Below, in pieces: positions 1 through 32,513 of a stretch of 32,513 bases of DNA. The notes below the pieces were generated by a model that worked only from the letters and a program-made list of their open reading frames with translations, was not told where the DNA came from and made no database searches. The stretch is from the NCBI GenBank assembly GCA_902802535.1, contig CADCML010000048.1:1-32513 (forward strand), given 5' to 3'. The translations under genes and the position numbers were made by a program. Each line of letters opens with the position of its first letter. Positions within the stretch are counted from its first letter, which is position 1. The stretch is from an uncultured Bacteroidia bacterium (GTDB lineage: Bacteria; Bacteroidota; Bacteroidia; Bacteroidales; F082).

Positions 1-345
1 ACGCTCCTTGTTGAGGATGGCGCGCATGTATTTGTCGGTCGGGAGCAAGCCCTTCATCAGGATGTCGGCTTCGCCGGCGTTGATGAGGTCGCAGGCCATC
101 GCAGCCGCTTTCACATCGACGGGTTCGTTGATGATTTTGAAGTTGGCCATGTCAATGCCTTCAGCCTTGCACACTTCGGCAATCACTTTCTCGTCACCAA
201 GCAAGGTGGCTTCGATGAGACCTTCCTTGACGGCGGCATTCACTGCACAGATGGTGTGGTCGTCGTTGGCATAAGCGGCCACAAGACGTTTCTTGGGTTT
301 GCTGCGCAAAACCTCAAACATTTGTTCTAATTTTCTGATTTCCAT
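1..345 (-). CDS. ptb: Phosphate butyryltransferase / phosphate acetyltransferase family protein, 5' part only
   Basis: The first 115 codons of a gene that runs off the left edge. The reading begins MEIRKLEQMFEVLRSKPKKR, and further on carries LLGDE and DILMKGLLPTDKYMR, which I recognise as the N-terminal region of the PTA/PTB family (acyl-CoA plus phosphate to acyl phosphate plus CoA). In Bacteroidales this family often works with butyrate kinase in butyrate formation or in branched-chain acyl-CoA turnover. The start at 343-345 is the first ATG after an AT-rich leader. No clear TAnnTTTG box is seen in the 46 bases upstream. The substrate (acetyl, butyryl or branched chain) cannot be decided from this part, and the partner kinase would lie outside the window. 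Confidence 0.85.
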   Translation of the reverse strand, partial: MEIRKLEQMFEVLRSKPKKRLVAAYANDDHTICAVNAAVKEGLIEATLLGDEKVIAEVCKAEGIDMANFKIINEPVDVKAAAMACDLINAGEADILMKGLLPTDKYMRAILNKER

Positions 346-391
346 AATTCTGTATTTAAAGATTTAAAATTTTAAATTTCAAGATTCAGGT

Positions 392-667
392 TCAATTTAT
401 TTCGCCCCATGAGGCGGGAAACGGAATGTTGTTCGCTTTATAATAAAGGATAATCGGGTCGTAATCCAAATCATCAGCCCAAGTGAGGGTTTTCAATTCG
501 GGATGGATGTAAGCTTTTTTGAACAAATTCATGTTCAACAAAAGGTTGTAAGGTTTCGAGGAATGAATCACATCGTCAAAGTCAACAAGCCCCGATGTTC
601 CGTCTTCAAAAGATACTTTGTAGATGTAATCGTGCTGGTATTCAATATTTTTCAAATCGTAATTCAT
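392..667 (-). CDS. DUF2442 domain-containing protein
   Basis: A 91-residue cytoplasmic protein with the DUF2442 pattern: an N-terminal strand pair (YKVSFEDGTSGLVDFDD) and a C-terminal TLTWADDLDYDPIILYY. Its start lies one base after the stop of the DUF4160 gene, so the two are almost certainly co-transcribed and translationally coupled. DUF4160/DUF2442 pairs are common in bacteria and are often suspected to be toxin-antitoxin-like modules, but I know of no settled biochemical role. Which partner would be the antitoxin is not visible here. Confidence 0.85.
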   Translation of the reverse strand: MNYDLKNIEYQHDYIYKVSFEDGTSGLVDFDDVIHSSKPYNLLLNMNLFKKAYIHPELKTLTWADDLDYDPIILYYKANNIPFPASWGEIN

Positions 668-668
668 T

Positions 669-923
669 TTATAATGGCTTGATTTTTAAAAGATTACCCT
701 TCTTCGCTTCTTCCCAACAAAGCATCAATTCCTCTTGGTGCATCTTTGCCCATTCCGCAACAAGCCCGAAAGTCTTTGGCGGCAAGTCACCAATCATCAA
801 CCCGAAGTCCTTAATCCTTATAGATGCCTCATACTCATTGTATCTCACATGGAAATGAGGCGGATTGTGGTCCGAAAAGTTCATCGTGATGATGATTCCT
901 AAAAACCTGCTTATTTCGGGCAT
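669..923 (-). CDS. DUF4160 domain-containing protein
   Basis: An 84-residue protein with the DUF4160 hallmark NFSDHNPPHFHVRYNEYEA (residues about 15-33) and a helical tail (FGLVAEWAKMHQEELMLCWEEA). It has no signal peptide or membrane segment. It is the first gene of a two-gene unit with the DUF2442 gene and has its own promoter-like box at 944-951. The family is widespread on mobile DNA and in small paired operons. A toxin-antitoxin role is an inference from that context only. Confidence 0.85.
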   Translation of the reverse strand: MPEISRFLGIIITMNFSDHNPPHFHVRYNEYEASIRIKDFGLMIGDLPPKTFGLVAEWAKMHQEELMLCWEEAKKGNLLKIKPL

Positions 924-943
924 TTCGTTATTGTTTGACGGAG

Positions 944-951
944 CAAAGATA
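944..951 (-). promoter_or_regulatory. -7 box (TATCTTTG) for the DUF4160/DUF2442 pair
   Basis: The minus strand reads TATCTTTG, matching the Bacteroidota -7 consensus TAnnTTTG, 20 bases before the DUF4160 start. No good TTTG element is seen at the usual 19-20 base spacing, so the -33 half is weak. The box sits just beyond the end of the leucine-rich-repeat gene. Confidence 0.55.
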
Positions 952-965
952 ATAAAACTTATCCA

Positions 966-1165
966 TCAATAGTAAATAATGTTCAAATCGAGCCGTTTTT
1001 CCTGCAATTTCTCGATGGCGCGGGCCTTGACCTTGGTGTTGTAAACCTTCAGTTGTTTCAGGGTCGGGATGTCCTCGATGGGCGACAAACTCCTGACATC
1101 GGTATTGTTGACAAACAGGTTTTCAAGTTTTTGCAGGCCTGAGAGCGGTTTCAGCGACTTTCTCG
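966..1165 (-). pseudogene. Out-of-frame C-terminal end of the leucine-rich-repeat protein
   Basis: This stretch encodes SLKPLSGLQKLENLFVNNTD and ends EKRLDLNIIYY, plainly a continuation of the repeat array of the gene at 1123-3444 but in another reading frame. Its last part (KARAIEKLQEKRLDLNIIYY) matches the linker that closes the two earlier modules of the same protein (VKALKEQQRQVHVIYN and AEASAFTQSNPFALVIYD). The frames meet near 1150-1165. Against the repeat consensus about four residues are missing at the joint, so a small deletion of about 11-13 bases, or a nearby indel, explains the break better than a clean single-base slip. Confidence 0.75.
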
Positions 1166-3444
1166 ATGTTAAGCAATTCAAGCATGGTGCTGCTTTCGAT
1201 GGGTTTCAGGCTGCTGATAGGATTGTTCTGCACATTGAGTTCGACGAGATACAACTTGTTCTCCAAGGGTGCAATGTCGCGCACGCTTTGGCCGTTGATG
1301 GTCAGACGCTCCAGCCAAAGAAAATCATTCAAAGGCACAAGACTGACAATGGGGAAATCCGCGCCGATTTCAAGTTCACGCATATCCACAATACGCTGCA
1401 AATCAATGGCGTTGGGCATTTCATCTTGGATACCGATGGCGTTTCGAAAGATGGTTTGCCAAATCGGGTCGAGAACGCTCCACCACGTTATCAAGGCATC
1501 GGTATTATAAATGACATGTACCTGCCGTTGTTGCTCTTTCAGTGCCTTGACTTGGCTGATGCCAATCGATGTGCTATCGGCATAAATCACTTCGATGTTG
1601 TCGTCTTTAACCAATGCTGAAAGGTTGTCAACAGGCGTATTCATGATGTTGAGATACTTCAAACTACTCATATCCTGCAAAGGCTTGAGATCGCTAATAT
1701 AAGTGTGCGAAATATTGATCGATTCCAAATTGGCCAAGCCTTGGATGGGTTGCAGGTAACCAATTTCTGTGTTTGAAATGTTCAACGAGCGGAGGTTGGT
1801 CAAGCGGCTGACGGGCATCAGGCTTTGCATGAAAGTATTGCCCGAGATGTCGAGTTCCTGCATGTTGATGATTTCGTGCAACTGCTCGGTGGTTGGCTCC
1901 GAATCGACCTGTATCTGCTTGGAAAACACAGCCTTCCAGTAGATGGGCAGTTCTCGCCACCAGGTTTTCAGTGCCTCGGTGTCATAGATAACCAAAGCAA
2001 ACGGATTGCTTTGCGTGAAAGCACTTGCCTCGGCATCGTGGATACCCGAATGGTCGCAATAGATTTTGCTCAGGCGACGGTTGCCTTTCAATGGTGTCAG
2101 GTCGCTGATGGAAGTGTTGCTGCAATACAGCTCACGCAGGTTTTCCAATTCGCTCAAAGCCTGCAAGTTGCTGACGGCTGAACCCGAAATGTTGAGACTT
2201 TGCAGGTCTTTCATGTTGCGGAGCGGTCCGAGGTCGCGGACGGCAGTATTGCTGATGTCAACGTTCTTCAAATGTTCGAGCTCTTGCAGGATGCCGATGT
2301 TGGTGATGCGGGTACCACTTAAATTGAGCGTGACAAGGTTGGGACAACTCTTCAGGTTGGAAATGCGGCTGACTTGGGTGTTGCTGAGATTGAGCTTTTC
2401 AAGGGCTCTTATGGACGAAAGCACGCCCAAATCATCGATGGTGGTGTTGGCCACTTCGAGCTCTTCAAGGGTGATGTTGTATTTCAAAGTCGAGATGTCC
2501 TCAATCAAGGTGGAATTGGCACGCAATACTTTCAGTTTGTTGATGTTACGCATTGGCGACAGGTCTTCAATTGAGGTTCCGGAAACGTCCAAGAAAGTGA
2601 GGTCCGACAATTCGCTCAACGGTTCCAAATTAATGATTTCACGGATGCCCGATATGTCGACACGTTGTTTTTGGGTAACCAGTTTGAGTTTCGCATCCAA
2701 TTCGCCCATGTCTTCCTTGAAAATCTTTTCTTTCAGCGTCGTTTGTCCCGTTGCCGAGTCAATGACAGGGCAAGAAGCCGTAAAATCTTTCTCTGTAATC
2801 ATGCTGACGGTTTCCAATGGGATGCTGTCGTAGAGTTTGATATCGCTGCCCAAACGGTTCTTCCAGTTTTGCGACAAACCGTTCCACCAGTTGCGAAGCG
2901 CCTCTTTTTCATTGATTTTGGCGGTATAGATGCTGGCGATTTTGAGGCTGTTGTTCTGACGGTCGAGGTTAATTTCGACAAAGCGGTTCTTGACGTTGTC
3001 GACCATTTCGTCGTTGATGGTCATGGCTGTCAAATGACGTGTCAGCGTGACCTTGAAATAGGTGCTGCCGTCGTCGCGCATGTTGTCGGCGATGCTTTGC
3101 AGGTCGAACTTGAAATTAGCCCATTTGAAGAAAAAGTCGATGTCCTTGAGGTAAGCCTGCACGTCCTTGTTGATGGGGGTGTTGCGGTTCATGTCAAGGT
3201 CGTCCTCAATCTGCACCTTGTCGTCGATAAAGATTTTGCTCCAGCTTTCGGTAAACACAATTTCCTTTTCCAAAGCCGAAGTGGTGCTGTCGCCGAGGAA
3301 GTTCATCGTTTCCTCCAAATACGTTATCATGCTGTTGATTTCGCTCTCATATTTCGCGATTTCGTCTTTGGAGAGCTTCTTTTGGGCCTGTGCGCCAAAC
3401 ACGACGCCCAGCAACAACAGGGAGAGTATTGCTATCTTTCTCAT
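1123..3444 (-). CDS. Exported leucine-rich-repeat protein with three WW-W/LRR modules (3' end frameshifted)
   Basis: Signal peptide at residues 1-21 (MRKIAILSLLLLGVVFGAQA), an N-terminal helical domain (about 25-180), then a module used three times: a tryptophan motif (WW at 186-187, 495-496, 654-655, each followed by a W about 7-8 residues later) leading into irregular 22-23-residue LRRs of the type LxxLNISNTxVSDLxPL. The ATG at 3442-3444 overlaps the stop of the gene before it as ATGA, which decides this start over an upstream in-frame one. Translation ends 12 residues after the array leaves its natural frame, and the true end is probably at 966. The LRR surface suggests protein or glycan binding outside the cytoplasm. 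No T9SS domain is present. Confidence 0.85.
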   Translation of the reverse strand: MRKIAILSLLLLGVVFGAQAQKKLSKDEIAKYESEINSMITYLEETMNFLGDSTTSALEKEIVFTESWSKIFIDDKVQIEDDLDMNRNTPINKDVQAYLKDIDFFFKWANFKFDLQSIADNMRDDGSTYFKVTLTRHLTAMTINDEMVDNVKNRFVEINLDRQNNSLKIASIYTAKINEKEALRNWWNGLSQNWKNRLGSDIKLYDSIPLETVSMITEKDFTASCPVIDSATGQTTLKEKIFKEDMGELDAKLKLVTQKQRVDISGIREIINLEPLSELSDLTFLDVSGTSIEDLSPMRNINKLKVLRANSTLIEDISTLKYNITLEELEVANTTIDDLGVLSSIRALEKLNLSNTQVSRISNLKSCPNLVTLNLSGTRITNIGILQELEHLKNVDISNTAVRDLGPLRNMKDLQSLNISGSAVSNLQALSELENLRELYCSNTSISDLTPLKGNRRLSKIYCDHSGIHDAEASAFTQSNPFALVIYDTEALKTWWRELPIYWKAVFSKQIQVDSEPTTEQLHEIINMQELDISGNTFMQSLMPVSRLTNLRSLNISNTEIGYLQPIQGLANLESINISHTYISDLKPLQDMSSLKYLNIMNTPVDNLSALVKDDNIEVIYADSTSIGISQVKALKEQQRQVHVIYNTDALITWWSVLDPIWQTIFRNAIGIQDEMPNAIDLQRIVDMRELEIGADFPIVSLVPLNDFLWLERLTINGQSVRDIAPLENKLYLVELNVQNNPISSLKPIESSTMLELLNIEKVAETALRPAKT

Positions 3445-4274
3445 GGTTGGTAGAATTTGATAAGGTTGGTTTTTTCCTTTTCCGGCATGTAGATGACGTT
3501 CGACATGAGCCAGCCGGAATTGAGGCCTGAACGGTTGAACCACGACACCTCAAAGTACCAGTCCTTGATTTGGAAGACGTGGAACTTGACGGAATCGACA
3601 TTTTGGAACAACAGTTTGCCCTGCTTGATTTCGTAGAAAAACAGGGTCAGGTAATCGGGGTGGTATTCTTTTGAAGCGTAATATTCGATGACTTCGGGGT
3701 CTTGGAAGGCTTTGTAAATGTTCATGAAGTCAAGCTCGTGGCTCATGGGATGGAGGAAATGGCGTTCCTTTTCGGTCAGCTCGCCGTTGGGAAAGAGCTT
3801 GTTGAACTCAGAAAAATATATGTTGGTGAGCACCCATTTGGAGCCAAAGCCCTCCTTCTCGACGGAGAGGAAAAGCATCACGTCGACGGGCTTGCCGTTG
3901 TACTTGAACGTACACGAAACCTCGGAGAACCAATTGCCTCCCAGGAAGGTCATGTAAGTGGAGTCGCCTTTGGTGACATCCTCGATGAAATAGCGTTGCA
4001 ATTCTGTTTGGTTGCCGTATTTCTCTTGGTCGAAGAGGATGGGCAACGACTTGCGGCGCATCTCGTTGCTACGGTAATTTGGGTCTTTTGGGTTGAGTCT
4101 GTAGCCAAATTGGTCTTCCTCGTAATTGAACCTACGCATGAACTGACCCATCTGTTTGGTCATGGCGTAGAGCTCGGTCTCATCCATCTTAAAATCGCCA
4201 ATCGTCTGACCCGCAACGGGCCAGACGATGGCGATGGTGAGTGCCAGAAGGATGATATTTCGAGCTATTCTCAT
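3441..4274 (-). CDS. Exported protein of unknown function, third gene of the LRR operon
   Basis: A 277-residue protein with a cleavable signal peptide (MRIARNIILLALTIAIVWPVAGQ). The mature part is rich in aromatic residues with alternating strands (for example WYFEVSWFNRSGLNSGWLMS near the C-terminus) and has no motif I can name. It overlaps both neighbours by four bases (ATGA at 4271-4274 and 3441-3444), so it is translated as part of a four-gene chain and probably acts with the LRR protein in the periplasm or at the surface. Confidence 0.8.
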   Translation of the reverse strand: MRIARNIILLALTIAIVWPVAGQTIGDFKMDETELYAMTKQMGQFMRRFNYEEDQFGYRLNPKDPNYRSNEMRRKSLPILFDQEKYGNQTELQRYFIEDVTKGDSTYMTFLGGNWFSEVSCTFKYNGKPVDVMLFLSVEKEGFGSKWVLTNIYFSEFNKLFPNGELTEKERHFLHPMSHELDFMNIYKAFQDPEVIEYYASKEYHPDYLTLFFYEIKQGKLLFQNVDSVKFHVFQIKDWYFEVSWFNRSGLNSGWLMSNVIYMPEKEKTNLIKFYQP

Positions 4275-4846
4275 CTATTCGACGTTTCCTTGACGCGCAT
4301 GTCGCCCAGCAGCACATCCCAGAAGCCGATGGTGCGGCCTCCGATTTGGGTTTCCTTGCGCTTCACGTAAACGGTGATGTCTTTTTTGGTGGTGTCCTTG
4401 TAGGCCATATTGCCTTCGGCATCGTAGCCACGGAAGGTCTGGAAGATGGTAATGACACCCACGTAGGTGCCGTCGGGCTGACGCTGCAAGTCGCTGACAT
4501 ACTCAATGTTGTACCATTCAATTTCGACGCGGTCGTAGTTGAGGCGCATCAGGTGCTCGAAATACTTGCGGACACGGTAGTAGGTGACTTTGTTGGAGCT
4601 GAGTGACGAAACGCCAATTTCGGCATCACTCATGAAGAGTTCCTCAGCACGGTCGATGACGCGGTTGGCCTCGCTGAAAGGCGTTTCCTTCGAGCCGACG
4701 ATTTTGATGTATTTGCTCAGGTCTCTCACCTTTTCCAAGGCAAGGCTGTCGATGGCCTGTTTGCGTTCGAAACTCAGTTCGTCCTGTGCCATGGCGCTAC
4801 CCACAACGCACAAGGCAATCACTAATGTGGCAATAATCTTTTTCAT
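4271..4846 (-). CDS. Exported protein of unknown function, second gene of the LRR operon
   Basis: A 191-residue protein with a signal peptide (MKKIIATLVIALCVVGSAMA). The segment SEANRVIDRAEELFMSD, then YYRVRKYFEHLMRL and VEIEWYNIEY, lines up with SQANRVINETLGMFESP, then YDRPTTIENYLNYL and VHEIKYNANG in the lipoprotein encoded just upstream, so the two probably share a homologous domain of about 75 residues. Start and stop both lie in ATGA overlaps. Function unknown. Confidence 0.8.
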   Translation of the reverse strand: MKKIIATLVIALCVVGSAMAQDELSFERKQAIDSLALEKVRDLSKYIKIVGSKETPFSEANRVIDRAEELFMSDAEIGVSSLSSNKVTYYRVRKYFEHLMRLNYDRVEIEWYNIEYVSDLQRQPDGTYVGVITIFQTFRGYDAEGNMAYKDTTKKDITVYVKRKETQIGGRTIGFWDVLLGDMRVKETSNR

Positions 4847-5478
4847 TTCTTTATCAGTTCAAGTTCGTTAATCTTTCCGTTGGCGTTGTATTTGATTTCG
4901 TGCACCTTCTCGGTAGCTTTCTTCTGGTCCTTCAGATAGTTGAGGTAATTCTCGATGGTGGTCGGGCGGTCGTAGTCGTTGAAGCCTGCGTTTTGCTTGA
5001 TAATGATGAGCACAGGTACGTTGGGCGACTCGAACATGCCCAAAGTCTCATTAATGACGCGGTTGGCCTGACTGACGCTGCTGGCATTGGCGATGCTGTT
5101 GAAGTTGCGGCCCAACACCACATCGGCGGCATTGACTTTTTCGCGTTCTTCGGCGGCGCGGCGTTCCTCTTCTTCCTTCTGGGCGCGTTCGCGGGCGAGT
5201 TTCTTCTCCACTTGGAAGAGCAGGTCGTCAACCTCGGCGTTTTGCAGGTTCCAGTCCTTGATGGTCTGCACACGCGCTTCCTTCTCTTCGAGGCTCCAGA
5301 GGGTCTCGTCGTCGAGGATGGCATTCAGGTCTTTCACGGCTTCGGCCACTCTTGATTTGTACTCAGCCTCAGCGGCTTCCTTGGCAAGTTGTTTCTTGCT
5401 CTTGCAACTGGTAGTTCCTCCCAGCGTGATGAAAGCGACTAAGAGAACCATCATTACGGTTGTGATTTTGCTTTTCAT
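4843..5478 (-). CDS. Lipoprotein with a coiled-coil segment, first gene of the LRR operon
   Basis: A 211-residue protein with a lipobox-like TTSC near residue 26 (Cys is the predicted lipidated residue), a charged helical stretch (about 33-118, very rich in E, K, R and A), and a C-terminal domain shared with the next gene (SQANRVINETLGMFESPNVP onward). Residues KSKK after the Cys lack the acidic run that marks some surface-exposed Bacteroidota lipoproteins, so location cannot be assigned. It heads the four-gene operon and has a promoter-like box at 5534-5541. Confidence 0.8.
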   Translation of the reverse strand: MKSKITTVMMVLLVAFITLGGTTSCKSKKQLAKEAAEAEYKSRVAEAVKDLNAILDDETLWSLEEKEARVQTIKDWNLQNAEVDDLLFQVEKKLARERAQKEEEERRAAEEREKVNAADVVLGRNFNSIANASSVSQANRVINETLGMFESPNVPVLIIIKQNAGFNDYDRPTTIENYLNYLKDQKKATEKVHEIKYNANGKINELELIKK

Positions 5479-5533
5479 AATTTATAATTTTATCAAATTT
5501 TCCCTAATAACTCCAATTGATGCAAATAAATTG

Positions 5534-5541
5534 CAAATATA
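5534..5541 (-). promoter_or_regulatory. -7 box (TATATTTG) of the LRR operon
   Basis: TATATTTG on the minus strand, 55 bases before the lipoprotein start, matches TAnnTTTG. The region further upstream is A-rich and lacks a clear TTTG at 19-20 bases. This is the only promoter-like site I find for the four-gene operon. Confidence 0.5.
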
Positions 5542-5605
5542 GGGCTTTTTTTTATTGCTTTGGCCATTTCGTTTCAAAAATAGTGCCATTTCCCCCACTA
5601 TCCCG

Positions 5606-6178
5606 CTAAGTGCCCAAAGGCATTTTCGCCAAAACCTTGTAGAATGGCCCCGTAGGTTGCAGGAAACTTTGGAAATAAACGAGTTCCTTCACATCGGCAT
5701 GGAGGTAGGTTTTTTGTTCTATTGAATTGTAAATCTGCATGAAGAATTGCTTGTCAACCAGCGACTTGATGCGACAAACGGTAAGATGCGGCACAAAGTT
5801 CTGTCTGTCGCGGAGATAGCCCAAGCCGTCGAAAGCGTCCAAGAGGTCTTCTTCCAAGTCGAACAAGGCCTTGGGCTGGTCGCTCATCCCGAGCCAAAGC
5901 ACACGCGGCACGCGGTTGCTGCCGAAAAGCCCTGTGCGGTCGAAGTTCATTGTGAAGGGTTGATGGCGTTGAGCCACCTTTTTGCACGTTTCGATGATGG
6001 TGGAGATGTCGTCCACAGGCGTACTGCCCAAAAATTTCAGCGTAAGGTGTATCTGATTGGTTTTTACATAATTGATATAATGCTCATGCTGAAGGTTTTT
6101 CTTCAGCTTCTCGACGAGCGCCGGAAACTCCGTCCCACAAGGGATGGAAATGGCCAAAAAGGTTCGTTTGGTGTTCAT
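5606..6178 (-). CDS. thpR: RNA 2',3'-cyclic phosphodiesterase (2H phosphoesterase, ThpR/LigT family)
   Basis: A 190-residue cytoplasmic protein with the two HxTx motifs that define 2H phosphoesterases: HLTLKFLG (His44, Thr46) and HLTVCRIK (His131, Thr133), about 87 residues apart as expected. The family opens 2',3'-cyclic phosphates on RNA ends to 2'-phosphates and can join tRNA halves in vitro. The start at 6176-6178 (MNTKRTFLAISIP) is preferred over an in-frame upstream one because the promoter-like box TATATTTG at 6197-6204 lies between them. It stands alone, with no RNA-repair partner next to it. Confidence 0.9.
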   Translation of the reverse strand: MNTKRTFLAISIPCGTEFPALVEKLKKNLQHEHYINYVKTNQIHLTLKFLGSTPVDDISTIIETCKKVAQRHQPFTMNFDRTGLFGSNRVPRVLWLGMSDQPKALFDLEEDLLDAFDGLGYLRDRQNFVPHLTVCRIKSLVDKQFFMQIYNSIEQKTYLHADVKELVYFQSFLQPTGPFYKVLAKMPLGT

Positions 6179-6196
6179 AGTTTGTGATTTTGACGG

Positions 6197-6204
6197 CAAA
6201 TATA
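6197..6204 (-). promoter_or_regulatory. -7 box (TATATTTG) of thpR
   Basis: TATATTTG on the minus strand, 18 bases before the thpR ATG, so the leader would be very short. No strong -33 TTTG is visible at the standard spacing. Confidence 0.5.
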
Positions 6205-6276
6205 GGTTTTTTTTGAGTTTTCGAGCTGTATAACCTTGTGAAATACTACAGCAGGCAAAAAAAAGGCGGTTTCCTC

Positions 6277-7449
6277 CTAATAATTCAACCCGAACATCCA
6301 AAGCGGAATGACCCCCGGAGTGCCATACTCAATATCATCCTTTACCACATAGCTATCTGGCACTTCCGCAATTTGGCGACGGCCTTTCTTGTGGCCACCC
6401 ACTTCAAAAGTATGACCGTCGACCAAAAAGTCCGAAACCTCGGAGGCGGTCACTGTGTTGCGCACCCGCATCTGGTTGAAGAAGAAGGTCTCGCGCAAGT
6501 TGCCCATGTCGGGTTGCGTTCCAGTGAGTGCATACATTAGGTTGGTGTTGTCCAAATAGATTTTCTCCACTTTGGCCAATCGTGTCATTCCAGAGGCTGG
6601 CGACGGCAGGCTTTGTATCATGCCCGATTTCTCCATATAAAAAAGATAGTCCTTCAGGTCGTTGCGGGCTACGGAGATGTCGCGGGCAAGGTCGCTGTAA
6701 TTGGGCTTGAAAGGCGAAATTTGCGAAATAATTTGCATCAGTTGTTTGAGTTTGTGCATCACACCAACGCTGAGGCCTGCAAATTGGGGAATATCAATTT
6801 CGAGTGTTTGTTCCACTACGGCATTCAGACGCTCAAAGTAATCTTCCTCATAGCAGAACGGGAAATAACCTCCTTTGATATATTCCTTGAACAAAGGCAA
6901 CGGCCGGTATTCTGCATAAGGGAAAGAAACCTTTGCTGAAAGAATGTCGTCGAGTGTGAGTTTCGGCACCACGATACCTTTTGTCATCTGTAGCCATTCG
7001 CGGAACGACATCCCATGCATGTGGTTTTTCAGTTGTCGGCGCGACAAGTCAGCTCCACCTTTCTCCAAGTCGAGAATCGACGAGCCGGTGTAAACGATTT
7101 GCAGGTCGGGAATTTGGTCGTAGATGTTCTTTATCTCCGTTGACCAGCGCCTGTATTTGTGCACCTCATCAATATAGAGGTGCTTGCCTCCATTCTTGTA
7201 AAACGCATCGGCCATATCAAGTAAAGTATGCTCCGAGAAATAGATGTCGTCGGCAAACACCACAAGTGAAGTGTCGCGTTCACCACTGAGCAAAATGTGC
7301 TGAAACATCAAAGTTGTTTTTCCGACACCCCTTGCACCAAGGATGGCGTTGAGCCGTGCTTCCCAGCGAATTTCGTCGTGAAGATAGCGAATGAAGTCGG
7401 TTTTTGTCCTGTCCAATTGCGCTTGATAGCGTTGCAATAGTTTTTCCAT
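6277..7449 (-). CDS. AAA_14/DUF4143-type P-loop ATPase (first of three)
   Basis: A 390-residue cytoplasmic protein. Walker A is GARGVGKTT (38-46), Walker B is HLYIDEVHKY, and the sensor-like segment is IVYTGSSILDLE. This matches the AAA_14 plus DUF4143 superfamily common in Bacteroidota. The middle holds a winged-helix-like part (LARDISVARNDLKDYLFYMEKSG). The C-terminus, which in relatives carries a PD-(D/E)xK-like nuclease fold, is short here and shows no intact E/D-ExK set (TFEVGGHKKGRRQ only). Roles proposed for such proteins range from mobile-element functions to defence; none can be assigned here. Single gene with its own promoter-like box at 7477-7484. Confidence 0.85.
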   Translation of the reverse strand: MEKLLQRYQAQLDRTKTDFIRYLHDEIRWEARLNAILGARGVGKTTLMFQHILLSGERDTSLVVFADDIYFSEHTLLDMADAFYKNGGKHLYIDEVHKYRRWSTEIKNIYDQIPDLQIVYTGSSILDLEKGGADLSRRQLKNHMHGMSFREWLQMTKGIVVPKLTLDDILSAKVSFPYAEYRPLPLFKEYIKGGYFPFCYEEDYFERLNAVVEQTLEIDIPQFAGLSVGVMHKLKQLMQIISQISPFKPNYSDLARDISVARNDLKDYLFYMEKSGMIQSLPSPASGMTRLAKVEKIYLDNTNLMYALTGTQPDMGNLRETFFFNQMRVRNTVTASEVSDFLVDGHTFEVGGHKKGRRQIAEVPDSYVVKDDIEYGTPGVIPLWMFGLNY

Positions 7450-7476
7450 GGTATCTTTGTTTTGTTATTTCAGCTG

Positions 7477-7484
7477 CAAAAATA
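7477..7484 (-). promoter_or_regulatory. -7 box (TATTTTTG) of the first DUF4143 ATPase gene
   Basis: TATTTTTG on the minus strand, 27 bases before the ATG at 7449. A TTTTTG lies upstream but only about 15 bases away, shorter than the consensus spacing. The remaining bases up to 7590 are AT-rich with repeated AATTGA/TCAATT words and no gene. Confidence 0.5.
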
Positions 7485-7590
7485 CAAAATTGTAACTAAC
7501 AAAAATCGATTTTCTTAGAAAATTGATTCTTTTTTATATCAATTTTATCATAAAATTGACAGTAAAAACATACAATACAGGGTAAACTGC

Positions 7591-7972
7591 TCAATATTTT
7601 GACAAAAACTCTAACAAACTCACATCCTCGCCCGTCAGGTTCAGGGACTTGCGCAAACGCTTTCGGGCGGTCTTCACCGAGTCAGCGGAAATGCCGTTGA
7701 TAGCGGCGATTTCCTTGACGCTGAGGTTGGATTTGACGAAGGCGCAGAGCCGAAGCTCGTTTTGTGTGAGTTTTGGGAAATCAGTCAGCAGTTTTTGGTA
7801 GAAATCAGGACATAATTACTGCATTCAAAGCTTCAGCACGCGCCACATCTGTTTTGCGGTATTCCTTCAGCTTCACTGCCAACGAATCCGGCAAAGGCAG
7901 TGCCTCGCTCTTGCTTTGGGCGAAGACGGTCAGGGTGAGGAGGGTTAGGAGGAGAAGGAGTAGGTTTTTCAT
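7591..7972 (-). pseudogene. Remnant of a secreted-TPR/LuxR-HTH regulator with its middle deleted
   Basis: Two ends of what looks like one gene are joined. The 5' end (7972 to 7805) encodes a signal peptide (MKNLLLLLLTLLTLTVFAQ) and the beginning of a helical repeat (DSLAVKLKEYRKTDVARAEA), then stops. In another frame, 7806 to 7591 encodes an HTH DNA-binding end: FPKLTQNELRLCAFVKSNLS, then VKEIAAINGISADSVKTARK, ending LLEFLSKY. Intact Bacteroidota regulators of this kind are several hundred residues long (signal, TPRs, membrane helix, coiled coil, HTH), as in the intact relative at 29288-30994. An internal deletion near 7806 removed the TPR and membrane parts and shifted the frame. Confidence 0.7.
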
Positions 7973-7977
7973 GGAAT

Positions 7978-8112
7978 CTATTTGGAAATGATTTCCCAGT
8001 GGCCTCCTCGGTCGGTGCCAACCCTGCGGATAACTTCGGCTAGCCCCCCCGATGTGGGCATCCACGGAAAATCCCCCCTGTGCCAATAATTATCCCAATA
8101 ATAATCGTTCAT
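7978..8112 (-). CDS. Possible 44-residue peptide overlapping the M14 peptidase stop
   Basis: An ATG at 8110-8112 overlaps the stop of the M14 gene as ATGA and opens a 44-codon frame (MNDYYWDNYWHRGDFPWMPT onward) ending at 7978. The overlap is the only support. The composition resembles chance translation of spacer DNA, so this may well not be a gene. The rest of 7973-8108 shows no other feature. Confidence 0.2.
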   Translation of the reverse strand: MNDYYWDNYWHRGDFPWMPTSGGLAEVIRRVGTDRGGHWEIISK

Positions 8113-9857
8113 CGGACGATTCCGATAGGATAAACCAAATAGTTCTTGTCGCAGTAGGGCGAACGTTCGTAGAACCAATTGAGGATGGTGTATTGCGAGG
8201 GTTGCTTGTCCTTGGGGAAACTGGCCTTCCAGGCCTCAAATTGCTCTTTCAGGAAGGGGTCGGCGGCGAGCATAGCTTGAGCCATCGGCTCCATTTTGTA
8301 GACCTCGAAATACTCCACGCGCTGCAAAACGTGGTTGAAAAAGCCCCACTCGAACAGCGAGCCATGCATCTCGGGCTCCAACAGGTTCATCAGCAGACGG
8401 ACACCGTTCTGCGAGGTCTTCACTACCGCCGAGCCTTTCGGGAAAACGACTTCCTTGGTGATTTCCTCCGCATTGAAACGGGCCACGCGGCAACGGCCTT
8501 CGGAAGGCGTCGGCATAAACGACACATCACTGAAACGGTAGGTGTTCACCTGCAGCGTCTTCTCGCTCTTCAAAAGATTCATCTCAAAACCGTGCGCCTT
8601 GACGATGTCTATCACCTCTTTATATTGCGCAGGGATGATGTATTCTTTGGGCACGTTGAGGGTCTTTTCGGGGCGGGTGGCGCGGATGCGGCGGGTTTTG
8701 CGCGTCTCGGGCTTCGTCGGGTCGTAAGAATAATACCAGCTTCCCGTGACGTCGCTCTGGACGGTGTCGAAATGGTAGCCCAAGAAATCTTCCCAAATCG
8801 TGTCATTCAACTCGGATTGCATATTGACAGGCAACTCACTAAGGTTCAAGTCGTTATTTTTGGCTTGCGCGAGGGCATTTTGGAAATTGGCCTTATCGGC
8901 AGCGATGATTCTCAGTGTTTCCACAATCATGTGATAGGTGGACAGCACTCGGTCTTTATAGGGTTTCAGCATGTGGGTTTCGAGCAGGATGCCCGGACAG
9001 TTGCGAGCCATGGTATAAGCCTCAGAAAACATAGCGGAGAAGCTCTCGTCGTAAAGCGAACCCGTCGGGTCGCCCCAAGGGTGAAATTCGATGTAGCGCG
9101 TGATGGGGATGTCCAACTCATTCATTGCTGCCTTGATTTTCGGCTCCCAAACGCTACTCAGCCATTGGCTCAGGCCTGCATCATAATTGCCGAAATCCTC
9201 GACAGAATAGGTAGTTACATACTGGTAATCAGCACCATCAGTAGCATGGGTGTCGAAAAAGAGGTCGGGTTGCCATTGGTTGAACAGGGCTGCAAAACCG
9301 CGCAGTTCGGGCGTGTCAAGCTTGGTAAAATCGCGGTTGAGGTTGAGACCTTGGGCGTTCACGCGCCAACCCATTTGCTTCGGGCCGTTTTGATTAATGC
9401 GGTTGAAAGGCGAGAAATTGGCCAGTCCATCGGGGCTCAACACGGGGATGAAAAGGAAGGAGAAATCGTTCAACAAATCGCCGTTTTCCCTGCCTCTCAG
9501 CATGTTGCGGATGAGCAGAAACATGGCATCTTTGCCATTAGGTTCTCCAGGATGGATGCACGACTGCACAAGAACAACGCACCTGCCGCTATTGCGGATT
9601 TTCTTTGGCTTGGTGTAACCGTCTTTGTCGACGATGAGAAGCGGCACATCGCGCCCCGTCACGGTCTGCCCGATGCTCTGGTAATGCACCTCCTTGAACT
9701 GTTTTGCGAGTTGTTTCGCGTAGGCAATAGTACCCTCATAATCGTCTGTCTCCAAATAGTTTGACTTTTCGAAAGTGGTAGTGAGATCGGGGTCCGACTT
9801 GCTGCAAGCGACCATCAGGAATAAGCCTAAGATGGATAAAAAAGCATATTTTTTCAT
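8109..9857 (-). CDS. M14-family zinc carboxypeptidase lipoprotein
   Basis: A 582-residue protein. The lipoprotein signal MKKYAFLSILGLFLMVAC supports the start at 9857. Zinc ligands follow the M14 pattern: His102 and Glu105 in HPGEPNGKDA, and His204 in FFDTHATDG. NLNRDFTK supplies the substrate-binding Asn/Arg pair, and Glu293 in LLETHML is the likely catalytic glutamate. The C-terminal 200 residues form a beta-rich accessory region. It is predicted to trim C-terminal residues (or gamma-D-Glu links) from peptides outside the cytoplasm; specificity is not evident. A well-formed promoter lies at 9876-9907. Confidence 0.9.
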   Translation of the reverse strand: MKKYAFLSILGLFLMVACSKSDPDLTTTFEKSNYLETDDYEGTIAYAKQLAKQFKEVHYQSIGQTVTGRDVPLLIVDKDGYTKPKKIRNSGRCVVLVQSCIHPGEPNGKDAMFLLIRNMLRGRENGDLLNDFSFLFIPVLSPDGLANFSPFNRINQNGPKQMGWRVNAQGLNLNRDFTKLDTPELRGFAALFNQWQPDLFFDTHATDGADYQYVTTYSVEDFGNYDAGLSQWLSSVWEPKIKAAMNELDIPITRYIEFHPWGDPTGSLYDESFSAMFSEAYTMARNCPGILLETHMLKPYKDRVLSTYHMIVETLRIIAADKANFQNALAQAKNNDLNLSELPVNMQSELNDTIWEDFLGYHFDTVQSDVTGSWYYSYDPTKPETRKTRRIRATRPEKTLNVPKEYIIPAQYKEVIDIVKAHGFEMNLLKSEKTLQVNTYRFSDVSFMPTPSEGRCRVARFNAEEITKEVVFPKGSAVVKTSQNGVRLLMNLLEPEMHGSLFEWGFFNHVLQRVEYFEVYKMEPMAQAMLAADPFLKEQFEAWKASFPKDKQPSQYTILNWFYERSPYCDKNYLVYPIGIVR

Positions 9858-9875
9858 GATACAAGAATTGACGTA

Positions 9876-9907
9876 CAAAAGTAAAACTATTTCTCATAAA
9901 GAACAAA
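9876..9907 (-). promoter_or_regulatory. Bacteroidota-type promoter of the M14 peptidase gene
   Basis: The minus strand carries TTTG at 9907-9904, a 20-base spacer, and TACTTTTG at 9883-9876, close to the TTTG-N19-TAnnTTTG consensus, 18 bases ahead of the ATG. One of the best promoters in the window. Confidence 0.75.
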
Positions 9908-9961
9908 AAAAGCGCACGATAAGATTACCGTACGCTCATTATTATGAACAATTATCTTTCG

Positions 9962-11983
9962 TCAATGCGTAACGACTAATTTTTGGGTCGTGGTGTTTCC
10001 GTCTGAATAAATAGCTTGTATGAAATAGATTCCTCCATCTAAATCTTTGACATCCAATTCTGTAGTAGTACCATAGATTGTAATGTGACGAACCAGACGG
10101 CCTGCAATGTCGTAAAGCTTGACGGCTTGCAAATCGGTATCAGATGCGACAAACACGCTTCCATCAGACGGATTGGGATACAATCTGACAGCTTGGGTGA
10201 CTTGTTCGCTAACCAACTGAGGAATTAATAAACCCTTGACAGCTTTCACCGAGGTCTTTTCACCATCATAGACGGCACAAACTTCAACGACATTGTAATC
10301 GTTTTCAGTCGGATTAAAGGTATAAGTCAAGGCCGGTTGGTTTTCGACGACCAATTCGCCATTGACAAACACGTCATAACCCGTCGGGCTGCCTGCAGCT
10401 GGAGCTTCCCATGTGGCGGTTACCGTGTTTCCATTTGCTGAAAGCGACAGATTCTCAACGGGGTAAGGATGGGTCGTGTACTCATACAGATAATGGCTGT
10501 TATACACTTCTTTCGAGCTGTATTGTTGCAGCCACACCGCTACTTCGAGGTCGTTCATCTCTTCGACATGGGTTGAAGACAGGTCAACATCAAATTCCAA
10601 GCGCTCATATTCGCTCGCATTGATGGTGATGGTGTTTCCACTTGCGTTGGGCAACATCTTCATGAGAATGTGATGGAATGAGGTCTCGCCGTTGGTGCCC
10701 ACATTTCCTGTAGTGACTTTTTCGTTCACCGTCACATACGCAACGACGTTTTCAAGCTTGGCGTAGGCCATCAGGTCTGCCGTGACAATGATGCGATTGC
10801 CTTCGACATCGAAAGCGCCTCTGATTTCGGCCAGTGCCTGCTTTTCGAGTTCTGCATCGAAAGCTTCCTGCGTCAAGGCTCCGTCTTGAGGCACGCCATC
10901 AAGCAGGACGTATGGCACCCAAGGCACATCGTAATAATTGTCTCTCACGTTCACTTCCGGAATATAATACGGGTCGCCGTTGCCAGGATAATACTCTGGA
11001 TATTTCGTATAGGTGAACTTGCCAGGGTTATTTTCCGTGAACTGAAGCATCAGATTGTTGACATTGACACACGGACCGCAGGTCGATGCCGAAAAATGTT
11101 CAATCATGGGAATGCGCTCCGTCAGGCCGATGTTAACCGAAACGGTCTTTGAAAGGACATTGTTTTCAGGGTCATCATCAGTCGCTCCGTTGATTTTCAA
11201 CAAAGTGACAGTCAACAGATAGTTATCCGCTTCAAGGAAAGTCGGGGTGGTGAACGTGAAGGTTTCGGCAGCAAGTGGTTCCATGTTGGTCTCGAAGGTC
11301 TCGGTTACCAATCCGTGTCCTTCAAACTGATAACATGCCTCAAGTGAGGTGATGACATGGCTTCCCTTATTGATGAGCCTGAAGGCCACAGCGTTGTAGC
11401 CAACTGTCACCAAATCGGGCACTTCAATGGCATCCAAATCGCCATCGGAGTCTTCAAGATTGTAAATGACAATATCATCAAAATACCAAAAATCGACATT
11501 CAAGGCGTTGCCGCTGTAATAGATGCAAAACTGCACGTTGGCTTGTCCAATGTCGGAGGTCTCGACAATTTGGCGGACTTCATACCTACCGTCTGCATTA
11601 TAGGTCTCCGACCATGCGTCGTTCCAAGTAGCACCTCCATCGGAAGTCGTAGCGATGCCTATGGTATGCGAACCAGAATAGTTGTCGAGATAATGCTTGA
11701 AAGAGACAACGACATTGCTTTTTCCGGTCAAGTCAATGGCAGGCGAGACAAAACGACTTGTCCCGATAAAAGTCGGGTTGTGTACAAGCATCAACTCGTT
11801 TTTCTCGCCACCAGCATTACATGTCTCGCTGATTGTCCAGTTGTTTTGTCCCATGCCAGCAATGGTCCATCCAGAAGGGATGTTGCTACCGTCAAATGAC
11901 TCGCTAAGCAACAAAGCCCTATTTTGGCCTTGCAAAACCATTGCGAAAAACAAAGGCAAGACAAGCAAAAAAAACTTTTTCAT
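9962..11983 (-). CDS. T9SS cargo protein with a CGPC thioredoxin-like domain (Omp28-like)
   Basis: A 673-residue secreted protein. Order: signal peptide (1-19); jelly-roll/MAM-like adhesive domain (about 25-175, ending VDFWYFDDIVIYN); an Ig-like strand region (about 180-285); a thioredoxin-fold segment with MIEHFSASTCGPC (Cys302 and Cys305), as in Omp28-related proteins; a fibronectin type III domain (about 510-590); and a C-terminal T9SS type A sorting domain (VRLYPNPSDGSVFV ... GGIYFIQAIYSDGNTTTQKL). The sorting domain should send it through the outer membrane. The CGPC pair suggests thiol-disulfide chemistry, unusual for an extracellular cargo. Second gene of a two-gene operon, 8 bases after the previous stop. 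Confidence 0.88.
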   Translation of the reverse strand: MKKFFLLVLPLFFAMVLQGQNRALLLSESFDGSNIPSGWTIAGMGQNNWTISETCNAGGEKNELMLVHNPTFIGTSRFVSPAIDLTGKSNVVVSFKHYLDNYSGSHTIGIATTSDGGATWNDAWSETYNADGRYEVRQIVETSDIGQANVQFCIYYSGNALNVDFWYFDDIVIYNLEDSDGDLDAIEVPDLVTVGYNAVAFRLINKGSHVITSLEACYQFEGHGLVTETFETNMEPLAAETFTFTTPTFLEADNYLLTVTLLKINGATDDDPENNVLSKTVSVNIGLTERIPMIEHFSASTCGPCVNVNNLMLQFTENNPGKFTYTKYPEYYPGNGDPYYIPEVNVRDNYYDVPWVPYVLLDGVPQDGALTQEAFDAELEKQALAEIRGAFDVEGNRIIVTADLMAYAKLENVVAYVTVNEKVTTGNVGTNGETSFHHILMKMLPNASGNTITINASEYERLEFDVDLSSTHVEEMNDLEVAVWLQQYSSKEVYNSHYLYEYTTHPYPVENLSLSANGNTVTATWEAPAAGSPTGYDVFVNGELVVENQPALTYTFNPTENDYNVVEVCAVYDGEKTSVKAVKGLLIPQLVSEQVTQAVRLYPNPSDGSVFVASDTDLQAVKLYDIAGRLVRHITIYGTTTELDVKDLDGGIYFIQAIYSDGNTTTQKLVVTH

Positions 11984-11991
11984 CTTGTTGC

Positions 11992-12792
11992 TTATTGAAT
12001 TGCGACTTTCTTCACAATGATACCTGTTTCGGTTTCAATGCGAACCATATACAAACCCGAATGATATCCAGCAACATCAATAGCAACTTCATTGCCCATG
12101 GCTTCATGATGGCCAACTTCTCTGCCATTCAAATCGAAAATGCTGACATTCAGCATATTATTTGCTGAAACATTCAGGACATTTGTTGCAGGATTCGGAT
12201 GAATTTGGGCATTTTCTGCACCAAGTTCAACAACCGAGACTCCGTCGTTTGAAATCAAACCACGAATCAACCAAGTGAAAGGAGGCATGCCTACGGTAGA
12301 AGCATCGGACCATTCGCGACCATCTTCAGAAATCCAACGACTATTGGCATCGCCACAATCGTCGGCAGCTGGAATGGTGTACATACCGTCGATGTTGTTG
12401 AAAGTGATCCATAGGTTCTTCGTCACATCCAAAACGACAGGCGTGTCGAGTTTGATTTCCGTCCAATCGTTTGTTCCTGCAACACTGTATTGCTGCGTGT
12501 AAACTATGTCAAGAGGACCTGTTGTGCTATTATCTTGATAGATAATTAGATAACCATTATATGGGGTGTGGTCCCATATCTTGACTTGTGTCAACTGATA
12601 GCCGTTATAATCGGCTAATTGGCTTGGTGTGAACATGTTACCCCAGTAGATGGGATCGCCGCTCAGAAGGCCGATATCCGTCAAAAAGACACCGTTATCG
12701 TATTCCAACCAAGCTTCATTTCTTTCTTGGGCACTTACATTGAATGATGCCATGACTAACATTAATGTTAGGATTGTAAATAACTTTTTCAT
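11992..12792 (-). CDS. Small T9SS cargo protein with a beta-sandwich domain
   Basis: A 266-residue secreted protein: signal peptide MKKLFTILTLMLVMASFNVSA, a single beta-rich domain (about 22-185, aromatic and Asp-rich, with strands such as YQLTQVKIWDHTPYNGYLII), and a C-terminal T9SS type A sorting domain (IHPNPATNVLNVS ... YHSGLYMVRIETETGIIVKK). The middle looks like the short lectin- or adhesin-like modules common in such proteins, but I cannot name a binding partner. First gene of the operon with the CGPC protein; promoter at 12853-12883. Confidence 0.85.
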   Translation of the reverse strand: MKKLFTILTLMLVMASFNVSAQERNEAWLEYDNGVFLTDIGLLSGDPIYWGNMFTPSQLADYNGYQLTQVKIWDHTPYNGYLIIYQDNSTTGPLDIVYTQQYSVAGTNDWTEIKLDTPVVLDVTKNLWITFNNIDGMYTIPAADDCGDANSRWISEDGREWSDASTVGMPPFTWLIRGLISNDGVSVVELGAENAQIHPNPATNVLNVSANNMLNVSIFDLNGREVGHHEAMGNEVAIDVAGYHSGLYMVRIETETGIIVKKVAIQ

Positions 12793-12852
12793 GAGCTTTA
12801 AGATTTAATTTGTTAATAATGAGTTATTTAAAGTGTTACTATTTTTTTATTA

Positions 12853-12883
12853 CAAAGATGGTTTTTTCATTCCATGTTGCAAA
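12853..12883 (-). promoter_or_regulatory. Promoter of the T9SS operon, partly within a 30-bp repeat
   Basis: On the minus strand TTTG (12883-12880), 19 bases, then CATCTTTG (12860-12853), one base off TAnnTTTG. The -33 part lies inside the first of the tandem 30-bp repeats, so the repeats belong to this promoter region. Confidence 0.55.
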
Positions 12884-12956
12884 ATTAGTTTTTTTTTCAT
12901 TCCATGTTGCAAAATTAGTTTTTTTTTCTTTCCAATTCAACAAAAAATTGTATTTT
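12867..12956. repeat. Tandem 30-bp repeats (two perfect, one degenerate) between divergent genes
   Basis: 12867-12896 and 12897-12926 are identical 30-base units with core CATGTTGCAAAATTAG. 12927-12956 is a degenerate third unit with the same phase, matching roughly two thirds of positions. They fill the space between the T9SS operon (minus) and the ROK gene (plus). Each perfect unit also carries TAATTTTG on the minus strand, a -7-like word, so the duplication multiplies promoter-like sites. Confidence 0.85.
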
Positions 12957-12958
12957 CG
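12951..12958 (+). promoter_or_regulatory. -7-like box (TATTTTCG) of the ROK gene
   Basis: TATTTTCG, one base off the -7 consensus, 22 bases before the ATG at 12981. It overlaps the end of the degenerate third repeat unit. No clear -33 element. Confidence 0.35.
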
Positions 12959-12980
12959 CCCATTCAAAATTGATTTTATT

Positions 12981-13934
12981 ATGAACACTTATTCCATAGG
13001 AATCGACATTGGCGGCACCAACACCGACATTGGGCTGGTGCGCGACGACGGCCGCTGCTTGGCCAAGAAAAACATTACGACCAGAAACTATTTCGACGCG
13101 TCGATTTATGTGTCGGACGTGTACGACCAGATTAAACTGCTGATGACTGAAAACGGTGTTGACGCCGTCGACGGCATCGGTGTAGCAGCTCCAGTGGGCA
13201 ACTACTACACGGGCTGCATCGAGAACGCCTCCAACCTCAATTTCAAAGGTGTGACGAACTTGAGGGAAATGTTCGGAAAATACACGGATGCGCCAGTGGT
13301 GGTTTCCAACGATGCCAACGCCGCGGCCTACGGCGAACTCATCTACGGCGGTGCCCGCGGCATGAAACATTTCATTATGTTCACCCTCGGCACGGGCGTG
13401 GGAAGTGGCATTGTGGTTGACGGCAAGCTGGTGCTCGGCAAGACAGGTGGCGCTGGCGAATTGGGCCATGCCATATTGATTCCCGATGGGCGTCTGTGCG
13501 GCTGCGGAGGAAGGGGCTGCCTTGAGACCTACACGTCATCCAAGGGCATTGTTCGTACTACTGTGGAACTGTTGGAGCAGAGGCTTGATTATAAAGGTGC
13601 GCTTTCGCATTACAAGCCCAGCGAAATCTCCAGCAAGATGGTAGGCGAAGCAGCCAATGACGGAGACCCCTTGGCTATCGAAGTGCTTGAAAAGACAGGT
13701 TATTGGTTGGGCATCGCCATGGCCAATGCCGTGACGTTCAGCGGTCCCGAGGCCATCTTCCTGATGGGCGGTCCCGTGAAGGCGGGCGAGGCATTGCTGA
13801 AGCCTTTGCGCAAATCGTTTGAGGAGCACCTGTGCTTCATCTTCAGGGGCAGCGTGGATATTCGCGTTTCCGAACTGCCTGACAATGACGCGGCTATCCT
13901 TGGCGCAGCGGCTTTGACGAAAGCGCTCTGGTAA
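12981..13934 (+). CDS. ROK-family sugar kinase (glucokinase-like)
   Basis: A 317-residue cytoplasmic kinase. The phosphate-binding loop is DIGGTNTD (9-16), the catalytic Asp is in SNDANAAAYGE (Asp111), a second phosphate-binding segment is FTLGTGVGSG, and the ROK zinc site is GH...CGCGGRGC (His163, Cys173, Cys175, Cys180). Length fits the family. Likely reaction: ATP-dependent phosphorylation of glucose or a related hexose or N-acetylhexosamine; there is no N-terminal HTH, so it is an enzyme, not a NagC-type repressor. An upstream in-frame start would add peptide encoded by the tandem repeats and is rejected because the family begins at the GIDIGGT strand. Confidence 0.92.
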   Translation: MNTYSIGIDIGGTNTDIGLVRDDGRCLAKKNITTRNYFDASIYVSDVYDQIKLLMTENGVDAVDGIGVAAPVGNYYTGCIENASNLNFKGVTNLREMFGKYTDAPVVVSNDANAAAYGELIYGGARGMKHFIMFTLGTGVGSGIVVDGKLVLGKTGGAGELGHAILIPDGRLCGCGGRGCLETYTSSKGIVRTTVELLEQRLDYKGALSHYKPSEISSKMVGEAANDGDPLAIEVLEKTGYWLGIAMANAVTFSGPEAIFLMGGPVKAGEALLKPLRKSFEEHLCFIFRGSVDIRVSELPDNDAAILGAAALTKALW

Positions 13935-13966
13935 TCATCTTTGGTAAAAGCATATTTGTATTTATC
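13922..13966 (-). pseudogene. Short remnant of a paralogue of the 18499-18969 lipoprotein gene
   Basis: On the minus strand this reads DKYKYAFTKDDYQSA, matching the C-terminal YTFTEDDYQNAV of the lipoprotein at 18499-18969. At DNA level 13927-13956 and 18522-18551 agree at 27 of 30 bases. The remnant overlaps the last codons of the ROK gene and follows a promoter-like repeat (13971-14070), as if everything between the leader and the C-terminus of the old gene had been lost. Confidence 0.45.
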
Positions 13967-13970
13967 TAAC

Positions 13971-14070
13971 AATTCGTTTTGAAATTCATGCTGCAAAAGT
14001 ATAGTTAAATTCCGTTGTTTTTTCAAGATCCGGGCCCATTACAAACTTTTGTAAAACCACCCGCCTGATT
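13971..14070 (-). repeat. Dispersed promoter block, copy A
   Basis: About 100 bases shared with 23752-23860 and, more weakly, with 27795-27870. On the minus strand it includes CTTGAAAAAACAACGG, a 22-base gap from CTTG to the -7-like TACTTTTG (14001-13994), then GCATGAATTTCAAAACGAAT. Copy A also holds a perfect palindrome TTACAAACTTTTGTAA at 14039-14054, which looks like an operator. The other copies sit upstream of real genes; copy A faces only the remnant at 13922-13966. Confidence 0.7.
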
Positions 14071-14111
14071 TATAGTCTGTTATTGTTTCGTTTTACAACA
14101 TTTAATCCTCC

Positions 14112-14363
14112 TCATTTATCGCTCTCCCAACTGCTCATCCCGCCATGCAACACATCCCACCGCCGCATCCGCTCATAGAAGGCTTTCATGGAATCTTCTT
14201 TTAAGCTATCCGCTTTGATTTCGGTCTGTTCTCCATTTCCTTTCTGAGAGGGCTGGGGGTGTTCCTTGTGGTCTCCGTGATGGCATCCTGACAACAACAA
14301 GATGACACTAGCTATCATTGCTGATACTGGAACGAAGATTTTTGCAATTCTTTTCATCCTCAT
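14112..14363 (-). CDS. Small lipoprotein of unknown function
   Basis: An 83-residue lipoprotein with lipobox LLSGC at about residue 27, followed by a His/Lys/Glu-rich tail (HHGDHKEH) and a C-terminal motif SMKAFYERMRRWDVLHGGMS. The motif resembles AMEEEFYKRMREFEVLFPDN in the small gene at 14659-14820, so the two may be related. The start could equally be at 14357 (MKRIAK). The His-rich run could bind metal, but that is only a guess. No clear promoter found. Confidence 0.65.
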   Translation of the reverse strand: MRMKRIAKIFVPVSAMIASVILLLSGCHHGDHKEHPQPSQKGNGEQTEIKADSLKEDSMKAFYERMRRWDVLHGGMSSWESDK

Positions 14364-14429
14364 TTTTATTCATTTGTTCTGTTGTTTAATTATTGTAAAT
14401 ACCTTTTGTCTTAAGTAATTTCCGTATTT

Positions 14430-14461
14430 TTTGACGGTCCCGTGGAGATTTGCTATCTTTG
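14430..14461 (+). promoter_or_regulatory. Strong promoter of a candidate small RNA
   Basis: TTTG (14430-14433), a 20-base spacer, then TATCTTTG (14454-14461): a full match to both Bacteroidota elements. The expected start of transcription, a few bases later, falls at the first base of a 10-bp stem at 14466. No protein-coding frame begins nearby. Confidence 0.75.
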
Positions 14462-14465
14462 CCAC

Positions 14466-14590
14466 GCAAAACAGGCTTGATACACCAAGGGCATTAGACC
14501 TCGGTTCTTAAGTCTTCTTGTTTTGCTCTGGGTGCTTCAAGAGTTACGCAATCTTCCACAAAAGCAATCGCTCTTTTAGCACCTTTTTTA
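14466..14590 (+). ncRNA. Candidate structured small RNA, about 125 nt
   Basis: Directly after the promoter, GCAAAACAGG (14466-14475) pairs with CTTGTTTTGC (14517-14526) to close a domain holding two smaller hairpins: CTTG/CAAG (14476-14489 area) and an imperfect one around GACCTCGGTTC. A second domain, GGTGCT (14531-14536) plus AAGAG (14539-14543) pairing with CTCTT (14571-14575) plus AGCACC (14578-14583), runs into TTTTTT, a terminator. I do not recognise it as 6S, SRP, RNase P, tmRNA or a known riboswitch. It may act in trans, or on the genes read antisense around it. Confidence 0.55.
14531..14589 (+). terminator. Intrinsic terminator of the candidate small RNA
   Basis: Stem of 6 bp (GGTGCT/AGCACC), a 2x2 internal loop and 5 bp more (AAGAG/CTCTT), followed at once by six T. 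A second hairpin follows at 14597-14612 (GCCTCC, CTTT, GGAGGC) with a T-rich stretch after it, which could serve as a back-up. Confidence 0.55.
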
Positions 14591-14658
14591 TGTCTTGCCT
14601 CCCTTTGGAGGCGATGTCAAATGATTTTGTTTTTCTCTCTCATAATAGTAGTAGTTTT

Positions 14659-14820
14659 TTAAGCACAAAAGTCATTAAAGAATCGCTTATTCAACGGCAC
14701 ATTATCCGGAAATAACACCTCAAACTCTCGCATCCTCTTATAGAATTCCTCCTCCATCGCCGATGTGTCGATAGGTGCCGTCATGTGTAATTCCTTCTCC
14801 TCATAGGGGTCACATTTCAT
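14659..14820 (-). CDS. Possible small acidic protein, 53 residues
   Basis: An ATG at 14818-14820 opens MKCDPYEEKELHMTAPIDTS, then AMEEEFYKRMREFEVLFPDN, ending RFFNDFCA. It has no signal peptide. The central FYKRMREFEVL motif matches FYERMRRWDVL of the lipoprotein at 14112-14363, which supports a real coding frame. It follows the 45-codon frame at 14834-14971 by 13 bases, in the same orientation as the protease cassette upstream. Function unknown. Confidence 0.45.
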   Translation of the reverse strand: MKCDPYEEKELHMTAPIDTSAMEEEFYKRMREFEVLFPDNVPLNKRFFNDFCA

Positions 14821-14833
14821 CTAAAAAATACTC

Positions 14834-14971
14834 TTAACCCTTTACAATCGTCTGTATGCAATAGGAAACTCTATTTGGTCTGCCATCAAACCAGACCATT
14901 TTACGGCTATGATACCGTTTAATGCTCATGACAAATGGTTTTGATTGATTCAGAATTGTATTTCCATTCAT
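14834..14971 (-). CDS. Possible small basic protein, 45 residues
   Basis: The frame begins MNGNTILNQSKPFVMSIKRY and ends RPNRVSYCIQTIVKG; strongly basic, no signal peptide. It starts 26 bases after the stop of the 224-residue gene and is followed after 13 bases by another small frame, so it could be part of the same transcript. I do not recognise the family. It may be a fragment of a larger lost gene. Confidence 0.4.
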   Translation of the reverse strand: MNGNTILNQSKPFVMSIKRYHSRKMVWFDGRPNRVSYCIQTIVKG

Positions 14972-14997
14972 GATATACTATCCAGAGTGAATTATAA

Positions 14998-15672
14998 TTA
15001 TTCTGGCTTTCTTAAGGTATGGATCCAAAAATCATTCAATTCGTATTTCCTTTTCCATAAATGCTCTTTGATAGCCTTATCAGTTTCACAAATATCTAGA
15101 AGAAATAGATAATATTGATACTTTCTGTTTGGAAGATACTCTTCTATTGTTTTATATGTTGTTCTATAGTATTCCTCTTCCTCTTTCTCAATCTGAATAT
15201 CATCCGTACCATCACGTACGATGTTATATAAGCTTCTATATACCTCGATGTTGTCCAAATACGCATACCGAATCTTTTTTATCGCATAATACTTGCCTCC
15301 TATTTTATACACTTCGGTATTATCCATGGTCATAAGATTATCCAAATGTTGCGAAAAACAAACTCGGTGTACATACTTATTTTGCACAGAATCAAATATA
15401 TCCCAATTACTATAATGTGGAACTAAATAAGTTAGGGAATCTAAATTGATGGAATCAGCAGTAATCGCATTTATTAGAAAATCCTCATCTGTAACGTAAT
15501 ACAAATCATAATCTGTTTTCAACCTTAAGCAACAGGCAAATGGAGGATAAAACTCTGGATAACCATATACCACCTCTTGAATGATATAGTTTGTTCCTGA
15601 CTTGTAATCAATTGGAGAATCAGGATTATGATGCAAGAGCAATGCTAACAATATAATCTTTAATGTAATCAT
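14998..15672 (-). CDS. Protein of unknown function coupled to the metzincin gene (candidate partner)
   Basis: A 224-residue protein with a short hydrophobic N-terminus (MITLKIILLALLLHH), possibly an export signal, and a Tyr/Asp/Glu-rich body (for example EKEEEEYYRTTYKTIEEYLP). Its ATG overlaps the stop of the metzincin gene as ATGA (15669-15672), so the two are translationally coupled. The coupling and the AT-rich composition shared with its neighbours make it a candidate inhibitor, immunity protein or chaperone of the protease, but no family is recognised. Confidence 0.75.
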   Translation of the reverse strand: MITLKIILLALLLHHNPDSPIDYKSGTNYIIQEVVYGYPEFYPPFACCLRLKTDYDLYYVTDEDFLINAITADSINLDSLTYLVPHYSNWDIFDSVQNKYVHRVCFSQHLDNLMTMDNTEVYKIGGKYYAIKKIRYAYLDNIEVYRSLYNIVRDGTDDIQIEKEEEEYYRTTYKTIEEYLPNRKYQYYLFLLDICETDKAIKEHLWKRKYELNDFWIHTLRKPE

Positions 15673-16193
15673 TGGGGTTCTTTATTATGTTTATTAATAA
15701 GTATAGTTTTGCTTGTTTCTGGTGTCAAATTATTATTTTCTATAATGCGAATAAAAGGCTTTACTGCATTTTTTCGTGGAGGACTCATAGTCATCAAATC
15801 TCCTTCAATATATGAGGCATGTTCGGGATTAGTGGGGTCATATCTGTCTCTTAAGCCAAAAAAATGACCTAATTCATGCATTGCTGTATTACCATCTGTT
15901 TCAAAATACAGATAAGAATCGGCGGCCGCTTGCCACATATTTGCTTTAAGATGTTTAGACCCTTTTACTTCAGATCGAGGATTGGTTTCTTCAACATGCA
16001 CTATTGAATTACCGATTGGGTCTGCTTCAGCTGCCGCTTTTATTATATTAATGGCCTCTACACCTGTCGCATCTTTAATATCAACTTCTTTCCATTCAAA
16101 CTGTACATTCACAGAAAATCCTTCAAATTGCATATTATCAAACGCTGTTTTGATATTTTCGCTCCATGCTATAGTGTTGTGAATCTTTTTCAT
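15669..16193 (-). CDS. Metzincin-type zinc metalloprotease domain protein, no signal peptide
   Basis: A 174-residue protein with HELGHFFGLRD (His106, Glu107, His110, Gly113, Asp116), i.e. HExxHxxGxxD, where Asp replaces the third His of most metzincins as in snapalysin. A Met-turn-like LMTMSP lies near 133-138. The N-terminal half (VNVQFEWKEVDIKDATG, later SIVHVEE) fits the sheet of such folds. There is no export signal, though these enzymes normally act outside the cytosol; that and its small size suggest a detached toxin-type C-terminal domain or a protein exported another way. Coupled by ATGA to the next gene. Confidence 0.8.
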   Translation of the reverse strand: MKKIHNTIAWSENIKTAFDNMQFEGFSVNVQFEWKEVDIKDATGVEAINIIKAAAEADPIGNSIVHVEETNPRSEVKGSKHLKANMWQAAADSYLYFETDGNTAMHELGHFFGLRDRYDPTNPEHASYIEGDLMTMSPPRKNAVKPFIRIIENNNLTPETSKTILINKHNKEPQ

Positions 16194-16276
16194 ATGCTCA
16201 GTCTTTAATGATTATACGTTGCACGTTTTCCTCCAAGGAAAACAAACAGACAATAAACAAACGTATCTTAAAGGCA

Positions 16277-16783
16277 TTACTTAAGTTTATTGCCCAATTT
16301 GTCTGTTGCGTAGTTCTCTGTTACATTTATACAAACAAAATCAACATCATCTTTATAACACTTACCTCCGTCTTTTATACAGGTATATAAGCTGTCATTT
16401 AGTGCTTGATTATTGCTATACAAATCCAGGGATCCATCAGAAGAGCATATTGTATCTACATTATCAGCATCAATAAGCAAATTGCCATCTTGTTTTATAA
16501 TAACATCAACCAAACAGTCTGAAGATGGGTGGTCGCGAACCACTTTTATAAAATTATCGACAGGCTCTTTCCTATTGTTTGTATATTTACCACCAATAAT
16601 TAATGCATAATACGAGGTTCCTCTTGATCTTTTCCAAACAGTGACACAACAATCTTTATTGCCTATATGATAATACCTTTTTACTCCATTAGGAACTATT
16701 GATACAAGCAGTTGATAAAGAAGTATATCTAACAATACAATAATAAGAATAATAATCATTTTTTTTCTTGTTTTGATACGCAT
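16277..16783 (-). CDS. Membrane-anchored protein of unknown function beside the metzincin gene
   Basis: A 168-residue protein with one N-terminal membrane segment (about residues 9-31, MIIILIIVLLDILLYQLLVS) after a basic start MRIKTRKK, so the rest should face the periplasm. The soluble part has several Cys (CC near 46, others near 90 and 112, CIKDGGKCY near 135-143), suggesting disulfides. It lies 83 bases upstream of the metzincin gene on the same strand. A periplasmic, anchored protein next to a protease fits an immunity or inhibitor role, but this is inference. The TACGTTTG word at 16258-16265 may be a -7 box for the genes that follow. Confidence 0.7.
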   Translation of the reverse strand: MRIKTRKKMIIILIIVLLDILLYQLLVSIVPNGVKRYYHIGNKDCCVTVWKRSRGTSYYALIIGGKYTNNRKEPVDNFIKVVRDHPSSDCLVDVIIKQDGNLLIDADNVDTICSSDGSLDLYSNNQALNDSLYTCIKDGGKCYKDDVDFVCINVTENYATDKLGNKLK

Positions 16784-16822
16784 GATACTAAGTCTTTGAA
16801 TGTTTTTATTGATGATTATAAA

Positions 16823-18328
16823 TTATTGTTTTGCAAACTTTCCTAAGGAAAGCGTTTTCTTATTGTCATAGATTTGATAGGTGTACATTCCAACGGGGAG
16901 GCTGGCAACGCCCACAGTAAGCACATTCCCCTTGCCCCGGATAATGCGATCCATGCAAATATGTCCCAAGGCATCGATAAGCTGTATGCGGTGCTCGTCG
17001 TGCGCCGGCAAGCCCGAAATGTCGATGTTCAACTCATCCTTGGCAGGATTGGGATAGGCCAAAGCCTTTATCGTTTTTTGCGGCACTTCCTTCACACTAC
17101 AAGGAATGGGGTTGAAGTCTTCGCGAGCAAAACGCATTATTATTGGCATTCTGTCTTCATAATATAGTAATGATTGCTCAATCAACACGATACATCCACC
17201 GTCATTTATAGGGAGAATTATTGGGGACCAACAGTTCAAATTATCCCAAAAATTCATATTTCCCAATATTTCCAATTCTTTATTGATCAAATATAATTGC
17301 GGATAATAAGGGGCTAAATAACTTTCCGTATGACAATCGGCCATAACGTAAATGGTACTGTCGTTGGCATAAGTCATACAACTGGCATACATGAGTGTAT
17401 CCTGCTTATTGATTTCGACTTTTTCGACGATTTCTCCCTCGCGGTTCATTCTGCCAATAAGCACATGGGGCTTGTTGTGAACAACTGTATCTTGCTGGTC
17501 TGCAACAAGAAGCATTTCATTGGCATTATACCAATATCCCACATATGGGTCGCTCACATACTTATGTGTGGTTCCTTCTGGAATAGATATATCGTCAATA
17601 AAATAGTTATTTGTCAGATTAAAGTCGTAATCGAAATAGAGCAAGGATTGTAGCCCGTTTCGTCCTGCACACACCGCAATGATTTGGTCGCTATACGGGT
17701 CGTTCATGAGCTTTTGGTTTCGGATTTGATGTATGTAGCATATCGGGTCGGGCGGGTCGGCCAACAGATACCGACAATTCAGGTTGTCTCCTGATTGGGA
17801 GAAGCGGAACAACGCTCCTCTTGACTCGTACCCACCTTGATAATTGGGCATTTCCCTCCTTGCCGTTTTCAACAGGACGATGGTACCATCGTCGTCCATG
17901 ACAGCGGCACCATCTGTGAGACCCAAGAAACCTTCTGCCACTTGTAGGGTTTGTTCGCTCACCACATTCAGATTATCATCGAGAATTATGATTTTGAGTT
18001 CGCCAGAATCATTCAAACGATTGGTCATAATCCTTCCAGAAATGAAATAACCTCCATTGTCCAATGGGGTTAGGGTTTGCAAAACCAGTTGTTTTCCCTC
18101 TGGCGCAGGAAATGTGGTTGTCTCATATTGACCGTCTTCAAACACTCTGAAATAGGCACCGTCATTACCTGAACAACCGACGAGTTCCGTCGTGTTGTCC
18201 TCGTTAATGAAGCCGCCACTGATAGAAACGCTATCTGGTAAAACGGTTTCCCATTGTTGCCCTTGCATCGTCACCCCTCCCGCCATCAGCAGGAGCGCAA
18301 GCAGGGTGTAAATTCTTGTTGTTTTCAT
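16823..18328 (-). CDS. T9SS cargo protein, beta-propeller-like body
   Basis: A 501-residue secreted protein. The start at 18326-18328 gives a clear signal peptide (MKTTRIYTLLALLLMAGGVT); longer in-frame readings only translate the repeat DNA at 18393-18480. The body is made of repeated beta segments with Asp-rich turns (IIVLDDNLNVV, LDNGGYFISGR, MNREGEIVEKVEI) as in propeller-like cargo. The C-terminus is a T9SS type A sorting domain (AYPNPAKDELNIDISGLPAH ... GMYTYQIYDNKKTLSLGKFA). Its first 30 bases closely match sites at 23295 and 25625. Confidence 0.85.
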   Translation of the reverse strand: MKTTRIYTLLALLLMAGGVTMQGQQWETVLPDSVSISGGFINEDNTTELVGCSGNDGAYFRVFEDGQYETTTFPAPEGKQLVLQTLTPLDNGGYFISGRIMTNRLNDSGELKIIILDDNLNVVSEQTLQVAEGFLGLTDGAAVMDDDGTIVLLKTARREMPNYQGGYESRGALFRFSQSGDNLNCRYLLADPPDPICYIHQIRNQKLMNDPYSDQIIAVCAGRNGLQSLLYFDYDFNLTNNYFIDDISIPEGTTHKYVSDPYVGYWYNANEMLLVADQQDTVVHNKPHVLIGRMNREGEIVEKVEINKQDTLMYASCMTYANDSTIYVMADCHTESYLAPYYPQLYLINKELEILGNMNFWDNLNCWSPIILPINDGGCIVLIEQSLLYYEDRMPIIMRFAREDFNPIPCSVKEVPQKTIKALAYPNPAKDELNIDISGLPAHDEHRIQLIDALGHICMDRIIRGKGNVLTVGVASLPVGMYTYQIYDNKKTLSLGKFAKQ

Positions 18329-18392
18329 TATTCTATTGGTTTTATTAGTCTTATTAGTCCTATCCATCCCATCCCTCGCGTCCATCAGGCTT

Positions 18393-18480
18393 CCCCCTTT
18401 TCCCCTTTTTAAGGGGGTGGCCGTAGGCCGGGGGAGTCCCCCATCGTAATCCCGATAGCACGTTAGTACGCATAACGAAA
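18393..18480. repeat. GC-rich palindromic spacer element with left copy of a 40-bp direct repeat
   Basis: A run of nested inverted repeats, CCCCCTT...AAGGGGG (18393-18417) and GGGGG-AGT-CCCCC (18430-18442), followed by the 40-bp unit 18441-18480 (core GATAGCACGTTAGTACGCAT) that recurs at 19018-19057. It lies between the lipoprotein gene and the T9SS gene, within their probable shared transcript. Confidence 0.75.
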
Positions 18481-18498
18481 CCATCTTCACCCATGATT

Positions 18499-18969
18499 TC
18501 ATTCTCGTTGCTGCACCGCATTCTGGTAATCATCTTCGGTGAAAGTATATTGCAGGCAGCCGTCCCAATCGTTTTCGGCAGGTAGCGTTTCGTAGTTCTC
18601 CATCAAAATAGGATTAAACCTGCTTTTGTCTTCCTTTGAGAATACTACTTGAACCGAATCGTTGAAAACAATCCTCATCGAATCACATTGATTGTCATTA
18701 AAGTATTGCGGATAATCAATCTGATAACGATAATCCCACACGACAGAAGCCTCTCCATAGGGCGGAATTTTGATTGTCTGCGTCGGATAATAGGACGAAT
18801 CAGATGCGTTCACTAAACAGTCCTTGGTTTGAATAGTTAATTCCATCGGCAAGGTGTTTTTCATAACGACCTCCAAATGGCAAAGATGATCAACCGAGCA
18901 AGTCGCCAAAACAAATACCGACAGCATCATGGCCGCCAATGCCATTGCAAATAATACTGATCTTTTCAT
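18499..18969 (-). CDS. Lipoprotein of unknown function flanked by direct repeats
   Basis: A 156-residue protein with a lipoprotein-like signal ending LATC (Cys24) and a beta-rich domain (MELTIQTKDC, TIKIPPYGEASVVWDY, SMRIVFNDSVQVVF). The C-terminal YTFTEDDYQNAV has a second, orphan copy at 13922-13966. The gene is bracketed by near-identical 40-bp repeats at 18441-18480 and 19018-19057. No named family is recognised. Confidence 0.75.
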   Translation of the reverse strand: MKRSVLFAMALAAMMLSVFVLATCSVDHLCHLEVVMKNTLPMELTIQTKDCLVNASDSSYYPTQTIKIPPYGEASVVWDYRYQIDYPQYFNDNQCDSMRIVFNDSVQVVFSKEDKSRFNPILMENYETLPAENDWDGCLQYTFTEDDYQNAVQQRE

Positions 18970-19017
18970 TGTTCAATTATTTAACGGTTAATACTTCCTT
19001 TTGTCTTTTATCTCCTT

Positions 19018-19057
19018 CCATCGTAATCCCGATAGCACGTTAGCACGCATAACGAAA
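19018..19057. repeat. Right copy of the 40-bp direct repeat
   Basis: Identical to 18441-18480 at 39 of 40 bases, same orientation (core GATAGCACGTTAGCACGCAT). The pair encloses exactly one gene, the lipoprotein at 18499-18969. Confidence 0.85.
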
Positions 19058-19076
19058 TATCTCCTAATCCCCATCT

Positions 19077-20440
19077 TTAAAACCACACCTTATAAGAAAA
19101 CGACGGAATAATCGGGAAGAAACTCCGCTGCCATAGCGTTTGCGGCTCTTCTGGATATTGGTTCCAATACAGCGGGTCGCCTTTCGGGTCGCCGTAGTAG
19201 TAATAGTACGGATTCTGCCTGCAATACACGTTATAAATCGAGAACGTCCATTCCGCTTTGCGGCCCTTCTCGGCTTTGGTTCTGAACTTGGCGGCCAAGT
19301 CGAGGCGATGGTAGTCTTTCATCCTGTCGCTGTTGCGCTCACCGTAGATGTTGGCTTGCTCAAAATACACGTCGCCCTCGGGAGTGATGACAGGTGTGTC
19401 CTGTACTCCAATGACGGGAGTGAAGGGCAGTCCGGTCTGGTAAGTCCACAAGGCACTCAGCGACCAACGCTCCGTAAGCTGATAGTTCACGTTGATATTG
19501 ATGGAATGCGGACGGTCGTACTCGAACACATATTCCTTACCGTTATTGATGTGGTCGAATTGCCTTGTAGTGTGCGAGTAGGTGTAACCCACATAGCCAT
19601 CCAAGCGGTTGAAGTTGAAGCGGGTCATCATCTCAATGCCATACGACTTGCCGTTGCCGCCCGCTTCCACTTTGTTGCGCCAGTCAGAGTCGCCAAGGAG
19701 GGTGCTGTAGCCCTCGCGGTAGGTGGCCAAGTCTTTTAGCAGCTTGTAGTAGGCATCGATTTCAACGCTGATATGGTCTTGCCAAAAACCGCGCTGCCAA
19801 CCTACTGAAGCCTGGTCGGAGGTGGCGGGCTTGATACGAGCATCGGCAGGAATCCAAACCTCGTTGTTCATAATGGACCCTGGTGTCATCATCAGGTGTG
19901 CGTTCTGCGTCACGCGCATGGCAGTCAGGTTGACGGTACTTCCTCCTATGCCAAAACTGAGATTCAGCCTTGGCTCCCAAGCGAAGTGATGGTAGCCGCT
20001 GTTCAGGAAACTATTCAGCCTCAGGCCAACAGAACCGTTGAACCAGTTGCCAAATTTCAATTTGTTGTCCAAATATAGAGAATTGTCGAACACGCTCGAA
20101 ATGTCGGGCAGACTAGCATCAGAGAAGCTGCTGATGAAGTGGTTGGGGCGATAGTTGAGATACGAGCTTTGCAGGCCGTATTCCAAGGTGTAGGCATTGC
20201 CGACAAAGAGCTTCCAGTCGGAGCGGAGCGAAACGTCGCTGACACGCGATGAGGTCTTGACAAAGAAATCTGTCGTATCGACGGCGTTTTGAAGGTAAGC
20301 CTTCATGTTGTTCTTCAAGCGGTATTGCGTGAAAGACAGTGTATTGGCCATGAAAAGCCGTGAGCTGACTGCGCTGTTCCATTGGCCCGAAACGAGCAGG
20401 TTGCCCCAAATGTTGCCGATGCTGCTGCGCTCGATGTCAC
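19077..20440 (-). pseudogene. TonB-dependent receptor, C-terminal barrel part (separated by a frameshift)
   Basis: About 450 residues of outer-membrane barrel: alternating strands such as YRLKNNMKAYLQNAVDTTDF, YTLEYGLQSSYLNYRP and YGIEMMTRFNFNRLDGYVGY, and a terminal strand ending FSYKVWF with the C-terminal Phe typical of barrel insertion. It continues the receptor begun at 21382 but in another frame. The frames meet in the short GC-rich stretch near 20440-20446; adding one base there would restore a continuous reading of about 770 residues, a normal length for this family. Confidence 0.8.
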
Positions 20441-21382
20441 CGCGCCTTCGTAAAGGTTGAAGGAGAAGCTGTTTTTGGCATCGGGTGCCCAAGTGTATTT
20501 GGCATTGATGTCGTGGAAGCCGTAGGCCATATTATAATCCTGTCCGCCTTGTCCTTTACTGATTTGGCTCGCAATGTAGAGTAAGGCTTCCGTCAAGGTC
20601 TTACGGCCTGTGACGATAAAGCTGGAGTTTTTCAGTCCGCCAGGACCTTCTACGGCGAAAGCCAAGTCTGTGAGACCTGCGCTGAGCGAGCCTTTCAATT
20701 TGGTTGGGTCGCCTTTCTTTGAGGTGAGGTCGACAATAGAAGACAGCTTGCCACCATAGCGGGCAGGGAAGCCGCCCTTATAGATATCCATCGTGTTAAT
20801 CATCTCAGAGTTGAACACCGACATGAAACCGCCAAGATGGTTGACATAGATGAGTGGCACATTGTCGAGCAAATAAAGATTTTCGCCTGGGTTGCCGCCT
20901 CGCACAATCATCAGGCTGGAGGCTTCTGTGGCCGCTTCGATGCCCGGCAGTTGTTGTGCCGCCTTGATAATGTCGGGACGACTGCCCAAGGTGGGGATTT
21001 GGTCAATGCTTTTGGCATTGAGGGTCAATGTGTTGAAACTGTTTTTTCGCTCAATGCGAGTGGCACTGATTTCCACAGATTGCAAAGTCTCGGTCAAGGG
21101 CTTCAAACGGATTTGCAAAGGCTGGTCGGCATTGTCCACCTTAAGGCAGGTCTCTTCATAGCCGATGCATGAAACACAAAGCGTAGCTGGCAATTCCACC
21201 GCAAGGTTAAAATACCCTTTCTGGTCGGTGGCCACCCCTTTTGAGTGGTCTTGAAGAAAGACATTGGCACCGATGATGCGCTCACCATCATTGGCATCGC
21301 TGACGAAGCCGGAGATATGTGTTTGCTGGGCTTGGACAAAGAGAGAAGCCAAGAGGCCAATCATCAAAAGCATTCTTTTCAT
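20315..21382 (-). CDS. TonB-dependent receptor, N-terminal part (frame broken after the plug)
   Basis: Signal peptide (MKRMLLMIGLLASLFVQAQ), a CarboxypepD_reg-like domain (about 22-105: ISGFVSDANDGERIIGANVF ... GYEETCLKV), and a plug domain (about 110-215) with MIVRGGNPGENLYLLDNVPL. The barrel starts near 220. Real homology ends at FNLYEG (near 20446); the last 40 or so residues are out-of-frame reading. It lies 11 bases after the DUF4249 gene, the usual partner pairing. Substrate not evident. Whether the break is real decides if the receptor works. Confidence 0.85.
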   Translation of the reverse strand: MKRMLLMIGLLASLFVQAQQTHISGFVSDANDGERIIGANVFLQDHSKGVATDQKGYFNLAVELPATLCVSCIGYEETCLKVDNADQPLQIRLKPLTETLQSVEISATRIERKNSFNTLTLNAKSIDQIPTLGSRPDIIKAAQQLPGIEAATEASSLMIVRGGNPGENLYLLDNVPLIYVNHLGGFMSVFNSEMINTMDIYKGGFPARYGGKLSSIVDLTSKKGDPTKLKGSLSAGLTDLAFAVEGPGGLKNSSFIVTGRKTLTEALLYIASQISKGQGGQDYNMAYGFHDINAKYTWAPDAKNSFSFNLYEGAVTSSAAASATFGATCSFRANGTAQSAHGFSWPIHCLSRNTA

Positions 21383-21393
21383 GGCGTGTCAGT

Positions 21394-22341
21394 TTACGGG
21401 TTGATGAAAATGGTGTCGCAGGTCATGGGAGCGATGGCAGCAAACACGCCACGACCGTTTTCCACGTTGCTGTAAAGGTTGAGCGGTGTCACGATACCAA
21501 GGAAAAGATTGGTATAAGCATCAGGTTCCTCGAAGGCATCTTGGCTCTTCATGTAATGGTAAGCCGATTCCGAGAGGCCCTGCATCCTGACCACCACCTC
21601 GCCCGAACGCTCTATGACGCCGCCTATGTGCTGTCCGCCCCAGCCGTGGTTGCTGAACCATGCGTTCACCTTCATGGTATAGGTCGTGTCGGTGATAATG
21701 GCATTGCTGAACAGTAGCTGGTCAGAACCTTCGTTGAGCAGCACGGGGTCGTCGGTGTTGATGGACGCGCTCATCGTGCCTGATTCCGTGGAATGGCCGA
21801 GATAAGCATGTGTTTCAGCATCGTAGTATTCATTGAGGAAATCAGCGTAGATGTTCAAGCTGTAATAAAGGTTTCGGTTGGGGTCGGTCCTAAAAGTAAC
21901 CAAGAAAGCGGGACAAGGTCGGCCTTCGTCATCGACGGTGGCGTTTTCCATGATTTCTACGCCCGTCACCACTGGCTTCTCCGGCATCTCCGTTTGGGCA
22001 AAGAGCGTGTCGTAGCCTGGGATGACGACCTGACAGGCGTATTCGTGCAGGGCCTCGGCGGTGGTTTCGCCAACATAAAGGCCATCTCCCTCGTGTTGCA
22101 GCTTTTCTGCGAACTGTCCATCCACATAAAGCAGTACTTCGGCATCGGTGCAAGGAGAGGGATGCACCGAGTCAAGTCCTTGGGCAAAGGTGACCTGCGC
22201 CCACACGGGCTGGTCCTTCTGTAGCACGGCGTTCAATGTGGGTTGAGGGTAAAAATCGGGTCGGTCGTAGTAGCTGACTTGTTTGCGGCAACCGCTGAAG
22301 GCAAGCGCAACAAAAAGGAAAAGGATGAATGAATTTTTCAT
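21394..22341 (-). CDS. DUF4249 family lipoprotein, partner of the TonB receptor
   Basis: A 315-residue lipoprotein; start at 22339-22341 gives MKNSFILFLFVALAFSGC (Cys18). The body shows the DUF4249 layout: an early strand pair (VLQKDQPVWAQVTFAQGLDS), an Ig-like first domain with EVLLYVDGQFAEKLQHEGDG and YACQVVIPGYDTLFAQTEMP, and a second domain ending FLGIVTPLNLYSNVENGRGV. Such lipoproteins are regularly encoded next to TonB receptors and probably work with them at the outer membrane in uptake. A 97-bp terminal-inverted-repeat element lies just upstream (22364-22460). Confidence 0.85.
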   Translation of the reverse strand: MKNSFILFLFVALAFSGCRKQVSYYDRPDFYPQPTLNAVLQKDQPVWAQVTFAQGLDSVHPSPCTDAEVLLYVDGQFAEKLQHEGDGLYVGETTAEALHEYACQVVIPGYDTLFAQTEMPEKPVVTGVEIMENATVDDEGRPCPAFLVTFRTDPNRNLYYSLNIYADFLNEYYDAETHAYLGHSTESGTMSASINTDDPVLLNEGSDQLLFSNAIITDTTYTMKVNAWFSNHGWGGQHIGGVIERSGEVVVRMQGLSESAYHYMKSQDAFEEPDAYTNLFLGIVTPLNLYSNVENGRGVFAAIAPMTCDTIFINP

Positions 22342-22363
22342 GTTAAAATGTTGATTTATTGTC

Positions 22364-22460
22364 TGTAGGGCTGCCGTGGTACGACAGCCGCTCAAAATTG
22401 TTAATATCAGTGGCTGCCATGGTTCCTGAGTTTGTCGAAGGACAGTGTGACAGCCCTACA
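22364..22460. repeat. Terminal-inverted-repeat element, copy 1 (97 bp)
   Basis: Begins TGTAGGGCTG and ends CAGCCCTACA, perfect inverted ends. It contains a 21-base hairpin module (22369-22389) and GGTTCCTGAGTTTGTCGAAG. Copy 2 at 27696-27794 has the same ends and the same right half, but its hairpin module is the exact reverse complement of this one. It sits between the broken barrel gene and the DUF4249 gene, without coding capacity. Confidence 0.85.
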
Positions 22461-22465
22461 AAAGA

Positions 22466-22744
22466 TTACCGTTGCCATTTCTTCGGCCCAGGGAATCGAA
22501 CAATGAGACCGAAGCGGTGGATAGCTTTGGCCTTTATTTCGTCTGTTTTGGGTTTGTATTCCTTATTTAGGTTGTCAAATGCCAATTCATAAAAGACACC
22601 GAAATACTTTGATGGATTGATGGCTAAACCAATGCTACCACCGTAAAGAAAGTTGTTGCGGACAGGCTCGGCTGAAGGACCATCGTAATCAGGCTTATAC
22701 TGCTCTGTTACGGTTCTCATGCCCAATTCGCCACGAACGCTCAA
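22466..22744 (-). pseudogene. Outer-membrane beta-barrel protein, 3' part (frame-separated)
   Basis: Encodes SVRGELGMRTVTEQYKPDYD, then GSIGLAINPSKYFGVFYELA and the closing strand AIHRFGLIVRFPGPKKWQR. These are the later strands of a small barrel whose N-terminal half lies at 22695-23069 in another frame. The frames meet near 22740-22755 (after VLFDGKM). Confidence 0.7.
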
Positions 22745-23069
22745 TCATTTTCCCATCAAAAAGAACAGGATGGTAAGTAGTATCTGCACCTTGAACGCTA
22801 TATCCACCACCTATCTTCATTAAGCTTTCATGGGTGCCGAAACTGCCAAAGACCCCAACCACGCACCAATTGGTAATTCCATAGCCTACACCAACACGGA
22901 AGTCGGGATAGTCTGACAAAAGGTGTTTCTGCATCATACGCGAATAGCTCGCATCGATTTTGAAATTGCCCTTGTTGACAGGTTTCAATGAGGTGAATGG
23001 GAGGTTGGTTTGGGTGAAAGCCATGCAAGGCAACAGTAAGAATGTCAAAAGATAAAACCTCGTTCTCAT
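22695..23069 (-). pseudogene. Outer-membrane beta-barrel protein, 5' part (frame-separated)
   Basis: Signal peptide MRTRFYLLTFLLLPCMAFTQ, then barrel strands (NFKIDASYSRMMQKHLLSDY, FRVGVGYGITNWCVVGVFGS). Translation leaves the barrel pattern after VLFDGKMI and soon stops. With the piece at 22466-22744 the restored protein would have about 195 residues. It precedes the DUF4249/TonB-receptor genes in the same direction and may be part of that operon. A single indel, real or artefact, explains the break. Confidence 0.75.
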
Positions 23070-23184
23070 GATAATACTTGTTTACGTTTTAATTATTCTT
23101 TTTTCTTTTTAGCGGAAATCTCTATTAATACGGAAAAACTCGAAAAAAGTTACAGACAACGGATAGAAAAATCAGAATTCTTGC

Positions 23185-23295
23185 TTTGTTTCTGGTTGTT
23201 GTGCGAAAGCCATCCAGGGCAAGAGCAGGATGGCCAGCAGGTAGAAAGTACAAAAAATGGAGCATAAGCAGGGTGTAAATCTTTAAGTTTTCCAT
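23185..23295 (-). pseudogene. Remnant 5' ends of secreted-protein genes
   Basis: From 23295 the minus strand reads MENLKIYTLLML, matching the first codons of the T9SS gene at 18328 (IYTLL from the same ATTTACACCCTGCTT). After a frame change it reads FYLLAILLLPWMAFAQQPET and then stops, a second signal-peptide end like that of the barrel gene (FYLLTFLLLPCMAF). So this 255-base gap (23070-23324) holds scraps of two signal peptides but no working gene. Confidence 0.4.
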
Positions 23296-23324
23296 ATTTG
23301 ATAAAAGTGTTTTTACCATCAACA

Positions 23325-23726
23325 CTATCGTCTATAGAGAACAATATCGATAGTATCCGTCCAAGAATTTAAAATGGTGTCAAAAACGACATAATCCGTG
23401 GCCGTAAAGGTGAACCTTGTGGTACGTTGTGCAAGCAGATCAGAGTTGTTGCGAGCAGCGTCAACGGTGACCATTCCCTCGGCATCAGTATAGGCATAAT
23501 GTGTTCCATCAATAATTGGGTCATTGTCGAAACCATCGAGTTCCTCGGTCTTCAGGCTTACATTCGACAGGGGTCTTCCTTCATCCGACTGCACACGGAA
23601 AGTCACAGGATCCCTGTTGATGAATAAATCGCCATAAACATCGCCCTTACAAGCGGACATGACCATAAGCAGCATTGCTGCAAACATAACAAGCAGCGTT
23701 CTAAAATTGGATTTTTTGTTGTTCAT
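23325..23726 (-). CDS. Lipoprotein with a carboxypeptidase-regulatory-like domain
   Basis: A 133-residue lipoprotein: signal with lipobox MSAC near residue 26, then a single beta domain with the CarboxypepD_reg pattern (VTFRVQSDEGRPLSNVSL ... YAYTDAEGMVTVDA ... IDIVLYRR). It resembles the small lipoproteins found near radical-SAM genes in Bacteroidales, but no radical-SAM gene is present here. Its promoter lies in dispersed block copy B (23752-23860). Confidence 0.75.
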   Translation of the reverse strand: MNNKKSNFRTLLVMFAAMLLMVMSACKGDVYGDLFINRDPVTFRVQSDEGRPLSNVSLKTEELDGFDNDPIIDGTHYAYTDAEGMVTVDAARNNSDLLAQRTTRFTFTATDYVVFDTILNSWTDTIDIVLYRR

Positions 23727-23751
23727 AATACTTTTAATTTTAGGTGTTAGT

Positions 23752-23860
23752 TATTCGTTTTGAAATTCATAATGCAAAAGTATAGCAAAAAACCGTTGTT
23801 TTTTCAAGTTTTCGGGGCATTACAAGTTTTTCCAAAACATCAGCATTGATTTTCAAACTG
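23752..23860 (-). promoter_or_regulatory. Dispersed promoter block, copy B
   Basis: Shares about 100 bases with 13971-14070. On the minus strand it carries CTTGAAAAAACAACGG, 22 bases from CTTG to TACTTTTG (23782-23775), then TGAATTTCAAAACGAAT, ending 26 bases ahead of the lipoprotein ATG at 23726. The 22-base spacing is longer than the usual 19-20 but kept in all three copies. Confidence 0.65.
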
Positions 23861-24156
23861 TTACAAGATTTTATTACAAACTTTTATTCCGTTTTCTTCA
23901 AGATGATATTGTGTTTTTGAACAGATTTTCATTAATTTTTTGTTGTTTTCATAACTGTTAGTTTTAGAATTGTCCGCAAAAGTACACTCACTCCCTCATA
24001 CCTATCAAGAAAAACAATGTGTGAGTTTGTATTTATTTTTTTGATAACGACTTATTAATCAGTAAAGTGTGCGATAACAAAAATTGTATTTTTGAGAATT
24101 TCGGGAAAATTGGCGTTTTAAATTTTGAGAATTTCGGGAAAATTGGCAAAAAAAAG
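23861..24156. other. Gene-free AT-rich spacer
   Basis: Between the lipoprotein promoter block and the second DUF4143 ATPase gene I see no coding frame or RNA. It is very AT-rich with poly-T runs, and contains the 25-bp direct repeats at 24090-24147. Confidence 0.5.
24090..24147. repeat. Two 25-bp direct repeats upstream of an ATPase gene
   Basis: 24090-24114 and 24123-24147 are identical (core GAGAATTTCGGGAAAATTGG), spaced 33 bases start to start, about three helical turns. They end 9 bases before the -33 element of the ATPase promoter, the position expected of an activator or repressor site pair. Confidence 0.8.
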
Positions 24157-24186
24157 TTTGAGGAAACGAAATAAACGCTATTTTTG
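24157..24186 (+). promoter_or_regulatory. Promoter of the second DUF4143 ATPase gene
   Basis: TTTG (24157-24160), 18 bases, TATTTTTG (24179-24186), 19 bases ahead of the ATG at 24206. Close to consensus. Confidence 0.7.
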
Positions 24187-24205
24187 CAGTGAAATTACAT
24201 AAATT

Positions 24206-25549
24206 ATGGCCACTGGAAGAATATTCAAGCGCAAGATATATGAGCGCCTGCTGAAATGGAAAGAAACAAGCAATGGAAACTCGGCTCTTTTGGTGCAGGG
24301 CGCACGACGAATCGGCAAATCCACCATTGTGGAGGAATTTGCACAACGGGAATATGCCTCTTACATTCTCATCGACTTCACCATGTGTCCGCAAGAGGTC
24401 TTTAATTTATTCAATGATGTGTCGGACCTCAATTATATTTTTCTCAGGCTTCAACTTATTTATCATGTCCAGTTGGTGAATCGCAACTCGCTCATTATTT
24501 TCGACGAGGTACAATTTCAGCCCAAGGCCCGCCAAGCCATCAAGTCTCTTGTTGCAGACCATCGATACGATTATATTGAGACCGGCTCTCTGATTTCCAT
24601 CCGCAAAAACACTCAAAACATCCTGATTCCCAGCGAGGAAGAGCGCATCAACATGTACCCTATGGATTATGAGGAATTCCACTGGGCACTTGGAGATACT
24701 GCCACTATTCCTCTGCTTCGCAGTGTATGGGAACATCCTCAACCATTGAAAGAGGCACATCGGAAATTAATGCGTGATTTCCGTTTGTATATGTTGGTCG
24801 GTGGGATGCCGCAGGCCGTGAACGCCTATCTTGAAACGAACAATTTTGAAGCGGTTGACCGAGCCAAACGGCTGATTCTGAACATTTATGATGAAGATTT
24901 CGGAAAAATTGACCCGTCTGGAAAAGCAGCACGCATTTTTGCAGCCATTCCCGCCCAACTGAATAGCAATGCCTCCAGATACCAGATTTCGAGTGTGATT
25001 GCGGGAGCGAAAGCAGAAGAATACGTTGAACTGGTTTCGGAAATGGAGAAATCAATGACGGTCAATATCTCGCACCATTGCGACGACCCGAATGTGGGCA
25101 TGGCCGCATTTGAAGACCTGAAACAATACAAGATGTTTGTTGGCGATACAGGACTGTTCGTCACGCTGGCTTTCAAGGACAAAGACTTTACGGAGAACAT
25201 CCTCTACAACAAACTCTTAAACGACAAACTATCGTCCAACCTTGGCTATCTTTACGAAAATATTGTGGCACAAATGCTTGTCTGCTCTGGCAACAAGTTG
25301 TTTTTCCATACTTGGCCCACGGAGAGCGGGAAACACAATTACGAGATAGACTTCCTCTTGTCAAGAGGCACGAAGGTTGTTCCTGTGGAAGTGAAGTCAT
25401 CCACCTACAAGACACATGTTTCGTTGGATGAGTTTTGTAAGAAATACTCCTCCCGCATAGCAAACGACCGTTATCTTATCTACACGAAGGATTATGACAA
25501 AAAGGATGCAGTGAGATATCTGCCTACTTATCTTGCTTATTTTCTCTAA
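24206..25549 (+). CDS. AAA_14/DUF4143-type ATPase with an intact nuclease-like C-terminus (second of three)
   Basis: A 447-residue cytoplasmic protein. Walker A is GARRIGKST (32-40), Walker B is LIIFDEVQF, and the sensor-like segment is YIETGSLISI. The winged-helix-like middle includes YQISSVIAGAKAEEYVELVS. The C-terminal domain keeps a PD-(D/E)xK-type set: YEIDFLL followed by VVPVEVKSS. Unlike its two relatives in the window, this one could therefore be a nuclease as well as an ATPase. It is the only one on the plus strand and has a full promoter with a repeat pair in front. Molecular target unknown. Confidence 0.88.
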   Translation: MATGRIFKRKIYERLLKWKETSNGNSALLVQGARRIGKSTIVEEFAQREYASYILIDFTMCPQEVFNLFNDVSDLNYIFLRLQLIYHVQLVNRNSLIIFDEVQFQPKARQAIKSLVADHRYDYIETGSLISIRKNTQNILIPSEEERINMYPMDYEEFHWALGDTATIPLLRSVWEHPQPLKEAHRKLMRDFRLYMLVGGMPQAVNAYLETNNFEAVDRAKRLILNIYDEDFGKIDPSGKAARIFAAIPAQLNSNASRYQISSVIAGAKAEEYVELVSEMEKSMTVNISHHCDDPNVGMAAFEDLKQYKMFVGDTGLFVTLAFKDKDFTENILYNKLLNDKLSSNLGYLYENIVAQMLVCSGNKLFFHTWPTESGKHNYEIDFLLSRGTKVVPVEVKSSTYKTHVSLDEFCKKYSSRIANDRYLIYTKDYDKKDAVRYLPTYLAYFL

Positions 25550-25586
25550 GGTTCTACCACGCTTATTTCTTCACTGTGCCGTGTTA

Positions 25587-25625
25587 TCAATAATAGAACA
25601 TGGTATAAATTCTTGCTGTTTTCAT
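25587..25625 (-). pseudogene. Orphan start of a T9SS-type gene
   Basis: Reads MKTARIYTMFYY and stops; the first 24 bases match the start of the T9SS gene at 18328 (MKTTRIYT). Its ATG overlaps the stop of the truncated kinase-like gene (ATGA, 25622-25625). It looks like a recombination joint at which both genes lost their other part. Confidence 0.4.
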
Positions 25626-26182
25626 ATTTGTATGATTTTGAATTCACAGTCTGCCGTGCGGCCATAACCAAGAACCGTCAATGCCGTTTCGGGGAAATAG
25701 GCGTTGTGCAAGGTGATACGGTCGAGGGCGAGAATGGGTTGGATAAAATAATCGAGGCCAATGGATTTGATGAGCGTGGCTCCGTGGTCATAAACCACCG
25801 CTTCTCCACCTTCGGCAATCTGTTCGCCTAACATTTTAGGCAACGAATCATCAATGCAATCTGTCCAACAGCCTACAGCCTTGGCCCATCGCTCTATGCA
25901 TGAAGCCTGTTGCGCTCCTTGTTGGAGTTCTCTTTTGAAATCACTGACTCCTCGTGCAGCCTCTCTATCTGCCTGACTTTCTGCTCCCGCGAGAAGGGAT
26001 GCAACGACATGCGTAGCACCTCCCGCTGAGCAGCCATGCTGTTCGAACGGTGAAAATCGTTGATATACAAGTTTCCCATTGATAAATAGTTCTGCATAAT
26101 AGTCAAGTTTTTGCAGGCCTTCAGGTGTGAAACCCTCTGCAATGATGGCATGGATTGACTCCCAAAAGTCCTTGTTGTTCAT
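25622..26182 (-). CDS. Kinase-like polyvalent-protein family member, C-terminally truncated
   Basis: A 186-residue cytoplasmic protein. It resembles a Bacteroidota family of about 250-270 residues with a degenerate kinase fold: FINGKLVYQRFSPFEQHGCS, ERWAKAVGCW, then LGEQIAEGGEAVVYDHGATL and FIQPILALDRITLHNAYFPE. As I recall, relatives continue after the DxEFKI strand with EQPFIQG and a D-x-x-x-x-N-type catalytic region; here translation ends at EFKIIQI, exactly where an unrelated gene start (25625) begins. The catalytic half is therefore missing and the gene is probably inactive. It has a good promoter at 26202-26232. Confidence 0.7.
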   Translation of the reverse strand: MNNKDFWESIHAIIAEGFTPEGLQKLDYYAELFINGKLVYQRFSPFEQHGCSAGGATHVVASLLAGAESQADREAARGVSDFKRELQQGAQQASCIERWAKAVGCWTDCIDDSLPKMLGEQIAEGGEAVVYDHGATLIKSIGLDYFIQPILALDRITLHNAYFPETALTVLGYGRTADCEFKIIQI

Positions 26183-26201
26183 GGTGATTCAATTTCGAGC
26201 G

Positions 26202-26232
26202 CAAAGATACAACTTTTTCCAGATACACCAAC
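26202..26232 (-). promoter_or_regulatory. Promoter of the truncated kinase-like gene
   Basis: GTTG (26232-26229), 19 bases, TATCTTTG (26209-26202) on the minus strand, 20 bases before the ATG at 26182. Spacing and -7 box fit consensus. Confidence 0.65.
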
Positions 26233-26276
26233 CCCATCCCAACCTCCTGCGTGTCGCCAAACGCATGGAAATCTCT

Positions 26277-27656
26277 TTACTTTACCACCACCTGCACTGC
26301 ATGGCTTCTACCATCGACATCCATGATGCGCAGCAGATAAATGCCTTCCGCCAAACCGCTCACATTGATTTCATTGGTTTCGTGCACGGTCTTCACCAAT
26401 TGACCGAGGGCATTGTAAACCAGCACCTCAGCGGGTTCTATGCCTTCGATGTGAACCGTTTCCGTTGCAGGATTGGGCCAAATGGTCAGATGGTTTTTCG
26501 TCGGTTCGTCAAGGCTGCTGTGATCGGAGTAATAGCATCCCAACACAAAACTTTCGTCCTCGTCTTCCCAAATCTTGAATTGCAGCAACTTGCTGTATAT
26601 CGGGACATCCATTTCTGCTGCATTCCAAATCCTGTTAAGGCCGGCTATTTGCTCGATACTCACCGATGCTTCGTAGGTCATGTCGTAGCCATAGTCGAAA
26701 CGCCATTCCCCATAATTGAAAGCAAATAAATGGTAGGCCGTGCAGTTGTTGTGGTCATCGTATGAATACTCGTATTTATCGACGTATGACCACTCTGGCG
26801 AGTCATTCCGATGATCAAAGTAAATCATGGAAAGCTTATTGCCGGACTCGTCGTATTCATACAAGTATCTGCCAAAGCTTCTCAATTGGTCGTAATAGCG
26901 TTCATATTTAATCATTTCGGAGCATAAGCTTTGCTCGTTGTAGGCATACTCCGTCTTGAAATACAACACCCATTCGTTATCCCCATAATAATTGGTGTGT
27001 TCCTCCTTGCATAGTCCTTGTGCATTGTAGGCATATTCAAATTTGGTTTCGGGCTGCCACTCACCTATAGCATTGCAACTGTAAAACGTTTCGTTTTGAA
27101 GCAAACCGTTTTCGTATTCGCAGACCTCTTTGCCTTTTTCGTACCAATCGTTATATGCATACTCATATTTCATGAGCAGAACCATGTTTCCAGCTTCGTC
27201 GTATTCAAAGGTGAATTTTTCGGTCAATTTCCATGCGCTATCCGACAGATAAGAATGGATTTCTTCCTTTATCAGGCCATGCGTGTTGTAGATGTATTCT
27301 TCCTTCGTCGTGGAATTGTAATAAGTGTCAAGGTGTGTCACAGAAGTCAATCGGTTTTGCTCGTCGTAAGTGTTTTCGAAAGATTGTTGAAGCCACCAGT
27401 CTTTGACACCTTCCGAATAATAACGGGATTCCTTGGTGCAGTTGAGGCGGGCATCATATTCATAAAAGAATTTGGCCGCTTCCCCAATGACGCTGTCCAA
27501 TCTCACGGTGAAGTTGTTCTCATAGCGGTTCAGCCGTTCCACTTGTTGGATTTTGGCTTTCATGGAATTCAGAGCCTCCGGCTCGTTTGAGGTTTGTTGT
27601 GCCGAGGCCGACACGATGCAGCACATCAAGGCTGCAATAATCATGGATTTTTTCAT
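26277..27656 (-). CDS. T9SS cargo protein with YD-like repeats
   Basis: A 459-residue secreted protein: signal peptide MKKSMIIAALMCCIVSASAQ, then six to seven imperfect repeats of about 35-38 residues built on YEYDExGN / YAYNxxGL and W...K.EYAY (for example EYAYNAQGLCKEEHTNYYGD), recalling the YD repeats of Rhs shells though without a toxin tip. A C-terminal T9SS type A sorting domain follows (IWPNPATETVHIEGIEPAEV ... GIYLLRIMDVDGRSHAVQVV). The repeats suggest a carbohydrate-binding or fibrous surface protein. Element copy 2 (27696-27794) lies in its leader, between promoter and ATG. Confidence 0.83.
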   Translation of the reverse strand: MKKSMIIAALMCCIVSASAQQTSNEPEALNSMKAKIQQVERLNRYENNFTVRLDSVIGEAAKFFYEYDARLNCTKESRYYSEGVKDWWLQQSFENTYDEQNRLTSVTHLDTYYNSTTKEEYIYNTHGLIKEEIHSYLSDSAWKLTEKFTFEYDEAGNMVLLMKYEYAYNDWYEKGKEVCEYENGLLQNETFYSCNAIGEWQPETKFEYAYNAQGLCKEEHTNYYGDNEWVLYFKTEYAYNEQSLCSEMIKYERYYDQLRSFGRYLYEYDESGNKLSMIYFDHRNDSPEWSYVDKYEYSYDDHNNCTAYHLFAFNYGEWRFDYGYDMTYEASVSIEQIAGLNRIWNAAEMDVPIYSKLLQFKIWEDEDESFVLGCYYSDHSSLDEPTKNHLTIWPNPATETVHIEGIEPAEVLVYNALGQLVKTVHETNEINVSGLAEGIYLLRIMDVDGRSHAVQVVVK

Positions 27657-27695
27657 TGTTATATGATTTTATTTGTTCTGATCTCCGTTTCGACT

Positions 27696-27794
27696 TGTAG
27701 GGCTGTCGTACCACGGCAGCCACTTGTCGTCATGGCTGCAATGGTGGCTGCCACGGTTCCTGAGTTTATCGAAGGACGGTGTGACAGCCCTACA
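27696..27794. repeat. Terminal-inverted-repeat element, copy 2 (99 bp), inside a 5' leader
   Basis: Ends TGTAGGGCTG and CAGCCCTACA as in copy 1. The hairpin module 27701-27721 is the exact reverse complement of 22369-22389, while the right half (GGTTCCTGAGTTTATCGAAG) keeps the same orientation. It separates the promoter at 27806-27813 from the T9SS gene start at 27656. Confidence 0.85.
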
Positions 27795-27870
27795 AATTCA
27801 TGTTGCAAAACTATATCAAAATTTCGCCGAAAAAACAACCTTCAGGGCATAGTACAAATTTTTGTCACCG
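27795..27870 (-). promoter_or_regulatory. Dispersed promoter block, copy C (diverged)
   Basis: Minus-strand TAGTTTTG (27813-27806) with GTTG 22 bases upstream, followed by GCAACATGAATTTG, echoing copies A and B (GCAnnATGAATTTC). It is the likely promoter of the T9SS gene at 26277-27656, now about 150 bases away because of the inserted element. The rest up to 27985 is AT-rich without genes. Confidence 0.5.
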
Positions 27871-27985
27871 AAAAATTTTGCAACAAACTAAAATCCAATG
27901 GATTGAAAAATTCGTATTACAAACTTTTTTAGTCAAATCAGGTCGGAAATCAGACCAAAATGGCCTATTATTATCCTCAAATCAT

Positions 27986-29209
27986 TCAGTTTTTCGATGC
28001 AAGCGGATAGGAATTAAGCCAATCGGCCACATTGATGACGCGGATGCCTTCGTATTGGAATTCCTTTTGGCGGGTCCTTGCAAGCAGTATTTTAGGATAA
28101 GCATCTTTTATCTTCAAAAGTGGCGAAACTTCACGCTTAAATGTCTCCTCATGTGAGATATCGTCGGCTACTTGAAAATATATCTTCTCGTTTTGTTTCA
28201 TGGCGACGAAATCAATCTCACCATGGTACATTGTCCCAACATAGACCTCATAACCGCGCCGCAACAACTCTATAGCCACAACATTCTCAATAACCCGCCC
28301 TATGTTCAGGTTTTTTGTTCCAAGCCTTGCAAATTTAAAAGAATGATCCGAAAGATAGAACTTGTCGTCGGTGGTTAGATATTTTTTGCCGCTGATATCG
28401 TAACGACGAATGCGATAAAAGGCAAACGCATTGCAAAGATAATCAATGTATTTTCCGACAGTCTTGTCATTTGTCTTGATTTTGTTGGAAGTCAATGTAT
28501 CTGCTATCTTCCTGACAGAAGTGATGTTTCCGATATTATCCATCAGAAAATCAATAAGTTTGTTAAGAAGATGAACATTCCTGATTTTATATCTCCTAAT
28601 GATGTCGCGAACTATGAGGGCGTTGAAAACCTCGTCATTGATGTAGGAATACTTCTCTTTTTTTGTGGTGTAAAGATAAGAGCCAGACATACCTCCTTCT
28701 TCGAGATATGAATCGAATGCAATATTATAGTCTATTGATTGGTAGTATTTTACATATTCCCTAAATGAAAACGGAAAGATTTTCAACTCAAATGTTCTAC
28801 CAGTAAACAAAGTCGCTAAGTCGCTGCTTAGCAGAAAGGCATTCGAACCGGTCACATATATGTTGTATTTCTCCAAGGCATGCAGACTATTGACGGCTTT
28901 TTCGAAATTCTCACACATTTGGATTTCGTCAATCATGACATAATTGTCTTTCCCTTCTTGATATGAGTTTTCAATAAAATCGTGCAGTTTATGATATTCA
29001 AGCAAAGGCTCAAATTTCAAAAGGTTGAAATTTATGTGGATGACATTAAGATTCTTTTCTGTCAATTGGAGCTTTTCGACAAACATTTCCATAAGCTTTG
29101 ATTTGCCGCTTCTTCTAACTCCGGTAATCACTTTTATATCTGGAGTTTGTTTTGTGTGTTCCAGTTGCTCCAAGTATAAATCTCGTTCTATTAACCTTAT
29201 GTTAATCAT
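27986..29209 (-). CDS. AAA_14/DUF4143-type ATPase (third of three)
   Basis: A 407-residue cytoplasmic protein. Walker A is GVRRSGKSK (30-38), Walker B is YVMIDEIQM, and the sensor-like segment is IYVTGSNAFLL. The winged-helix-like middle is VRKIADTLTSNKIKTNDKTV, followed by the DUF4143 YLCNAFAFYRIRRYD. The C-terminal nuclease-like fold has the acidic strand (GEIDFVA) but the ExK position reads QVA (YFQVADD), so nuclease activity is doubtful. A large perfect inverted repeat that contains its -7 box (29219-29269) suggests tight control. Confidence 0.88.
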   Translation of the reverse strand: MINIRLIERDLYLEQLEHTKQTPDIKVITGVRRSGKSKLMEMFVEKLQLTEKNLNVIHINFNLLKFEPLLEYHKLHDFIENSYQEGKDNYVMIDEIQMCENFEKAVNSLHALEKYNIYVTGSNAFLLSSDLATLFTGRTFELKIFPFSFREYVKYYQSIDYNIAFDSYLEEGGMSGSYLYTTKKEKYSYINDEVFNALIVRDIIRRYKIRNVHLLNKLIDFLMDNIGNITSVRKIADTLTSNKIKTNDKTVGKYIDYLCNAFAFYRIRRYDISGKKYLTTDDKFYLSDHSFKFARLGTKNLNIGRVIENVVAIELLRRGYEVYVGTMYHGEIDFVAMKQNEKIYFQVADDISHEETFKREVSPLLKIKDAYPKILLARTRQKEFQYEGIRVINVADWLNSYPLASKN

Positions 29210-29218
29210 AATATTAAG

Positions 29219-29269
29219 CTTTTCTATTTCGCAAAAATACGACTTTTTTGTTTTTGCGAAATAGAAAAG
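29219..29269 (-). promoter_or_regulatory. 19-bp perfect inverted repeat spanning the promoter of the third ATPase gene
   Basis: Arms 29219-29237 and 29251-29269 (CTTTTCTATTTCGCAAAAA and its exact complement) with a 13-base spacer. The -7 box TATTTTTG (29239-29232, minus strand) lies partly in the left arm. No T-run follows the hairpin on the minus strand, so an operator is more likely than a terminator, although it also lies just after the regulator gene that ends at 29288. Confidence 0.7.
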
Positions 29270-29287
29270 TTGAAAAAGTTTGTTTTT

Positions 29288-30994
29288 CTACTCAATTAAG
29301 TCGGAAATCGGGTCTTTTCCGAGGGTTTTTCCGAGGTTGGAGCGGTATTTTCCCACCGTGTTTTCACTCAGTCCGAGCAAGTCGGCCTCCTCCTTGATGC
29401 GGAAATGGAAGAAATTCAAAAGGAGGATATTTCGTTCCGTCTCGCTTAATTCGGGGTACTCTTCCTTTAATTTTTCCCCAACCTGTGGATAGGTGTCGTC
29501 CACGGCTTCAAGGATGCGTTGCAACCTATCCTTGCCATTAGACTGGTAGATGTCCGTGACACGCTGCTGCAATATCTCCCTTGTGTGCTGTGCGGCCTGT
29601 TCCACCTTGGTTTGCAGTTCGCGTTCCGCCTCATCGCGCCGTTGCGATGCCTCGCTTAACCGCTGGGAGACCTCGCTCAACCGCCGCTGCGCCTCGGCCT
29701 CTCGTGCCGCCATGCGTATTTTGTTTCTGCGCCGCATCAGAATGACAACGACAGCCGCCAACACCACAACAAAAGGCAGCACCACGACAAGGGTTGTTCT
29801 CACAGCCTTTTTTCGTTCACGAAGCGAAGCGATTTCTTGTTTTTCCTGCAAATAGGTTTGGAATAGGTTGTTGAGTTTTGAAACCCGCGCCTGGTTTTCG
29901 GCATTCACAAATGCATCTTCTAATAGGAATTGGGCATAAGCATTGTATTTTATGGTGTCGCCCTCTTTTATGGCAATCTCATGCAATACTCGTGCTGCTA
30001 ATGCTGCTCTGCTTGGGTCTTTCTCAAACACCGGTTCCAAATAGGCTTTTGCCGTGTCATCTTGGCCAGAATAATGATAGATGATTCCTAAGAACAGGTA
30101 TCGGGCTAATCTTTCTGTTTCGTCAATGGCTTGTGCGGCCATGCTTCTCACACTGTCCAAGGCGATTATGGAATCTTTTTTGTATTCAAATAATGCTTGT
30201 GATGTTATTATATCTCTGTAAACCATATCATTTCTATCTGGCAGATATTCCAATGCCAAATCATAATAATAGGATGCACTGTCCGTCACATTTAGTTTAT
30301 CATATTGTTTTCCTATTCTGTATAGAATTTTGGAACTGCCGTATGGAGAAGTTGGCGCAATTTCATTATAAACCAAAGCCTGCTTGCCGCAATAGATAGC
30401 TGGCTCTTGCATGAATTGTGCAGAAAAAATCTCTACAAGGCGGTTATAAGTCAAAGCCATAAACCGTGCCTTATGTCCCACCAATTCATTCTCGCCAAAA
30501 TGGCTTTCCATGATCCGCAAGGTGTTGAGGTATTCGGTGCAGGCATTCACCAAATCCCCTTGTTCGTAATACCCCGCACCATTAATGTAATGCGCCCGTG
30601 CATCCAAAAACGCAACGGTTGAAGAGACGGTGTGCACACCGTCTCTACCGCACAACGAATCGAAATACGCCACGGCCTGCAACGCGTAATCGTTCTTGAA
30701 CAGCAATTCCGAGGTTAGCAATTGGGCGTAATGGGTGTTAAACGTTGTAGAGACGCATTGAATGCGTCTCATTGTGTCCATTGTATCAATTGAAGACGCA
30801 ATCATTGCGTCTCTACAGGACAGGTATTCCAACAACATGACCAAAGCACTATCGGGCTGCTGCCACATGAGGCTGTCGATAGCGGACAATTCGGGGTTCG
30901 ACCCCTCAACAGGCTCAGGGACCTGCGGTTTTGATGTGCAGGCGACCATAAAGGCCAGACCGATCAACAATCCTATGAAACCGGTTCTCTGCAT
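29288..30994 (-). CDS. Membrane-anchored TPR/HTH regulator with in-frame palindromic insertions
   Basis: A 568-residue protein. Order: lipoprotein-like signal (GLAFMVAC, Cys19); TPR-like helices (about 40-380); one membrane helix (TTLVVVLPFVVVLAAVVVIL, about 400-420); a long coiled coil (AEAQRRLSEVSQRLSEASQR onward); and a C-terminal LuxR-like HTH (YPELSETERNILLLNFFHFR ... LLGLSENTVGKYRSNLGKTL). Periplasmic TPRs would sense a signal and the cytoplasmic HTH bind DNA. The N-terminal region carries three inserts made of dispersed repeat DNA that keep the frame (30623-30646, 30746-30817, 30895-30928). Follows the Sel1 gene by 10 bases. Confidence 0.82.
   Translation of the reverse strand: MQRTGFIGLLIGLAFMVACTSKPQVPEPVEGSNPELSAIDSLMWQQPDSALVMLLEYLSCRDAMIASSIDTMDTMRRIQCVSTTFNTHYAQLLTSELLFKNDYALQAVAYFDSLCGRDGVHTVSSTVAFLDARAHYINGAGYYEQGDLVNACTEYLNTLRIMESHFGENELVGHKARFMALTYNRLVEIFSAQFMQEPAIYCGKQALVYNEIAPTSPYGSSKILYRIGKQYDKLNVTDSASYYYDLALEYLPDRNDMVYRDIITSQALFEYKKDSIIALDSVRSMAAQAIDETERLARYLFLGIIYHYSGQDDTAKAYLEPVFEKDPSRAALAARVLHEIAIKEGDTIKYNAYAQFLLEDAFVNAENQARVSKLNNLFQTYLQEKQEIASLRERKKAVRTTLVVVLPFVVVLAAVVVILMRRRNKIRMAAREAEAQRRLSEVSQRLSEASQRRDEAERELQTKVEQAAQHTREILQQRVTDIYQSNGKDRLQRILEAVDDTYPQVGEKLKEEYPELSETERNILLLNFFHFRIKEEADLLGLSENTVGKYRSNLGKTLGKDPISDLIE
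30623..30646. repeat. 24-bp perfect palindrome inside the regulator gene
   Basis: AGAGACGG-TG-TG-CA-CA-CCGTCTCT is self-complementary over all 24 bases, eight codons long, encoding part of GRDGVHTVSS. Its AGAGACG ends match those of the 72-bp element at 30746-30817. Confidence 0.85.
30746..30817. repeat. 72-bp terminal-inverted-repeat element inside the regulator gene
   Basis: Begins TGTAGAGACGCA and ends TGCGTCTCTACA. It contains two perfect palindromes (30750-30770 and 30794-30812). Its 72 bases are 24 whole codons (RDAMIASSIDTMDTMRRIQC and neighbours), so the reading frame is preserved. Confidence 0.8.
30895..30928. repeat. Dispersed 'PEPVEG' repeat inside the regulator gene
   Basis: Translates to PQVPEPVEGSNP just after the lipidated cysteine. 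The same word in a diverged form (VPEFVEG / VPEFIEG) is found in the two terminal-inverted-repeat elements at 22364-22460 and 27696-27794, which are non-coding. From general experience this is a frequent intergenic repeat in Bacteroidota. Confidence 0.65.
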
Positions 30995-31004
30995 CAGGTT
31001 AGTG

Positions 31005-31907
31005 TTATTCTCCGAAGTTCTTCTTCAGGAAATCCTGCGCTTCCTTCATGCCGCCGTTGCTGGCTTTACGCATGAGCAGTTTGGCGTAGGCGCGGTCTTG
31101 CTTGACGCCTTGGCCGTTGTAGTAAAGTACCCCGAGGGCATATTGCGCGCTCGGCACATTGGCATCGGCGGCTGTGGTGTAGTGTTCCGCGGCTTTTCCC
31201 AAGTCTTTTTCCACCCCGATACCGTAGTAATAGCAATCGCCCATCTGAGAAATGGCGAATCGGTTGCCCGCCTCGGCTGCGTCGTTCCACCATTTGACGG
31301 CCGTCTTCTCGTCTTTCTCCACGCCCATGCCGTAAAAATAGCAGTTGCCCAAGTTGAGCATGGCTTGACTTTCCTTGGCTTGCGCACCTTTTTTGTACCA
31401 CTCAAAGGCCTGCTTGGGGTCGGTTTTCACGCCCGTGCCCATCCGATAGAAATTGCCGATGGAGTTGTAGGCGGGACCGTTGCCTTGTGCGGCGGCTTTT
31501 TGGTACCAAGCCATAGCTTCTTTCGCGTCTTCCTCCACACCCCAGCCTTTCTCATAGCACACGCCATAAGCGTATTGGAACTTGGCATCACCGTGTTCAG
31601 CCTTGTAACGGATGGAGTCAATCTGCGAGGCCACCTGATTTCCCACCGATACGCCTCCACCTTGCAATTGACTGAAATCAAGGGGCTTGCCTTCTTCCAG
31701 TTTCAAAACGGGTCCATTGGGGTCGCCCATAACGGTGGGGTCCATCCCACCCTTTTCTTGGATTTGTATCTGCTGCTTGGGGGCAACGGGCACACCTTGA
31801 GGAATATACACCTCTTTTTCAGCAGGTTGCTCTTGCTTTTTATTCTCTTTCTGATCGCAGGAAGCCATCATCAGCGCGGCGAAAAATATCAAAAGGAATT
31901 TCTTCAT
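31005..31907 (-). CDS. Sel1-repeat lipoprotein
   Basis: A 300-residue lipoprotein: signal MKKFLLIFFAALMMASC (Cys17), a low-complexity linker (DQKENKKQEQPAEKEV), then five Sel1 repeats of about 36 residues (AKFQYAYGVCYEKGWGVEED, AYNSIGNFYRMGTGVKTDPK and so on). Sel1 repeats form helical scaffolds for protein contacts. The start at 31907 is chosen over 31916 because the -7 box at 31928-31935 leaves room for a ribosome site only with the later ATG. First gene of an operon with the TPR/HTH regulator, so it could modulate that sensor. Confidence 0.87.
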   Translation of the reverse strand: MKKFLLIFFAALMMASCDQKENKKQEQPAEKEVYIPQGVPVAPKQQIQIQEKGGMDPTVMGDPNGPVLKLEEGKPLDFSQLQGGGVSVGNQVASQIDSIRYKAEHGDAKFQYAYGVCYEKGWGVEEDAKEAMAWYQKAAAQGNGPAYNSIGNFYRMGTGVKTDPKQAFEWYKKGAQAKESQAMLNLGNCYFYGMGVEKDEKTAVKWWNDAAEAGNRFAISQMGDCYYYGIGVEKDLGKAAEHYTTAADANVPSAQYALGVLYYNGQGVKQDRAYAKLLMRKASNGGMKEAQDFLKKNFGE

Positions 31908-31927
31908 TTGTATCATGTTTAGGACTG

Positions 31928-31935
31928 CAAAAATA
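31928..31935 (-). promoter_or_regulatory. -7 box (TATTTTTG) of the Sel1/regulator operon
   Basis: TATTTTTG on the minus strand, 20 bases before the Sel1 ATG and in the 41-base gap after the TonB-receptor stop. The -33 element is not clear. Confidence 0.5.
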
Positions 31936-31948
31936 CGGATTTTTTCAA

Positions 31949-32513
31949 TCACTTCACTTGGAACCGAACACCCAAATAAGCGCGAATGCCCGACAGCGGT
32001 CCCCAAACCATAGAAGCGTCGAAATCTTCGCTGGTGGGGTTGTCGGCTGAGATGATGGGATATTTCTGGGTGTAGTTGGTCAGGTTTTCGCCACCCACAT
32101 ACAACTCCCAATGCTTACCTAACTTCTTCGTAATCTGTGCGTTCATGATGACATAGAACGGCGAACGGCCAATGTTCTGATGGTTGGCCACGGCGGTGGC
32201 GTTGCCGCTGAGGTCGGGCACGCGGCTGTCGCCATTGAACTGCGTCGTGAAGTCGAACTGCCAAGTGCCGGGGGCATACGACATGGTAATCAAACCCTTG
32301 TAACGGTTTACAAAAGGCTTTTCACGCAAGCTGTCGTTGATGGTCATTTTCACATCGTTGTAACGGAAGGCCAAGGTCAGGTCGAAGTCCTTGAAAATCT
32401 CGCAGTTGGCCTCGATTTGGGCACTGTTGGAATAAGATTTCCCGTCGAGGTTGTAAATGCGGACTTGGTGCGCATCGGCATCGCGGTCGAGGACGATTTG
32501 ATTGACGAAATCG
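31949..32513 (-). CDS. TonB-dependent receptor, C-terminal part only
   Basis: 188 codons of a gene entering from the right edge. Barrel strands such as DFVNQIVLDRDADAHQVRIY, YSNSAQIEANCEIFKDFDLT and LYVGGENLTNYTQKYPIISA end in IRAYLGVRFQVK. GGENLTNYTQK is the conserved penultimate-strand region of TonB receptors. The substrate cannot be told from this end. It is transcribed towards the Sel1 gene, which has its own promoter box. Confidence 0.85.
   Translation of the reverse strand, partial: DFVNQIVLDRDADAHQVRIYNLDGKSYSNSAQIEANCEIFKDFDLTLAFRYNDVKMTINDSLREKPFVNRYKGLITMSYAPGTWQFDFTTQFNGDSRVPDLSGNATAVANHQNIGRSPFYVIMNAQITKKLGKHWELYVGGENLTNYTQKYPIISADNPTSEDFDASMVWGPLSGIRAYLGVRFQVK

Follow-up and report, generated by a model that had tools for sequence, protein, structure and literature searches.

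The window (the whole 32,513-nt stretch of DNA analysed) holds on its plus strand a short element whose best-supported reading, judged by sequence comparison, is an unrecognised small RNA gene. The features at and around this element are listed below, each with its coordinates, its strand and the evidence for it.

14112..14363, minus strand: gene of 83 aa, a lipoprotein as judged by eye, running divergently from the RNA with 99 nt between its start codon and the start of the RNA
14430..14433, plus strand: TTTG, −33-like; seen in the sequence and in relatives
14454..14461, plus strand: −7 box TATCTTTG (TAnnTTTG); same place in relatives
14464..14589, plus strand: predicted small RNA of ~126 nt; covariance models R1 and R2, fold
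14466..14526, plus strand: 5′ domain, closing stem GCAAAAC../..GTTTTGC enclosing a single inner hairpin; folds, covariation
14530..14584, plus strand: 3′ hairpin, outer stem GGTGCT/AGCACC plus inner stem; pairing, inner-arm covariation
14550..14563, plus strand: 3′ hairpin loop AATCTTCCACAAAA; core identical among full copies
14584..14589, plus strand: T run, predicted intrinsic terminator; T-rich tails in relatives, by eye
14597..14612, no strand assigned: short separate hairpin GCCTCCCTTTGGAGGC, beyond the RNA; similar hairpin elsewhere
14617..14643, minus strand: tiny open frame MREKNKII (stop); similar frames in related loci
29288..30994, minus strand: TPR/HTH-type regulator; at other loci one gene lies between its relatives and the RNA

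Architecture of the predicted RNA

The 5′ end of the predicted RNA is placed from the −7 box and the 3′ end from the T run. The letters of the window bear out the promoter, closing stem and terminator that the original prediction had described. TTTG at 14430–14433 is followed, after 20 bases, by TATCTTTG at 14454–14461; GCAAAACAGG (14466–14475) and CTTGTTTTGC (14517–14526) form a closing stem of 10 pairs, one of them G-U; and a second hairpin, in which GGTGCTTCAAGAG (14531–14543) and CTCTTTTAGCACC (14571–14583) pair at 11 of 13 positions, ends in six T at 14584–14589. The closing stem had been thought to enclose two hairpins, but folds give a single irregular one, of the GGGC-loop-GCCC type, present in the window as GGGC/GACC. 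Of the interval first proposed for the gene, 14430..14612, the RNA parts stand and the tail does not: 14597–14612 is a third hairpin past the T run, and its like is also found at loci without a full RNA (G088a, G071b, G088b and G076). The initial observation is partly confirmed.

The sequence from 14464 to 14590, an interval picked after the fact, folds at −39.7 kcal/mol, compared with −23.7 ± 3.0 for 200 shuffles (z −5.3, 0/200 as good); over the wider interval 14460–14600, z is −3.2. The promoter by itself is weak evidence and near chance, the full pattern TTTG-19..21-TAnnTTTG occurring once per strand in the 32.5 kb window with 0.36 expected; a generic scan scores it as a 9/12 sigma-70 match. 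A generic terminator scan of the window reports no terminator at the element, probably because its rule permits loops of 3–8 only. The element is placed above chance by its conservation in related genomes.

A multicopy family within one genus

In 12 genomes, covariance models identify 14 full copies and, in G003, one half copy; G112 has three copies and G067 two. All carriers belong to the window's Bacteroidales genus, of which 99 genomes were searched, together with 173 genomes of the family. The stems are thus kept in related genomes, as the original prediction had anticipated for a real RNA. One further full copy, L101, lies on a contig filed as viral, so that the 15 full copies referred to below are the 14 genomic ones and L101. 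Model R1 was built from six copies and R2 from fifteen, and the copies used in building match their own model by construction; R1 independently recovered those in G092, G112 (three), G071, G093 and G067 (two).

A DNA search of 60 genomes gives strong matches (six genomes besides the window's, E ~1e-14 or better) all in the same genus, with weaker matches everywhere, and an order-level search of 393 genomes, drawn from a larger group under strict filters, finds only two convincing copies, both in the own genus; two further weak matches there look like chance. Two weak matches from the family search were likewise set aside, L125 (G166) as apparent chance and L126 (G081) as mainly terminator-like. 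A third, L127 (G006), has a similar layout and was left out of the copy count: at ~1501–1640 it contains a two-hairpin element with CACCAAGGG..AAGTCCT and TCTGTTTTGCC motifs, and that element may be distantly related to the RNA. A pattern scan of named genomes returned 12 stretches, mostly on contigs already known and all from Bacteroidales, including one Candidatus Limimorpha equi, with roe deer rumen and horse faeces among the sources; since the pattern fixes the loop, these results are not independent of it. The plasmid and phage record collections hold no match to the RNA, and a second scan of viral contigs gives no copy except L101.

At its 5′ flank, TAnnTTTG stands at the same position in 13 of the 15 full copies, being absent from G001 and G067a; an exact TTTG lies 19–21 nt 5′ of the −7 box in six of the 15, and a TTG-ending variant in two more. 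A T-rich tail is visible by eye in all 15, the T run being weaker and interrupted in five (G028, G033, G007, G092 and G071a). Upstream sequence diverges between most copies. To the right, conservation continues beyond the RNA, over the next 50 bases and, where present, the DUF3244-like gene described below, and may in part belong to a neighbouring feature. Decay is seen in G076, with the promoter region joined to the loop, and in G067a, which is without the −7 box, and the element is broken internally in G003 and L091.

Compensatory change and a conserved loop

Alignment A6 comprises the 15 full copies and leaves out the half copies G003 and L091, the remnant G076 and the hairpin-only loci G088a, G088b, G071b, G087, G025 and G027. 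Compensatory change, proposed at the outset as a check on the stems, is present and moderate, exceeding shuffles on three of five measures, all read with the reservation that sequence relatedness inflates covariation: paired cells (88.0% vs 85.8%, 0/500 as high), double-change cells (16 vs 6.4, 0/500) and covariation score (0.148 vs 0.113, 0/500). For the remaining two, pairs with a double change (7 vs 4.1) and further pair types (21 vs 19.6), the observed value is reached by 13/500 and 124/500 shuffles. Sliding the partners lowers pairing to 41–56%, a loss that a consensus-derived structure tends to show anyway.

The outer stem of the 3′ hairpin, with 95% of cells paired over the 15 copies, and the AAAAC/GTTTT stem hardly vary and therefore yield no covariation signal. 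The inner stem of the same hairpin is 60% paired in one common register, and its cognate arms pair better than swapped ones (13 distinct pairs, 0/20,000 permutations), a test that relatedness also inflates; taken singly, 4 of the 13 have no equal among swapped arms and the rest have one to five of 12. Cognate arms of the 5′ domain, too, pair better overall than swapped arms (28/20,000 permutations), with three exceptions among 13 distinct arm pairs (G033/G071a, G007/G092 and G067a) that fall below the swapped mean.

The loop core ATCTTCCACAA is identical in 15/15 full copies, one of which, L101, was found via a pattern that fixes these letters; the half copy in G003 differs at one base. The loop at 14550..14563 is a candidate seed or protein-contact site.

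The claim that the strand holds no convincing protein frame agrees with the copies, which have no frame in common. Their longest plus-strand frames are 10–49 aa, 11 of 15 beginning with TTG; a shared frame is clear only in the close relatives G033, G071a, G007 and G092, and indels among copies do not come in threes. A coding reading was rejected on the absence of a set-wide frame. Nor does the element fall into a known RNA class, as had been suspected: zero Rfam families score above the gathering threshold in the whole window, and lax scans, covering 14380–14700 and two homologues, yield no more than sub-threshold noise. A riboswitch was considered and rejected, SAM-II (14.0 bits) and SAM_alpha (13.1 bits) both lying far below their thresholds. 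The element is very probably a real small RNA.

A variable facing gene and a recurrent right neighbour

The RNA start lies 57–129 nt from an opposite, minus-strand start codon in 13 of the 14 genomic copies (at G112a, an overlapping 69-aa plus-strand frame was passed over in taking this distance). The exception, G067b, has a gap of 209 nt and carries a −7 box on the minus strand. In the other 13 loci, no minus-strand TAnnTTT[GAC] occurs between the right and left neighbours (the right spacer limit of G014 was set by hand); this covers the one promoter type scanned, and spacers this short would be expected to lack it by chance.

The facing genes to the left vary between loci and often encode exported proteins, so that among the 14 full copies the promoter–RNA–terminator cassette faces eight sequence-unrelated genes: a lipoprotein-like family at four loci, a 149-aa protein at three (with a T9SS sorting domain in the two scanned), the 83-aa gene at two (the window and, as an 88% identical relative in the same place, G112a) and five singletons, among them an RHS protein and a C13 peptidase with a T9SS tail. 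At locus L077 (633–5940, in G112), the facing gene leads toward a same-strand radical SAM gene, with a short GG-containing gene resembling a peptide precursor between the two; this is possibly a peptide natural product cluster.

On the right, 11 of the 14 full genomic copies have a neighbour, convergent with the RNA, that encodes a small secreted protein of DUF3244-like type; they include G014, where the contig ends inside the gene and the assignment was made by eye. Two of the ten complete proteins pass the Pfam cut-off, five score below it and three have no match; the 15 such neighbours compared, from ten loci with a full copy and five lacking one, are all homologous to one another. Behind this gene there is usually a TPR/HTH-type regulator. 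No DUF3244-like neighbour is present in the window or at G112a. The window's own regulator at 29288–30994, whose Pfam matches are below cut-off, finds tblastn matches in 12 of the 14 loci (that in L032 spanning only 60 aa) and none in L031 and L076. The window also shares outer genes on both sides with the G033 locus, namely a ROK kinase, a Sel1 protein and a third that we take to be a carboxypeptidase. Because it keeps a relative of the regulator together with these outer genes, its RNA copy sits in an orthologous place around a rearranged stretch.

Two smaller features of these loci were noted. An ATG-to-stop frame of 8–9 aa, ending approximately K-x-K-F/I-I, occurs at 14 of 20 loci, is longer in G001 and does not fit at five; it follows DUF3244-like genes even where the RNA is missing, and its changes are apparently synonymous. 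In the window, the minus-strand gene at 19077–21382, presumably a TonB-dependent receptor, is split into two frames, both matched at 89–90% by a single 780-aa frame in G003.

Relation to known small RNAs

Two families of Bacteroides offer the closest comparisons. The DonS family consists of cis-antisense RNAs of polysaccharide loci, 78–128 nt long (PMC7366714). The ~126 nt predicted here fall within that range, and DonS RNAs too are divergently encoded close to a gene for an often exported protein, a likeness that in our case is one of orientation only, at 57–129 nt in 13 of 14 copies. DonS, however, faces a susC homologue, whereas a Pfam scan of nine of the 14 facing genes found none that is SusC-like, its matches being to a T9SS sorting domain, peptidase C13 or RHS where there were any. 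Unlike DonS, moreover, the present RNA keeps the same sequence at unrelated loci, and its repressive action is a proposal. FopS is a paralogous multicopy small RNA family (PMC11697453) that resembles ours in its multiple copies, canonical sigma-ABfr promoters, 3′ terminator hairpin and a copy in phage sequence. Its seed is a single-stranded 5′ end, whereas here the 5′ end lies within the predicted closing stem (seven copies folded) and it is the 3′ hairpin loop that forms the open conserved stretch.

A limited literature search on Bacteroides antisense RNAs, DUF3244, Bacteroidota RNA discovery and Limimorpha found no description of the element, which on present sequence comparisons is a new family of predicted RNAs. 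To our knowledge, the small RNA families described from Bacteroidota other than Bacteroides are few. The present family is multicopy and structured, its copies are linked to variable loci of bacteria of the animal gut, and its covariance model is ready for use.

A proposed antisense repressor and its alternatives

We favour, with a probability of about 0.5, a base-pairing antisense repressor that works like DonS or FopS and is a member of neither. From conservation, structure, promoter and terminator sequence and gene order we infer transcription, read-through, pairing and repression as follows. A free-standing RNA gene of ~126 nt would be read from its own housekeeping promoter of sigma-ABfr type, with its own 3′ hairpin and T run as terminator. 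It would be encoded opposite an apparent operon of the TPR/HTH regulator, the DUF3244-like secreted protein and the variable gene, often for an exported protein. If transcription from upstream runs on into the facing gene, the leader of that gene would carry the exact complement of the RNA just 5′ of the start codon; the RNA would pair with that leader, possibly beginning at the conserved AUCUUCCACAA loop, and pairing would lower expression of the facing gene or uncouple it from the preceding genes. Antisense action on the facing operon in particular has, in our estimate, close to an even chance; if the RNA does repress the facing gene, antisense control would extend beyond sugar-uptake loci. 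Copies in the same genome share the loop core, so cross-regulation could occur. A wider proposal, which we consider speculative and unlikely, is that the family is a shared control module for interchangeable genes, often for exported proteins, combining loop-based antisense action, cross-talk between copies and homology for cargo exchange.

Several observations sit poorly with antisense repression. The left neighbour of L101 points toward the RNA, which leaves that copy without a facing leader, and at G067b the facing gene is 209 nt away and has a −7 box of its own strand. A cis mechanism alone requires no invariant loop; five copies have the weaker T run; and the window and G112a are without the DUF3244-like gene.

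Some of these points would suit a trans-acting small RNA or a protein-binding decoy, with the loop as seed or binding site and the adjacency to exported-protein genes incidental, an explanation we judge somewhat unlikely. The loop core is invariant in 15/15 while the inner stems vary, copies persist in two contexts, on the DUF3244 side and on the recombinase side (G067b, L101), and FopS is a multicopy trans-acting family in Bacteroides (PMC11697453). Against it, the complement of the 12-nt loop sequence occurs in the window's genome at the element only, a result that also favours antisense action and by which no trans target was identified there, and off-element complements number 12 in 12 carrier genomes and 76 in 87 others, which indicates no clear excess in carriers. 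Genus-wide, the loop 12-mer is commoner than its reversed control (99 vs 27).

Very unlikely, in our view, is a function of the opposite strand, as a structured intercistronic leader of the facing mRNA beside a fortuitous plus-strand promoter. The minus strand folds too (z −3.7), and a minus-strand gene almost always follows the element, but TAnnTTTG stands on the plus strand in 13 of 15 copies as against a minus-strand box in 1 of 14 spacers, and the T-rich tail is on the plus side, with none seen by eye after the minus-strand hairpins. G-U cells outnumber A-C cells 40 to 8 on the plus strand (16 to 8 in columns not dominated by G-U), an excess biased toward that strand because the structure was predicted on it. 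At L101, no minus-strand frame of at least 60 aa follows the element.

A DNA recombination or attachment site similar to integron attC was considered because the flanking genes differ and a tyrosine recombinase adjoins two copies, G067b and L101; we regard it as highly improbable. The breaks within the element in G003 and L091 and the mosaic neighbours would suit such a site, and attC is likewise a folded conserved element amid changing genes. A related recombinase (E ≤ 1e-40) is found in nine genus genomes, but the element is at that locus in G067 only; the other eight recombinase loci contain none within up to ~1.5 kb per side. The best NCBIfam models for the recombinase are XerC/XerD, below cut-off, and it falls far below the cut-off of the integron-integrase model. 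Unlike attC, the element has its own promoter and terminator, whose conservation an attachment site would leave unexplained. Least probable of all is a functionless remnant or chance inverted repeats, to which the decayed copies G076 and G067a and the near-chance promoter might point, but box, stems and loop are kept though the upstream sequence has mostly diverged.

Surroundings of the viral-contig and broken copies

The L101 RNA sits among genes for a recombinase, an adenine methyltransferase, a thymidylate synthase, a Schlafen/AlbA protein and an AAA protein, and the L091 half copy adjoins a SIR2-STAND gene, contexts hinting at defence-type islands. In four genomes (L103–L106), a large inverted repeat, seen by eye (GCTGCCTTAAAAGCC ... 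GGCTTTTAGGCGGCAGC, or a near variant), lies downstream of an XerC-like recombinase.
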